Source: Endomychus coccineus (taxonomy: Eukaryota > Arthropoda > Insecta > Coleoptera > Endomychidae). From it: 64,000 nucleotides of DNA. Numbering within the stretch: the stretch's first letter is position 1; each line of letters begins with the position of its first letter. Positions 1-64,000 of the stretch are shown one piece after another. The position numbers were made by a program, and so were the translations under genes. Below the pieces are notes generated by a model, which was not told the DNA's origin, made no database searches, and was given only the letters and a program-made list of their open reading frames with translations. The DNA lies in NCBI GenBank assembly GCA_958510875.1, contig OY294070.1:46231576-46295575 (forward strand). Reading direction: 5' to 3'.

Positions 1-17
1 TAGTTTTATTTTAAGTT
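1..17. repeat. Left terminal inverted repeat of nuclease element
   Basis: TAGTTTTATTTTAAGTT at the very start of the window is the exact reverse complement of 4807-4823. The repeat may continue to the left of the window, since the sequence is cut at base 1. Confidence 0.65.
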
Positions 18-157
18 GAAATGATAGTAAGAGTATATATTTTACACATATTTTTATTTATTATTAAATACGGCATAATATACATTTATCAAAATGTGAG
101 TTCAAATATCAAAAGTATCTTTGTTGATTTTAATTGTAATGAAATTGGAAATGGAAG

Positions 158-3100
158 CTAATTATCTTCTTCTTCTTCGTCGTCTTCTTCTTCTTGTCGC
201 TCAAAAATGTTCGATTCATTGTCATCATCCTCATTATCTGTCATGTTCATCACCAAACCTTCCAGAATATCGGGATCAGTATTTTCTTCATCGGGATTAC
301 TTGGATACAGTGAAGCGTTGAGGCAAGCTTGTCCGTTGCACTGGCCGCAAGCTAAAGAACATTGTAGCTCTGATTTTCTGCATCCACAGCGGGAACCACA
401 ACCATTTTTGCAATTGCAAAATATTACGTTTAGTAGTTCGGCTGGTGCTGGAGGTAATAACGTTCGTATGGGCTCCAGGATTTCATTTTCAAGCATCCAG
501 CCCCATTCTTGAGGTTCTAAGTCCTTCCCTAACCACGTTTGAATCTGGTAGTAGACACGTTTTATGTGTTGATGAGCTGCTACACTTGTTGGTGGAAGTG
601 TTGACAGTTGTACAGGTTTATTTAGTTTTGTAAATTTGATGAATTGCGTGTAGCGGAAATGATCAATGTTGTCCTCAGATTTTGGAGCATTATATAATGC
701 CAACAAGATGCGCACTCCATTTTCTAATAATGTTTGTTTTGGGCAGTTTTCTTGATGAAATACTTCCACCAGTTTATCTAAATCAGGAATTTTTTCCAAT
801 GCTCTAGTAATAGTTTTTTTTCCTTTTTTAAATAGCGCAGAAGTCGTGTCACAGCCACTGAATGCGTGTAAAAATAAAATGTGCTTTTTAGTACGAGGAT
901 ATTGGTCAAAACTTTTAGTAGAATATATTTGTGTTTTGACATTGCCTTTGCCAACTTTTTTCAAAAAAATTTCCTGATGATGTGACTGAGTACGTCCAAT
1001 TAAAATAACGAGCAAATCGATATCTTCTCCTATGATGACAGCAGTCTTTTGATGTTCTGATAAGGCAATAGCTGTGTCAATGATGAGAACATCAGCATCA
1101 TCTCTGGCTTGTTTTGTTGTGATATTAACAGTTTTAAATTTTTCAACAAGCATGTCGATAAATTTTTTTTTATTAGACCGATTTGATAAAAATTTTTCTT
1201 GACTGATTGGCACAACCATTGTTTCGTCAAAACAAACTTCATATGATTTTGAAAGTGCAGCAGTTCTTCTTTGTTGTTCCAGTGCTTTAATATTTTTACT
1301 ATAGTCCGAATATCCGTCAAATACAACAACGATTGCTGAGCCATAATGTGTTTGTAAATATTTAATGTACTTATTTAAAATAATAGAGAAAGTATCGTCT
1401 TTGCTCCATACGACGCGATGCAGAAGAAATCCACCATCGATGATGTATGTTACATTATTTTCATCAAGATCGATAACGACAGGCATCATATTGTCATATA
1501 ATGTTGCTTTCGTGGTTTTTCTCATGCCATTACTATCAAATAAAGATGTCGGATACGGGCTTAGTTCATACTGAAGATATTCTTGTAAATTACTTTCAAA
1601 TTTTTTGCTTACAGTTATTCTCTGGAAAAGTAACATTGGATCTATAGAAACTTTACAATCATTAATTTTGACAGATTTGTTAATGGCTGAAAGCGGTAAA
1701 ACCTTATCGACGCGTTTTAACTTTATTTCGTTGAAGTTCAAACCAGTTATCTTTACCATAGATTGCAATCCGATTTCATGGGCTCGGTGACAATTAATTT
1801 GGTCATTTCCAACGATTCCTGAAGCTAAGGATACCAACTGATTCGTATTTGGAAAGGGATTATGAAGCGTAAACCAACCAACCAGTTCATTTACATCAGT
1901 ATCATCCCTTTTTATTCGTGAATCTCTAGCATCAACATGTTGGTCCACAGAATCGAAAGAAATGTTACAAAACCGTTCAATTTCTTCACAAATTGTATTC
2001 GTGGCATACATAGCATATACCCACTTACATAGAACACTTTCTTGTGTACTTCGGCCTCGAGATACTCCTCCTTCTGTCTTCATAGATTTCATCAGACTTT
2101 GCTCGATTACCATGTCTGTCCATGTACCAGAATTGAATTTTTCTGTTCGTTTTACAGTAAAGAATCCGTTTTTAAAGTTCTCAAAAGCCTGTTGATCCAT
2201 TGTCTCCTCAAGTTTTAACATATCTTGAAGATACAAATGAGCTGATTTCGCATATAGGAAATGACCACCAGCATGAAAATAGGGCAGTATTTTTCGCACT
2301 GCATCCAAATGTTCTTGAAAAAGTCCCAGCCTTTCAGCGCGAATGAAATCTAGGGCTATTGATACCATTTCAAAATATTGCACCCATAACTGTGCCGTGG
2401 GACCTCGAGCTTTTAATTCTTTTAGTTTATCCTGAAATTGATCAATTAACGAGTTGGAGCTGCTCGTACATCCTTCAACATCTTCGTAGGAAACATCGCG
2501 ACTAGTTATCTGTTCAATTAACTCATCTAACACACAATTTTCAATTTTCATCTCTTCAAAAATCTTTATTGATAATGCAAGTCGTAATAATATATGGCCT
2601 CTGATACTTCTTGCATAAGCGTGACCATTCAACATTTTGTCGACCGAATTTGTAGCATATATTTTACTTAAATCTTCCTTGAGACCACTACCGTCCATTA
2701 CATGTCCTATGCATCCAAGAAAAGACATGAGCATATGAAATCCTCCAAGTTTGACAACTGTTTTAGACAAGTCTGAGTTTGCATCTGACGCAGCAACCAT
2801 TTCACGTGCTTTTGAGTACAGGGGCTGATCAAATGTAATTATGCACGTTTTTTGTTGATGTGACTTGGCAATATTTATAGCACTATGTAAAGTTGTATAA
2901 ATTGTGTCTAAATTACTGGCAGGATGATCAATGAAAGGTAGAAATATAACCTGAGAAGTTGAAAAATTTTGATTATTTTTCGTAAGTTGTTGAAGATAGC
3001 CATTCCACCCTGGCAACGGTGAAAGATTCTTCCATTTTCCGTATAACCACAACAAATCAACTGCATTAAATTTTTTTTCAATCAGTACTTGATCATCATG

Positions 3101-4597
3101 TAGATTTTGGACTTGAATCTTGCTGTACCCAGGTACAACTGGCTTTTCATATGCTAAAAGAGATACATGTGATATTGCTGCTAACTCTTTTGCACTCGGT
3201 TTAGTTGTACATTTTTTTATGCGATCATCATAAATTACAGCATCTTTCGGAGTAATTATTTTTATCATTCCCATAACGTGAAGAGTATTATTACCGTCAA
3301 GAGTACTGACATTAATATCTGCATTGTCTCCAACATATTGTACCAACGCACCAGACTCTGATGGTAAAATACGAGGTTGTGGATGGTAAACTGCTGAAAC
3401 TTCATACTGTATGGTATTACTATATGATGCAGCAAATCCTAAAGATGATAAAACATCCAACAATTTTTTAGACCCATATCTTCTGTGAAGAAATACGGAA
3501 AGGCCCAACAGTAGCTGTGATGAAAATGAACGTTCTCGTATCGAAGCCATTATTGCGTGGCTAATAGATGTGCATTTCGTTTTTAAATGATCTACTTGTC
3601 CTTTTCTATTTTTTAATATAATTTCTTCCAAAAAATGTGATAATGTTTTTGGTATTTCTTCATTAATACAATCTAGCATTTTATTCGGAGGTGGATACGT
3701 TTTTGTTTCAACTACAGATGATCTGATGTCTTCCCTAATAATAGCCGCAGCAGCTTCTACAATCCGTAGACGTTCTTCTACAGGAGTACTTTTTTTATTT
3801 TCGTACCAAGCTTTTGATAATACGTTAAGCTGTGTATCACGGAAAGATATAATTGTAAATGATCCAATTTTTTTTGTGATTATTATATCAGTTAAATACT
3901 TTTGTTGTAATTTTGTAATAATTGTCTTATCGTCAGGTATGTATTCCGTAGGGACATCTTTAAGTTCTTTCAAAGTAAATTGAGAATCTTCATTATTTTC
4001 TATATAATAAAAAATCTCCTTCATTGCTTGAGTGACTTGATCATCTTGGCGAGGCTTTTTATCTGCAGATGGTACTCGGGTTAAAAAGTTGGTATAGCAA
4101 ATAGTATGATACTTTGCTTCAGCAGCGATCAAATCATACTCGTAATATATACGTTCCTTTACTAATTCTCCTAAGGAATCGTTTCGTTCTTCTGCTCTCT
4201 TAATTACGTTGTCTTTGAATGCAAGAGTACTTACATTACTTATTGTCCGTCTATACTTTAATTTTTTTTTCTTTTCTGCTATTTCATCAGCTTCTTGGCC
4301 ACAAAATAAGCATAACTTTCCAAAATCAAAGACTTCATTTCGTTTTTTACGAGGTGCACTTGACGTTGAAGGTTCACTCTCATCTGTGCGTCGTTTTGAT
4401 GCAATAATAACATTTTTACTCGTGTACACTTTTCGACACTCGGAATGCACATTTACAGAACTTAAAGTATTTAAATAGTCTATATGTCCATCATTTCTTT
4501 CAATACTTGCAGTTTTTAAAGTTTGTAAACCACGTACGACATTCACAGAAACACCTTCTGAAAGTTTCTTATCACATATAAAACACAAATCAGCCAT
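158..4597 (-). CDS. Large protein with FEN1/XPG-like (PIN) nuclease domain and C-terminal CXC zinc cluster
   Basis: The open frame begins at 4642. I choose the Met at 4597 because the first zinc motif (CFICDKKL, with HSEC downstream) follows it directly; about 1,479 residues. A second pair, CLFCGQ, lies near residue 110. Around residues 1,080-1,275 of the full frame is a chain of acidic motifs in the order of FEN1/XPG nucleases: VFDGYSD, DDADVLIIDTA, GEDIDLLVIL and SGCDTTSALFKKGKK, the last in the position of the helix-hairpin region. Residues about 1,405-1,435 form a cysteine cluster (CNCKNGCGSRCGCRK) like tesmin/TSO1 CXC domains. The end is a long acidic tail. The middle 900 residues are unrecognised. 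Similar large uncharacterised proteins are, to my knowledge, repeated in many invertebrate genomes. The role is unknown; nuclease activity is inferred from the motifs. Confidence 0.75.
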   Translation of the reverse strand: MADLCFICDKKLSEGVSVNVVRGLQTLKTASIERNDGHIDYLNTLSSVNVHSECRKVYTSKNVIIASKRRTDESEPSTSSAPRKKRNEVFDFGKLCLFCGQEADEIAEKKKKLKYRRTISNVSTLAFKDNVIKRAEERNDSLGELVKERIYYEYDLIAAEAKYHTICYTNFLTRVPSADKKPRQDDQVTQAMKEIFYYIENNEDSQFTLKELKDVPTEYIPDDKTIITKLQQKYLTDIIITKKIGSFTIISFRDTQLNVLSKAWYENKKSTPVEERLRIVEAAAAIIREDIRSSVVETKTYPPPNKMLDCINEEIPKTLSHFLEEIILKNRKGQVDHLKTKCTSISHAIMASIRERSFSSQLLLGLSVFLHRRYGSKKLLDVLSSLGFAASYSNTIQYEVSAVYHPQPRILPSESGALVQYVGDNADINVSTLDGNNTLHVMGMIKIITPKDAVIYDDRIKKCTTKPSAKELAAISHVSLLAYEKPVVPGYSKIQVQNLHDDQVLIEKKFNAVDLLWLYGKWKNLSPLPGWNGYLQQLTKNNQNFSTSQVIFLPFIDHPASNLDTIYTTLHSAINIAKSHQQKTCIITFDQPLYSKAREMVAASDANSDLSKTVVKLGGFHMLMSFLGCIGHVMDGSGLKEDLSKIYATNSVDKMLNGHAYARSIRGHILLRLALSIKIFEEMKIENCVLDELIEQITSRDVSYEDVEGCTSSSNSLIDQFQDKLKELKARGPTAQLWVQYFEMVSIALDFIRAERLGLFQEHLDAVRKILPYFHAGGHFLYAKSAHLYLQDMLKLEETMDQQAFENFKNGFFTVKRTEKFNSGTWTDMVIEQSLMKSMKTEGGVSRGRSTQESVLCKWVYAMYATNTICEEIERFCNISFDSVDQHVDARDSRIKRDDTDVNELVGWFTLHNPFPNTNQLVSLASGIVGNDQINCHRAHEIGLQSMVKITGLNFNEIKLKRVDKVLPLSAINKSVKINDCKVSIDPMLLFQRITVSKKFESNLQEYLQYELSPYPTSLFDSNGMRKTTKATLYDNMMPVVIDLDENNVTYIIDGGFLLHRVVWSKDDTFSIILNKYIKYLQTHYGSAIVVVFDGYSDYSKNIKALEQQRRTAALSKSYEVCFDETMVVPISQEKFLSNRSNKKKFIDMLVEKFKTVNITTKQARDDADVLIIDTAIALSEHQKTAVIIGEDIDLLVILIGRTQSHHQEIFLKKVGKGNVKTQIYSTKSFDQYPRTKKHILFLHAFSGCDTTSALFKKGKKTITRALEKIPDLDKLVEVFHQENCPKQTLLENGVRILLALYNAPKSEDNIDHFRYTQFIKFTKLNKPVQLSTLPPTSVAAHQHIKRVYYQIQTWLGKDLEPQEWGWMLENEILEPIRTLLPPAPAELLNVIFCNCKNGCGSRCGCRKSELQCSLACGQCNGQACLNASLYPSNPDEENTDPDILEGLVMNMTDNEDDDNESNIFERQEEEDDEEEEDN

Positions 4598-4806
4598 AGC
4601 TCTTAAAACCGTACGTCCGTAGTTGCAACGGTACAATTTCAAACTAACGAATAATCTTTACAAAGTGGAGAGAGTGGCCTTGAATACTATAGAACATCTG
4701 TCCCGGCAATGAATAGAAAAGGGCATAGGGTAGGGACAAGTATTTCCAGGTATATAAGTATTGAGAAATTTACGCGTTTTAAAGAAAAGATATATAATGT
4801 CGTGTT

Positions 4807-4823
4807 AACTTAAAATAAAACTA
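4807..4823. repeat. Right terminal inverted repeat of nuclease element
   Basis: AACTTAAAATAAAACTA is the exact reverse complement of bases 1-17. It lies about 210 bp upstream of the start codon of the minus-strand nuclease gene. Inward of the 17 matching bases the two ends diverge. Confidence 0.65.
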
Positions 4824-5340
4824 AAATATATAATCCAGAATTAATAATATTTTATACTTAAATAGTTAAATATGAATAATTATATATAAATAATCAAGTT
4901 ACTTACTTTAATTAAATATAAATAATTAATAGTTAGTACATAAATAATAGGCATTGTTTAATAAATATAATTTCCAAGTAAATAATTGACTTTATAACGT
5001 ACTGATAACCATAACTCACGCTTGACCTTGCATTAGGCCGTATATGACTGTACGATGTGCACTCTTCGCGCTCTACCTTCAAAACGGTTGGTCGTATGAA
5101 AAAAAAGTTTAAACAAAAGTTGTAGGGAATTTTATAGCCTACAACTTTTATAATAAATGCAAATCTCATTTAACCGATAGGAAGCCAGATATTCGCGAAA
5201 AACCGATTTTTGTGACCTTTGACCTTGAATATCTTGAGACGCGGACACGATAACGATTGTGACTTTTGAGACAACATTTAGAATGACAAAACAAAGGTTC
5301 ATACAAATTTGCAGCTTATTATCTTTCATTCCGAGGTTGA
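4824..5340. other. AT-rich spacer, no gene seen
   Basis: No coding frame is supported. The spacer lies between the nuclease element and the Gypsy-1 envelope remnant, where a 3' LTR of Gypsy-1 would be expected but no match to the right-hand end was found. It contains GTGACCTTTGACCTTG near 5213-5228, whose reverse complement is a DR1-type direct repeat of AGGTCA; this may be chance. Confidence 0.5.
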
Positions 5341-5353
5341 CCCCTTTTTTTAC

Positions 5354-6390
5354 CTAATATGACTGGGCTAAAAAGAAGGTTTCTTGAAGTGATATGCAAA
5401 GTTGGTCATAATACTTATAAGAGCCTGTTCGAATTGTCCGATAGTCATGAGGAGGAATAAGGATATTATTATTTTGCGTTGGTATAGGATATGAGCGGTA
5501 ATGATTAAAAGATTCAGGACCTACTAAAGGAAAGTCTATAACAAACACTATCTTATTATTATTTATATTTTTGGAAGAATAGATTTTCTCTATTTCGTGA
5601 AACATGTAAACTAAGTGTTCATATTTCAAAATTGAATGGTATACTATGTTTAATTTGGAAAATGTGATCGCATTTTCTACATCATTTATTGTTTGCACTA
5701 ATACATTGAGACTGCTAATTGCTAATTGATCATAAGTGTCCTTTGCTTTATAATAATTATCTAGCGTATATTGTGTGGCTGTTTGATTCTGTTTGTAAGA
5801 ATTTTAGTTTCTGAAGAAGGAGTTCGCCATTGTGACGTACATTTTGTACAGTTTGATTATAATGATCCAACAATTCTTTATGTAGACTAACGTGTAAGTT
5901 TTGGATTTTGATGATTTTATTCTGTTGAGTTTCAAGTTGTTTTATGGCATTATCATACCTTTTAGCATCGTTATTGTCGAGATTACCTGTGAGCGATTTT
6001 ATGAAACTCCCTAGAGGGTTGAAAAGTTCTCTTTTCACCTTTTTGTGGTCATGATTATAATTGATTGAATTTAGTTTTATTTGGGCTATTTTCATCAGTT
6101 CGGAGAGTGTTCTCATGAATGTCTGCAGTTCTGTTCTATATTTCTCAACGTGTATATACTTAACAATCACGTTTAAAGTATTTCCATTCTGTTTAATTTT
6201 ATCGAATGCATCAATAACTTGTTGAAGATCGAAATAATGTAAGGATGTATTAGTATTTGTCTGGATCCTTGCAGTACCTAATTTATAGGGAAGTAGTCCG
6301 GAATTATGTGTGTAATTTGTGAAGGTAACTTCATTGGGAATTGCTAAGCTGTTGAAGTTGATTAGAAACTGGAGGTAAATTCTGAAACAA
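5354..6390 (-). pseudogene. Gypsy-1 envelope-like gene (F-like), broken
   Basis: The frame at 5757-6170 contains a basic cleavage-type motif (KVKREL) followed by a hydrophobic FNPLGSFIKSLTG segment and a predicted coiled coil, the pattern of the F-like envelope fusion proteins of errantiviruses. The 5354-5698 frame continues the ectodomain. At least one frameshift near 5700-5757 separates them, and the upstream part (6170-6390) is in another frame. No transmembrane tail is visible before the remnant ends. Known family role: membrane glycoprotein of Gypsy-type elements. This copy looks dead. Confidence 0.7.
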
Positions 6391-6444
6391 GCGATGAATC
6401 GTTATTGCTGGACGTTTAGTTTGATTTTTATGAATTATTTGGTG

Positions 6445-7491
6445 TTATTTTTGTTTATCTCTAGCTTTTGTCTTTATATAAATGGGTGGATTTGCAGGGT
6501 ATTCTAAAGGTGATTCTCTATTTTCATTGATTTTGGAAATTTTTTTAATTTTAAGTTCAGATAAATTTTGATTTATATTCTTATAGAGTATTCTTGTCAT
6601 CTTTATGTGTTTCGTTAAATAATCATTCAAATATTTGTGTTCTAGGTCTATATCAAATGGATTGTTATTGTCAATTAGGCCATTTATAATTTCGATAGGT
6701 TTTAATTTTGTGGTTGAGTGAATCGTATGATTATAACCTAGAATAGCTCTAGTCATGAGTTCAATTGGTTGATATTGACTTCCTGAGTTAGTTTCTTTCA
6801 ATATACGAATATTTTCTGATAACGTTTGATGTAGACGTTCCACTGGTGAATTTGAGTTTGGGTTACCAGGGGTGATTTAGTGAAGTTATATCTTATGAAT
6901 TCTGACGAATTCATTGAAGAAATTGTTTATTAATTCTGTTCCGTTGTCTAGGGTTATGGTTATAGAGGTGCCGTGATGAGACATGAATTGTAAGAGGCTA
7001 TTTGTGATTGATATAGAATTGAATGAAGGTAAAGGATTTGCCTGAGCATATTTACTGAAAGTACAAATCAGAGTCAAGAATTTTTGTTTACCGGTTTAAA
7101 ATGTGTCTATGTGGACAATTTCAAAGGGCTTAGTAGGAGTTGGAGTTATGGCGAACTGTTGCTTAGGTGGATGTCGATCTATTTTACTTATTTGACAAAT
7201 ATCGCAATCATTAATATAGTTTTGCACTGATTTTTGTAAATTTGGCCAATAATAAAGACGTTTGATTCTCATTTCCGTTTCTGGTATACCTGGATGATTA
7301 GTTTTTCCTTCGTGGAAATTTTGGATAATATTTGTTTGTTGATCTGGGTCAGTGGCGTCTCGTAGTTTATTTGTGCAATTAACAATTTTAATCGAATTAT
7401 TTTTGAATGTTGCTTGTAGAATGTTTATTATACGATTTTTAAAATTTTGACATAAGGGATTGAAGTATAAGCCAACAGTATTATTTCCCAC
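6445..7491 (-). pseudogene. Gypsy-1 integrase, broken
   Basis: Three frames in series. 7491-7096 has the HHCC zinc-binding region (HEGKTNHPGIPET, then CDICQISK) and the start of the catalytic core (EIVHIDTF). 7077-6886 contains TLDNGTELINNFF, the second catalytic Asp region. 6843-6445 contains MERLHQTLSENI, with the catalytic Glu, and the C-terminal domain. Breaks occur near 7090 and 6860. The enzyme would insert retrotransposon cDNA into the chromosome; this copy cannot be made as one chain. Confidence 0.85.
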
Positions 7492-8111
7492 TATGTGTTC
7501 TTTAATAATTTAATCGTTTCTGATTCGATATCGCTTACTGGGAGTTGAACTAGCGAACGTCTATTTTTGAATATATTAATAACTTTGGATTTAGATGAGG
7601 AATGTTCCACAATTTCTAAATCGATTTGTAATTTGAATTTATTCAGAGGTTGTTCTGTGATAGGTATTGATAAGACTGCATTTTCGATAGCGTTATGTTG
7701 TGTGGAAATAATAGATTCATTTTCATGCATCAAGTCCTGGGGACTTTGAAGGTCATTTATATTTACTATTATAGATTGATTATCTTCGTCTTGATCAGTC
7801 AGGTCGATAGTGGGATTCATGCTGTTAATGATTGAAGAATTATCAGTTTTGTTATTAATAAGTATGGTAGGTTCTATTGGTGTAAGATTCGGTGGTTTTA
7901 TTTGAATATCAGATAGAATTTTTAATTTCGCAAGAATATTGGTAGGGGTAGTTACATTGTCCAGGTCGAGCAGGTTTTGTAGAACTTGGTTCAGATCATC
8001 TTGAACTTCTTCCTCAGTAGGATCATAGTTGTCGAGATTGAATGCATCGTTAATGCAAAGTTCCACAGGTTGATTTTGAATTTTGATTCGAGAGAGCGCA
8101 TCAGCGTTCAT
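7491..8111 (-). pseudogene. Gypsy-1 Pol spacer between RNase H and integrase
   Basis: An open frame of 206 codons rich in Asn, Ile, Asp and Thr with no recognisable enzyme motif. It lies between the RNase H region, which ends with the MNADALSRI motif at this frame's start, and the integrase zinc domain. Gypsy-2 (near 37680-38229) and Gypsy-3 (47358-47573) have an equivalent low-complexity acidic segment in the same place, so it is a normal tether of this element family rather than a separate gene. Confidence 0.6.
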
Positions 8112-9260
8112 GTTCTGTTTAGCTTTTTTATATACAATGTCATAAGTAAATTCCTCAAGTTTGAGGCGCCAACGGACTAATCTGGAATTTGGTTCTTTAA
8201 GATTGAAGAGCCAAGTAAGAGGTTTATGATCAGTAACAATAGTAAATTCTAATAATTCTCTCTCGATGGTACTGTAGTTCTTTTCCGTTTCTGAAAGTGT
8301 TCTTGAAAAATAAGCTATTGGTGAGTCACCAACAATTGGGCCTTTAGAAAGGATTGAAGAACCAATTGCTCAATTGCTACGTTGGACGCATCAGTTGTCA
8401 ATAGAAAAGGTTGTTCAAAATCGGGATATTTTAGGATATGTTCATTTGTGAAAAGAGTTTTACACAGATTAAAGCAACTAATAAATTCTGGAGTAGGTTC
8501 AACTCTGTTTCCTTCTTTGAGACACTGTGTTAAGGGCTTAGTTAAATGGGCGAAATTTTTGATGAATTTTCGATAATATCCTAATAAACCAAGGAAGGAT
8601 TTTATTTCGGTTTCGTTCTTAGGTAGGGGGTAATTTTGGATGGCTTAAATTTTATTAGGATTTGGTTTAATTCCTTCCGTAGTAATGATATGTCCTGAAT
8701 ATTGTGTTTCATGTTTCAAAAATTCTGACTTGTCTAACTGGATTTTTAATTTCGATTCTCTGAGACGTTCAAAAACTAATTTCAACCTGACAATATGCTC
8801 TTGGAGCGATGTAGAAAATATAATTATGTCATCCAGGTAGACCATGCAAATTTTGTCGACTAAACCTCTTAGGACGTTATCCATTACCCTTTGAAATGTT
8901 GAAGGGGCATTTTTGAACCCAAAAGGCATTCGCTTGAACTCATATTTTTCATTTTCGCACGAAAAACTAGTTTTGTCAATATCGTCGGGATCCATCTCAA
9001 TTTGATGAAAGCCCGAAGCAAGATCTAAAGTAGTAAATTAATTACATCGGCCTAGTTTATCGAGGATATCGGTTATATTTGGTATTGGGTAACGGTCGGT
9101 AATAGTCTTGTCATTAAGTTTTCTGTAATCGATTACGATTCTCCATTTTCTTTCACAGGATGCATCAGCTTTTTTGGACACTATCCATATTGGAGAGTTC
9201 CATGGGCTATTAGAAGGTTGTAAAATTCCGTCAGCTAACATCTTGGTTATTTGATTTTAT
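8111..9260 (-). pseudogene. Gypsy-1 reverse transcriptase and RNase H, broken
   Basis: 9241-9038 carries the RT fingers ([28 protein letters not shown]). 8995-8645 carries [17 protein letters not shown] and the catalytic YLDDIIIFS box. The RNase H region (8640-8111) is readable across frames (for example [12 protein letters not shown] around 8205-8250). Stops at about 9037 and 8645 and a frameshift near 8370 break it. Role in the family: copying element RNA into DNA. Confidence 0.88.
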
Positions 9261-10172
9261 TTAAACTTCTTCGCGATGACAAAATGGATTTCTATATATT
9301 CGCGAATAAATTGATATTTCGTCCGTAGTTTTGATTCTGTGTTTGATTTTATTAGTGAACGTTAATTTTGAATCTTCATAGTGAAATATTTCGGGAAATT
9401 CGCTACATAGTTTTATAATTTGGTGACATTCTTCTTTATTCATGTGATCTGTCCTAATTAATTCAGAAATGTAATTGTTCAAATTATTTGTATTTGAGAC
9501 ATCGGTGGTCTCGACAGCACGAAGTTCAAATTGATTCAAGGGCTGAACTTTTAAGGGAGTAAAAAGGGTTAATGTTTTTTGTTGTTTTGTTGGATTCATT
9601 ATTTCAACAGGAGCATGGAAATTTGTAGCTGTAGAGATCGATTCTGGTATGATACAATCATTGAATTTCATTGCAGGAATATATATTTGTCCGTTCAAGG
9701 TGACTGGAAAATCAGTAATTTGTTTGGAATTAGGAGGGATAGTAATTTTCTCTTGGGAAATACAGTCTTGATCTGTATATTCATTCAAAGGAAATTTAGC
9801 ATTACCGATATAGAGAATTTTATTTTTAATATCGATATTGGCTTTTAATTGTTCCATCAATCTGAGTCTTAACAATCCGTCAGAAAATGTGTAGAATTTG
9901 TAGAGGTGAATATCGTGAGTTTGATTTGAGCAATCTAAATCTTTGAAAACGAGTACATTCTTGAGTACTTCTTTATTAGTGGATGTAACATGATGAAGAG
10001 CACTTATCGTGAATGGTTCATGTCGAATATATTCAGAAAAATATTTATTACCTAAACGAGGGTCTAAAAAGGAACGACCTGAACCGGTATCGATTAAAAG
10101 TCTTAGGGGTGGATTTATAAGATCTATATAAATTGAACGTAAATTATTTTGGACAAAAGTCTCAGCTTCATA
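9261..10172 (-). pseudogene. Gypsy-1 aspartic protease region
   Basis: A 307-codon frame whose N-terminal part has LRLLIDTGSGRSFLDP, the retropepsin active site, and whose C-terminal part is the link to RT (HRIKTTDEISIYSRIYR). It is one of the longest intact pieces of Gypsy-1. The upstream end is cut by the Harbinger insertion: beyond 10172 the apparent frame runs into the Harbinger inverted repeat and is not native. Confidence 0.85.
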
Positions 10173-10203
10173 GAGTGCGTTCACAAAGAAAACTGGTTAC
10201 AAG
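10173..10203. repeat. Harbinger left inverted repeat
   Basis: Begins GAGTGCGTTCACAAAGAAAA and matches the reverse complement of 11954-11984 at 29 of 31 positions. Confidence 0.85.
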
Positions 10204-10307
10204 TACTTATTTTCAGCGCTTGCGCCAAGCGCTTGAGAATTTTGTTGTGTGTACACCTCAAACGCTTGCATTTCAAGCTTAGTGTTTTCTCAGCTCTCGT
10301 TGAGACA

Positions 10308-11128
10308 ATGTCTTCCTCAAGTGATGAAGAGTTATTTTTGCTTGAAAATGTCGAATTAAAATTTCGTAGAAGGAAAGTCGGTGTTCATGCAATTAAAAGA
10401 ATCAGTTTGTAGAGATTGCTAATGATTCCTACTCCCTATGGAACTTCCCTAATTCCATAGGATGTTTGGATGGTAAGCATGTAAGAATAAAATGCCCTGA
10501 GAAATCAGGATCCATGTTTTACAACTACGAACAATTCTTCTCAATAGTATTGCAGGGACTAGTAGATGGACATTACCGGTTCATTGTAATTGACGTTGGA
10601 GGGTGTGGCAAACAAAATGATGGTAAAACCTTTGAAGCATCTGACTTATTTATACTGATGAGAACCAATAGTCTCGACATTCCTAATTCCGAATATCTAC
10701 CTGGTACCAATGTTGAAGCACCATATGTGTTTGTGGGTGATGATGCATATCCACTATTGGTTAACCTCCTCAAACCATACAAAAAGAATGTACTAAGCTT
10801 TGATGAAGAAATGTTCAACAAAAGATTATCAAGAATGAGAAAGTCTGTTGAATGTGCTTTTGGTATCCTTTATGCTAAATGGAGGCTACTATCAACAATC
10901 ATTGAAACTGATGTTGCTGAAACTGAAGACATGATTAAATGCATTTGCCTGTTGCACAACATCATCATCGATGTGGAAGGGGTACAAAACCATTTAACTG
11001 AGGTCGTTGTGATGCCAGTTCCAGAAAGAAGAAAGAAACAAATTGGAAGACCAACAAACGCAGGCTCAAGTGTGAGAGAATTGTTTAAGACATACTTCGC
11101 CAACAATCCATTAGTTTTCACAGACTAA
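10308..11128 (+). pseudogene. HARBI1-like transposase, middle deleted
   Basis: An N-terminal piece starts at the ATG 10308 (MSSSSDEELFLLENVELKF) and ends at a stop at about 10412. A second frame (10466-11128, 220 residues) begins inside the DDE core with LDGKHVRIKCPEKSGSMFYN (first Asp) and contains FVGDDAYPLL (second Asp) and MRKSVECAFGILYAKWRLL (Glu region), then a basic tail. A complete HARBI1-like protein is usually about 350-400 residues; about 100-130 residues including the N-terminal helix-turn-helix are missing between the two pieces. The copy cannot make active transposase. Confidence 0.85.
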
Positions 11129-11632
11129 AAGTGTATCTCAGTAAATGTCATTTAAATTACACTTTGAATCTCAAGTACATGAAACACTACTCTATATGAT
11201 GTACCGTAACATATATCATCAGTTGTACAAAAAGAGTAAAAATATAAAATATAACAAAATATAAAACCGTGTATAAGGTAAAGTTTGAGTTAGAATAATT
11301 TCGAATAAAATATTAAGAATAATTATTTGACAACAAGTTTACCTTATGCACTATTTTATTTTATACAATTTATTTCATGTTATACTTGTAATGTTCACTC
11401 TTTCTTGTACAACGGATGATGACTGTCATAGTACAGACGAGACGTTTTATTTAATTACACCCTAACTTTGAATCCACATGGTTTATTTAACCATAAATTC
11501 TACTGTACATCAAGAAGGTTTGTTAAATGAGCCAGTAGAAAATTATCAGAATCTTCCTTGACTTTAAATGTAAGTCAATACATCTAATAATTCTCAGTAC
11601 CTTAATAATTGATGGTAAAATATTCTTCTTAC
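11129..11632. other. Harbinger 3' interior, no gene seen
   Basis: Non-coding stretch between the transposase stop and the partner-gene exon, AT-rich, with no convincing frame. It probably held the remaining exons or UTRs of the minus-strand partner gene. Confidence 0.4.
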
Positions 11633-11765
11633 CGTCAGTTTTCATTTCCGAAGCTATCTCCTTCCACAAGTTATCCACGTGAACTCTATTAGCATGTAGT
11701 TTGAGGCGTTTGTCCTAAATAGCCCCTCTTCTAAAGATTTGCGATATCAGTTCATCGACATCCAT
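11633..11765 (-). pseudogene. MADF/Myb-like Harbinger partner gene, exon 1
   Basis: From the ATG at 11765 the minus strand reads a MADF-type start (MDVDELISQIFRRGAI, then DKRLKLHANRVHVDNLWKEI), ending at a GTAAGA splice donor at 11632. One in-frame TAG stands where the conserved Trp of the I-W-D motif is expected (TGG to TAG). This small DNA-binding protein is the usual second gene of PIF/Harbinger elements and assists the transposase. No second exon was identified; it may have been lost in the deletion. Confidence 0.65.
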
Positions 11766-11953
11766 ACTGCACAGTTGTTTGTCACTGACTGGTTCGACAA
11801 GAGCGGAAAACAAGGACAAATCGTTCTTGCGTGCTTGTCAGACCTTGTAGCAAGCGCTCGCTAGCCAGGACAGGCTTTGTCTGTGAACGCACACGCTTGA
11901 AACAATGACTTTTCTAATGCCGGTTGGAGCTTGAAAGCGCTTGCCAACAAGCG

Positions 11954-11984
11954 CTTGTAACTAGCTTTCTTTGTGAACGCACTC
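11954..11984. repeat. Harbinger right inverted repeat
   Basis: Reverse complement begins GAGTGCGTTCACAAAGAAAG. The adjacent interior has two further GCGCTTG words, mirroring those at 10216-10235; such subterminal repeats are commonly transposase-binding sites. Confidence 0.85.
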
Positions 11985-12007
11985 AAAGAGTGCGTTGATA
12001 GGAAAAA

Positions 12008-13216
12008 TCAAGTCATTCCTGCAAGGGAGGCTGACATTGTAAAATTTTCATTTGCTTCAGATTTGTCGTAATTTTCTTCAGCAGTATTTTGGTCGTCATT
12101 TTCTTGAAGCTCTGAATATTCAGAATAGAACTCGGGATTTTCTGAGTAATAATTTTCGGGGCAATTATAATCAGAGTATGAATTTTCGTGAAATTGTGAA
12201 GTACAATCAGCTTCGTTCATATTTGTTAGTTCTTGAGATATGAAACGAGGGGTTTGATCAGGATTTGAACGAAAGAAATTATTTTGTCTCAAGTTTGATG
12301 GTTGAGCTTGCGTAGATATAGACATTCGCGTTGGTTTAGGTGAATTCTTAGAATTTTGATGATTTGGACGAAAGGCATTGACATTTTGTTGTCGATTTAT
12401 ACCAAAAATCTTTGAAGCGGTTGGAAAGTATGGGCGGTAATTTGGATTGGAGTTTGGTTTCATAGGTATTGGTTGCGATGGGGAAATTGGACGTTCGTTT
12501 CTGAACTGTTGAAAATTATGTTGATAGAGATTTTGATTTGGCTGTATATTCCTTATTGGTTGCGAGAAATTCCTGTATTGTAAATTCGGATGTTTCTGTG
12601 GTTGTTTGAACGCGTTATGATTCGAGTTAAGTGAGTAAGAAGTATTTTGATTACGGACCTTTTCTTCACGTATTATTGGACTTTCGGCTGCATCTAGAGT
12701 TTGGGGGTTCATAGACCTTATAGTAGCCCATGGGTTCTCTAAGTCCCATAAGTAATGTTTCTAGGGCTTGTTTGCTAGCCATATCAATTTTAAAGGGACG
12801 ATATATTTCTTCGGTATGAATCTTTACATGATTACAATAAGCTGTTAAGGCGGTTCTTATAGCATAAAAAATTCTAGAGCACTCTGGCGAAAATTTTGTC
12901 TTGGATTTGCTAGGTCTCTTAACAATTCGGTTTCGGATCTTTTTTCTCCAAAAACAGAAATCAATTTAGCTTTAACATCGTGCCAATTATTCAAGTCAGT
13001 ATAAATTGACAGAATATCACGAGCTTTGTCGATCAATTTATTTTTTATAGAAATGGAAATCAGTTTGTTCTGTATACAGATTGCTTGTCCGTCACGGTGA
13101 TCTTGATATTGAGACAAAATGACATCAACAGATTCAATAAATTGTGGTAATTCATTTGGATCACCATTAAAGTACGGCCATATTTTCCAAATTATCAAGT
13201 ACAGGTAATGAATCAC
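12008..13216 (-). pseudogene. Gypsy-1 gag, broken
   Basis: 13216-12857 encodes a capsid-like segment (YFNGDPNELPQFIESVD) matching the gag of insect Gypsy elements, and 12712-12008 encodes a long Asn/Gln/Pro-rich nucleocapsid-type tail (QNLYQHNFQQFRNERP). A frame break lies at about 12720-12857. The related gags of Gypsy-2 and Gypsy-3 show the same two-part structure. The 3' end of gag runs up to the Harbinger insertion at 11984. Confidence 0.8.
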
Positions 13217-13570
13217 TATTGAAGTTACTTAATTTGTTTGAAATATCTAGATTAGAAATATTCTTTATTTAAGAATCGATATCTTCCTTTGATAAATTTA
13301 AATCGAAGGATAAATTGGAAACAGAGGAATCTCGGGGAATATCTGACATAAATCAATTCTGAAACACTTACAGTATTACAATCATTCTGCAACTCTTCGA
13401 CTTTGATAATTCTAGGATTCCAGTGATTGTAGCAGGGCAGAAGTTCTTCCCTCGAAGACGTCAATGGAGTGGCTTTGGAGATCCACGACCAGGCGTTTCT
13501 TCCATTCAAGTTTTTGGTTCTCTTACACCAATTTTTCAAAAAACTTTGTTAATTTTCACGAAAAATTATC

Positions 13571-13586
13571 CTTTACGACTGCGCCA
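13571..13586 (-). promoter_or_regulatory. Gypsy-1 primer-binding site (tRNA-Ser type)
   Basis: On the minus strand this reads TGGCGCAGTCGTAAAG, close to the complement of the 3' end of insect tRNA-Ser (CGACTGCG plus CCA). The LTR should begin immediately to its right (13586 onward) and extend an unknown distance; I saw no second copy to fix its length. Confidence 0.75.
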
Positions 13587-13789
13587 GTTATATATTTGTG
13601 GGTTTTAAATAGAAGTTCCAAAAGAAAGCAATATTTATTTGAAGGAAGTTTTACAAATTACTTTGAGTAGTTCGATGTTAGCGTTTTTAATCTTATCTCA
13701 ATACTACCGGCTGCCTGGATTGTTCATTCTAGTTAATTCATTATAACTACATAATATGCATTTTATAATAATGGAACGGTCCAGGCTAC

Positions 13790-14430
13790 CTAAGCAGTAT
13801 AAACAATGATACATATATTACTCGTTTAAATGACAATTCTTCTCATAGAGATTCATTGATAAGAGATAACATCTTATTAACGTCTACATTTCAACAGGAA
13901 AATATAACTTTAAGAAGAAGAATCAGCGAACTAACTGAACGCATTAATATAGCCTACACTTTGATTAATGAATATAAAAATAATGTTACATTGTTAATGA
14001 CAATACTAGATTCACTGAATGTAAATATAAGTATTATAAATATGAACTTTGCAAATTGTGAACTTAAATTTGAATCTCTCCAAGAAGACATGTTACGTGA
14101 ACAAGATATATGATAAATGATGTCATTCAAAACATCAGTAATTGCATTGACAGGGAAAATGAATGTCTATCAATGAAACATAAGTGTTCAGTTAAATTAA
14201 GTAAATGCCGTATGAAATTGAGGAGAACAAAGATGTTAAAATTGTAGTCCAAGATTCTATGAATAATAAAGTGATTATGATATCACACACATGTTTCATT
14301 CACATTCCTCGATTTAGAATAATCTCACTTTCTATAGAAAGTTCAGACAAGGTGAACAAGCGATATGATTATCATAAACTCGAATTATTAATACAAAATA
14401 ATTCTATCATCTCATATTTGTTTTGATCTG
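13790..14430 (+). pseudogene. Unrecognised coiled-coil coding fragment
   Basis: An open frame from about 13790 to 14113 reads ITRLNDNSSHRDSLIRDNIL and then a heptad-rich segment (ENITLRRRISELTERINIAY), with no ATG; it could start at an AG acceptor in GGTCCAG near 13778. Further coding-like text in other frames follows (14114-14204, 14205-14426). I do not recognise the protein. It could be a host exon, the far end of the Gypsy-1 LTR region, or an unknown element's gag. Codon use is AT-rich like everything nearby. Confidence 0.3.
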
Positions 14431-14863
14431 CGTGTGTGACGTCAGCAGAGGTGACAAAATAATAAGTCTCGACAAAATAAACATCACTATTTTCAAAGTC
14501 GAATTTCTTTCGAAAAAGTATGTGAATAGATAGATAAGATAGATAATTAGATAATTCATTGATACAAAAAAAATATAGTACATTTTAGTATTTGGTAAGA
14601 TAACATATAGCGTATTATATGAATAATGTGGTAAAAAATGTTAAAAAGAAAGTTTACAATTCGTTTGTCTGTGTTTAATAAAATTAAACATAAATTCAAA
14701 TATAATAGCATTAATACTATAATTAAGTTTCGAAGAAACTTGTCTATGTGGTAGTAATGCTTAGGTTTTTTAAAAATTACATAATCAAGATAATAATGAC
14801 AAAAATAAGATTGCTAGGGAATGTGCTAGTAACATTATTTTAAAATCAGCCTTCGTATTTTAT

Positions 14864-16320
14864 TTATATTAAATTTATTTTAGTTGAGATTATCCATTTT
14901 GATATCTTTGACTTGAACAAATTAAAGTTGTTAATGTTTATTAGTTCAGCTGGTATCATATTGTATACTTTTGGACCTATGTATGCAAAGGACTTCTGAC
15001 TTTTTGATTTGTTTACCTTCGGTACATCATAACTATTTGCCACTTCAAATCGAGGTTCATATATATGCTCAACGCCACTCAATGCGTGTCTATTTTCGTG
15101 AATGTATAAGGCACGGCACCACTTCTATATAATAATTTTCTTATGTCCATTAATTGGCAATGGGAGAATAGTTCGCTTGTGGGGTATCTGTAATTTAATT
15201 TAAATATGGATTTTAATATCCTTTTTTGTAGAATAGCAACAGGTGCTAATGTAGAGGAGCTAACACCTCCCCAGCCAATAATGCCGTACATAATTATTGA
15301 CTGCAATAATGAAAAGTATATTGTTCTAACTGTTGTACTATTCATGAATTTATTTAGGTTGTAGAACAAATACAGAAGGGATCTCAGTTTTTTGTCAGAC
15401 TATGTATATGTCAATCCCACTTTAGATTTGAGTCTATGATTATACCCAGGTATTTAACATCATTCACCATAGTTATTGTAATACTATCTTCACGATTTGG
15501 TGAATATACGTTTATTTCTTTGAATGTAGGAAGACCAGTTTTATACGAAGAGAAAGCAAGGCATGTTGTTTTCGTAATATTAATAGTTAGTAAGTTATTG
15601 TAGAACCAATTAATTATTTTTTTTAAATTGTGCGCCGTTCGTTCGTGTGGATTGCCCCAAGAACCAAGAAGCACCGTGTCATCGGCGTATGATAATATTT
15701 CCCCATAACTTTTAATTGTTGTAAGTGGATCATTTAGATATAGTATGAATAGTATGGGGCCCAGTACTGTGCATTGTGATATCCCATATTTTACTGTAAG
15801 CGGTGTACTTTTATTGTTTTCGTTTTTAACTATTTGTTGTCTCTGTGTTAAATAGTTTTTGATAAGTGCGTTTGCAGAACCTCGTATACCCAATTTCTCC
15901 AATTTATTTATCAAAAGTTCGTGACTAACCGAGTCAAAGGCTTCTGCCAGCTCTATAAATACACCTAGACATGGCCGTGAGCTATCGCTATGACTGTAGA
16001 TATTTTTTATTAGACGAGCAATAGTGAAAGATTTGTTACGAAAGCCGTATTGTAAGTTTGACAGAATATTATTTTGTTCAAAAAAGTGCATTAACCTAAT
16101 TTTTAATATTTTTTCAAATATTTTTGCCACATTAGATATTAGACTTATCGGACGATAATTTTCTATTATGTCTTTCTTTCCAGATTTGTAGATGGGAGTG
16201 ACAAAGGCTATTTTGAATTTGGACGGGCAAACACCATATTGAAAGATTAAATTAACGATATGAGTTATAGGTTTTATATAAATTGTGCTATGGATTTCAA
16301 ATTTTTTACAGTTATCTCAT
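14864..16320 (-). pseudogene. LINE reverse transcriptase and C-terminal domain
   Basis: 15411-16130 holds the RT motifs: YGFRNKSF, VFIELAEAFDSVSHELL (motif A), GISQCTVLGPILFILYLND (motif B) and SYADDTVLLGS (catalytic YADD). Downstream, 15369-15079 and 15082-14864 carry the thumb and C-terminal region (VRTIYFSLLQSIIMYGIIGW; SFAYIGPKVYNMIP). Frameshifts at about 15400 and 15080 break the chain. Upstream to 16320 the start of RT is readable in another frame (RPISLISN-like on the minus strand near 16125-16150). Confidence 0.85.
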
Positions 16321-16692
16321 CACTTTTCCACTTCTGCAGGGTCAGTAGGCCTTAGGAAGATAGAGGCTTTTATTGAATCTATGTTTGGATTATTTAGATT
16401 AAGTTCATTTTTATTTTTTATTGTTTGTCCCATTTTTCACCAATTGTAGTGCTTATTAAACTCATTGACAATGTCGTCCATTTTATAAATTATTTCACCT
16501 GTGTTTAGTTTTATTTCTTTTATAATATGCATTTTGTTCTTTTGTTTCCTATTTGTGAATCCATTTACTGTATTCCAAAGAAATTTAATATTATTTTTAT
16601 TGTTAGTTATCAGTTTATTATAATAATCGTTTTTTAGTTTACTTATGAGGTTAACTATTTTATTCCTGTAATTTTTTACATATTAAAAATAT

Positions 16693-17327
16693 CTAAATTT
16701 TCTTTGTTTTTTGATATGCCCTGAATAATTTATCCCTAATTTTAATTGATTGTAGTATTCCAGCAGTGATCCATGTTTTCTTTTTTTTGACACCCTGTAT
16801 GACTTTTTGAGTGGTATTTGATTTTGATGCATTATTAATGATTTCTATAAAATAGTTAGTGGCTATTTCAGCATCTTCGATTTCATATAATTTATCCCAA
16901 GTTTCACTAGATAATAATTTATTATACTTGCTATAATTTAAGCTATTCATAGTTTGAGATTTTATGGTTAGATTACCGTAATGCTTTTTAGTAAGAAATT
17001 TAGCCATGATGAGGGAGTGATCAGCAATTCTAGTAGGTTGTATTATTGGTATAATAGTTTCTTCGTTGATATCTTTTCCTTTGAGAAAGATATGATCAAT
17101 GCACGTTTGCGATAAGCCCTCTATTCTAGTTGCATTATTTATTAGTGACTTATACTCATATTGATAGAGTATATTTAAATATTCTTTAGCGTCATTATTT
17201 TTTTCTAATATATTTATGTTTATGTCGCCTATTAAAATCTCTATATCATATTTTTTTGATATGTTTGAGTAGTTTTCTAATTCTGATAGAAACATTTTTT
17301 ATCTATGGGGTGAGGTCCATATATTCC
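16693..17327 (-). pseudogene. LINE APE endonuclease, 3' part
   Basis: The frame contains IEILIGDININI, SQTCIDHIFLKG and ADHSLIMAKF, the C-terminal half of an apurinic-type endonuclease domain, followed by a linker (KKKTWITAGILQSIKIRDKL). The N-terminal half lies at 23282-23691, on the far side of BEL-1. The family enzyme nicks target DNA for target-primed reverse transcription. Confidence 0.8.
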
Positions 17328-17550
17328 TGTTGAGAGCTGATTGTATATTTAGTTGTAAGTCAAATTCAGTTCTCGTATTGTCAATAACATTTATTAGTTA
17401 ACAGGATTTTGTTATACGAGTAGAAACGTGTAGATTCGAACCTTTCTGCCTAGAACGCAGACAGACTACTACTTCAAAAAATGCGGCTACTGTCTTCGCG
17501 CGCTACACATCCTTACTCCCAATACAGAAGTAACGAAGAGCACTGCGACA
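17328..17550 (-). repeat. BEL-1 3' LTR
   Basis: 223 bp, TG...CA. Compared with the 5' LTR it has an extra 29 bp around 17442-17470 that contains a TTCGAA core, flanked by a repeated AACG, and an extra GC in the CGCGCGC run near 17500. Confidence 0.92.
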
Positions 17551-17678
17551 TACCGCCGCTCTTGAAAGGACTGAGTCCTTCAACCAAAAAAGTAAATTTA
17601 TTTTTCATCATGCAACAATAATGTAGCTTATACATAAATAATTAGCTGGTATTACGTTTACATTGAATAAGGCAAGGT

Positions 17679-19286
17679 CTATTGAATTGCTTCACTAGAG
17701 CCTTTTGGCTTCAATACATCAATGGGAAGCACGCACACCTTATTTAGCGCACGCTTAACAACACCATTTCTAGTTTTTACGCTCACTACACGCACAGATC
17801 CATCACTACCTGGATGTACAGCTGTGATTCGTCCCATAGGCCAAAGTTGCGGTGGAGAGTTATCTTCTTGTAGTACGACAATTGCGTCAATTAAAGCATC
17901 AGACTTCTCGTTGAATTGCCGCTTCGTACGTTGCTGTAGTCCGTTAAGATAGTCCTTACGCCAACGCTGCCAAAAATGTTGTACAATCTTTTCAAGATGC
18001 GGGTATCTCGATAAGTGAGTAGTGTTCAAATCCAAGACATCACCTTGAGGCACTGCATTAAATGCTTGACCAATAATAAAATGTCCAGGAGTGAGAGCTT
18101 GGTAATACTTAGGATCGGAACATAAAGGATACATAGGTCTGGAATTCATTATTGCTTCGATCTGTGCGCACACCGTATAAAATTCCTCATATGTCAAACG
18201 TGAGTTACATGCAACTCTTTTTAATTGGTATTTTGCAGACTTAACAGCTGATTCTCACAATCCTCCAAAGTGGGGAGAGCGAGCTGGGATGAATTTCCAA
18301 GATATCTTGTTATAAATTAAATATCTATGAATTTACTCCTCTTTGAAATAATTAATCATTTTTTGTGAATTACGATCAGCGCCTACAAAATTTTTTGCGT
18401 TGTCGGAAACGATTTCCTTGCACAATCCGCGACGAGACACAAACCGCTTTAGTTCGTTTAAGAAACCATCTGTGGTGACCACTTCCAAATGTGCAGCTTT
18501 GGAAGCGAAACACACAAAGATACAAATATAACATCTGATGAATTTTCTATTACGGAGTTTTCCGTCCTTGATCAAAAAAGGCCTGGCATAATCGATGCCG
18601 CAAACCGCGAAGGCTCGACCACCTGTTACGCGTGAGTTGGGAAATTCACCCATTTTTGGGTGCATGGTACGCGGATTGACCTTGAAATACGTGATACACC
18701 TCCGAATGACACCTTGGACCGATTGCTGACCGCGCAACGGCCAATATTTCTGTCTCACAGAAAACAAGGTGCCTTGCGTGCCTAAATGCATACTTCTTCT
18801 GTGTTCATTCTCAATTATCAAAACAGTATATGGATGCCTTGACGGCAATAGTATTGGGAACTTGCAATCAAAACTCAGATCTGAATTTTTTAATCTGCCA
18901 CCAACTCGTATTATACCCCGTTCGTCAATGAAAGGATCAAGCGATCGAATCTTACTTGATTTCGCCACATGTTTTTTTGTTCGCAATGATACTAGATCAT
19001 CTCTGAATTCGTGTGATTGCACTAATCTTAGTAACAGCAAATTTCCTTCGTCAATTTCCTCGATGCTTAAATTGCTCAACTGTTTCGCATCTCTGTTAAT
19101 TTCCGTATTTTTAACAAAACGCAAAATGTACGACACGACCCCTTGTAGTTTCGTTAAAGTAGAATACCTTAAAAATATATCTTGCGATCCTGTAACTACA
19201 AATAAAACTGTATGCGTTTTTAGTTCGGGTAGTTTGATAGATTCGCTTTTTATCTTTTGAGGCCATGCTGCTTCATCATTTCGCAA
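17679..19286 (-). pseudogene. BEL-1 integrase, one frameshift and stops
   Basis: 19286-18333 contains the zinc-binding region (HLGTQGTLFSVRQKYWP) and catalytic motifs GIDYARPF (first Asp) and SDNAKNF (second Asp). The third motif is at 18240-18270 (FGGL-stop-ESAVKS; a TGA replaces the Trp codon before the catalytic Glu). 18197-17679 holds the end of integrase (AQIEAIMNSRPMYPL) and the DUF5641-like C-terminal domain (RITAVHPGSDGSVRVVSVKT). The frame changes between 18197 and 18333. Confidence 0.88.
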
Positions 19287-19301
19287 CCAGATAGGACCTT
19301 C

Positions 19302-19847
19302 TCACCACAACGGTAAATCCGTTAGTTGCTCTGGATCAACCCCACGAGAAATAATATCTGCCGGGTTGTCATCTGTAGGCACATGTCTCCATTGAGAAGG
19401 CTGTGATAATTGCTGGATTCCGGAAATACGATTCGCAAGGCTCGGTGGAAATCCAAGAAAGCATGATAGTTGAATCTGTCCAATAATGTACACTATCAAT
19501 ATCAAACTTTAATGATGTGACTGTCTTATTAGCAAGTTGAACCATTAACACTGCTCCGCACAACTCCAATCGTGGAATGGATATGCATTTCAGAGGAGTG
19601 ATTTTGCTGTTAAAAGACTTACTAAAATCTCTCCAGTATGAGATTTTGAACGAGCATAGATGCAAGCTCCATAAGCTATTTGCAAACTATCACTGAATGC
19701 GTGAATCTGAATCGATGTGAAATTAGGCAAGGTTATTTGTCGAGGAATTCTAATATCTTCAAGTGCTGCCAGCTTATTATAAAACTGATTCCAAGTTGTG
19801 TGTAATTCCTGCGGAATAGATTCGTCCGATTGTAATTTCAATACCAC
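19302..19847 (-). pseudogene. BEL-1 RNase H, broken
   Basis: Three overlapping frames (19847-19590, 19665-19369, 19505-19302) carry IHAFSDSLQIAYGACIYAR (first Asp), IPRLELCGAVLMVQLANK (Glu), YWTDSTIMLSWI (Asp) and VPTDDNPADIISRG (Asp). The order is right for the BEL RNase H; two frameshifts separate the pieces. Confidence 0.85.
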
Positions 19848-20885
19848 AATTTCTGAATTATGATCTTGGCCTTTATAGTTACAGGACCTACCAGACCCAA
19901 TGGGTCAAACACCTGAGAAATAACTGATAATATTTGCCTTTTTGTTATCACTCCATGAGCATTAGATTTCGTGTTAGTACTGTACTGGAACGTATCAAGT
20001 TTTCGGTTCCAAACAATTCCAAGCGTTTTAGTACCTTGATTGTCAGTGATAATGTAGTTACTATCCTGCTTGTCTGAGGTATTATTTCGTTTATTTATAA
20101 AAACTTGAGGTTCATTGGTCGCCCATTTCCGCAACTCGAAGCAGGCGGCGTGTAATATCATGCTAATTTCATCCATTAATTGTTTCGCGGACGATAGATC
20201 GGGAGCACCAGTAATTAAATCGTCAACATAAAAGTCGTCTATAATAATCTGTGAAGCATTCAGGAATTTACCTTGATGCTCTAGAGCTACTTGTTGTAAC
20301 CACCGAGTCGCTAGAAAGGAAGCAGGAGATCTTCCATAAGTAAGTGTATTGAGCTGATAATGCTGAACCGACTGGTTAGGATCCGAGCGCCAAATGATGC
20401 GCTGCAAATTCCGCTGAGCGGGATCTATTTCGATTTGGCGGTACATTTTAGCAATGTCCGCTGTGAGATCGATGGTATGTTTTCTAAATCGAATCAAAAT
20501 AGGAAACAACTCATCCTGAATCACGGGACCGACCTTGAGTACATCGTTCAATGATATATTCGAGGATGTTTTTGATAATGCATCGAAGACCACACGCAGG
20601 CGCGTAGTAATTGAAGATTCCTTTGTAACGCAATGATGCGGAAGATAGTACTCCGGCCATGTTTTGTCTTCATTATTGACAAACTTCATGTGACCCAATT
20701 CTACGTAGTCATTCATAAACTAGCAATATTGCTCACGTAATGATGGATTTTTTAACAGCTTGCGTTCAATGACAAAAAACCTGTTAAGCGCGGTTTCACG
20801 AGACTCCCCCAAATCAATATATTTTGCGCGAATGGGTAGTTTTACAGGAAGTCTGCCAGTGATTTTGGCACGCTCGTGACTGTAA
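19838..20885 (-). pseudogene. BEL-1 reverse transcriptase
   Basis: The frame 20716-19838 contains YYLPHHCVTKESSITTRLRV, RVVFDALSKTS, LTADIAKMYRQIEID (motif A) and the catalytic FYVDDLITGAPD. Upstream to about 20885 the finger region is readable in another frame. Nearly intact apart from the break at about 20717. Confidence 0.88.
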
Positions 20886-20900
20886 AAACTCTGTTTCACA

Positions 20901-21920
20901 TTAATCTTCTTCCTTACTGCGAAGCTTTCGGTGAGTTACTTGCTCTAATGCCAAGAAACGCTCCATTGATTCAGATATTTTATCTTTATGTGAATTTATA
21001 TTTAGGTTACAATATGAACGAGGCAGAACACGAGTGCTGATTGGACCTGAAATTATCCACCCTAATGTAGATTTTTGCAATACAGGCAAGTTGCATCCGA
21101 GCTTTATTTGTCCGATGCATAGCAAATCGTAAAATATTTCAGCGCCAAGGAGAATATCTATTTTTGATGATTTACTGAATGTGGGATCTGTCATATTGAT
21201 ATGATCGGGAATACTTAGAGAATCGGGTTTGAAAGTCGCCTGCGGAATATTTCCTGTAATTTTATCTATGATTAGAATCGCGACTGTAGTACTATAATTA
21301 TTATAAGCTGATTTTATTTTTGCTTTTGTACTCTTCGTAATCGTAGTCGACAAAGAATTAAATCCGATTATTGGCAAATTTATTTTATCATTTCCCAATT
21401 TTAGTTTCCTATATAATTCTTCTGTTATGAAATTTGACTGAGAGCCACTGTCCAATAATGCACGACATTTAACAGGCTCATTTTTATCGTTGAAAATATT
21501 AACTATGGCGGTGGACAACAGAATGTAATTCTCGTCCGGTCGTTTATTTACTATTTGCTGAGAAATTTGCGATTTTATGTGGGAATGTGAACACGTATTC
21601 GTGTTGGATGTACTGTTTGACGTGCTATTGCTTATGCGCGCTTGAGATGATTCGAAATGAAGTTTCGAGTTATGTTTTTTACTACAAATTCTACACCCAC
21701 TTGATCGACATTCCGCACTAGAATGGCCTGGCCTCAAACAATTTGTACATAAATTGAGAAATTTTACTTCCTCATACCGGTCCTGCTTACTCGAGCCTAA
21801 AAACTTCGGACAGGAATAAATAAGATGCCCTTCCTTGCAGCTTGGGCACCGTACTTGTTCTAAAGACGCATGAGTATGACTTTTATATTGGGTATGTTCC
21901 CGTGGTGCATATTGCTGCAT
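20901..21920 (-). pseudogene. BEL-1 gag zinc knuckles and protease
   Basis: Residues near the start hold CCHC-type knuckles (CPSCKEGHLIYSCPKFL; CTNCLRPGHSSAECRSSGC). The second half is the aspartic protease (CRALLDSGSQSNFITEELY, active site DSG) and the DUF1758-type segment (IDILLGAEIFYDLL). The frame is open over 339 codons; it is broken from the upstream gag at about 21930. Confidence 0.88.
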
Positions 21921-21944
21921 TTCCCTTATTATTGTTCAAGGATT

Positions 21945-22765
21945 CTAATAACATACTCTCATTTGTGATAAACTCCAAAAACGATTCGATTTTATTTCCC
22001 ACTCCTTTCTCGTGTCGATGTCTAGTTTAGAATTTAACATGTAAAGTAAGATCGCATCCCACAGTTCGACGGGCAGACCTAGTGATTTTAGAGATCTAAA
22101 GTTCTTCTGGAAATTATCTAAAAATTCCCTAAGTGACAATGATGAGTTTTCACGATTTGAGGCGATTCAAACATATTTTTAATATGAGTACGAATCATAA
22201 CCTTTTTGTTTTGAAACCGCTTTTCTAGCAATTCCCATGCCAATGCATAATTCGCATTTGACACCTCAAATGCTTGTATTACCTGCTGCGCTTCTCCTTT
22301 TGATGATGCTTGGAGATAATGAAATCTATGCACATTTGTTAGCGAATTATCGTTATGGATAAGTGTTTGAAAAGTATCGTGAAAATTGTACCATTTGTCA
22401 TACGCGCCGGCAAACTCCGGTAGATTAATTTTTGGTAACAGAACCCTGCTTTGTTGAACATTTGGAGACGGTAATATTGATTGAGCCTCGATTAATAATT
22501 CTTGTGCCTCCGTAGTGACCTCAAAGAATTTGTCGTCAAAAGAATCTCATTCGAATTGTTGAGTACCGCTGTTATCTAGTAATTCAATTTGTGTTTGGAT
22601 GTTACCGAATTTCATGTATACCTGCTCAATTTTACTTAAACGCATTTTTAGTTCTTTGATTTTTGTTCTATCAACTTTCAAATCATTCACAAAGTTATGA
22701 AATTTCGTTAATTGTGTTTTTAGAATGCCGCGGCGCGCTGTCAGCTCTGCTTTGCGTTCGGCCAT
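21945..22765 (-). pseudogene. BEL-1 gag N-terminal part, broken
   Basis: The ATG at 22765 starts MAERKAELTARRGILKTQL, a helical N-terminus typical of BEL gag (DUF1759 family). Frames 22333-22118 (NYALAWELLEKRFQNKKVMI) and 22139-21945 (LGLPVELWDAILLYML) continue it. A frame break lies near 22550, where a stop replaces the next codons, and another near 22130. Confidence 0.82.
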
Positions 22766-23064
22766 GTTTATTTATGCGTGGCTGAAACTGTTTAATCTAA
22801 TAACAATCTGATAATTTTATATTATATGTTGAAACAAGATATCGTTAAACGGTTATATTTAGATTGCACTCAATTATGCAACTAATAATAAACTGTATTG
22901 TAAATATGAGTAGAGCGAGACAGATCGAACAATAAATGCAACATAAGAACAAGGATGGACTTACAGTAGGCAGTTCCGCTGTTATTGCTTGTCGGGCGGT
23001 GAGCGCTTGAGCGGTGTCGGTATCACTACGATGTAGCGGTGCACGTTCGTTGCTATGTCGTGAG

Positions 23065-23082
23065 CTCCGTGCCGAAGGACCA
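23065..23082 (-). promoter_or_regulatory. BEL-1 primer-binding site
   Basis: Minus strand TGGTCCTTCGGCACGGAG starts with the TGG expected for a tRNA CCA end, two bases inside the 5' LTR. I do not assign the tRNA. Confidence 0.65.
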
Positions 23083-23084
23083 TA

Positions 23085-23276
23085 TGTTGAGAGCTCATTG
23101 TATATTTGGTTGTAAGTCAAATTCAGTTCTCGTATTGTCAATAACATTTATTAGTTTACAGGATTTTGTTATACGAGTAGAAACGCAGACATACTACTAC
23201 TTCAAAAAATGCGGCTACTGTCTTCGCGCTACACATCCCTACTCTCAATACAGAAGTAACGAAGAGCACTGCGACA
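23085..23276 (-). repeat. BEL-1 5' LTR
   Basis: 192 bp, TG...CA, followed by the right target duplication ATTCC at 23277-23281. Confidence 0.92.
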
Positions 23277-23281
23277 ATTCC

Positions 23282-23691
23282 CATTATTGATAGTATTTTA
23301 TTATCTAGATTAACTACGGTTTTAATACAATTCATTCCGGCGATATTAATTATGTAGCTTTAAGGTGTTTTTTTATATAAATTAAGGAGTTATCGCATTG
23401 GCTTATGTTGCCTTTGTTATAGAAACTAGTATAGCCATTTAATTCATACAGAGACTGGTTTGGGATCTGTCTAGTTTCGGTTAACAAGATTATATCAAAA
23501 ATATAATTGTACTCGCTAAGAAATGTTTGAAGTTCATCAAAATGTTTTGATACACTTCTGATATTAAAATGTATAATAGCGAAGTTGTTTTCATCATCAT
23601 AATTTAACTGACACTTGCATTCTTCAGAATCTAGTAGATCTATAGTATCTATATCATTTGTATCAAATTCTCGTTTAAAGTTGTTCATCAT
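23282..23691 (-). pseudogene. LINE APE endonuclease, 5' part
   Basis: The frame 23691-23350 carries the endonuclease start (FAIIHFNIRSVSKHFDELQ, then IILLTETR with the catalytic Glu). BEL-1 inserted just downstream at 23276/23277. A stop at 23350 comes about 70 bp before the junction. Confidence 0.75.
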
Positions 23692-23920
23692 TAATTTCTC
23701 TTCCTTTGTTTGCTTTTTTTAACTCCCTTGTTCCCCTTTCTTCCCCCTTTCGTTCTTTGGGTTGCTATGAATGAAAGTATTGTCTAAAAAGGGGAATCAA
23801 TATTAATACGCGGCAAATTTAAGTTTTAGCAAAATTATTGATTTCAAACGATTATTTTTAAATACGGACTTTCAGGAATGCTGGCTGTTAAAATAATATA
23901 ACTGACTACTTACAATTAAT

Positions 23921-24746
23921 CTATTTAGTTCTTAAATTAAAATTTTTTGCTTCTGCGAAGGTATCTTTTGAAATTGAAGTGCTGCGTAAAATTTTTCTGC
24001 TTCTTTCTTCCTTCTGTTCATAAGAATTTTTTTTCCTGGTCTCAGTTGTTTGTTGCTCCGGCGCCTCTAATATTGTTCTTTTTGACAAAGCCCCATAACA
24101 TGTTGGTGTAGAAGGAGCGCTATGGGGTTTTTCTTCAACTTCATAAGGATCCTTTAGGTTCAGTTCATCATCCGAAAATTGTTCCACGGTATACACTTCT
24201 CCTCGGGAGTATAATTTTTCTTGTTTGATGTAAGCTGAAGGATCTTCAACTTTAGCTTGTTTTAGTTGTTTCCTTAGTATTCTATTAGTATTTTGTTGTT
24301 TTGATGTTAGGTCATTATTAATATATATATTCGTACCTTTCAATTTATTACTCGCCTTTATAATTTTGGTCTTCTGTAATTATGACACAAACTCAACTAT
24401 AATGGGTTTTCTAAGACTTTTTCCTATCGCATATACGTTGTTTAGTTCACTTTGGTTTATTTCAATGTTTAAATGGTTGCTAAATAGAGTTGTCGTTAAT
24501 TCCACTAATTTATCTGTAGAATAGTTATTCGTTTCTGAACCAAAGACTATAACGTTATTGTGTTTGAATTTCTTTTCAAGTTGTTAAGTTTTTCATATCG
24601 GATTATTGTATTTCTATTTGATTTTTTATGCTGTCTATTTTAGTTAGCAATTTGCCTTCTACTTTTGTGATAGATTGTTTGATCTCCTTCAGTTCTTTCC
24701 GGATGTTTCTTAATTCTTCTATAATTACTGGGGTATTATCTGACAT
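23921..24746 (-). pseudogene. LINE ORF1 (nucleic-acid-binding protein), broken
   Basis: Starts at the ATG 24746 (MSDNTPVIIEELRNIRKELK), a coiled-coil N-terminus. After frame breaks near 24600 and 24385 it continues as an RRM-like segment (LRKPIIVEFV) and the basic tail at 24343-23921 (LKGTNIYINNDLTSKQ). This is the layout of L1/Jockey-type ORF1 proteins, which bind element RNA. Confidence 0.65.
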
Positions 24747-25569
24747 AATATACGTTTATTTGTTTACGATTTTTTTTGTCTATAAGGAGTGGTGGTTCCA
24801 GCCAGCTGTTGTACGTGACTGTCCGCTTGTTGATCAGCTGTTCTAGGCGTGTTAATAAATTCTAGTAATACACTGTATTGTTTAATGTACTTTACAATTT
24901 TCACATAAAATGAGTTTATGTAGTGTTTCTTTGTTATTCACTAGAATTTGTCGCATTTTAGGTTTATCACAATTGATACTTATGATTATTGTATCTCATT
25001 GAAACTGGCGATTAATTGAATATTTATTAGAGCGATTACAAGATACGTGCACTTTTTCCAAGCGATGCGAACTATATAGTTCTGAAGTTAGATATCTTTC
25101 CATAAATCTTTGATGTGCATAGTTTTGACAACACTATGCATAACAGGGAAATTTGAGCCGACAAGTAGGCTGAGCTGCCTGAATCATCGCTATGATGAGG
25201 GAAATATATGTGTGCAAACCAGCATGTCGATAATCTACAACATTGGTTTCTCAATATCATACTTCCAAAATAAAAAAAATGTTCTTCTTTTCGAATAAAT
25301 AATATTATTAATAATGATATTCCATTTCTCATCACCTCTTATGCTACCACCACCACATAGGCGATTCAAAGTCATTTGAGTTAGAACGAGCAAGCGAGTC
25401 GGGCGAGTCCAACGAAATGTCACATACGATGAAATTCATACTCTACAAGTCTAGACCTTTCATTTGATAGCCATAAATCTATAGTTAGACGTTTTTCCTC
25501 ATTTACTTGCACCATATAGTATTTCTTCATGAAAAAGTTGAAAACTAACATTCTACGCGTCAAGACCTT
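24747..25569. other. No gene seen
   Basis: AT-rich stretch upstream of LINE ORF1. Part may be the LINE 5' UTR. No frame in it resembles a known protein and no repeat boundary was found. Confidence 0.4.
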
Positions 25570-26110
25570 TCATTTGAAACCCACCACGCTTATCAGGCAT
25601 ATCGGCGGGTATGGCGAGGCTAGCTCTGGGCTTTTTCCTGGTTTGGGTAGTAGAATCAATCTAGCAGTCGTCCACACATCTGGGAAATGTTGATTTTTCA
25701 AGAGACATTCACAAATGTCCGAAAACAGCTCTGGCCTGTATTTCATAGCAGTTTCAACAGATGATATCAACTTGTCCAGGTGCCTTCCTTTATTTCCTCT
25801 GCTGTGAAGGGGGTGGGTTAACTACTGTATGACTTCTTTCGAACATGTCATTTGTGAACGGGATCAGGTTAGTGACGATTTGTTTCTTCTTTCTCACTGG
25901 GCCATCCAATCCTCTATATGTTTACCTCTATCAGATCTCGATGACCTCCATAAGGGGGATTCAGCGTTTACGTCCCCAAGTACTATTGCTTCTTCTATAT
26001 ACTTATATATACTTACCCCCATGAACAACTCATCAATGAGAACTATTAGAAACTTGGAACTATTCACGTCCACGTTCGGAGAGATGTATACCGCAAAGTC
26101 ACGTTTCTAA
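25570..26110 (-). pseudogene. R1-clade LINE fragment
   Basis: 25770-25570 encodes an RT entry motif of the R1/Jockey type (FPDVWTTARLILLPKPGK, then PPICLISVVG). Further right, read on the minus strand at about 26080-25890, is an endonuclease piece (GDVNAESPLWRSSRSDRGK). The material between endonuclease and RT is deleted, so this is a scrambled remnant. Confidence 0.7.
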
Positions 26111-26992
26111 TTTTACCAAATTCAATTACTACCAATCATAATTTTCCTTCAATATTGTAAATCATTTTTATTCCTATTATAATCTTTCAGATATTTTATT
26201 TCAATTTATCTTATTAAAAAACTCACTTCATACCATTTCCTGTCAGTCGGTGTTAATTTCATTCTCAGATACTTTTATATTGCAAATAATAAGTGAAATA
26301 ATGTCAGCATTAGGGTTCATTATTCTGCCAGACAAGTTCATTTACCGTACGAATCCTGAATTGCTGCATTTCATCAATAAAGTTTATATAAGTCACAGAC
26401 ATAGGAAAAGTGGGATATTCGAACTTTCTTCTCGCGTGTGTACGCATCAATGTTAATAATGTAAGTAATGTTTTTTCATTCACATTAAATGGAGAATTGA
26501 TGATTCAATTAAACTGATTTCAAAACTATTCCTCATTATGTCTTTTAAATTAACTAAACAAATTTTGAAATTATTTATCATTGTATTTTATTAATCAATT
26601 TATGTTATACAAAATTTGATCTACTCATTTTGAATAGCGTCGTATTTTATTTTCATCTGTAATTTGTTTTAATAAATTCTATTGAGTTAATTTTACCAAT
26701 GTTGTTTATTTCAAATAACTTTCAAAATATCTCAAACAAGAATCCTCAGGGATACGCCATGCCTCTCGCCCCAACTAATATTCATTTAAAACATTCAGCT
26801 CTACCAAAAAACTGACGCGTGGCAATATGTAGCTCCTCCAACCATATGTGGATGTAACCATTTTCCTTTTGGACACTGTTTACCGTAAGGTTTCTGTTTC
26901 GAAACCATATGGCCACGTCCCGCCGCTTATCTGCAATCCATCCCTCACTTGTACACAGTTTCTCGTTTGGTTCAGGTACCAGTAGTAGGTCA
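26111..26992. other. No gene seen
   Basis: AT-rich, with only short frames of no recognisable content. It ends at the TGTTGCGT start of the BEL-2 LTR at 26993. Confidence 0.4.
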
Positions 26993-27590
26993 GTGTTGCG
27001 TCCCCACGTACTTTTAAATTCATTTAAATAATATTATCTATTCATTCAATAATTTTCTTCTTTTACCTCAAATTGAGCATTTCAGATAACGCATTCAAAT
27101 CATTCATACAATTCAGCTTTGAATTATTCCCGCGCAAAACATTGGTCCATTACGAGCCGGATTGCTTATTTCGTGTACTTCATTCAAATATTAAGTATTG
27201 CAATCTTCGCTATCATTTGATATTATTTACGCATAATCTGAAATACTCATTTCGAGATATCTTCTATTCTAACAAATCATAAAAACGCATTTCTGGTGCA
27301 GGTAGTCGGTTAACTCGTACTTATCTGTTTGATTTGAAGCCAATTTGAATCTAATTGCCGACAGAGTTTGAGTCGATGATTGTTAGCCACGCTTGCTTAT
27401 ACAAATCTTTGTGAAAATTAATTTCTTGCGAATTCTAAATTATCTTGTACGTCGTCTTGACGCCTACCATCATCTGTTCCAGGTTGAACGATTATTGCTC
27501 AATTAATCATTTCATTAGAATTCAAGGTTTTCTCTCCCAAATTAAAAGTGCAATTCTATTTGCTTTTTCGGGAAATTTCATCAGAACTTT
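26993..27590 (+). repeat. BEL-2 5' LTR and leader (right boundary uncertain)
   Basis: The first 145 bp are confirmed by the partial 3' LTR at 32562-32707. Beyond that there is no second copy, so the LTR end and primer-binding site within 27137-27590 are not resolved. Confidence 0.6.
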
Positions 27591-27596
27591 GGTAGA

Positions 27597-28472
27597 ATGG
27601 CTCCTTCATCTAGTGATGTGGAGAAAAGAAAGAGAAATCGATATTATAGACAAATTGAAATCAAACGATTAGAAGAGGTTTTCGAAACCGCAAAATTTGC
27701 AGAAACTGATTCAAACTATCTTACAGTCTTCAAATTCAGGTTTGAACAAATCGAATCAATTCGAGACGAATTCTTTAAGTATCAAAATAATCTTATTGGG
27801 CTCTTGCCTGCAGATGGAGCAGAGACTCCAGAGGACAACTATATATCTGAGGATAATGTTCGTACTCAATTCGAGAAAATGTATTCTCAGATAAAAACAA
27901 TAGAATTCCAGTTGTTCAAACAAGATGTCGACAAACAAGCTCATATTCCTAATCATCATCATACTCATGTCACTTAGTAATAAGTACTGCCTCTATTCAG
28001 TGGTGACATTACCGCTTTCAACTCTTATATTGATATGTATGATGCCCTAATTCATAAGAATTCTAGTTTGAGCGATATTGAAAAATTCAATTATTTACTT
28101 GGATCATTGAGAGCTGCACCGTTAGTTCTTGTACAACACTTGCCAATGACAAGTTCTAATTATAATATTGGATATGAATCTCTCGTCAAAAGGTATAAAA
28201 ACTCTAGACTGATAGCTGCTGCACATTGGGCAGCCATTGAAAGTACTCCAAAGTTAACTAATGATGATGCCACTGCTTTGCGTCACATGTTGGATATTTT
28301 TAATGATAATCTTGCAGCCTTGAAAAATATGGAGCTGCCTGTTGATCAGTGGGATTTTATTCTTGTCCAGATGATACTGAAGAGATTGAATGCCTTTTTG
28401 GCTACACGTTTTGAACTTCATCATGATTCTACAGATTTTCCAAGTTACGCTACGCTTTATGAATTTCTATGA
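27597..28472 (+). pseudogene. BEL-2 gag N-terminal and DUF1759 region
   Basis: 27597-27977 begins at a good ATG (MAPSSSDVEKRKRNRYYRQI) and is helical and charged. 28035-28472 is the DUF1759-type region (YDALIHKNSSLSDIEKFNYL, then LAALKNMELPVDQWDFILVQ). A frame break at about 27975-28035 separates them. Confidence 0.85.
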
Positions 28473-28502
28473 AAACAGTGTAGTGCTATCAAAAACACAA
28501 AC

Positions 28503-29763
28503 ATGTCCCGTAAATTAAAGCCAAAGAAACTGGAATCCAGTAAACCAAATTCAACATACCGAACTTCTAGTTTTATGGTTCAAACTAAAACATATCAATG
28601 TCCTATTTGCAGACAAGATCATCTTTTATATCGTTGTCCAGATTTCTTGAGTAAATCTCCGAATGAAAGATATCAAATAGTCAAACATCAAAAATGCTGT
28701 GTCAATTGTTTGAGTAGCACTCATTCTCTCAAACAATGTAAAAGTAAAGTAAAATGTTACAAATGTGATCAGCTACATCACACATTACTTCATTTTGGAA
28801 CAGGTAATAAGCCACCGCTAGAATCTGACTCAGGTACATCTTCAACCTCTAGCAGTTTGAATTCTAATTTACACCCGCAAGTTCAGACCGCATTTCTTTC
28901 TTATACCGCTAGTGTGTTACTGTCTACTGCCCAAGTGGAACTTTTGGACAAATTTGGAAATCATATAACTATGAGATGTCTTCTCGATACAGGGAGCATG
29001 ACCTCCTTCATAACTCAAAAAAGTATCCACCGTTCAGGATTACGAGGAAGTAATCTAACCATAAATCTAAATGGTTTAGGTGACATGCAAACTCTAGCCC
29101 AAAATGGGGAAGTGACTGTCTATTAGACCATGTAAGAAACTTGTTCCTAACTTGCTAGTAAATGCGGTGATTCTGACCCGCATCTGTGATCGATTGCCAA
29201 CCTCTTCAATACCTAATAGAAATTGGCCCTATATATCTAACCTCTCACTAGCTGATCCTCTTTTTAATCATCCAGGAGAGATCGATATATTATTAGGTGC
29301 TGATGTTTTCACAAGTATTTTGCTCGATGGTCGCATTCTAGGAAAGGATGGTGGACCCGATGCTGTTGATACTATCTTTGGATATGTCCTCATGGGGAAG
29401 GTAAATATGCCACCTACTCCCCCTGTAAACTCCTTTTTTTGTACTGTAGGGAATTCCGAATCTTTAGATATGACCATGAAAAAATTCTTCGAGGTGGAAC
29501 AAGTCCCTGAAATGCATGTTTCATCCCCGGAAGATATATCTTGTGAAAAATTATTTTCCGGTACCACTTCACGAGATCAAGATGGGAGATATATTGTGTC
29601 TCTTCCGTTCCGTGATACTTCTCCAATATTTCCATATATTCGTTCTCTAGCAGTTCAACGTTTCTTATCTTTAGAGAGACGGCTCTTAAAAAATACACCT
29701 GTGTATAATCAGTATTCAGATTTCGACCTGCTATATTCCCCACCATTGTGTGATAAAGCCTGA
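28503..29763 (+). pseudogene. BEL-2 zinc knuckles and aspartic protease
   Basis: 28503-29126 has knuckles CPICRQDHLLYRCPDFL, CCVNCLSSTHSLKQC and CYKCDQLHHTLLH, then the protease active site MRCLLDTGSMTSFIT. A stop at 29126 is followed by the in-order continuation at 29152-29763 (GEIDILLGADVFTSILLDGR; FEVEQVPEMHVSSPED), which links protease to RT. Confidence 0.88.
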
Positions 29764-30259
29764 TAGCTTGACCACTAAGTTAAGGGTGGTTTTCAATGCT
29801 TCAGCACGCTTACCGAATGGATTTTCCCTCAATGACCACCTGATGATTGGACCCAAGCTCCAGACAAATATATTCTCTATTCTGCTAAATTTTTGTCGCC
29901 ACTCGTTTGTTCTCCTCGCTGATATAAAAATGATGTATCGCCAAATTTTAGTGGTGAAGGAGCAACAAGACTTTCAGAGAATCGTTTGGCGTAACTCAAC
30001 TGATCCAATCAAAGATTATCGTCTCAAAACGATAACTTATGGGGTGAATTCGTCTCCATATCTGGCAATCAGAACATTGTTGAAATTGGCGGACGTTCAT
30101 GCGGGTGAGTTTCCTCTAGCCGCGGAAGTTTTGCGAGAGGATGTCTACGTCGATGACGTTTGCACGGGGAGCTCAACTCTGGAGGGTGCCCTTGATATTC
30201 AAAGGGAATTGATTGAGGTTCTAAAAAGGGGAGGATTCGAATTGCGAAAATGGTATTAG
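29750..30259 (+). pseudogene. BEL-2 reverse transcriptase
   Basis: Contains LTTKLRVVFNASARLPNG, LLADIKMMYRQILV (motif A), NSSPYLAIRTL and the catalytic DVYVDDVCTGSSTLE. The N-terminal fingers are missing or frame-shifted and the frame breaks at 30259 just before the connection domain. Confidence 0.88.
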
Positions 30260-31128
30260 GACTTCAGTGGAATCCCACTTCAGATATGTTCAAATTTTCT
30301 GTCAAATCATTTGACTCCCGCTGTACTGAACGCAACCTTCTCTCCAATTTGGCGAGAATTTTCGACCCCCTAGGGATCTTGTCCCCAGTCACCTTTATGA
30401 TAAAACATTTAATCCAGAAATTATGGTGTCTCAAACTAGATTGGGATGAAACACCCCCGCAAGAAATTTTTCAAATCTGGAAAAGTTTCTCATCTGAGAT
30501 TCTTGAATTGACAAAGATAAATTTGCCACGTCAATTATCCAATGATACGTATGAGTCATGTACCTTACATTGCTTCGTCGATGCCTCTGAAAAGGGCTAT
30601 TGTGCGGTAATTTATTTTGTATTCTCTTCCAGTTTGAAAATGACTTCCATTTTCGTGTGTGCAAAAGCCAAAGTGGCACCACTTAAAAAATTATCTATTC
30701 CAAAACTTGAACTCTGTGCTGCAGTTCTTGGAGCCAAATTAGTATCATTTGTTGTACGCACTTTTCATGGGAAAATGTCATTCAATAACATCATATGTTG
30801 GAGTGACTCCTCTATAGCGTTATGTTGGATTCGCGCTTCAGCGCGCAGGTGGCAAACTTTCGTGAGCTTCAGAGTGGCATTCATTCAAGAAAATGTTGCA
30901 CTCTCTTGTTGGTTTCATGTTCCTTCAGGTGATAATCCTGCTGACCTGGGTTCAAGGGGTTTACTTCCTTCTCAACTATTAGACAATGCACTTTGGTGGC
31001 TAGGCCCTCCATTTCTGAGAAAGTCTTGTAGTCCATCTTTGTCCGGGGAAAATTTATCGGAACCTGTCGAAGCTCTTCCAGAAGAAAAGAAGGTGACACT
31101 GCACAACCAAATTTCCTCGATAACCTAA
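30250..31128 (+). pseudogene. BEL-2 RT connection and RNase H
   Basis: Starts in the RT thumb (IFDPLGILSPVTFMIKHLIQ) and carries all RNase H acidic motifs: LHCFVDASEKGYCAVIYF, IPKLELCAAVLGAKLV, ICWSDSSIALCWI and VPSGDNPADLGSRG. One of the best preserved parts of BEL-2. Confidence 0.88.
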
Positions 31129-31199
31129 TCAACCAACATTCCTGTCTAAATACCATTTCCCGCGTTCTAGTGCTAATTCTACGTTTCATTCATAATACC

Positions 31200-32523
31200 C
31201 GAAAACCCAAAGAAAGAAAGCTATATTAGTTTTGGTTAAATATACTCAGACCTTGTTCTTTTCCAGTGAAATTTCCCTTATCAAGGAAAACAAAGGTCAA
31301 AAATGGTTGAAAAGGTTGTCTCCGTTTGTTGATGATCAGGGACTTCTGTGAGTCGGAGGCCGACTTCACTTCGCCCCTGTTTCATATGATCGAAAGTTTC
31401 CCGTATTACTTCCAAGTCATTGTCGACTAACGGATCTGATAATTTCACACTATCACGAAAATTATCTTGACGCTGGAATTCAAACAGTTCATTCCTTGAT
31501 TTCTCATCTTTTTTGGATTCTATCTGCTGAATGTTCTATACGTCGAGTACTATCTAAATGTCTTCGCTGCTGGAAAATCAACCCCTTAGCTACTCAACCT
31601 CGAATGGGCAATTTGCCTGCTGTAGGGGTCACTCCAGCTAAACCATTTCTGCATGTAGGTGTAGATTATGCTGGTCCGTTCCGTATTACAATGTGTAGAC
31701 TGCGAGAGGCAAAACCTTTGAAAGCCTATCTGTGTCTTTTCGTATGTTTAGTAACCAAGGCATTACATCTCGAAGTGGCTTCCGATTTATCTGCTGAGGC
31801 TTTTCTAGCTGCTTTGCGACGATTTGTTGCTCGAAGAGGTCGTTTTCAGTGTATTTATAGTGATTGTGGAACGAATTTTCTAGCTGCTCAGAAGCAAATC
31901 ACTAGTATTATGGAATCCTCGGCGATACAAGAAGGCATATCGTTCTCCCAAACTCCCCCTTCATCTCCGTGGTTTGGTGGTCTCTGGGAAAGCGGCGTAA
32001 AATCTGTCAAAACTAATTTTATACGAGTTATTGGAGAACAAATCCTCACATACGAGGAATTACAAACGGTCTCTGCTCAAATCGAAGCAGTTCTGAACTC
32101 GCGTCCTTTGACTCCTATGAGCAATGATCCTAACGATCTGAGAGCTTTGACTCCTGGTCATTTTCTGACGATGGAGCCTTTAGTTGCCGTACCTGAAGTT
32201 GATCTGATAGATGTATCCTTCAACCGCCTTTCAAGATGGCAATTGATCCAACGTATGCACCAGAATTTCTGGTCACGGTGGTCGAGGGAATATTTGCACA
32301 CTTAGCATCAACGTAGCAAATGGACAGATTCTTCTGTTCCTATCACCACTGGTACGTTAGTATTAATAAAAACTGATAATATGGGTCCTTTGCGTTGGCC
32401 TTTAGGTAGGGTTGAACAAGTTTCTCTTGGAACGGATGGTACGGTGAGGGTCGCCTCAGTGAAAACTCTCAATGGTGTGCTTCGACGACCCGTCGCCAAA
32501 CTTTGTCCGCTACCAATCGCTTA
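31200..32523 (+). pseudogene. BEL-2 integrase and DUF5641 domain
   Basis: The zinc-binding region is readable across broken frames at about 31300-31500. 31496-32305 holds CLRCWKINPLATQPRMGNLP, GVDYAGPFRI (first Asp), YSDCGTNFLAAQ (second Asp) and FGGLWESGVKSVKTNFIRV (Glu). A TAG at 32303-32305 interrupts before the C-terminal DUF5641 region (DNMGPLRWPLGRVEQVSLGT), which ends at a stop near 32522. Confidence 0.88.
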
Positions 32524-32561
32524 AACCTCGCAAAATACTAGCGTATTTTGGTGGGGCAGTA

Positions 32562-32707
32562 TGTTGCGTCCTCACGTAATTTTAAATTCATGTAAATAAT
32601 ATTATCAATTCATTCAATAATTTTCTTCTTTTACCTCAAATTGAGCATTTCAGATAACGCATTCAAATCATTCATACAAATTCAGCTTTGAATTATTCCC
32701 GCGCAAA
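32562..32707 (+). repeat. BEL-2 3' LTR, truncated
   Basis: Starts TGTTGCGTCC, 40 bp after the integrase frame stop. Matches the 5' LTR to GCGCAAAACATT and then diverges abruptly. Confidence 0.88.
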
Positions 32708-32725
32708 ACATTCGTTTAATGGTTA

Positions 32726-33116
32726 ACAGAGGAACCATTTGTGTTAATTTTTAAAACCGCTACTCCGCCATTTAATTTAAAACCGCTATTTTCAACTTTT
32801 AAATCTAAACATTGTTTTGCGCGGGAATAATTCAAAGCTGAATTTGTATGAAGTGGACTGTAATATTATAGCGGTTGAAGTAAAATTTGAACTGAATCTT
32901 GAGATCCTACCTTACAGTGTGTAGTTAGTTGTTCCTGCTTAAGTGCGGCAGGAAGAGTCCTGAATCCTCCGGGACAGCGTGCTGAACCGGCCGGTTTCTT
33001 CTAGATGAATGCTGTGGTCGTGGTCACTCAAGTTTAGATTCAAAAGTTGAAAATAGCGGTTGCAAATTAAATGGCGGAGTAGCGGTTTTAAAAATTAACA
33101 CAAGTGGTTCCTCTGT
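32726..33116. repeat. Inverted-repeat structure enclosing a flipped LTR piece
   Basis: 85-bp arms (32726-32810 and 33032-33116) are near-perfect inverted copies; both carry the words CGCTACTCCGCCATTTAATT and CCGCTATTTTCAAC (as read on the left arm). Directly inside the left arm, about 32808-32852 is an inverted copy of BEL-2 LTR bases about 32668-32714. The remaining 180 bp interior is unrelated. It could be a MITE-like hairpin that captured LTR sequence, or a product of fold-back template switching. Confidence 0.7.
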
Positions 33117-33125
33117 TTTCATAAT

Positions 33126-34771
33126 TTATTCCACCTGTATTTTTATGAATTCGAGAGGGCTTCTTTGATTGTTTATTATCATGTAGTTTACATTTGGTCG
33201 GATGGAGATCATGTTGTGTATGTCAATTTCAGTTGTTGTTCCGTTCACCTCCGTCACTTCACCGCGCCCTCTTAATACTACCAGCATCGTCTGTCTCCTA
33301 TTGAGGTACCCGATGCTGTGGCCCGATACCACTTTCAGGTAGGACACCCCTACCGGGCAACATCGCACCTTTTTGGTTCTGTGTTGTATTGTCGTGTAGG
33401 CCCACCGAAACCTTTTTGCCACAACTGCATCTTCTTCATCCACGTTATCATCGTCGTACCCCAAGGGCTTGAGGCGCTTGTTCGCCTTCCTTGCCCTTGG
33501 GGGCCCACCCCCGACAACGAACCTCTCCGGAGGATTTCTCCTCCGGTCGCCCCTTCGCAGTGGCGGCGGGGATGGCGTTACCTGGTGTTCAGGTGACGGC
33601 TCCACTGAGGCCTCTTGCGGTTCCTCAATGTTATTCATTGGCTCTTCACCATTGGCTCTTGCCTCCGCGTGAACCTCGGCAACGACCTCGAGGGTTTCCG
33701 ACCACCGGTTCCTCCGTGTTTTCTCTGTTGGCGTCCCCGGTGACGAGGACGTCGACGATTGGACCTCTGCCGGTGGTGTTTGTTCCGGCGGTGTTGGCGG
33801 CTTTGTTTGTTCCGATGACGCCGCTTTTTTTTCTATCAATATTCCCCTTTCTATAAGAATCTCCAATATGCTTTTCCGTTCAGGTTGTTGTGGCGGCGGT
33901 GGTTCTGCGGTTGGAAGAGGAATTGCCAGAGGTCTGGGCGTAATCAGCGGTGGAATAGCAACTCGCCTTTTCTTCTTTATTTTCCGCGGAGCTGCGGTCT
34001 CCGCAGGTGTAGGTGGAGCATCGGGTGCCGCGTACACCACATCCAAATCGATATCTCTTAGAACGCGCTTCCCACGTCTTGGCGGTGGCGATGGCGGTTT
34101 AGTTGTTGGGGTTGATGTTGGCGTCGCAGGTGACGCTGCCGGCGACGCTGTCGGACTTGGCGACGCTGTCGGGGTTGGCACTTTCTGTTTTTTCAGAATA
34201 CCTCTTCTAGGAACTGCCCGAGGCCTTACCGTGGTCGGCGGTTGTATTGGGGCCCTGACGTCTGCTCTTTGTGTTTGTGATCTGGTCACATGCCTTTTCC
34301 TGGGCGAAATGTCCTGGATATGAGTTTCTCCAAAGTCGACCCTCCTCCGCTTGGGCTGCGAGGACGAAGGCCCCGCTGCCAGTAAATCGGCCTTTGAGGG
34401 TGGGGACAGTATTTGAAGCTTTGGTTTACGACCTGCTGGGGCGGCGGCGCAAACTGGGGCAGCCGTCATGGGGGGCGGCGGCTACAACGGGAATGGCAGC
34501 TTCTGGGGCGGCGGCTACTATGGCGGCGCCTACCGGCGGCGGCTACAGCGGGAACGGCAGCTACTGGGGCGGCTGCTACTATGGCGGCGGCTACCGGGGC
34601 GGCGGCTACTGGTGCGGCGGCTACTGGTGCGGCGGCTACTGGGGCGGCGGCTACAACAGGAACGCCTGGGGCGGCTGCTACTACGGCGGCGGCTATTTCG
34701 GGTTGTACTCGTCGTCTTCGTCTAGGTGTATAAAGCCAAGCCGGCTTTATTCGCCCGCTGCGTAATTTCAT
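33126..34771 (-). pseudogene. CENP-C-like protein (CENP-C motif plus Mif2-type cupin), two frame breaks
   Basis: The 447-codon frame (34469-33126) is rich in Pro, Ala and Thr. Near residue 330 it has ARKANKRLKPLGYDD, close to the CENP-C motif (R..KR.RLKPL.YW), preceded by a similar RRGDRRRNPPERF. The last 90 residues (VSYLKVVSGHSIGYLN to EFIKIQV) look like the dimerising cupin of CENP-C/Mif2, which links centromeric nucleosomes to the kinetochore. A better start is the ATG at 34771 (MKLRSGRIKPAWLYTPRRRR), leading into Ala/Val/Pro repeats; reaching the cupin frame needs two compensating single-base indels in GCC/C runs at about 34528 and 34471. AATAAA overlaps the stop codon. The region is intronless and strikingly GC-rich amid AT-rich DNA. 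It may be a retrocopy; the indels could also be sequencing errors. Confidence 0.6.
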
Positions 34772-34829
34772 TTTCACTGATATTATATAAGCACTATAAT
34801 AATACAGACAAAGGTTCGAGTAATCCAGA

Positions 34830-35952
34830 TCCATTGTGGCCTCCAGTGTAGTATCATTTGCATTTCTCGATCGCCCGAGGTTGATTTGTATAATTCTTAT
34901 CATTTCAATAATGTATTTATAAAAATGGTACTGTCCTTTAGCATACGCGAAGTATAGATAAAATGATAAATAAATAAATACACATAAAACTTAGGTATAT
35001 AACGCCACATACAATCAAATATCACGGCCTTTGATATCACAGTTTCCCGTTCCAACTGCCTGGTTTCTACCGCTATCGTCCTGATTACAGACCTCTTTCC
35101 TTTTCTTCCTCCCATCATCACTACTTTAGTTCCTTGTGTCATCGGAGCTATTTCCAACTTCCCTCCCACTTGTGGTGTCCTGCCTTTTATAACGTCCGCT
35201 TCCGGTCCTATGCCCTTACACCCCGTGTTTGAGGCATTTTGGTTTATTCTCACAGTTTTTAACATAATGTCCTTCCCTAGCACAATTCCTGTCCAGTTAT
35301 CCAACATCTATTGCACCTTATCTCTTCTGTTCTGATCTTCACCTCCGCTCTAGACAAACCTATTTCAATATAGCGCTTGTCTATCATTTCAGCTGCCGCA
35401 TCTACGGATGTTATTATGGTAACAGCCATTCTACCGCATTGGCCGCAGGGCTCTTAGTATCACGTCCAGGTGGTTTCCAGAGAGGCCCAGGATACTCCTA
35501 ATTTCGGCTTCTACCTCATTTTCATTTGTATCGATATCCAAGCCTTATATTGAGTACCTTCTTCTTCTCTTCTCCCCCTACCTGTTTGAGTTTCCCGAAA
35601 CTAGCTTGCATCTCGATTTTTTCTACCAGATCTTCTCTACTTTTACTTCCCTTTTTCAACTTTTTCTGTAAGTATCCTTACCTCGTTTGTCTTATGCCTT
35701 CTATCTCTTTCTTTAACTCTACTTCATTATGGAGGGTTTTTTCAAGTTTAACACCATCTGTGCGTACGTCCTTTCCCCACTTTCAATTATTACCCTTTCC
35801 GTGCTGTAGTTTTTTTTCTTCCTTTGTGTCTGTAGTATAAGAATAATAGTGGCTTTTATCGACTTATTGAAACAAATTACATAACGATTGACAAAAGACA
35901 AATTAAATAAACAACTAACACTGATCAGCACAGAACATTGGCGTTGACTCAC
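34830..35952 (-). pseudogene. R1-clade LINE: ORF1 remnant and start of ORF2
   Basis: Minus-strand text at about 35540-35340 reads as R1-type ORF1 (RSILGLSGNHLDVILRALRP, then MAVTIITSVDAAAEMIDKRY), and 35307-34990 continues with VGGKLEIAPMTQGTKVV. ORF2 then starts at 34903 with MIRIIQINLGRSRNAND, the usual first motif of the R1 endonuclease. It is cut at about 34830, close to the CENP-C-like island. Many stops. Confidence 0.65.
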
Positions 35953-36009
35953 GAAATGTTAATCAAACTTATTAGATTCTCAAGTTTCAAGAAACACTAA
36001 AATCAAGTA

Positions 36010-36765
36010 TGATTTTATAGAGTTAACTCATTTAGTTACGTAATCACTGGGGTGAGAAGGAGGAAATCTGGTGCGTCGAGGTCTTTCAGGCCTGCTCGCC
36101 TCGACATCAGATCGTGGCATCAGATGGGTCAGAGGGGGAACTTCTGCCTCTGCAGAATCTTAATTAGGGGTCTCCTTATTCTCAGGTTGCTCATATGTGA
36201 TATATGTGTGTTGATTGGCAGAATAACGAGGTTGCGTTTGGTCCATTGAACTGTTTCTTCTTGGAGCCAGTTGTCAAGGGTACAGTGGATTCTTGACCAT
36301 CTCTTCTACGAATGATAGCGTACTGATTAGCTTCCTTCTAACAACTCTACTTCATCTAAAAGATCGTCCAGGAGCTATCCAAGGAGGCAAGGTGAATCCG
36401 TTTGCGGTCCGTCTAGAATGAATAAAAAAACGTTCATGGGTAGTGCAATTAGTACATAGCAGAGACTTAATGTAATGGAGAGATTCTTGCAGGACTCCTT
36501 CCCAATTTGAATACGAAGATTGCGTGTTTTCAGTGCCAAGCTAACAGTTTACCAAGATGTTCCATTAAATCGTTTTACTTCACTATTTCATTGAGGGTTG
36601 TAAGGAGAAGTTTGACTTGAAGCAACTCCATTTGTGTTTAGAAAAGATTGAAGTTCTTGAGACATGAAAGAGCTCCCTCGATCGGAGTGTATATACGCAG
36701 GTATCCCAAAAGAATAGAAAAGATCATTGAAGCATTCAATCACAGTAGCTGCTGAAATATTGTTA
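36010..36765 (-). pseudogene. Gypsy-type integrase fragment, C-terminal half
   Basis: Minus strand at about 36765-36560 reads TVIECFNDLFYSFGIPAYIH, SDRGSSFMSQELQSF and TSPYNPQ, with the catalytic Asp and the N-P-(G)-N-(G)-x-V-E-R region decayed. Further left is a polypeptide tail ending in Arg/Pro-rich text (PERPRRTRFPPSHPSD near 36050-36100). It differs from Gypsy-1 to -4 and is from another Gypsy lineage. Confidence 0.65.
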
Positions 36766-37634
36766 CGGGTTCAAATGGGTTTGTAACGAAATGACTTGCT
36801 TATTTCGCTTCAGTGAAGACGAGCTGGGTTTCATGAATCTCACTGTTTCTACTATAAGGTTAATGAGAACAAATAAGGCTGTATACACCGGAAACTTCAC
36901 GTACAATTGATTAGTGAGCGCCAATTGTAACCTAAGATAACATGCCACAATAAATTTGTATAATTAATTGCAAGGAGATGTGGAGATGACAAAATTACCA
37001 GAATATCATATCTTAATAGCTCATATCATAATTCTTTCAATTTGTTCAACCTGGCGAAAGTTCTTTTATTTCGGTTGGAAAAAAATTGAGAATATTATAA
37101 TGACGAAAAGTAATAAATGATTCCTTGAATAATCAACGATAAACAAACAATATAAGATTTAATATCAGATAAATTCACACAGTTATATCAACATCGGATT
37201 TGGCTATGACAGGTTAACGTGAAGCAGCACTCTGGAATCACCAATTCCACAGAACGATGATTATTAGTATCTACCCTAATGACTGACCAGTGGAATCCCA
37301 ACAATACAGCTAGAACTAGCTGATAAAAGAACTGATTACTAGATATACAAGCATGCACAAAAGGAAATGTCAGATACTGTACTTGATACAGGGCTTACAC
37401 ATATAGTCGACAGTATGTTTGTGCTCCTTAGCGTTATTCCACTAGTTCCCCAAATCCGATGATCCCCGTTACGGTCCTGAGTCCGATCTCAGTTCGATAA
37501 TAATTGTATTTAATCATTCGTCTTCAGTGAAAGAAAAATAACGTTGACCAGATGAACGCTGATAGCGGAAGGTCAGAGGGTATAGTTATAAGTTGGAAAC
37601 AATGAAGAAATCTTGGATATTGTTTATAACCTGG
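36766..37634. other. Unassigned stretch, possible LTR-like insertion
   Basis: Begins TGTTACGGG immediately after the integrase fragment, which would suit an LTR start, but I found no matching end or second copy. No coding frame is supported. Confidence 0.3.
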
Positions 37635-38229
37635 TTTGGTTGATACTATGGTTAAGTTGGTGTAGGAGTAAGATTAATACCTAAGTTGAGTGGTTTACGT
37701 TCGTATTTGGTACGTTTACATATGTTTCAAGTGTTAATATACGTTTGAATAGAATTACGCATATTAGACCAGTAGTAAAGGTTTTTATTCGATTTCCTAT
37801 TTCATTAATGCCTCTATGGTAAGTTTTCCTCTCGTGGTATTTTTCTCTCATTTTTGAAATGTCTTCTAGTGGAATATCTATTAGTTTAGTTTTTGTGCAA
37901 ATAAATTTATAGAGAGGCCATTTGAAAATTTTTTGAATTATATCGCAAAATTTATAATATAAGTCTGGAGGGTTGAAAAATATATAGCACGTTACTTTCG
38001 GTACTATGTATTCTTTGACAAACTGTATTATTTCGACTTCAATATTGTTCTTACTAATTTGAACTATACATTTTTGTTTATCAGGGAAAGGCTTAAGTAA
38101 TTTTGGTTTTCCAGGAGAATGATTCACAATTTGTATTTCTATTTGATTTTGTCCTTTATTAGGCAAATTGTCAGAGATGGGAATTTCTGCCAAAGTATTT
38201 TTCTTGGTTATTGTATGTAACATTTTCAA
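37635..38229 (-). pseudogene. Gypsy-2 Pol spacer and integrase zinc domain
   Basis: The frame 38229-37681 starts as the acidic/Asn-rich spacer (PISDNLPNKGQNQIEIQIVN) and runs into an integrase zinc region (REKYHERKTYHRGINEIGNR). The C-x-x-C half is in another frame near 37690-37730, and the element ends after a TPTP-like segment at about 37640. Confidence 0.7.
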
Positions 38230-39748
38230 TGTTATCGGGTATGGGAATTTCTAATTCTGATTGATCGTCTTCATTGGCATTTTCCGATTCTTTGTTGAAG
38301 GAGTCCATATATTCAAGTAATTTGCTAGTTCCACCTAACTCATTTATATTAAGTTCGATGCGTTAAAGTGCATCAGCATTGCAATTTAATTCACCCTTTT
38401 TATAAGAAATATTGTAATCGTATTCTTCGAGCTTCAAACGCCATCTAACTAATTTTGAATTTGCTTCTTTCAGTGAAAAATCCATTCTAGAGGTTTGTGA
38501 TCAGTTATTATGTTAAATTGTTGTCCGAAAAAGTATGGTCCAAAGTATTTCACTGCAGTAACAATTACTAACAATTCTTTTTCGATCATAGAGTAATGTT
38601 GTTTCGATTCGTTAAAAGTTCGCGAAGAATATGATATTGGTAAATCTTTACCGATAGGTCCTTGCGATAAAACGGCACCAATGGCTACATTGCTCGCGTC
38701 AGTAGTTGAATTGAAAATTTGTGTGAAGTCTGGGTATTGTAAAATAGGTTCGTTTATTAATAAATTTTCACAGTCAATAAAACAAGATATATATTCTTCG
38801 TTATGAGTTATAGTGGCATTCTTTTTAAACATTTCTTCAGTGGTTTCGTGAGTTTAGCAAAGTTCTTTATGAATTTTCGGTAATATCCTAAGAGTCCTAA
38901 GAAGCCTTTGAGTTGTTTTTGTGTTTTTGGAATTGGAAAGTTTTTTATTTTGCTGAAATTTTTTCTGGGTTCGGCTTAATGCCTTGTGAAGTTATAACAT
39001 GTCCTAAATAATTAACTTCTTTCCTAAGAAACTCTGATTTATCTAACTGAATTTGTAAGTTGAATGGCGAAGTCTTTCGAACCCTTGTTTAAGATTGTTA
39101 ATATGTTCTTGAAGAGAAACGTTGAATATAATAAATAATATCGTCCAAGTAAACTAAACAAAACTCGTTTTGTATGCCTCGTAAGATATTGTCCATAACT
39201 CTTTGAAAGGTCGCCGGGGCATTTTTAAGTCCAAATGGCATTCTTACGTATTCGTAATGGCCATTCTTGACGCTAAAAGCAGTTTTTAAATATCTGCCTC
39301 GTCCATTTCGATCTGGTGAAATCCAGATGCGAGATCTAAGGTTGTGAAATATTGGTAACGACCTAATTTATCTAAGATGTCATTTATATTGGGTAACGGA
39401 TATTTGTCTGAGAGGGTTTTCACATTAAGATTCCGATAATCGAACTACTCTCCATTTTTATCTACCACTAGCATCTTGCTTTTTAGGAACTATCCAAATT
39501 GGGGAATTCCAAGCTGAGTTACTAGGTCTGATTATTTTTTGGTCTAACATTTTCTTTATTTGTGACTTAACTTCCTGTTTATGTATAAACGGGTATCTAT
39601 ATGTTTTGGAATATACAGGAATTTCATCTGTAGTTTTTATCTGATGCTTAACTGTGTTCGTGAAACTAAGTGGTTCATTTTCGTTGTGGAAAAAGTCGGA
39701 GTATTCTTTAATTAATTTAGAAATCATTTCCCTTTCTTCTAAATTCAT
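38230..39748 (-). pseudogene. Gypsy-2 RT and RNase H, broken
   Basis: 39748-39458 holds the start of RT ([14 protein letters not shown]). The YLDD region (about 39135-39160, minus strand) is readable but frame-shifted. 38832-38470 is RNase H (FNSTTDASNVAIGAVLSQGP, LPISYSSRTFNESKQHYSMI, NIITDHKPLEWIF). At least four frame breaks. Confidence 0.85.
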
Positions 39749-40099
39749 GTGTTCAGTTCTAATTTTTGGTGATTCAATTTGATTGCATTCAAAATTACTA
39801 AAGTCGGAATTTTGACAAAATTGGTTTTGATATTCTGTAGGAGCAAACAGTTTACATTCCAGTGGTTCAGCATAAAGAGGTTCTGAAAAATCAAATTTTG
39901 CAATTTTTTCAGTATTATTAATTATCGTTACGTACGCTTCATGATTTTTACTTGTCGTAACACATGACGGTATTTCGTAACCATGTGATGTAATGTGTGG
40001 TACGATAATATCTCCATTGTCAGCTGAAGTTATGATTTTAATTACTTGTCCGCAACAGGGTTGTAGCGAATAAGAATTAATTTGCTTTTGTGGAATGTT

Positions 40100-40400
40100 T
40101 TGAAAGTGAAAATTTCGAGTACTTCCATCTATCCACTATATTGGCGAGCAGAACTGGAAAAGGTATTTGATACAATGAACGGATCATACTGGATAGTATA
40201 GGGAATTATTTGTTCACCTATATCGGGATCAATAAATGATTTTGTAGCTTCGGTATCAATAAGAAATATATACGGTAATTTACTTGTATATTTTTCATTA
40301 TGATTGAATGGTATTATTCGTTGATTTCTGATTCCGAGGCTAGTATCTGGAAATTTTCCTCGTATTCTTCAAATTGAACTGAATTTTGATCGGGTAATGC
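40100..40400 (-). pseudogene. Gypsy-2 protease with altered active site
   Basis: Minus strand near 40275-40235 reads YIFLIDTEATKSFIDPD. The retropepsin DTG triplet is DTE here, so the Gly needed for the active-site turn is lost. The frame is short and broken on both sides. Confidence 0.65.
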
Positions 40401-40449
40401 AATTTCTTCGCTATTTAGTTTCATTAATTTCAAACGTTTCGTTGTTAAA

Positions 40450-41451
40450 TAACTCTCCAGATGTATAATGATTCTGAGGAGTTTGGGCAAAATTGTTGGC
40501 AGGTTTTGTGAATGTTTGTCTGGTGCTTACACTCATTGGGGTTTGTACCGACGGTTTTTAATGAGGATTCGGCTCGAAAACTCGTTTATTTTGTGGTGTA
40601 AATGTATTGTTTTATGGAGGTCTATTAGGACTTCTGAAAACTTGCGCATTTGTTAAAAATTTACGATTGTTCATTTGCCTTGCTTGAGAAGAAAAATTAT
40701 TACTTGTTACTCATTGTGGTACATTTGATGGTTGATTTGGTAATCTGAAATTTTTATTAGTCAGAACATTCTGAGGACTCAATATAGGTTTTTGATAGTA
40801 TCTAACATTATTTTCCTCATTAATATAAAATGAGGCAGGTTGCATGTCTACAGGTCGCATAGCGCGAATTGAACTACCAAGTGGTTCTTTCAAACCAGCT
40901 AAGAAGGTTTTCAATGCTAATTTATTAAAAAGATTTTGTTTTATAGTCTTACCAACATCTGAGGAGCAAAGTAAATTGAGCAGACTAATAACTTTATCGT
41001 AAAACTCTAGAGAATTTTCGTTATTTTGTTTCAAAAGGACGAGATTTCGAATTAAACAAATCTCATCTTTATGATCATTGAAATTTCTTATTAATGTACT
41101 CTTCAGGTCCGTCCAAGTATTGACAGCCTGTACATTAACAGAAATTTTAGCATTCCCCATTAATTTGTTAGTGATTGATTTTAATATTAAAATGTTTACA
41201 AAATTATTTGGATTGTTATCCACAAACGTATTTATAATACTTTCTGCACTATCAATAAATTCATTCAAATCGTTGGGATTGCCATCGTATTGTGGCACAC
41301 ATGATGAAAATTCAGGTTTAAATGCTAGAGTAGCCATTTCTGAAATATTATCAATATTATCAACTATAGGATATTTTTCGGTACTAGGAGATATGGATTT
41401 AGAAAGAGTAAGGATTTCGATTGCGTCAATTAGATTATCGACATCAGACAT
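40450..41451 (-). pseudogene. Gypsy-2 gag
   Basis: From ATG 41451 (MSDVDNLIDAIEILTLSKSI) the frame encodes a capsid-like segment (VPQYDGNPNDLNEFIDSAES) for 246 codons to 40711. Asn/Gln/Pro-rich nucleocapsid text continues in other frames to about 40450. The opening capsid motif parallels those of Gypsy-1 (FNGDPNELPQFIES) and Gypsy-3 (FDGNPKLLSRFSAV). Confidence 0.82.
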
Positions 41452-41649
41452 TAAAATTATTAAAATTTTTCTCACCCTATCAACCTAGCTAAGATACGAT
41501 TCATTGAATGCAGTTTCCAGGTGGTCCGCCTTCAATAGGTGTGGCTATCCAATGTTTGTGATGCCAACTCGGTCCTGGGAGATGTTTTCTCTTGGAATAC
41601 TGGATTAACTGTAGAAAAAGAAGATTTTCCTCGATGAAATTTTTCCAGT

Positions 41650-41667
41650 ATCCTACCGACTGCGCCA
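41650..41667 (-). promoter_or_regulatory. Gypsy-2 primer-binding site (tRNA-Ser)
   Basis: Minus strand TGGCGCAGTCGGTAGGAT complements the 3' end of insect tRNA-Ser exactly as far as I can judge. It is the same site used by Drosophila 17.6 and 297. Confidence 0.82.
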
Positions 41668-41959
41668 AAGATGGAAACTCGCTCCACAAATTTGTTTTTA
41701 AAAATAGCTTAGTTGAATATCACAATGAGAATCAAGAGCTACTTATTTAATCAAAGTCAGAAGTATGAATGAATGTCTTACATGTTACAATAATGTACCT
41801 AGAAATAAATAGTAAACGAAATATGATAACGCTGACACTGCTGGCTAGTTCAGAATCAGTTCATAGTACTATACGATGTGAATGACTTCATATAACATGC
41901 ACTCTTCTTTCTCAGCTTATTAGAAGCGATCATAAGTTCTCATTAAGTGAATTGATCAA

Positions 41960-42640
41960 TATCAGACCCTAAGTCTTTTTACAGCGATTTGAAAGCCCTC
42001 GCCCCAAGGATCTCTGTTCATATCTTTACATAATTCTCGCCACTTTGATCTGTTTGCCTTATTTATTTCCTCCTCCAGTTGTCTCTGCTTTATGTTCTTC
42101 TTCTTTGTGCTGGATTAACTCAATGTGTGTGTTTCTGTTTCTATTAGCCCTGGTTGGAATCCTCCTTGAAATACACCTACGACTAAGTTCTTTGGTTTCT
42201 TCATTCCACCAATACTCTGTTTTCATTACAAGCCTCTTGAATATTTAGTATCAATCCGTCCATTGAAAGATTAGCTGTTGAGCTTTCATCCAGCTCTTTG
42301 ATAAATCTATCCTTGTCAATCTTCTTCGTACTCCATCTAATTTCATTGGTTCTTCTTTACTTATTGTTTTCTCAAATTTGAAACTAATGAGCTTATGATC
42401 GCAATAGGGTTTCAGAATCTTCAACTTTCCAGTTCTTGATAATACTCGCGATTCTTGGGGATGACATAGTAAGGTCAATAACCGAGGTCTCGCAAGTAGT
42501 GTAGGAGGGGGGATTCTGTGACACATTCCATCCGAGTCTCGATATTCCATCCAAGTATCGACTCGCTTAGAGTTCTTGTAGATTTTGATGTTAATGAACA
42601 GAGGGTGTAGAAGAAGAGTATTGGTCAATGTCCAGAGGCT
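41960..42640 (-). pseudogene. R1-clade LINE fragment (endonuclease end and linker)
   Basis: 42628-42251 contains the end of an endonuclease (PPPTLLARPRLLTLLCHPQE; CDHKLISFKFEKTIS, with the catalytic DH). To the left, about 42248-41970 reads as the R1 linker before RT (VEETKELSRRCISRR; KTAGG-like text), with stops. A dead fragment. Confidence 0.6.
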
Positions 42641-43100
42641 ATTGAAGAAGGGGTTTGTGGTTACCTGTACTTAGGGTGTGGTGGCCTATAGTATTACATA
42701 GCTAGACAAGTCTCGACAAGAAATAAATTGAATCATGCAAACTTCACATGTTTTGTTCAACTTGTTTTTATGAAAAGGTCAAGAGATCAAGATTTATGTT
42801 TATTGATAAGCTTGTTATGAGAAAGTAAATAGGCCAGTGTAGATAAAATTTATTTTGAGAGTTTAACATCATCTTCACGTTTTCATATTATGTTACTATA
42901 ATTAAACACTCAGTTTGTTAAGAAATATCTTTTATTCTGAAAATTTATTATTTATAATGCATCCATATCTGTTTTACGTCATCTTCACGTTTTCATATCA
43001 TGTTCCTATAATTAAATACTCAGTTTGTTGAGATATATCATTTATTTTTTACAGTAACATTTTTCTTTTGTTGAAGTCTATGCAGTTTTCACTTCTGCCA
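42641..43100. other. AT-rich stretch with a diverged direct repeat
   Basis: About 42870-42930 and 42978-43040 are similar copies (CATCTTCACGTTTTCATATY, then AATTAAAYACTCAGTTTGTT). No gene is seen. Confidence 0.45.
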
Positions 43101-43102
43101 CT

Positions 43103-43700
43103 CTAAACCTCTTGAATCATTGGTATTGTGCAAACAATCAGGTTTTGATATAGTACCCGAAATACATTTTTATTCTCACATACCTCAACTTCATACTTCA
43201 AACCTGTAATAACTATCATGCACGTTTTAAAATCAGAACGCACACCTAGTAATTCTTTTGTAACGTAATTCGATTGATTTTTGAATGATTCACTCCTATG
43301 GAGGTCGTCTAGAAGTTGATTTTTCTCGTTTTTACATAGCAATATTAATGATTCACTTTTATGAGGGTTATGTAGAAGAATTTTTCCGTTTTTACATAGT
43401 GACAGATCAACATCACATGTTGTAGACTGTTGAGTTGGATGGTTGTTATGTTCTATATTTAGATTTCAGTTATTAGTTTCTACATTGTTGCGATTGTTTG
43501 AATTACGTTGAGCATAAAGGGTGAAATCTGGATATTTTTCTAACAGATTATTATATGCTATACGATCTATTCTACCAGATAATTCTTGTGATATAATAGC
43601 GCTTCCATTTGATGGGATACGGATGTAATTCAAAAAAATACATCTTCGTGCATCAAATATTGGTTAAGAGAGTAATAATGTAATAAACAACATCGTTTTT
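43103..43700 (-). pseudogene. Unrecognised, possibly secreted protein remnant next to Polinton genes
   Basis: Read on the minus strand from about 43695, a start MLFITLLLS (hydrophobic, signal-like, then a stop) leads into FDARRCIFLNYIRIPSNG, then QELSGRIDRIAYNNLLEKYP, and after another stop the open frame 43342-43103 (VRSDFKTCMIVITGLKYEVE). The frame is consistent except for two stops, so this was a real gene. The C-terminal Cys pattern faintly recalls cystine-knot ligands, but I do not assign it. It may belong to the Polinton fragment. Confidence 0.4.
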
Positions 43701-44166
43701 GAATAAATAACAAGTTAATCAGAATTTTTAAGTTTATATAAATTTTAATAAGAAAAAAATCAAGTAGAAATGGTGAGGATGTGTTATCATTCTAAAAGTT
43801 AACAAACAATTTCTTCATAATTTAAAGTCAGAGTGTAAAAATGAACAAGGTCTACGTGAAGACTGTAATAAAGTTCATGAAACGATAGTTTGGGAATTTG
43901 CATACAGTCGTGCACGAAAATCAGGCTGCTGTAGATCGCTCACGGTTTCAAAGGAAAATTAGCAACCTTGAAGGTATTTTGGGGAAAGTGTTGAATATAG
44001 AACATAGAATGTCTATCTATTCTAAAATATATTTTAAATAGAAAGAAATAAAAAGTTAATTCTGTTTTATTAAAAGTTTAATTTACATCGTTTTTTTATT
44101 TATCCAACTATTATGTTTATTATCAAAACCTAATCACTTCACAAATATTTTGTCACCCTTACGTCT
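43701..44166. other. No gene seen
   Basis: AT-rich spacer between the unrecognised remnant and the stop codon of the Polinton integrase. Confidence 0.4.
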
Positions 44167-44629
44167 TCACACTTTTTCAACTAAATAAACTTCATTATAT
44201 TTAACTTTCCGCATTTCCATTCCATCTCCACTGATTGTTTCACCTTTTTCATCCAGTAAAATGTAGGCTGTTGGGCTGCTGAACTCAATATTTTTAACAG
44301 AAAATATTTCGTTTGACCAGTTTGGAGTGTAACCCTTTGTAAATACACCTCGAAATTTGCTGATTCTAACTTTGTCACCTACTTTAAAGTTTGTATTGTT
44401 ATCAGCTAATTTTATATTGCTATATTACTGTATTCAATAGATGTTTTTCATTGCTAATGTTAACTTCAGAGGGTTTCATCCAAATTGTTTGATGCTTTTT
44501 GTTGTTGTATGTTTGAACGATTGAATCCAATAGTGTTAACCATTTGTATGAACCTTGTAAGCTGAATTTTTTGTACATCAAATTTTACAGAGTTCTATTT
44601 ACCCGTTCTTCTAATACAAGCTTTTTTGA
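44167..44629 (-). pseudogene. Polinton integrase, C-terminal half (split by Gypsy-3)
   Basis: On the minus strand this continues the integrase begun at 50496, after the Gypsy-3 insertion. The readable pieces include ERVNRTLKNLMYKK (the catalytic Glu is expected in this E-R-V-N-R-T-L motif), NNKKHQTIWMKPSEVN, and an SH3/chromo-type end (VGDKVRISKFRGVFTKGYTP) that stops at 44167. A few frame breaks occur near 44540-44590 and 44400-44430. Known role: retroviral-type integrase of Polinton/Maverick elements. Confidence 0.82.
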
Positions 44630-44633
44630 TGCT

Positions 44634-44861
44634 AATCACGTGGGGGCTTTCCAAAAACGCTTTTTTAAAAAATGAACTATTTTATTAATTCACAATTTAA
44701 ATACATGTGACTCTTTTCGATGTTAGAATAAGAATGAGTTAATCTAAAAACATGTTGAACAAATCTGTTAACAACTCAGTGTAATATAATATTATGATGA
44801 TCCAAGTTCTTAGAAATAACGTTTACATATGCAGTTTTATATTGGTATGACAATCATAACT
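44634..44861 (-). repeat. Gypsy-3 3' LTR
   Basis: 228 bp. On the minus strand it begins AGTTATGATTGTCAT and ends CCCCCACGTGATT. Preceded on that strand by the purine tract AAGAAGGGAGG (44862-44872). Confidence 0.92.
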
Positions 44862-44872
44862 CCTCCCTTCTT
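44862..44872 (-). promoter_or_regulatory. Gypsy-3 polypurine tract
   Basis: AAGAAGGGAGG on the minus strand, abutting the 3' LTR; the expected primer for plus-strand DNA synthesis. Gypsy-4 has AAGGATGGAGG in the same position. Confidence 0.75.
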
Positions 44873-44970
44873 AAGATGAAGTTATCTGGTAACAGAGAAC
44901 TAGATAACGATGTGTTCTTCTTGGTTGGTTTTGTTTTGATTATTTGATTTTTTCATAAATATACTGAATT

Positions 44971-46645
44971 TTAAGATTCCTCGTTTAGCAAAACATTTAC
45001 TATGAATATGAATACGCATACGAATAATGTTATATAAATTAGCAATGTCCAAAAATCAAAGTTCTTAAATTCTAAGATTGAGTCTGGAATTTTATCGATT
45101 TCCTCCTTCTGGGCAGCTAAAGCTGTCTTCAAGTCGTCTAGTTGGATGGGGTCCAATTTTAATGGTTTCTTATTAATTGTCGGTCCGTCAGGATTACCTA
45201 GCACTGTTAGTATCGATGGAAGCGCAATGTTTTTATACTTCATTTTTGATTGTTCGAAAACACTTATGATAGATTTCTCTAAATTGATTTGACAATTCGG
45301 TGTGAGTTCCAAAATATAAAGTCCACTTAAAGGTACGTTTTCGTGATCGTTCCCACACTTCTGTATTGCGACAACCTTTTAGGTATAACTAGAAGAAATT
45401 TATTTTTTGCAAGTCTTTGTATTTTAACACTCCGCATAGTGATCGAAAATCTTGAACAGTTCATTAATTTTTGTTCGTAGCGTAACAATTGAGCTCCGCA
45501 CGGTACTTATATTACTTCCTATCTCGGTTGGGTTGTGGTTTCGGCACAGGAACTGGTCTTCTGTGATCTCGGCACAAGGTTGTTGTAGTGATGAGTAATA
45601 GTGCTCATTTAGGATTAGATATTTGAAATTAGGAAGGATGGCTTTATATAGGTTTCCTTCTTTTATGGGTACAGGGACAAGTTGAAAATAGTCATAGTTT
45701 TCGTTTTCTGTCAAAGGAATGTTTATTACGAAAACTAGCTTTTCGCCTCTTATGTAACTTTTTACTGTAATGATTTTTTCAAATAAAAGGATATTATCTA
45801 ATTTCGCTTCAAACGGTAGTTTTTTCTCGATATTTAAAAATTGTTTGATGCTCTCAATTTCTTGCAGGAGTACATGAGGTTGTATTATAGAATTATGTAA
45901 GGTATTTTCTTTCGAAAATGTTATGGCAGTTTCTAAGTCTTCGAGGATTTCGCTAATCATTTGGTATTCAATTATAATATGAAATACAGTAGGTTGTATG
46001 ACAATGAAAAAGTAATCTTCTATATACCTTATTTCTGTTTCGTTAATACATTTCTCTATTTCCTTTATACGGTTTCTCATAACGAGCTGATTAGTTGCTA
46101 AACGTGAAATGCTATTATTGAATTTTTGTACGGTAGTTTCAATTATTGTAATTTGATCTTTAACAATTGATTTTAATTTATCTTGATTTGTGGACAGTGT
46201 TTGAAAGGCTTGGTCATAACGTTCAGCGTCTTCCGCATCTAAATAGCCGGTGATAGCTTTGAACATCGAGCCTAATCCGTTAATTAGACCACGTTTGTTT
46301 CGGAGGGTAGCGTTACGATTTAAATATGAAGGTTTTATCTGGATCAATTGAGTTTCAATTTTACTTGCTAAATTTTCGATTAAGTTATAAGAATTATTGA
46401 AGTCAATCTTATAATCCTTGTTGTTGTTATGTCTTTGAAAAGTTGCTTTCAAGTTTTCTGTTGAGAATGTTAACGTTTCGAATTCGGTCACAATTGTACT
46501 TAGATCAAAAGCTTGAAGGAATGACCACCGGTCTATTTGGTTTTGAGCAATGCCTAATTTGAAGGGTAAGAGTCCCGGGTTGTCTTTAATTTCATGATAG
46601 ATGGGATTACGGTATTCTGCAGTGGTTATACAGATGATGAATCTG
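44971..46645 (-). pseudogene. Gypsy-3 envelope-like gene (F-like), one break before the membrane segment
   Basis: The main frame is open from about 46642 to 45424. It has no useful ATG but reaches back to a splice-acceptor-like TTCTGTTGCAG, consistent with expression from a spliced RNA as in other errantiviruses. It has a basic cleavage-type motif (RNKRG) followed by a hydrophobic Gly-rich segment and coiled coil, then Cys-containing ectodomain. A stop at 45424 and frame change precede 45312-44971, which holds a transmembrane helix (LLIYITLFVCVFIFIVNVLL) and a short tail. Known family role: membrane fusion glycoprotein; whether this copy is functional is doubtful because of the break. Confidence 0.8.
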
Positions 46646-46699
46646 CAACAGAAAGTGGTTTTCTCAGTTCTTTAGTGTGAATAATAGTTTCTTTTTTTG

Positions 46700-47154
46700 T
46701 TTTTTTTATTTTTTACCTTAACTAAAGTATTTCATTGACCGTCAAATTCAAATACATCTATATGAAGGATTTGAAAGGCTGGCGTTCCAGTCATAGCTAT
46801 AGGAAAATATGATTTGTCTCTAGCATATTTCGATATTTGGTAAAGATGGCATGAATTTACATAATTCGTAACGTCAGTTTTCATCGTAGGCCTATAATAA
46901 TTTCTTCGGAGATGTTTGTATGTCTCTTATATACCACGATGGTTGCATTTGCCTTCGTGTTGGAATTTTATTAACATTACTTGTTCAACTTTTTCTCTTA
47001 TTGAATTAACCATTTTTGTGCATTCGATTAATTCAACACCTTTTCCACAAAAATGATTTCGATACACGTTGTTAAATTCTAGGAATTGTGAGTTGTCTTT
47101 AAAATATGTGTAAAAGGTTTTGTCGGGCATTGTGAAGTCACGTGATAGTTCCAC
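46700..47154 (-). pseudogene. Gypsy-3 integrase zinc domain, core deleted
   Basis: 47154-46927 plus the next frame to about 46745 give an HHCC domain (HEGKCNHRGI, NYYRPTMKTDVTNYVNSCHL) and the first residues of the catalytic core (ILHIDVFEFDG). The sequence then passes straight to the A-rich leader and splice acceptor of the envelope-like gene. The D-D-E residues beyond the first are missing. Confidence 0.78.
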
Positions 47155-47357
47155 AATAAGTTCGCTATTATACTTAGGTATTTTAACTTCTAAGATTTTA
47201 TGTTTTTGAAAATCATTTCGATTTGTTTCCAGTTTGTTGTGAACGTTAGAGGGTATGATGATCTGATTGAATATATTATTAATAATTTTGTCCAGGATTT
47301 CTATGTCTGAATTTGCGGAGTCATTAAAGTCCGAATGAATTGTGTTAATTGTTTCAC

Positions 47358-47573
47358 TTAACTCTTTTTTGGAGCATTTGGGGCAATTAATTGTATGTCT
47401 TGCAAAATTTTTATTTTATTCTCGGATTGTGTTCGATTACTAGAGGAAGGGCGTGAACTGTGAACATTAGATTCCGATTGCAAATCTTGTAGGATTTTTC
47501 CTATATCTGGTTTTGGGGTATCTAAATTTTGGTTGTCATTAGTTTGGTTCATTTCTTCTTCAAGTGATAACAA
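47358..47573 (-). pseudogene. Gypsy-3 Pol spacer
   Basis: A 71-codon acidic, Asn/Ser-rich frame (MLSLEEEMNQTNDNQNLDTP) between protease and the integrase zinc domain. In Gypsy-1 the equivalent tether follows RNase H; here it follows protease directly, marking the RT/RNase H deletion. Confidence 0.65.
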
Positions 47574-47578
47574 GAAAT

Positions 47579-48364
47579 CTACAATTCTTGTTCAGAATCT
47601 CCGGGTTCATTAAATATACTAGTATTATCTATGGCATTGATATGAATTTGGGAAGGTCCTTTACGGCATTGATCTTGTCGGGGCGGTGTGATAAGTGAAT
47701 AATTAAATTTAGCACGATAATGTGTATTTACGGGTTCATTCATTATATCGGGTATCTCCATTTCTTTATAGATCATTTGAATTCGAGTATGCGGAGTAAA
47801 TATTAGTTTTGAACTGAAGTTTATACTAGCGTCTAATTGTTTTAAAATATCTGCGCCTATTAGACCATGATATTTCTCGGAAAAGTCGGATATGTGGAAT
47901 TTGATCCATTGATTTGTATTAAATGTACTGAATGCTGGAATTTTCATTACTTTATTATGATGTGATAGACCATGAGCAGTTTTAATGTAGAAATCTTCTT
48001 CCGTTAAGAAATTTTGGAAATGTTTATTAGGTAAATTTGTGCACATTAATGATCGTGAACTTCCTGTATCTATTAAGAAATAGCCATTTATCTCTGGTAT
48101 ATGACTACCTGAAAATTTACGTCTTGTTCGAATGTCGTTTGATGAGCATACATTATCAGCATCATACTTACTTTGGTTTAGTTGATAATCATATGAATTT
48201 GTGTGAGGGAGGTTAAATTGTTCTTCATAAGAAGTCAGCTGATACATATTATCATTGTTTATACTAAGGTTATTTATGCAAGAATCATTTACACAGAGTT
48301 CATTTGTATCAGGTTGCATCCCAGAGTCGGATTCTATCTGATAGTTTTCAGCGGTATTTCTCAC
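47579..48364 (-). pseudogene. Gypsy-3 aspartic protease
   Basis: Open 261-codon frame with INGYFLIDTGSSRSLMCTNL, an intact DTG active site, and the flap-side segment HGLIGADILKQLDASINF. It starts just inside the end of gag in another frame, so it would need ribosomal frameshifting, as usual for Gypsy Pol. It looks undamaged, but the RT that should follow is gone. Confidence 0.8.
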
Positions 48365-48400
48365 TTGTTGATCAAATAATTCTTTGGATACAAAATTTGT

Positions 48401-49503
48401 TTATTTTGGTTGTGTTTTTGTATTACTCGATGAAGTATCCATCGGTTCTTGGCGGTATTGTTGGGGATTTCGAGCGTTTGCATTAGTTGAATTTTGAACA
48501 AAATTAGTGCGTTGGTTTGAAAATTGCGGATGTATCTGGGATGGAATTTTATTATACGGTTGCCATGGTTGTTTCCATACATTTGCAGGACCTATCATAT
48601 TATTAGAACCTGTATTATGTTGATTATACATGGGTTGGTTAAATGGTCCATTATTAAAACTTTGTCTTGGGAATGACGAAAATCTCTGTAATTGTGGAAT
48701 TATACGCATTGGTGTGGTATTCTGCTGAACATTAACAAATGGTTTGATCGTAGACGGATTTATAAATATATTGGGTCTGGGATTTTGGTAACATTTAGTA
48801 CGTTCTTGTGGTTTGTGAGTATTGTTCAATGAATTTGTACTCTGACCGGATTTAAAGTAAATGAAATTTTCTTCTTCTTTAACTACACCAAGGGCTTTTT
48901 CTATGCTATCCGTATTTCGTAATCTAACAATCAGTTGAAGATTGTACGGTAAACCATTAATGAAAGTTTTCAGAGCGAACTCGTCGTAATGTTTAATTTT
49001 AACTTCTTTTTCGGCTGGATCGATAATTTCAGTATTTAATTTTGAAAATAAGAGGCTGCGTGCGTCTTGAATGTGTATGCCAAACTGTATGGGTGCTTCG
49101 TTTTTCAAAGGTCTTATAGAAATTAAATCTTGTACAGGCAATCGATACTTCTCTGATCACTGAACGTTACTGTAAGAATATTTTTTATTCCTGCCCGGGT
49201 AGTTATTTCATTTCTACTATAAACTAAATCAGCTGCTCGATCTCGTGATTTACTTAAAATTGTGTCAAGTATGCAAACGTTCATTGCATCTGCAGGGTGT
49301 TGTACATTTTGGAAATTTTTGATGAAATTTCCACTCACGGCTGAGAATCTACTCAGCAGTTTTGGATTACCGTCAAAGGGTGGTATGTTATCAGCTCGAT
49401 ATCTCATTAAAGGAATGTTTAGAGCCATATTAGAACATTTTGGTTCAATTAGGTGTAATCTTGAAAATATATCTACTAAATCTTCTACGTCGTTTGTAAG
49501 CAT
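48401..49503 (-). pseudogene. Gypsy-3 gag, one frameshift
   Basis: From ATG 49503 (MLTNDVEDLVDIFSRLHLIE) through 49123 is the capsid start (IPPFDGNPKLLSRFSAVSGN). 49141-48401 continues in an overlapping frame (IRPLKNEAPIQFGIHIQDAR) into an Asn/Gln-rich tail. Only one shift, near 49130, separates the halves, so the gene is nearly intact. Confidence 0.82.
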
Positions 49504-49880
49504 AAGCTAGTTTGATTAATTGAAATATGTACTTGTTGCTATAACTATTTTCAAACAAAAATGATGAGTGGGAATTAGAAAGGATTTGCACTTACAATAA
49601 TGATATCTTCATGTTTTCTTGCCTTACGACTAATGCCTATAGGAACCAGCTATGTTGGTTGGTCTCCCAGGTCTTCCTATACTAGTTTTTTCTTCAATAT
49701 GAAGAACCGATGTAATTCTCTTCACTAGAGGTGTGGTGAGTTGTGGACAGCTACGGCGATGTTAGCACGAACACTATCTTGCACTCTTTTTGCAATTTTG
49801 GAAAGTCTGAATTTGTTACGTCGATTAATCGTTGAAACGAACAGGTTTTTCCGTCGATTCGAAATTACCCTCAACGTGAT

Positions 49881-49898
49881 ATTCTACCGACTGCGCCA
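49881..49898 (-). promoter_or_regulatory. Gypsy-3 primer-binding site (tRNA-Ser)
   Basis: Minus strand TGGCGCAGTCGGTAGAAT; one change from the Gypsy-2 site. Confidence 0.82.
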
Positions 49899-50126
49899 AT
49901 TACGTGGGGGCTTTCCAAAAACGCTTTCTTTAAAAATGAACTATTTTATTTAATTCACAATTTAAATACATGTGACTCTTTTCGATGTTAGAATAAGAAT
50001 GAGTTAATCTAAAAACATTTTGAACAAATCTGTTTACAACTCATTGTAATATAATATCATGATGATCCAAGTCCTTAGAAATAACGTTTACATATGCAGT
50101 CTTATATTAATATGACAATCATAACT
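49898..50126 (-). repeat. Gypsy-3 5' LTR
   Basis: 229 bp, about ten differences from the 3' LTR. Its minus-strand end overlaps the first base of the primer-binding site, as is usual for 17.6/297-type elements. Confidence 0.92.
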
Positions 50127-50130
50127 TGCT

Positions 50131-50496
50131 GAATTCATGATAATGATTTATGTTATGTTTCAACATTAACTTCTCAAATTCATAGTTGAGAAATTTTTTC
50201 CCCATGTCAGTTTGCAAATTTGCAGGTGACTGTTGCTTGAGTATTTGGCTCATAGCTGTGGTAACATCTGAGGCTAATTTTGATGTAACTGGTAATGCCC
50301 ACACATATTTTGAAAAACAATCGATAACAACCAAAATGTAACGAAAGCTACAATTTTCCTCAGCATAGGGAATCATTTCTACTAAATCAGCTTGAAATAG
50401 ATCATACAGTTCTTCAATTATTACTCTACGTCTTTCGAAATTAATTCTTGCAGGGTTATGTAATTCTTCAACAATCTGCCTTTTAACTTTTGACAT
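50131..50496 (-). pseudogene. Polinton integrase, N-terminal half (split by Gypsy-3)
   Basis: From the ATG at 50496 (MSKVKRQIVEELHNPARINF) the frame gives the catalytic core start: LFQADLVEMIPYAEENCSFR and YILVVIDCFSKYVWALPV (first Asp region) and NLQTDMGKKFLNYEFEKLM (second Asp). It runs into Gypsy-3 at the TGCT duplication (50127-50130) and resumes at 44629. This D-D-E layout and the F-R-Y-I-L-V-V-I-D-C-F-S-K-Y motif are typical of Polinton integrases. Confidence 0.85.
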
Positions 50497-50498
50497 GT

Positions 50499-50948
50499 TT
50501 AGATTTTATGTTTCACTAATATATGACAAATAAAATTATCAATTTTTAATGCTGAAATTTTCTTGATCGAAATCGTATCTTTCAGTTGTAATTTATAGCC
50601 TATGAGAGTTCTTTTTGTGTACTCATTACTATTGATTAAGGTTATCAAAAGCGGATGAGAAATGCGAACATCTACCACAATTGCAGACTCAAGAGGAAAT
50701 GAGTAGGTGGAGTTGTCATCAATTTTTAAATGGAATATTCCATTATTTGATACAATATCACCTTCAATACAAATATTTACAACCCCCGATTTTTCAATTT
50801 TCATCAGCTCATCAACATATGTTTTATTGACAGCATCCTCATCATCTTCAGGGTCCCCTACATTGATAAGTTTATCTTCATTCAGATCGAGTTCGCTTGA
50901 AATTGTTACAAGACTATCTGGAGATCTTCCAAATTTATCTACAGCCAT
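50499..50948 (-). CDS. Polinton-type protein with fibre-like repeat motif
   Basis: I start at the ATG 50948 (MAVDKFGRSPDSLV); upstream codons belong to the abutting Gypsy-4 LTR. About 149 residues. The segment LINVGDPEDDEDAVNKTYVD resembles the D-P-x-x-x-x-D-A-x-x-K-x-Y-V-D repeat found in tail-fibre-like proteins and in some Polinton gene products. The stop is 2 bp before the integrase ATG on the same strand, so the two look like neighbouring Polinton genes. The exact role is unknown, and the coding promoter region is cut off by Gypsy-4. Confidence 0.6.
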   Translation of the reverse strand: MAVDKFGRSPDSLVTISSELDLNEDKLINVGDPEDDEDAVNKTYVDELMKIEKSGVVNICIEGDIVSNNGIFHLKIDDNSTYSFPLESAIVVDVRISHPLLITLINSNEYTKRTLIGYKLQLKDTISIKKISALKIDNFICHILVKHKI

Positions 50949-50964
50949 GATTATTATTCGATAA

Positions 50965-51690
50965 TGTTCGCTCCACGAATTGAGTATTTTCACAACGTTT
51001 TTAAAAAATACACTTTATTCAACAATGGTAGTTGTAGGTACAAATGCAATATTAAGACTGGCTAGATTCCGTAATTTACATATATAAATAATGTTCGGTA
51101 TTAATGAACTCTAGGTTAAATCTGATATATGAAGAGTCATGTTTATTTACTCTGCTGATTATATAACTCCTCCATCCTTAAGAGGAAGTTTTGGCAGGTA
51201 CGAACAAAACTGATGATGGGTCCCGGGTTGTTGGCTGACTTTTCTTCCGTGATAAGGTCTCAATGGTGACAGGTAAAGTTTTTGCTTGTGGTTGAAGGGC
51301 TCTGGATTTTCTGAAGAAATGTATGATGTACCATATTATTCCTAGTATAACTAGTACATACAAAGGAATTGTCCAGGGGTGGTGATTGGAGCTGAATGAT
51401 AATGGTTCGCTGATATGCATAGTTTGAAGGCGGTTTCCTTCTAGTTGTATGCGATGTAATTCGTCGAGGGAAACTTCATTGATAAGTAGGTTTTTTGTGT
51501 TTTCCATATGCTGATTCATTTTGATTTTTGGCAGAAGTAAAGGCTTTTCATAGGATTCGCCAGTAGATGTGCTAGGACAGTTCTCCACCATAATCGACCT
51601 TTTTTGCATGTAAATCTCCATAAGGAAATCTAAGGTTCATTTTAGCGAAAACTTTCCATTCCAAGGTCATCCACAATCGCGCATGCGCAG
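50965..51690 (-). mobile_element. Gypsy-4: 3' end only (envelope tail plus LTR)
   Basis: Minus strand: the envelope-like C-terminus (51621-51178), a purine tract AAGGATGGAGG, then an LTR that starts AGTTATATAATCAGC at 51168 and ends around 50965 (GTGGAGCGAA, a word shared with the Gypsy-2 LTR edge). The rest of the element to the right is missing and is replaced at about 51690 by the PolB element's end. Confidence 0.75.
51178..51621 (-). pseudogene. Gypsy-4 envelope-like C-terminus
   Basis: The frame includes SLDELHRIQLEGNRLQTM and a transmembrane helix (TIPLYVLVILGIIWYIIHFF) with a basic cytoplasmic tail (RKSRALQPQAKTL). The upstream ectodomain is lost and a frame break lies near 51610. Same domain position as the tail of the Gypsy-3 envelope-like gene. 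Confidence 0.7.
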
Positions 51691-51911
51691 TCATAGAAGT
51701 ATATGGTTCACCAATCGATGGTCTATGGTTTGGTAATCTATGGTGCACCCGACTATGCTCTATGGTTCAACAATCGATGGACAGGTAGGCTATGGTTTGG
51801 TAATCTATGATTCCCCCAACTATGGTCTGGTAAATCTATGTTTTTTCCAATCTGCAGTCTGTGAACTAGTCATCTGTGTACTCGCATTCTACTGAAATGA
51901 ATATTTTGTTA

Positions 51912-51978
51912 TCCTACACCGGATTCGAACCCGAGAAATTAATTCCAAAGTTAGGTGGCTTAACCGCCCAGCTATGGA
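51912..51978 (-). tRNA. tRNA-like unit in the left inverted repeat (mirror of unit 3)
   Basis: Reverse complement of unit 3 with B box GGTTCGAATCC. After the A box it runs straight into the spacer that follows unit 2 in the right copy, so it is a recombined 3/2 hybrid. Confidence 0.55.
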
Positions 51979-52036
51979 CTTGAGAATGAGTAATTTTAAT
52001 GTAGTATATATAATCCGAGTCAACTGTACTGAAAAA

Positions 52037-52095
52037 AGATTCGAACCCGGGAAATAAATTCCAAAATCGACGCCTTAACCGCTGAGCTATGGAGG
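52037..52095 (-). tRNA. tRNA-like unit in the left inverted repeat (mirror of unit 1, truncated)
   Basis: Retains A box and B box but lacks the 3' acceptor strand: about 18 bp present at the right copy are deleted next to AAAAAAGATTCGAA. Confidence 0.5.
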
Positions 52096-52183
52096 ACATG
52101 ATAACAATCGTCTTTAATGTAGTAGATATAGCTCCGGTGCACCCTAGGTTTGTCACGTGGGTTTAGCCTAATGTCACCTAGGT

Positions 52184-52870
52184 AAAGGTGAGCCTAACCT
52201 CATCCATAATAATTTTAAATCGAAAGAATGTGATTTTTATGTTACACAATTATTTTGAAAGTTGAAAATAGTAATTCTGGACACGTGCTTCAACATTCAG
52301 ACATGTGCTTCAACAGACGGTTATTCAATCAAACATATATAAGCAAGAAGTTTTTATGGAGATCTAGTTCGTTTCCCAACCACCTAAGAGGTAGAACTTA
52401 TGGCATGTGCTTTTTTTCAATAAAGTGGAAAGCGTCCCCAGGAGGCCTACAAACCACTAGCAATCGATAACAAAATAATTATGTAAACATGTTTTAAATA
52501 AACTTGAACTTAACTAAACTTAACTAAATGTTGAATATGATTATAAAGGTGAGCCTAACCTCATCCATAATAATTTTAAATCGAAAGAATGTGATTTTTA
52601 TGGTACACAATTAGTTTGAAAGTTGAAAATAGTAATTCTGGACACGTGCTTCAACATTCAGACATGTGCTTCAACAGACGGTTATTCAATCAAACATATA
52701 TAAGCAAGAAGTTTTTATGGAGATCTAGTTCGTTTCCCAACCACCTAAGAGGTAGAACTTATGGCACGTTGCTTTTTTTCAATAAAGTGGAAAGCGTCCC
52801 CAGGAGGCCTACAAACCACTAGCAATCGATAACAAAATAATTATGTAAACATGTTTTAAATAAACTTGAA
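52184..52870 (+). repeat. Tandem duplication next to the left inverted repeat
   Basis: A segment of about 360 bp beginning AAAGGTGAGCCTAACCTCAT occurs at 52184 and again at 52545, almost identical, ending AATAAACTTGAAC near 52515 and 52870. A third, inverted copy is in the right repeat. All three preserve a short 68-72 codon frame, which is probably not coding because it simply reflects sequence identity. Confidence 0.85.
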
Positions 52871-53079
52871 CAATATGTATTAATAATTTGAATTTTATGA
52901 TAATTATATCGTTTTGTTGATCTTTACTGAACTCTCCATGGAAAGTGAGATTATTCTTAATCTAGGAATTTAATTAAATTAAACATGTGTGCCATATCAT
53001 AATTATTTGGAAGAATTAGGATTGAAAATGCAAAAGTACATTCGCTGATTTAGAATATTTAATAGAAAAATGTATACAT

Positions 53080-53245
53080 TGACGTAGACGTAACTTGTTT
53101 TAGTCCACATGCATGTATATAGAGGATGATTTGGAATTGTTTATAGAAAAAATGTATACATTGATGTAACTTGTTTTGATCCACATGCATGTATATAGAG
53201 GATGATTTGGAATTGTTTATAGAAAAAATGTATGCATTGACGTAA
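53080..53245 (+). repeat. Short tandem repeat, about 75 bp unit
   Basis: Two to three copies of a unit containing CACATGCATGTATATAGAGG and TTTGGAATTGTTTATAGAAA, ending just upstream of promoter cassette 1. A related copy is at 53925-53990, just upstream of cassette 2, and a shorter one at 57095-57150, upstream of cassette 3. Confidence 0.75.
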
Positions 53246-53266
53246 CTTGTTTCGATCTATATGCTG

Positions 53267-53327
53267 TATAAAATAAGAGGGAACTTCAATATCTTACATC
53301 AGTTCACAACAGCAAATTTAGGTAAGT
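53267..53327 (+). promoter_or_regulatory. Promoter cassette 1: TATA, initiator, leader, splice donor
   Basis: TATAAAA at 53267-53273, the arthropod initiator TCAGT at 53299-53303 (34 bp from the TATA start to the A), a 20-nt leader, then a strong donor GGTAAGT (donor at 53322). The same cassette recurs at 54012 and 57159. What it drives here is unclear. Confidence 0.55.
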
Positions 53328-53517
53328 AATTCTTCATTATATTCTAATCAAATGTGTACACATATCATGAATTTGTCAATTTCATTAGGTTAATTTTGTT
53401 TAGTGCAATCTACATTTATCAATTTGTTTATCATATAATTTTTTTAAGTAATTCATATAATCCCCCAGTACCAGTATATGTTTTACTACTATGTCTACAC
53501 CATATATTTTTTAAACA

Positions 53518-53875
53518 TGTAGGAGTTTAAATAAAACATGTGTGTGATATCATAATTATTTGAAAGAATTAGGCTACACATTTTACATCTTTATTCTCCT
53601 TAAAGATACATTTTTGTTTTGAAAGAATTAGGCTACACATTTTACATCTTTATTCTCCTTAAAGATACATTTTTGTTCTTATTAATTCTATACGACGTGT
53701 ATCTAATTTAACTGATATTTTTTAACTTGTAGGAGTTTAAATAAAACATGTGTGTGATATCATAATTATTTGAAAGATTTAGGCTACACATTTTATATCT
53801 TTATTCTCCTTAAAGATACATTTTTGTTCTTATTAATTCTATACGACGTGTATCTAATTTAACTGAATACTAATA
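53518..53875 (+). repeat. Dispersed direct repeats of about 100 bp
   Basis: Copies beginning GTAGGAGTTTAAATAAAACA at 53518 and 53730, each followed by TTAGGCTACACATTTTA and TCTTTATTCTCCTTAAAGAT; the second half is also present a third time at about 53620-53680. Non-coding. Confidence 0.75.
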
Positions 53876-54011
53876 TTTTGAATGAGATCATTTTTCATAC
53901 GCAACAACATTAACGTAGACGTAACTTGTTTTCACATGCATGTATATAGAGGATGACTTGGAATTGTTTATAGAAAAATGTATGCATTGACATCTTTTTA
54001 TTCATATGCTG

Positions 54012-54073
54012 TATAAAATAGAAGAGAACTCTAATATCTTACATTAGATCACAACAGCAAATTTTAGGTAAGT
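54012..54073 (+). promoter_or_regulatory. Promoter cassette 2 (initiator decayed)
   Basis: TATAAAA at 54012-54018, leader CACAACAGCAAATTTTAG and donor GTAAGT at 54068. The initiator is ACATTAGATC rather than CATCAGTTC. Confidence 0.5.
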
Positions 54074-54079
54074 AATTAT

Positions 54080-54884
54080 TCGTTGATTAATCTTTATAAT
54101 TTCTTATATCGAATACTATATATATATTCTAATCAAATGTGTACACATATCATGAATTTGTCAATTTCATTAGGTTCTTTTTATTAAGTGCAATCTACAT
54201 TTATCAAGTACACATATCATGAATTTGTCAATTTCATTAGGCTATTTTTGTTTAGTGCAATCTACATTTATCAATTTGTTTATCATATAATTTTTATATA
54301 AGTCTACATTTATTTCTGATAATGAGTGCATTGTTCAATTATAATTTAAATTGAAGTGATTCCATTCATTTAGAATATGAAAATTTGAATCAGCAAAGAC
54401 CTACCTTTACTATTTTCACATCAGGGAAAAATCATACTCCACATCACGCAGATTAAAAACAAATTAATATGAGATGTTACAATTATTTTGTATAGTGAGA
54501 ATCAACATATATCTTTCAGCTATACTGGCACTAGGATAACGAATGCTATGTATAGAATATGTATTAATAATTTGAATTTTTATGATAATTATATCGTTTT
54601 GTTGATCTTTACTGAACTCTCCATGGAAAGTGAGATTATTCTTAATCTCGAAATTTAATTAAATTGAACATTCATTCAAAATTGTAAGCATAATATCAGG
54701 ACTGTATTAAGTAATATCTCGAACGGTGAGGAGAGAAAGAATTAAAAAATAAATGTATTGCAAAAGTACATTCGCTAATTCAGAATATTTAATAAAAAAT
54801 GAATACATTAACGTAGACGTAACTTATGATTTAAATCATCCCTTAACCCGATTACAATGAAACATTCTGTATCTTCAGGTTCAA
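54080..54884. other. Non-coding repeats, no gene seen
   Basis: Repeats of the intron-like segment after cassettes 1 and 2 (CACATATCATGAATTTGTCA at 54144 and 54211) and a near copy of 52871-52980 at about 54565-54665 (ATCTTTACTGAACTCTCCAT). No coding frame is supported. Confidence 0.5.
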
Positions 54885-56239
54885 CTAGAAACCTACACCT
54901 GATTTGGGTACGTAATCGCTCCATCTGTAATTGTGAATATTACAAGTGTTACTTATTAAATAATAAAGATAATCATTAGTCGAACATACTTCAACCAATA
55001 ATTCGCCTAGAGCAAATCTAGTGCCACGTATACCAAATTTATCTAAACTTGGTATTGTAGGTTGGGGTGTAGTCAAAGTTGGAGGAGCAAACGACTGATG
55101 CAACTCATCATCATCATATAGCCTATAGGGAAAGTAGAATTAGCATTAAAATAATTCGAAAGTAAATCAGAAAAAAGAAAAACTTACGTTAAATCAATCA
55201 TTCCCACCACATTATCATCTGGAGGAGCAGGTGACCGATGCGACTCATCATCATCATATAGCCTATAGGGAAAGTAGAATTAGCATTAAAATAATTCGTA
55301 AGTAAATCAGAAAAAAGAAAAACTTACGTTAAATCAATCATTCCCACCACATTATCATCTGGAGGAGCAGGTGACCGATGCGACTCATCATCATCATATA
55401 GCCTATAGGGAAAGTAGAATTAGCATTAAAATAATTCGTAAGTAAATCAGAAAAAGAAAAACTTACGTTAAATCAATCATTCCCACCACATTATCATCTG
55501 GAGGAGCAGGTGACCGATGCGACTCATCATCATCATATAGCCTATAGGGAAAGTAGAATTAGCATTAAAATAATTCGTAAGTAAATCAGAAAAAATAAAA
55601 ACTTACGTTAAATCAATCATTCCCACCACATTATCATCTGGAGGAGCAGGTGACCGATGCGACTCATCATCATCATATAGCCTATAGGGAAAGTAGAATT
55701 AGCATTAAAATAATTCGTAAGTAAATCAGAAAAAAGAAAAACTTACGTTAAATCAATCATTCCCACCACATTATCATCTGGAGGAGCAGGTGACCGATGC
55801 GACTCATCATCATCATATAGCCTATAGGGAAAGTAGAATTAGCATTAAAATAATTCGTAAGTAAATCAGAAAAAAGAAAAACTTACGTTAAATCAATCAT
55901 TCCCACCACATTATCATCTGGAGGAGCAGGTGACCGATGCGACTCATCATCATCATATAGCCTATAGGGAAAGTAGAATTAGCATTAAAATAATTCGTAA
56001 GTAAATCAGAAAAAAGAAAAACTTACGTTAAATTCTCATCCAACCTGAAAAATAATATACATCCATACTATACTTCAAAAAGAAATAAAGAACTTACTGT
56101 TCATGTATGTAAATTAGAAAAAAAAAAGTAAAACTTACGTTAAATCAATCATTTCAGCCATATTGTCATCCAACCTGAAAAATAATATACATTCATACTG
56201 TACTTTAAAAAAGAAATAAAGAACTTACTGTTCACGCAT
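54885..56239 (-). CDS. Mini-exon gene: nine predicted exons including six tandem 75-nt copies
   Basis: Minus strand. Exons: 56229-56239 (ATG, 11 nt), 56139-56174 (36), 56027-56044 (18), then 55887-55961, 55747-55821, 55607-55681, 55467-55541, 55328-55402 and 55188-55262 (75 nt each), and 55122-54885 (238 with stop). Every internal boundary has a GTAAGT donor and a TTTTCAG or CCCTATAG acceptor; introns are 54-94 nt, mostly 65. Lengths add to 753 nt, an open frame of 250 residues. Each repeated exon encodes a 25-residue unit with LYDDDESHRSPAPP and ending MIDLT; the 36- and 18-nt exons encode shortened LDDNMAEMIDLT and LDENLT versions. The last exon adds a unique C-terminus (GIRGTRFALGELLVEV). 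No known domain. The spliced model is inference, but the agreement of phase, splice sites and frame is strong. Confidence 0.7.
55188..56026 (-). repeat. Tandem array of exon-plus-intron units, 140 bp period
   Basis: Six units of 139-140 bp, nearly identical, each a 75-nt exon plus a 64-65-nt intron. The unit boundaries at the array edges fall in introns, so copy number can change without disturbing the reading frame. Confidence 0.92.
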
Positions 56240-56435
56240 TTAACTTTCGCTATTCATCGTTTTTGTTTTTTGTCGAAAGTAGATGTATTCGAATTGTGAT
56301 GGTTGCTTACATGTTGCAGCTATTTAAACATTTACAGTATTGACGTCAAACTCGATTTTTATTCAAAACATATATATATATATATATATAAACAAGTTTA
56401 AAGTTTCTTTGCCTAATTGGCCACTATCGTGTATG

Positions 56436-56755
56436 TAACTTAAGAGATATAGAATTAAATTTTCTGAATTATGAAGATAACTTAGATAATTTAACATAGG
56501 ATTATAAAGATGAATAAACGTAAAAGATTGAACCATAGGCGGGATTCGAACCCACATTTCCGGACTTCCAGTCCAGGGTGTTTACCAATTACACAACTTC
56601 GGTAATTGGTAAACACCCTGGACTGGAAGTCCGGAAATGTGGGTTCGAATCCCGCCTATGGTTCAATCTTTTACGTTTATTCATCTTTATAATCCTATGT
56701 TAAATTATCTAAGTTATCTTCATAATTCAGAAAATTTAATTCTATATCTCTTAAG

Positions 56756-56758
<3 letters not shown>
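56436..56758. repeat. Perfect palindrome, 157-bp arms, 9-nt loop
   Basis: 56436-56592 and 56602-56758 are exact reverse complements by eye, with the loop ACAACTTCG at 56593-56601. The centre lies in the acceptor stem of a tRNA-like sequence. TA dinucleotide repeats follow at 56757-56810 and a shorter run sits at 56371-56391. Confidence 0.92.
56531..56603 (-). tRNA. Canonical 73-nt tRNA-like cloverleaf, anticodon GGA
   Basis: On the minus strand: acceptor ACCGAAG pairs with CTATGGT (6 of 7), D stem GTGT/ACAC (4 of 4), anticodon stem CTGGA/TCCGG (5 of 5 with one G-T), loop CTGGAAG, a 4-nt variable loop, T stem GTGGG/CCCGC with loop TTCGAAT, discriminator T, no encoded CCA. B box GGTTCGAATCC. 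GGA would read Ser codons, but the short variable loop is not tRNA-Ser-like, so identity is uncertain. The palindrome's other arm carries an inverted copy lacking the native 5' acceptor strand. Confidence 0.7.
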
Positions 56759-56815
<57 letters not shown>

Positions 56816-57158
56816 CCTGTCGGACTATCTATCAGACAGTCCTAGTGTGAGTGCACCATGTCGCGCGAAATATAAAACAGGTGTTTGGAGGAATTTTTCA
56901 TGATTTATCATAGTGAGCCGTGTCTAGGGAGTGTGAAATCGAAAAACTATCACGACCGTGATGAGAAAGATATGGCATATTCGAAATTGGTAGAAATGTA
57001 ATGGAAAAGTACTTTCGCTGATTTGGATGTTGTTATTGCATCATCTTTCACATCTTACGTGTATTATAAATAAATGCAATGGAAAAGTACTTTCGCTGAT
57101 TTGGAATTGCTTATAGAAAATGCATGCATTGACGTAGCTTGTTTTGATCCGCATGCTG

Positions 57159-57301
57159 TATAAAATAAGAGGGAACTCCAATATCTTACATCAGTTCACA
57201 ACAGCAAATGTACCTTGCTCAATAGTAGTATTTACGATACATCAAGTAAATTTTCACATTTTATAGGTAAATTCAGTGTTGAAGCATTCGTTCAGGTAAG
57301 T
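57159..57301 (+). promoter_or_regulatory. Promoter cassette 3, likely driving PolB through a spliced leader
   Basis: TATAAAA at 57159-57165, TCAGT at 57191-57195 (same 34-bp spacing as cassette 1), then a leader ending in GTTCAG with donor GTAAGT at 57296. A good acceptor (TTCTATCGTAG) ends at 59260, six bases before the PolB ATG at 59267. I infer a leader exon of about 100 nt spliced to PolB across a 2-kb intron containing the opposite-strand DUF8207-like gene. Confidence 0.5.
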
Positions 57302-57412
57302 AATTCTTCATTAATTGATTTTTATAATTTCTTATATCGAATGCTATATATATATTCTAATCAAATGTGTACACATGTCATGAATTTGTTAATTTCATTA
57401 GGTTATTTTTGT

Positions 57413-58261
57413 TCAGTGCAATCTACACCCATCAATTTGTTTATTCGTTTGATAATACCTATGTTTTGCAGCTGTTTTTGTTAGAATTTCATTATACGCC
57501 TTTTTATCATGTAATGTATAATATTTCGGTTGTTTTTTAAAAAGTAATTCGTATAATCCTCTAGTACCAGTATATGTTTTGCCTTTTACTACTATGTCTG
57601 TACCATTTATTTTTAAACTTGAATTCCCAATTGAAAATTTCTCTGTCCTAGGATTGTGACGGATTCCATACTTTTGATCAAAATCCCTCAAGTCACCCGT
57701 TATCATTTCGCTTATGTATTCTCGTGGTAATGGTTCGTATTGTTCTAAATAGTCAATAAATGATTTTTCGGCTATATCATCATTTCTAGTTCTATTAATA
57801 TTTACTTTATCATTGTAATCATCATCATCATCTTCTTCTAATTCTTTAATTATTGATTGTTTGAAACTGTCTGTTGGTAGTCGTTTAGAATCAAGTTTTG
57901 GTGTTGAAGAAAATATTCGCTTTGATGTACTAGGAGTATGTAAATTATTTACATCTGAATCAATATTTTTAATAGGAACATTAAGATAATCATCAGACTG
58001 TTCATTTTTTGGTGAAAAATATTCACTTTCTTCACCATCATCATCACCACCACCAAAATCTGTATAAATATCACCAGTTTTCTTATCTAATTTATTTTCT
58101 ATATTTTTCAAATGTTTAGTTATCGGTGAAAATATTTTTTTCTTGAGAATTTCCCCATGTTTAAATACATCCAATTTATTTTTTATCTCTTTACGCTTCT
58201 TTATTAGTTTTTGTTTTAAATGTCGTTGCGTAATATTCATATTGACGATGATGTTCTTCAC
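57413..58261 (-). CDS. DUF8207-like protein of PolB elements
   Basis: Open 282-codon frame. I keep the Met at 58261; a second at 58240 (MNITQRHLKQKLIKKRKEIK) is also possible. The N-terminal third is a basic coiled coil, the middle is Asp-rich and low-complexity (ELEEDDDDDYNDK), and the C-terminal 110 residues form a compact domain with KYGIRHNPRTEKFSIGNS, IVVKGKTYTGTRGLYELLFK and KKQPKYYTLHD. This matches my memory of a widespread uncharacterised arthropod family (DUF8207) found near PolB genes. Function unknown. A partial copy of the C-terminal coding region lies at about 53440-53515. Confidence 0.65.
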   Translation of the reverse strand: MKNIIVNMNITQRHLKQKLIKKRKEIKNKLDVFKHGEILKKKIFSPITKHLKNIENKLDKKTGDIYTDFGGGDDDGEESEYFSPKNEQSDDYLNVPIKNIDSDVNNLHTPSTSKRIFSSTPKLDSKRLPTDSFKQSIIKELEEDDDDDYNDKVNINRTRNDDIAEKSFIDYLEQYEPLPREYISEMITGDLRDFDQKYGIRHNPRTEKFSIGNSSLKINGTDIVVKGKTYTGTRGLYELLFKKQPKYYTLHDKKAYNEILTKTAAKHRYYQTNKQIDGCRLH

Positions 58262-58311
58262 TCGATATAATATTTCAAACTAAGTATGTTTGAATAAAGT
58301 AGATTGATATA

Positions 58312-58440
58312 TATCAAATTAACGAAAAATTAAACAGTTTCAAACAGTTATTGAACAGCTTAAGAACAGCTTTTGAACAGCTTAAAACAGCTATTAAACA
58401 GCTTCAAACAGGTATTGAACAGCTTCAAACATCTATTAGA
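58312..58440. repeat. Short tandem repeats, AACAGCTT type
   Basis: Seven or so spaced copies of AACAGCTT/AACAGTTA-like words at 13-17 bp intervals, upstream of the DUF8207-like gene start. Could be binding sites or simple sequence. Confidence 0.7.
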
Positions 58441-58639
58441 TAGTTTCTCATTAGTTTTTTCTTTTACAAAAATAGTTTATAGATGTATGAAATTATCAAA
58501 ACACTTTCTATATCTTCCTTTATCAATAGCATTATCTTTAACAATACATAAAAAAACAATTTAGATAGAGCATGTATGGAACATGATATTGCATATTCAT
58601 GAGGAAAATCAAACTACTTTATTTAATCTTGTAAATATA

Positions 58640-59170
58640 CTGAAACCCTTATATTCTAATGGTACATATCGTTGAGGAGTTTTTTATAAATGAGCGATTC
58701 CAATAGCAAATTTAGGAGATTCAGTATAATTTCCTTATAATCCACCGGTACATATCGTTCGAGAGCTCTTATAAACGAGTGATTTCAAAAAATTCAGATA
58801 TATTACTATCATCCTGCCGAACATTCAGGAGATTTAGTATAATTTCCTTATAATTCACCGGTACATATCGTTCGAGAGTTCTTATAAACGAGTGATTCCA
58901 AGAGTAAAAAAAAAATTCAGATATATTAATATCATCCTGCTGTTAACATATAGGTTACGAGCAATCTCAATAGAGGTCATTTTAGGAGATTTAGTATAAT
59001 TTCCTTATAATCCACCGGTACATATTGTTCGAGAGATAAATATATAACATTTTTTAGATAGAGCATACTTTATTCAATCTTGTGAATATACTGGAAACTT
59101 GTGTGTAATACCCTTATATTCCACCAGTACATATCGTGCGAGAGTTCTTATAAACGAGTGATTTCAAAAG
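58640..59170. repeat. Iteron-like repeats upstream of PolB
   Basis: Five imperfect copies of a block with TATAATTTCCTTATAATCCA, then CCGGTACATATCGTTCGAGA and TCTTATAAACGAGTGATTYC, at about 58650, 58730, 58850, 58998 and 59110. They lie between the divergent DUF8207-like and PolB genes. Their spacing suggests protein-binding sites, possibly for transcription or replication; this is inference. Confidence 0.8.
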
Positions 59171-59266
59171 CAATTGGAAGTAAGCATTTAGGGAAGATCT
59201 CTTCTCCATTTTCAAGAGATAAAGAGTTATCTCATTTACTAATTTTCAATTCTATCGTAGATCAAA

Positions 59267-62200
59267 ATGCCCATTTTCACTGATCTGGTGAAGCATATCG
59301 CAACTCTTCTAGGACATCTAACGCCCCACTATAATGAAGCAACGGCTGCTGAGGGATTGCGAGAGTGCACCTTAGGGATAAGGAGAATACATAATGCCCT
59401 TAAATCGGCGAAAAACATCGGAGAGAAGCAGCAGCTACTATCAGCATTGGGGGCGGTGAAGACGCTACGTATCCAGATAAAATCGTTGCGGAAGAGAGGT
59501 TCTGGTATAACTTCGAGAAAAGAAACAGCGCGGGATCGAGTTTATTGGACTGATTCCATATCTGCGTTCAACAACCGCATCCGTACAGGGATCCTTTCAA
59601 ACTTGAAGCATAAGGATCCCGAAGCATTTATGTTGGAAGAAGGATGAGGCAGTTAAAGTTAATGCAGTATTCTGCGGAGAATTTCGAATCGTCAAAGCAG
59701 AGCAGGTATTGACTGAATTCAAGTACTTCAATACATCTAATTCGCCAATCTATCGGGACACCAACTTGGATAGTTGGTTTGAGGATAAGATAGTGAAGCC
59801 GATATTAACCCAATTGGAAGAGTTTCAAGAAAGAGACAGCGGGTGGGCGTTGACTAAGATTATAAATTTGGGGATAAATATTAACAAATTCACACCTCAA
59901 CTAGGTTCATCGTATATCGATTTACCGGTCCAGATCAAACGTAAAAAGGCTTGTATTAATGTGAAAAATGACGATGATGCTTGTTTCGCATGGGCAGTAA
60001 CAGCTGGGTTACATCCTACTACTAACCCACATTCAGATAGAGCTAGTTCATACCCTCACTACAGGGAAGTATCAAAATTGAAAGGGATTCAATTTCCGAT
60101 GACAATGCGTCAGATCCCCAACTTTGAGAAGCAGAATGGAGTCTCCATCAACGTATATATCTTGAAGAAGAGTGTAAAATCATTCGTTACGTTACCTACC
60201 TACCTCACGAAGGAGAAAAGGGATAGACACGTTAACTTTCTGCTTATTCAAGATCGTTACTTTGAGGAGGAGGAAGGAGAAGATAGCGATGATGTGACGC
60301 CAATTCGTTTCCATTACGTCTGGATTAAAGATCTATCACGCCTGGTTTCTTCGCAGCTGAATAAACATGATGGACGGAAATATTTTTGTGAACGATGTCT
60401 CCATTACTTCCACTCTGAGGAGAAGTTAGACAAACATACTGAGGATTGTGAGAAGCTAAATAGCTGTAAGGTTAAGATGCCCGAAGTTGGAAAGAATATC
60501 CTAAAATTCAAAAATTTTAAGAATAAAGTGAAAGCTCCATTTGTGGTATATGCAGATCTGGAAAGCGCTCTTAGCCCCACTTCGGACCCGAAAAAGACGC
60601 AGCAACATATCCCTGCAGCTATCGGATATTTCATGAAATGCTCCTATGAAGATTCCCTATCCTTCTATCGGGCTCATCGAGGCGTGGATTGCATGAGCTG
60701 GTTCGCGGATCAGATGAAACAACTTGCCGAAGAATTAAGTACAGTTTTCTGGTGTCCTTATGACATCGATATGACGCAGGATGAAAAAGTCGCATTCAGA
60801 ATAGCAACATATTGTCATATTTGTGAGCAACCATTCTCTGAAGTGGATAAAAAAGTGCGAGATCACAATCACCTTCTACCTCTGAAAAATTATCGGGGAG
60901 CAGCACATGAAGGGTGCAACATCAACTATCAAGATACGCATGTTGTTCCTGTAGTTTTCCATAATCTAAGCAACTATGATGCAAACTTTATAATTGAAGA
61001 TGTAGCCTTGCGAATGGAAGGTAAAATCGATCTGCTCCCGATAACTAAGGAAAAATACATAAGTTTCACCAAACATGTAGATGATACACCCATTCAACTC
61101 AGATTCATAGACTCGTTCAGGTTCATGGGTTCCTCCCTCGATAAATTAGCATCATACTTGAATGATTTCCCAAATTTGAAATGTCAGTTTAGGGAACTCG
61201 ATGATGAACAAGTTGGGCTATTAACCAAGAAAGGTGTTATGCCATATGATTATATCGACTCGTTTGATCGGTTTTCCGATTCAGTTTTACCTCCTATTGA
61301 TGCTTTCTACAATAAATTGGAGGATAAACCATGCCCCCGAAAACTCTACCAGCGAGCCCAGCATATATGGGAAAAATTTGGATGTAGAAACTTGGGGCAA
61401 TATGTCGATTTGTATATGAAGACGGACATAATGCTTCTAGCGGATGTTTTCGAGCAATTCAGAACTAGCTGTCATCAAACATATAATCTGGATCCTGCAC
61501 ACTACTTTACATTACCTGGCTTCACTCGGGATGCTATGCTGAAACATACGAAACAAGAACTGGAGCTTCTCACAGACCTCGATATATTTCTATTCGTTGA
61601 GAAAGGGATTAGAGGAGGACTCAGTCAAGTTTGTTCTAAGCCCACGCCAACAATAAATATATGCCAAATTATAATCCATCGAAAGCTGATTCTTATTTGA
61701 TGTATTATGACGTCAATAACCAGTATGGTTGGGCCACGAGTCAAGCTCTCCCATATGGCGGATTTGAATGGTGTGATGCAAATATTGACGTTACTACAGT
61801 TCCAGATGATTCTGATGTAGGATATATTTTAGAAGTCGAATTGGAGTACCCTAAACATCTGCTTGATCAACATATAGATTTACCCTTCTGCCCTCTACAT
61901 ATCGATCCTCAAACAGGGAACAGCTCAGCTTCATCAAATGCATCATCAAAATTGATGGCAACGCTTCAGCCTAAGGAGAAGTACGTCATCCATTACCGCA
62001 GTCTCAAGCAAGCGCTAGCAAACGGTTTGATTCTAAGTAAAATTCATCGTGCCTTGAAATTTAGACAAGCTGCATGGTTGAAATCGTATATTAACCTGAA
62101 TACTAACCTTCGGAAGGCAGCAAAGAATGAGTTTGAGAAGAACTTATTCAAATTGATGAATAATGCTGTATTCGGTAAGACGATGGAAAACATCCGTAAA

Positions 62201-63034
62201 AGAGTGAATGTTCGCTTACTAACCGAGTGGGCTGGGAGGTATGGTGCACAATCATACATATCGAAGCCGGACTTTAAGAGTTGTACGATCTTCAATGAGA
62301 ATTTGGTAGCTGTTGAACTAAACAAGCTGGAAGTATGGTTGAATAAGCCGATATATGTGGGTACGTCGATTCTGGATTTGGCGAAGATAACCATATACGA
62401 CTTCCATTATGGATATATGATTCAGACGTTTGGGGATAGTTGTTATGTACTGTATACAGATACGGATTCTCTTATCTATGAATTGGAGCGAGACCCTCAT
62501 GATATGATGAAGCGTGATCACCATCACTTCGACACCAGTGACTACCCAGTTGACAACATCTATGATATTCCACTCGTTAATAAGAAGGTGTTAGGAAAGA
62601 TGAAGGATGAGAGCAACGGAACCCCCATGACCGATTTTGTAGGTCTAAGGTCCAAATTATACGCAATAAAGTTATTAACTACTGAGTATGATGTTAGTAG
62701 GAAGCTTCAAGATCTGAAAAAAGCTGAATATGAAGAATCCGAAATTGCGGAAATAATGCGGAACTATGGTGTGATAAAAAAAGCTAAGGGAGTGAAATTT
62801 TCCGTTGTGAAAAACAGGATCGATTTCGATGACTATGTAGAGTGTCTCGAAAAGTGGAAAGAAGTATCAGTTACTCAACATTTAATTAAAGCTGAAAAAC
62901 ATAAAGTGTTTTCTATAAGTCAGGAGAAGATTGCTTCATCTCCCAACGATGATAAGCGGTACTTGATACCTGGAACTTTTGCAACGCTTCCGTGGGGACA
63001 TTATACAATCTCTAATATAATGGCGACAGATTAG
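59267..63034 (+). pseudogene. DNA polymerase B (protein-primed type) of the PolB element, two frameshifts
   Basis: Three frames in series: 59267-59647, then about 59640-61660, then 61655-63034; single frameshifts at about 59645 and 61655 interrupt it. N-terminal region of unknown role (LDSWFEDKIVKPILTQLEEF; KKACINVKNDDDACFAWAVT), a C2H2 finger (CERCLHYFHSEEKLDKHTEDC region near 60385-60450), exonuclease motifs (YADLES; FHNLSNYDANFI; YVDLYMKTD), a CHIC...VRDHNHL...GCN zinc motif resembling HNH/endonuclease VII, and polymerase motifs A (YYDVNNQYGW), B (KLMNNAVFGKTMEN) and C (YTDTDSLIYE). All catalytic residues are present. The family copies linear element or viral DNA using a protein primer. 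About 1,250 residues if continuous. The frameshifts may be decay or sequence error. Confidence 0.88.
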
Positions 63035-63150
63035 TGATTGTTGGTTAAATATATTTACATTTAGATATAGTTACAATATATTCATTTCACATTTATTTAT
63101 TAGAATCTAATATTACATCATAGGGATTTATGTATCCCGATTAGTTTGAA
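63035..63150. other. PolB 3' flank
   Basis: AT-rich 116 bp between the PolB stop and the right inverted repeat; no AATAAA is obvious. Confidence 0.4.
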
Positions 63151-63600
63151 TATAATCATATTCAACATTTAGTTAAGTTTAGTCAAGTTCAAGTTTATTT
63201 AAAACGTGTTCACATAATTTTTTTGTTATCGATTGCTAGTGGTTTGTAGGCCTCCTGGGGACGCTTTCCACTTTATTGAAAAAAAGCAACGTGCCATAAG
63301 TTCTACCTCTTCGGTGGTTGGGAAACGAACTAGATCTCCATAAAAACTTCTTGCTTATATATGTTTGATTGAATAACCGTCTGTTGAAGCACATGTCTGA
63401 ATGTTGAAGCACGTGTCCAGAATTACTATTTTCAACTTTCAAACTAATTGTGTAACATGAAAATCACATTCTTTCGATTTAAAATTATTATGGATGAGGT
63501 TAGGCTCACCTTTACCTAGGTGACATTAGGCTAAACCCACGTGACAAACCTAGGGTGCACCGGAGCTGTATCTACTACATTAAAGACGATTGTTATCATG

Positions 63601-63669
63601 TCCTCCATAGCTCAGCGGTTAAGGCGTCGATTTTGGAATTTATTTCCCGGGTTCGAATCTGGTGTAGGA
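63601..63669 (+). tRNA. tRNA-like unit 1 in the right inverted repeat
   Basis: 69 nt with a 7-bp acceptor stem (TCCTCCA with TGTAGGA, one mismatch), an A box TAGCTCAGCGG at 63608-63618 and a B box GGTTCGAATCT at 63650-63660. The anticodon region (ATTTTGGAATT, TGG or TTG possible) has a poor stem, so this is a tRNA-derived or tRNA-mimicking unit rather than a clear functional tRNA. Its truncated mirror is at 52037-52095. Confidence 0.6.
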
Positions 63670-63736
63670 CAACATTCATTTTTCAGTACAGTTGACTCGG
63701 ATTATATATACTACATTAAAATTACTCATTCTCAAG

Positions 63737-63805
63737 TCCTTCATAGCTGAGCGGTTAAAGCGTTGACTTTGGAATTTATTTCTCGGGTTCCAATCTGGTG
63801 TAGAA
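63737..63805 (+). tRNA. tRNA-like unit 2 in the right inverted repeat
   Basis: 69 nt, about 136 bp from unit 1. A box TAGCTGAGCGG intact, B box decayed to GGTTCCAATCT, and the acceptor stem weaker (TCCTTCA with TGTAGAA). Missing from the left inverted repeat. Confidence 0.5.
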
Positions 63806-63867
63806 CAAAATTCATTTCAGTAGAAGTGACTCAGGTTATATACTACATTTAAATTGATTAATTCAAT

Positions 63868-63937
63868 TCCTCCATAGCTGGGCGGTTAAGCCACCTAACT
63901 TTGGAATTAATTTCTCGGGTTCGAATCCGGTGTAGGA
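63868..63937 (+). tRNA. tRNA-like unit 3 in the right inverted repeat
   Basis: 70 nt with acceptor TCCTCCA/TGTAGGA, A box TAGCTGGGCGG and a perfect B box GGTTCGAATCC. Loop TTTGGAA would give anticodon TGG, but stem pairing is poor. The mirror copy is at 51912-51978. Confidence 0.6.
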
Positions 63938-64000
63938 TAACAAAATATTCATTTCAGTAGAATGCGAGTACACAGATGACTAGTTCACAGACTGCAGATT

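Follow-up and report, generated by a model that had tools for sequence, protein, structure and literature searches.

The window, a 64,000-nt stretch of Endomychus coccineus contig OY294070.1, carries a mobile element of 12,726 bp, which starts at window position 51562 and ends 287 nt past the window, at contig position 46295862. Its terminal inverted repeats, approximately 1.3 kb on the left (51562–52871, starting AGTAGATGTGC) and 1.1 kb on the right (63151–64000, continuing 287 nt beyond the window), pair with each other and have AGTAGAT ends. The element is flanked by a 6-bp repeat with one mismatch, which reads ttcgcc before the left end and ttcgct after the right end. On its plus strand lies a PolB gene in two parts, the first at 59709–61700 (PF03175, E 4e-12) and the second, in another frame, at 61661–63034, as this copy is frameshifted. 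By coordinate arithmetic, the PolB of two related loci in the same genome, L026 and L027, continues in a single frame across the point of the frameshift. The best relative of the element PolB was 71% identical and came from Leptinotarsa decemlineata, and there were many other relatives in beetles and wasps. Two additional ORFs were recorded: one of 126 aa (59267–59647, plus strand), which lies beside PolB in several relatives and had no convincing Pfam match, and an acidic one of 275 aa (57413–58240, minus strand) with no Pfam match. The element has 50 ORFs of at least 50 aa; the 15 searched against Pfam gave no match to integrase (RVE), ATPase, protease or capsid, a search that a broken integrase remnant could escape. 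In viral contigs, 22 PolB pattern matches were obtained, of which none was confirmed.

Several other features were observed in and around the element. Directly upstream of the array gene described below, positions 56432–56762 form a near-perfect palindrome with 161-nt arms and a 9-nt gap, which holds a tRNA-like gene called tRNA-Ser(GGA) and had no match in the fetched loci. The inverted repeats contain tandem units of approximately 135 nt (51849–52130 and 63569–64000) with a tRNA-like stretch, marked by a GGTTCGAATC box; these units were not called as tRNA by ARAGORN or by Rfam at gathering level. Three TATAAAA-plus-initiator-like copies, each followed by a plus-strand GTAAGT donor, were seen by eye at 53220–53330, 53965–54070 and 57112–57220, and could be spliced leaders that serve the PolB side. 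Positions 45424–51621 hold retroelement remains that include a baculovirus F-like ORF (PF12259), and the element start at 51562 falls within an ORF at 51178–51621. At 34495–34654, a 15-nt tandem repeat, GGCGGCTACTGGGGC, overlaps ORFs on both strands.

On the minus strand, the element carries a gene model built around a tandem array (the array gene). TRF located the array at 55080–56033, with a period of 140, 6.8 copies and 98% matches. The six tandem 75-nt segments that the original prediction had placed here, bounded by CCCTATAG and GTAAGT, are indeed present, and all six are identical. They are spaced by 140, 140, 140, 139 and 140 nt, and the GT-AG introns between them are in phase 2 and 65 nt long, except for one of 64 nt. 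Left unspliced, the three frames of the minus strand contain 45, 40 and 47 stops. The proposed exons (11 + 36 + 18 + 6 × 75 + 238 = 753 nt) likewise exist as described and keep the frame open from ATG to stop. The 238-nt last exon, however, had to be split, as it holds a 65-nt GTATGT...TTACAG intron (54925–54989), equal in length to the array introns; relatives conserve this intron and also the exon that follows it, exon 11. Counted from the ATG first proposed, at 56239, the corrected coding sequence comprises 765 nt and 254 aa.

Exon 1 is 29 nt long (56229–56257) if drawn as in the other four array copies, where it reads ATGAATAG and begins 18 nt upstream of the position first proposed. In the window copy, this upstream ATG is followed by a stop after five codons, hence the ATG first proposed is the second one. 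Exon 2 (56139–56174, 36 nt, LDDNMAEMIDLT) contains the first sequence resembling a SUMO-interacting motif (SIM). Exon 3 (56027–56044, 18 nt, LDENLT) is similar to exon 2, lacks the motif core in frame and also occurs in L009 and L010. The six repeat exons of 75 nt (55887–55961, 55747–55821, 55607–55681, 55467–55541, 55328–55402 and 55188–55262) encode LYDDDESHRSPAPPDDNVVGMIDLT, the T of which is completed by the next exon. Exon 10 (54990–55122, 133 nt) runs from LYDDDELHQSFAPP to LDKFGIRGTRFALGELLVE, and exon 11 (54808–54924, 117 nt) consists of MERLRTQIRCRFLVEPEDTECFIVIGLRDDLNH and a tail not common to relatives. Past ...DDLNH the window exon 11 loses similarity to its relatives, in which the exon reaches another donor, which is GTGAGT in the majority of the copies read.

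By inspection, the N-terminus of the array-gene protein is acidic and polar, with no hydrophobic signal stretch. Whole-protein Pfam scores exceeded the cut-off for DUF1427, SAF and Acetyltransf_1; these hits were rejected as repeat artefacts, since no single stretch passed by itself. No Pfam match to a RING domain, as RNF4-like SUMO-targeted ubiquitin ligases have, was obtained for the originally predicted version of the protein or for pieces of its relatives. Searches for proteins homologous to the spliced product, which need shared 5-residue words and similar length, returned 22 and 38 candidates, none of them significant. No solved structure resembling the protein was found, and viral contigs contained no exact exon-donor match.

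The genome (906 Mb in 129 contigs) was searched with a unit-sized query, which matched 18 loci including the window, and with a 3′-exon query, which gave at least 40 matches, 40 of 250 candidates having been scored; genome-wide counts are thus lower bounds. Together, the window and 37 further loci (17 from the unit query and 20 from the 3′-exon query) make up the 38 loci analyzed. Arrays were present at three close loci, the window (WIN), L009 and L010, and at two divergent ones, L011 and L012; the other matches were parts of relatives. PolB was encountered within 8 kb further on in 13 of the 17 flanks of first-search loci, which makes the array gene a regular part of these elements. Flank PolB matches reached identities of up to 96%, with 33–59% in the five most divergent (L037–L040 and L042). 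The attribution of the array gene to a PolB element was upheld. A PolB tree of 14 rows and 101 columns, in which L011, L014, L018 and L024 had no usable row, contained two firm clades, both of which have the array gene, and one firm pair. The remaining branches were unresolved, so the tree does not order the array gains. A CA microsatellite was also observed in the last intron, just 3′ of the GTGAGTGAGTC-like donor, in L010, L018–L021 and L025; it is shorter in L011 and L012 and absent in L024.

When array copy number was compared among element copies, as had been suggested, the five arrays had 6, 3, 3, 3 and 3 full repeat exons. The expectation that symmetric exons of equal phase would allow this number to vary without frameshift was also borne out: the lengths of the 18 array exons (72, 75, 78, 81, 117, 123 and 126 nt) are without exception divisible by three, the internal exons are symmetric and in phase 2, and the 17 introns measured are 60, 64, 65, 71 or 73 nt long. 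The arrays are of two types, with 72–78-nt MIDLT units and 81–126-nt IIDLT units, respectively, and the motif is present in 18/18 exons, one of which, in L011, has an in-frame stop. By eye, the unit resembles the SIM exon (LDNN..EIIDLT) fused to the first half of the last exon (LYDDD...PP...TTR). L010 has changes of its own (a GTACGT donor, an AAT codon and GGC), which occur in all three L010 units and in none of the nine WIN and L009 units, and a CGG codon occurs in 6/6 window units and 0/3 L009 units. Because such copy-private changes fill every unit of their own array, the units have been homogenized within arrays. All but one of the five array copies are visibly damaged, by stops, a lost exon, a repeat-broken exon 11 or an altered 3′ end; old transposon copies would be expected to look like this.

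The original prediction had further set as a test that the exon halves of the units should evolve more slowly than the intron halves. The data contradicted this: exons changed faster in all ten between-array comparisons, by factors of 1.7 to 4.9. Exon versus intron change was 1.8% versus 1.1% for WIN–L009, 6.0% versus 2.6% for WIN–L010, 16.9% versus 7.2% for WIN–L011, 19.4% versus 4.4% for WIN–L012, and 7.5% versus 3.8% for L011–L012. Within arrays, introns had the higher values in WIN (0 versus 1.0%), L010 (0.9 versus 1.0%) and L011 (2.8 versus 5.6%), and exons in L009 (0.9 versus 0.5%) and L012 (4.6 versus 1.4%). Gap lengths in distant exon pairs were often not divisible by three (24/72 in WIN–L011 and 36/54 in WIN–L012), which we attribute to the way the gaps were placed, given that every exon length is a multiple of three. 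Between clades, introns were 0.81–0.88 identical and their inner parts 0.76–0.87, compared with 0.38–0.61 at exon 11 third positions, a comparison that favors introns in that their identities come from gapped and the codon identities from ungapped alignment. Our reading is that the linkers between motifs may evolve fast while the introns appear unusually constrained.

The coding case is instead built on exon lengths, the codon-position pattern, dN/dS and silent change inside the motif, and not on exon-versus-intron rates. For exon 11, ten loci gave 45 pairs, 30 of which were computable; dN/dS was 0.09–0.57 in 29 of these and 0.91 in one close pair, L018–L019. Of the other 15, 13 were saturated at silent sites, and two, both of them close pairs (WIN–L010 and L020–L021), had no silent change. 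The closest pairs, with 0.91 or no silent change, thus behave as dead copies would. These rates leave out L009, L022 and L023, in which CA-type repeats break the exon, and L013–L017, from which no matching exon pair was extracted. Between clades, exon 11 third positions were 0.38–0.61 identical versus 0.57–0.81 at positions 1 and 2. In exon 10, the codon positions of clade II were disturbed by a frameshift in L019. Judged by these substitution patterns, 54808–54924 evolves as coding sequence.

The original prediction described a 25-residue acidic and proline-containing repeat and overlooked its conserved MIDLT core. The first 13 loci with the motif have 29 exons that terminate, directly before the donor, in M/I-I-D-L-(T) or a near version of it. 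The I of the core and the preceding M or I were conserved in 13/13 loci, and D and L in 12/13 each. The codons of the core vary silently (ATT/ATC, GAT/GAC and TTA/TTG) and residues -7 and -6 vary freely. That the core is kept despite silent change, with free variation just before it, speaks for selection acting on the peptide and not on the donor site. Among all 38 loci, an exon ends in [ILM]IDLT in 24, two of which (L024 and L053) have a mutated donor. The core is altered in six, L021 (IIELT), L025 (IIDST), L045 (FIDL followed by M or I), L047 (IIVLT), L048 (SIDLT) and L062 (IIAST), and none was recognized in eight (L013–L017, L046, L050 and L054). These counts are not independent, because several of the later loci are recent copies of one another. 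A second exon was observed to end in IDLV right before GTAAGT in L045, L046, L048 (twice) and L052, possibly a further motif that has also been duplicated. In a six-frame scan of the window, the seven occurrences of the core within the element all fell in the array gene; the remaining 51.8 kb had one. Shuffling the 25 residues produced the core in approximately 0.1% of trials and the core with an acidic tail in 0.03%, figures that carry no correction for the many motif types that might have been chosen; short motifs lend themselves to over-reading.

SIMs are described as four-residue cores, typically with at least three hydrophobic positions, or as VIDLT-type cores (PMC12751080, PMC3901395), and flanking acidic residues are reported to raise their affinity (PMC3901395, PMC12751080, PMC9708086). 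The SIM core of PIAS1 is given as VIDLT (PMC3901395, PMC9708086), and RNF4 and SIMC1 are described as using several SIMs for SUMO chains (PMC3901395, PMC9708086). At the level of sequence, the exon-end core matches this VIDLT type. Of the acidic or phosphorylatable residues that adjoin SIM cores, acidic ones are present in the window protein, where each of the six repeat cores is followed by LYDDDE and the first core by LDEN, and in arrays generally LYDDD.. or LYDD.. comes after the core. The window copy thus has seven putative SIM cores.

Taken together, we consider it probable that the array gene is a spliced gene of a Polinton-related element and that it encodes a poly-SIM protein whose valency would be set by exon number. 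Each repeat exon would end in a putative SIM core, [M/I]-I-D-L-T, and the next exon would open with the acidic stretch LYDDDES. As a core ends each exon and an acidic stretch starts the next, n spliced units would give n + 1 putative SUMO-docking sites. The predicted product is a proline-rich and probably disordered protein, in which the docking sites would precede a small conserved region at the C-terminus. The number of sites would change when 140-bp units recombine unequally, and the frame would stay intact because each internal exon has a length divisible by three and the boundaries up to the last-but-one exon are in phase 2. A likely use would be to bind SUMO chains, or nuclear complexes coated with SUMO, in a multivalent manner. 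Such binding would place the element in SUMO-rich silencing or replication compartments, or protect it from them. A role in counter-silencing or nuclear placement is more speculative. More specifically, the protein could act as a decoy or tether and so block or hijack silencing that depends on SUMO and is guided by piRNA, with an avidity tuned by unequal crossing-over of single-motif exons; we hold this version to be doubtful.

The decay of the array copies suits another history, in which the gene is real but its array is a 140-bp minisatellite that gains and loses units neutrally as the copies die, so that the number of motifs would not matter. In the window copy, a stop follows the ancestral start, PolB is frameshifted and the 3′ end is altered; among the other four array copies, three have stops, a lost exon or a CA-repeat break; and the excess of exon over intron change between arrays points in the same direction. 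Against this, both array types keep triplet length and motif throughout their 18 exons, the one with the in-frame stop included, and smaller exon duplications within the gene were seen by eye in L019, L022, L023, L047 and L049; we regard neutral expansion as unlikely. The original prediction had instead proposed a contingency or combinatorial gene in which exon skipping gives many isoforms, an idea consistent with the symmetric phase-2 internal exons. Skipping of identical exons would, however, give isoforms differing in length only, and the symmetry predates the arrays, as single-motif relatives already have symmetric exons, which makes this use of the array quite unlikely.

If the core were another short motif, the protein could recruit or titrate a corepressor rather than bind SUMO. 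CtBP-binding sites are PxDLS/T-like, with a proline at the first core position, and by inspection the D-L-T after a hydrophobic residue resembles them. This assignment is improbable, as the first core position is never proline, being M or I in 13/13 loci and I, L, F or S in later matches and altered versions, and as an acidic stretch follows the core in arrays. The constrained introns also raise the possibility that the array acts at the DNA or RNA level, with introns selected for regulated splicing or as a binding site and exons as passengers. The intron identities, which exceed those at exon 11 third positions, favor this, and the array intron folds better than shuffled sequences (z -4.1), its donor pairing with an internal ACUUAC. 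For the intron before exon 11, however, folding was no better than that of shuffled sequences (z 0.7). The donor hairpin depends on GTAAGT, a sequence that is missing from the aligned relatives outside the array group; the stem in that other group was judged by eye, as the alignment does not place it there. A branch-point hairpin was kept in 93.6% of cells versus 18–51% in slid controls, but none of its six pairs had a compensatory change in 13 sequences, and its end pairs were broken in 3/13 sequences at one end and 2/13 at the other. A conserved hairpin was accordingly rejected as the cause of intron conservation. With exon 11 dN/dS showing protein-level selection in addition, an array acting through its DNA or RNA is very improbable.

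If the poly-SIM reading is true, the element would have its own multivalent SUMO-binding protein, in which the number of sites changes by recombination of frame-neutral exons, and would be a clear example in nature of motifs encoded by one exon each, with array size setting valency. Viruses are described as making use of SIMs (PMC12751080), and piRNA silencing in Drosophila as involving the SUMO ligase Su(var)2-10 (PMC7272611); because of the latter, counter-defence against SUMO-dependent silencing would be directly testable. A separate question is raised by the short introns of the array gene, which are more conserved than its silent codon positions. Among the best matches listed in the open-licence literature for Polinton genes with SUMO, for SIMs in transposable elements or transposases, and for tandem or intron-containing Polinton genes, none was like this gene.

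Schistosome micro-exon genes consist of many small symmetric exons and encode secreted proteins with a signal peptide. The array gene shares the many small symmetric exons, but these are tandemly identical and belong to a mobile element, and its product, by inspection, has no N-terminal hydrophobic signal stretch. Polintons (Mavericks) have a 6-bp target-site duplication and 5′-AG ends. The element resembles them in its viral-type PolB and long inverted repeats; its ends read AGTAGAT, and its 6-bp flanking repeat, with one mismatch, is a candidate for such a duplication. It is only 12.7 kb long, compared with the 15–20 kb given for Polintons (PMC4028283), carries an intron-rich gene, and differs from them in the integrase, ATPase, protease and capsid, for which the 15 of 50 element ORFs searched gave no match. 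In the host proteins SIMC1 and RNF4, a disordered region next to another domain is described as holding several SIM cores (PMC9708086, PMC3901395), an arrangement that the predicted array protein would share. Unlike them, it is encoded by a mobile element, with one exon per motif and near-identical motifs every 25 residues, and contains no RING or other credible Pfam domain; its SUMO binding is predicted. Finally, the VANC proteins of Arabidopsis VANDAL transposons, described as anti-silencing factors (PMC10398659, PMC5735166), provide a precedent for a transposon gene that counters silencing, whereas the mechanism proposed for the array gene would act through SUMO.
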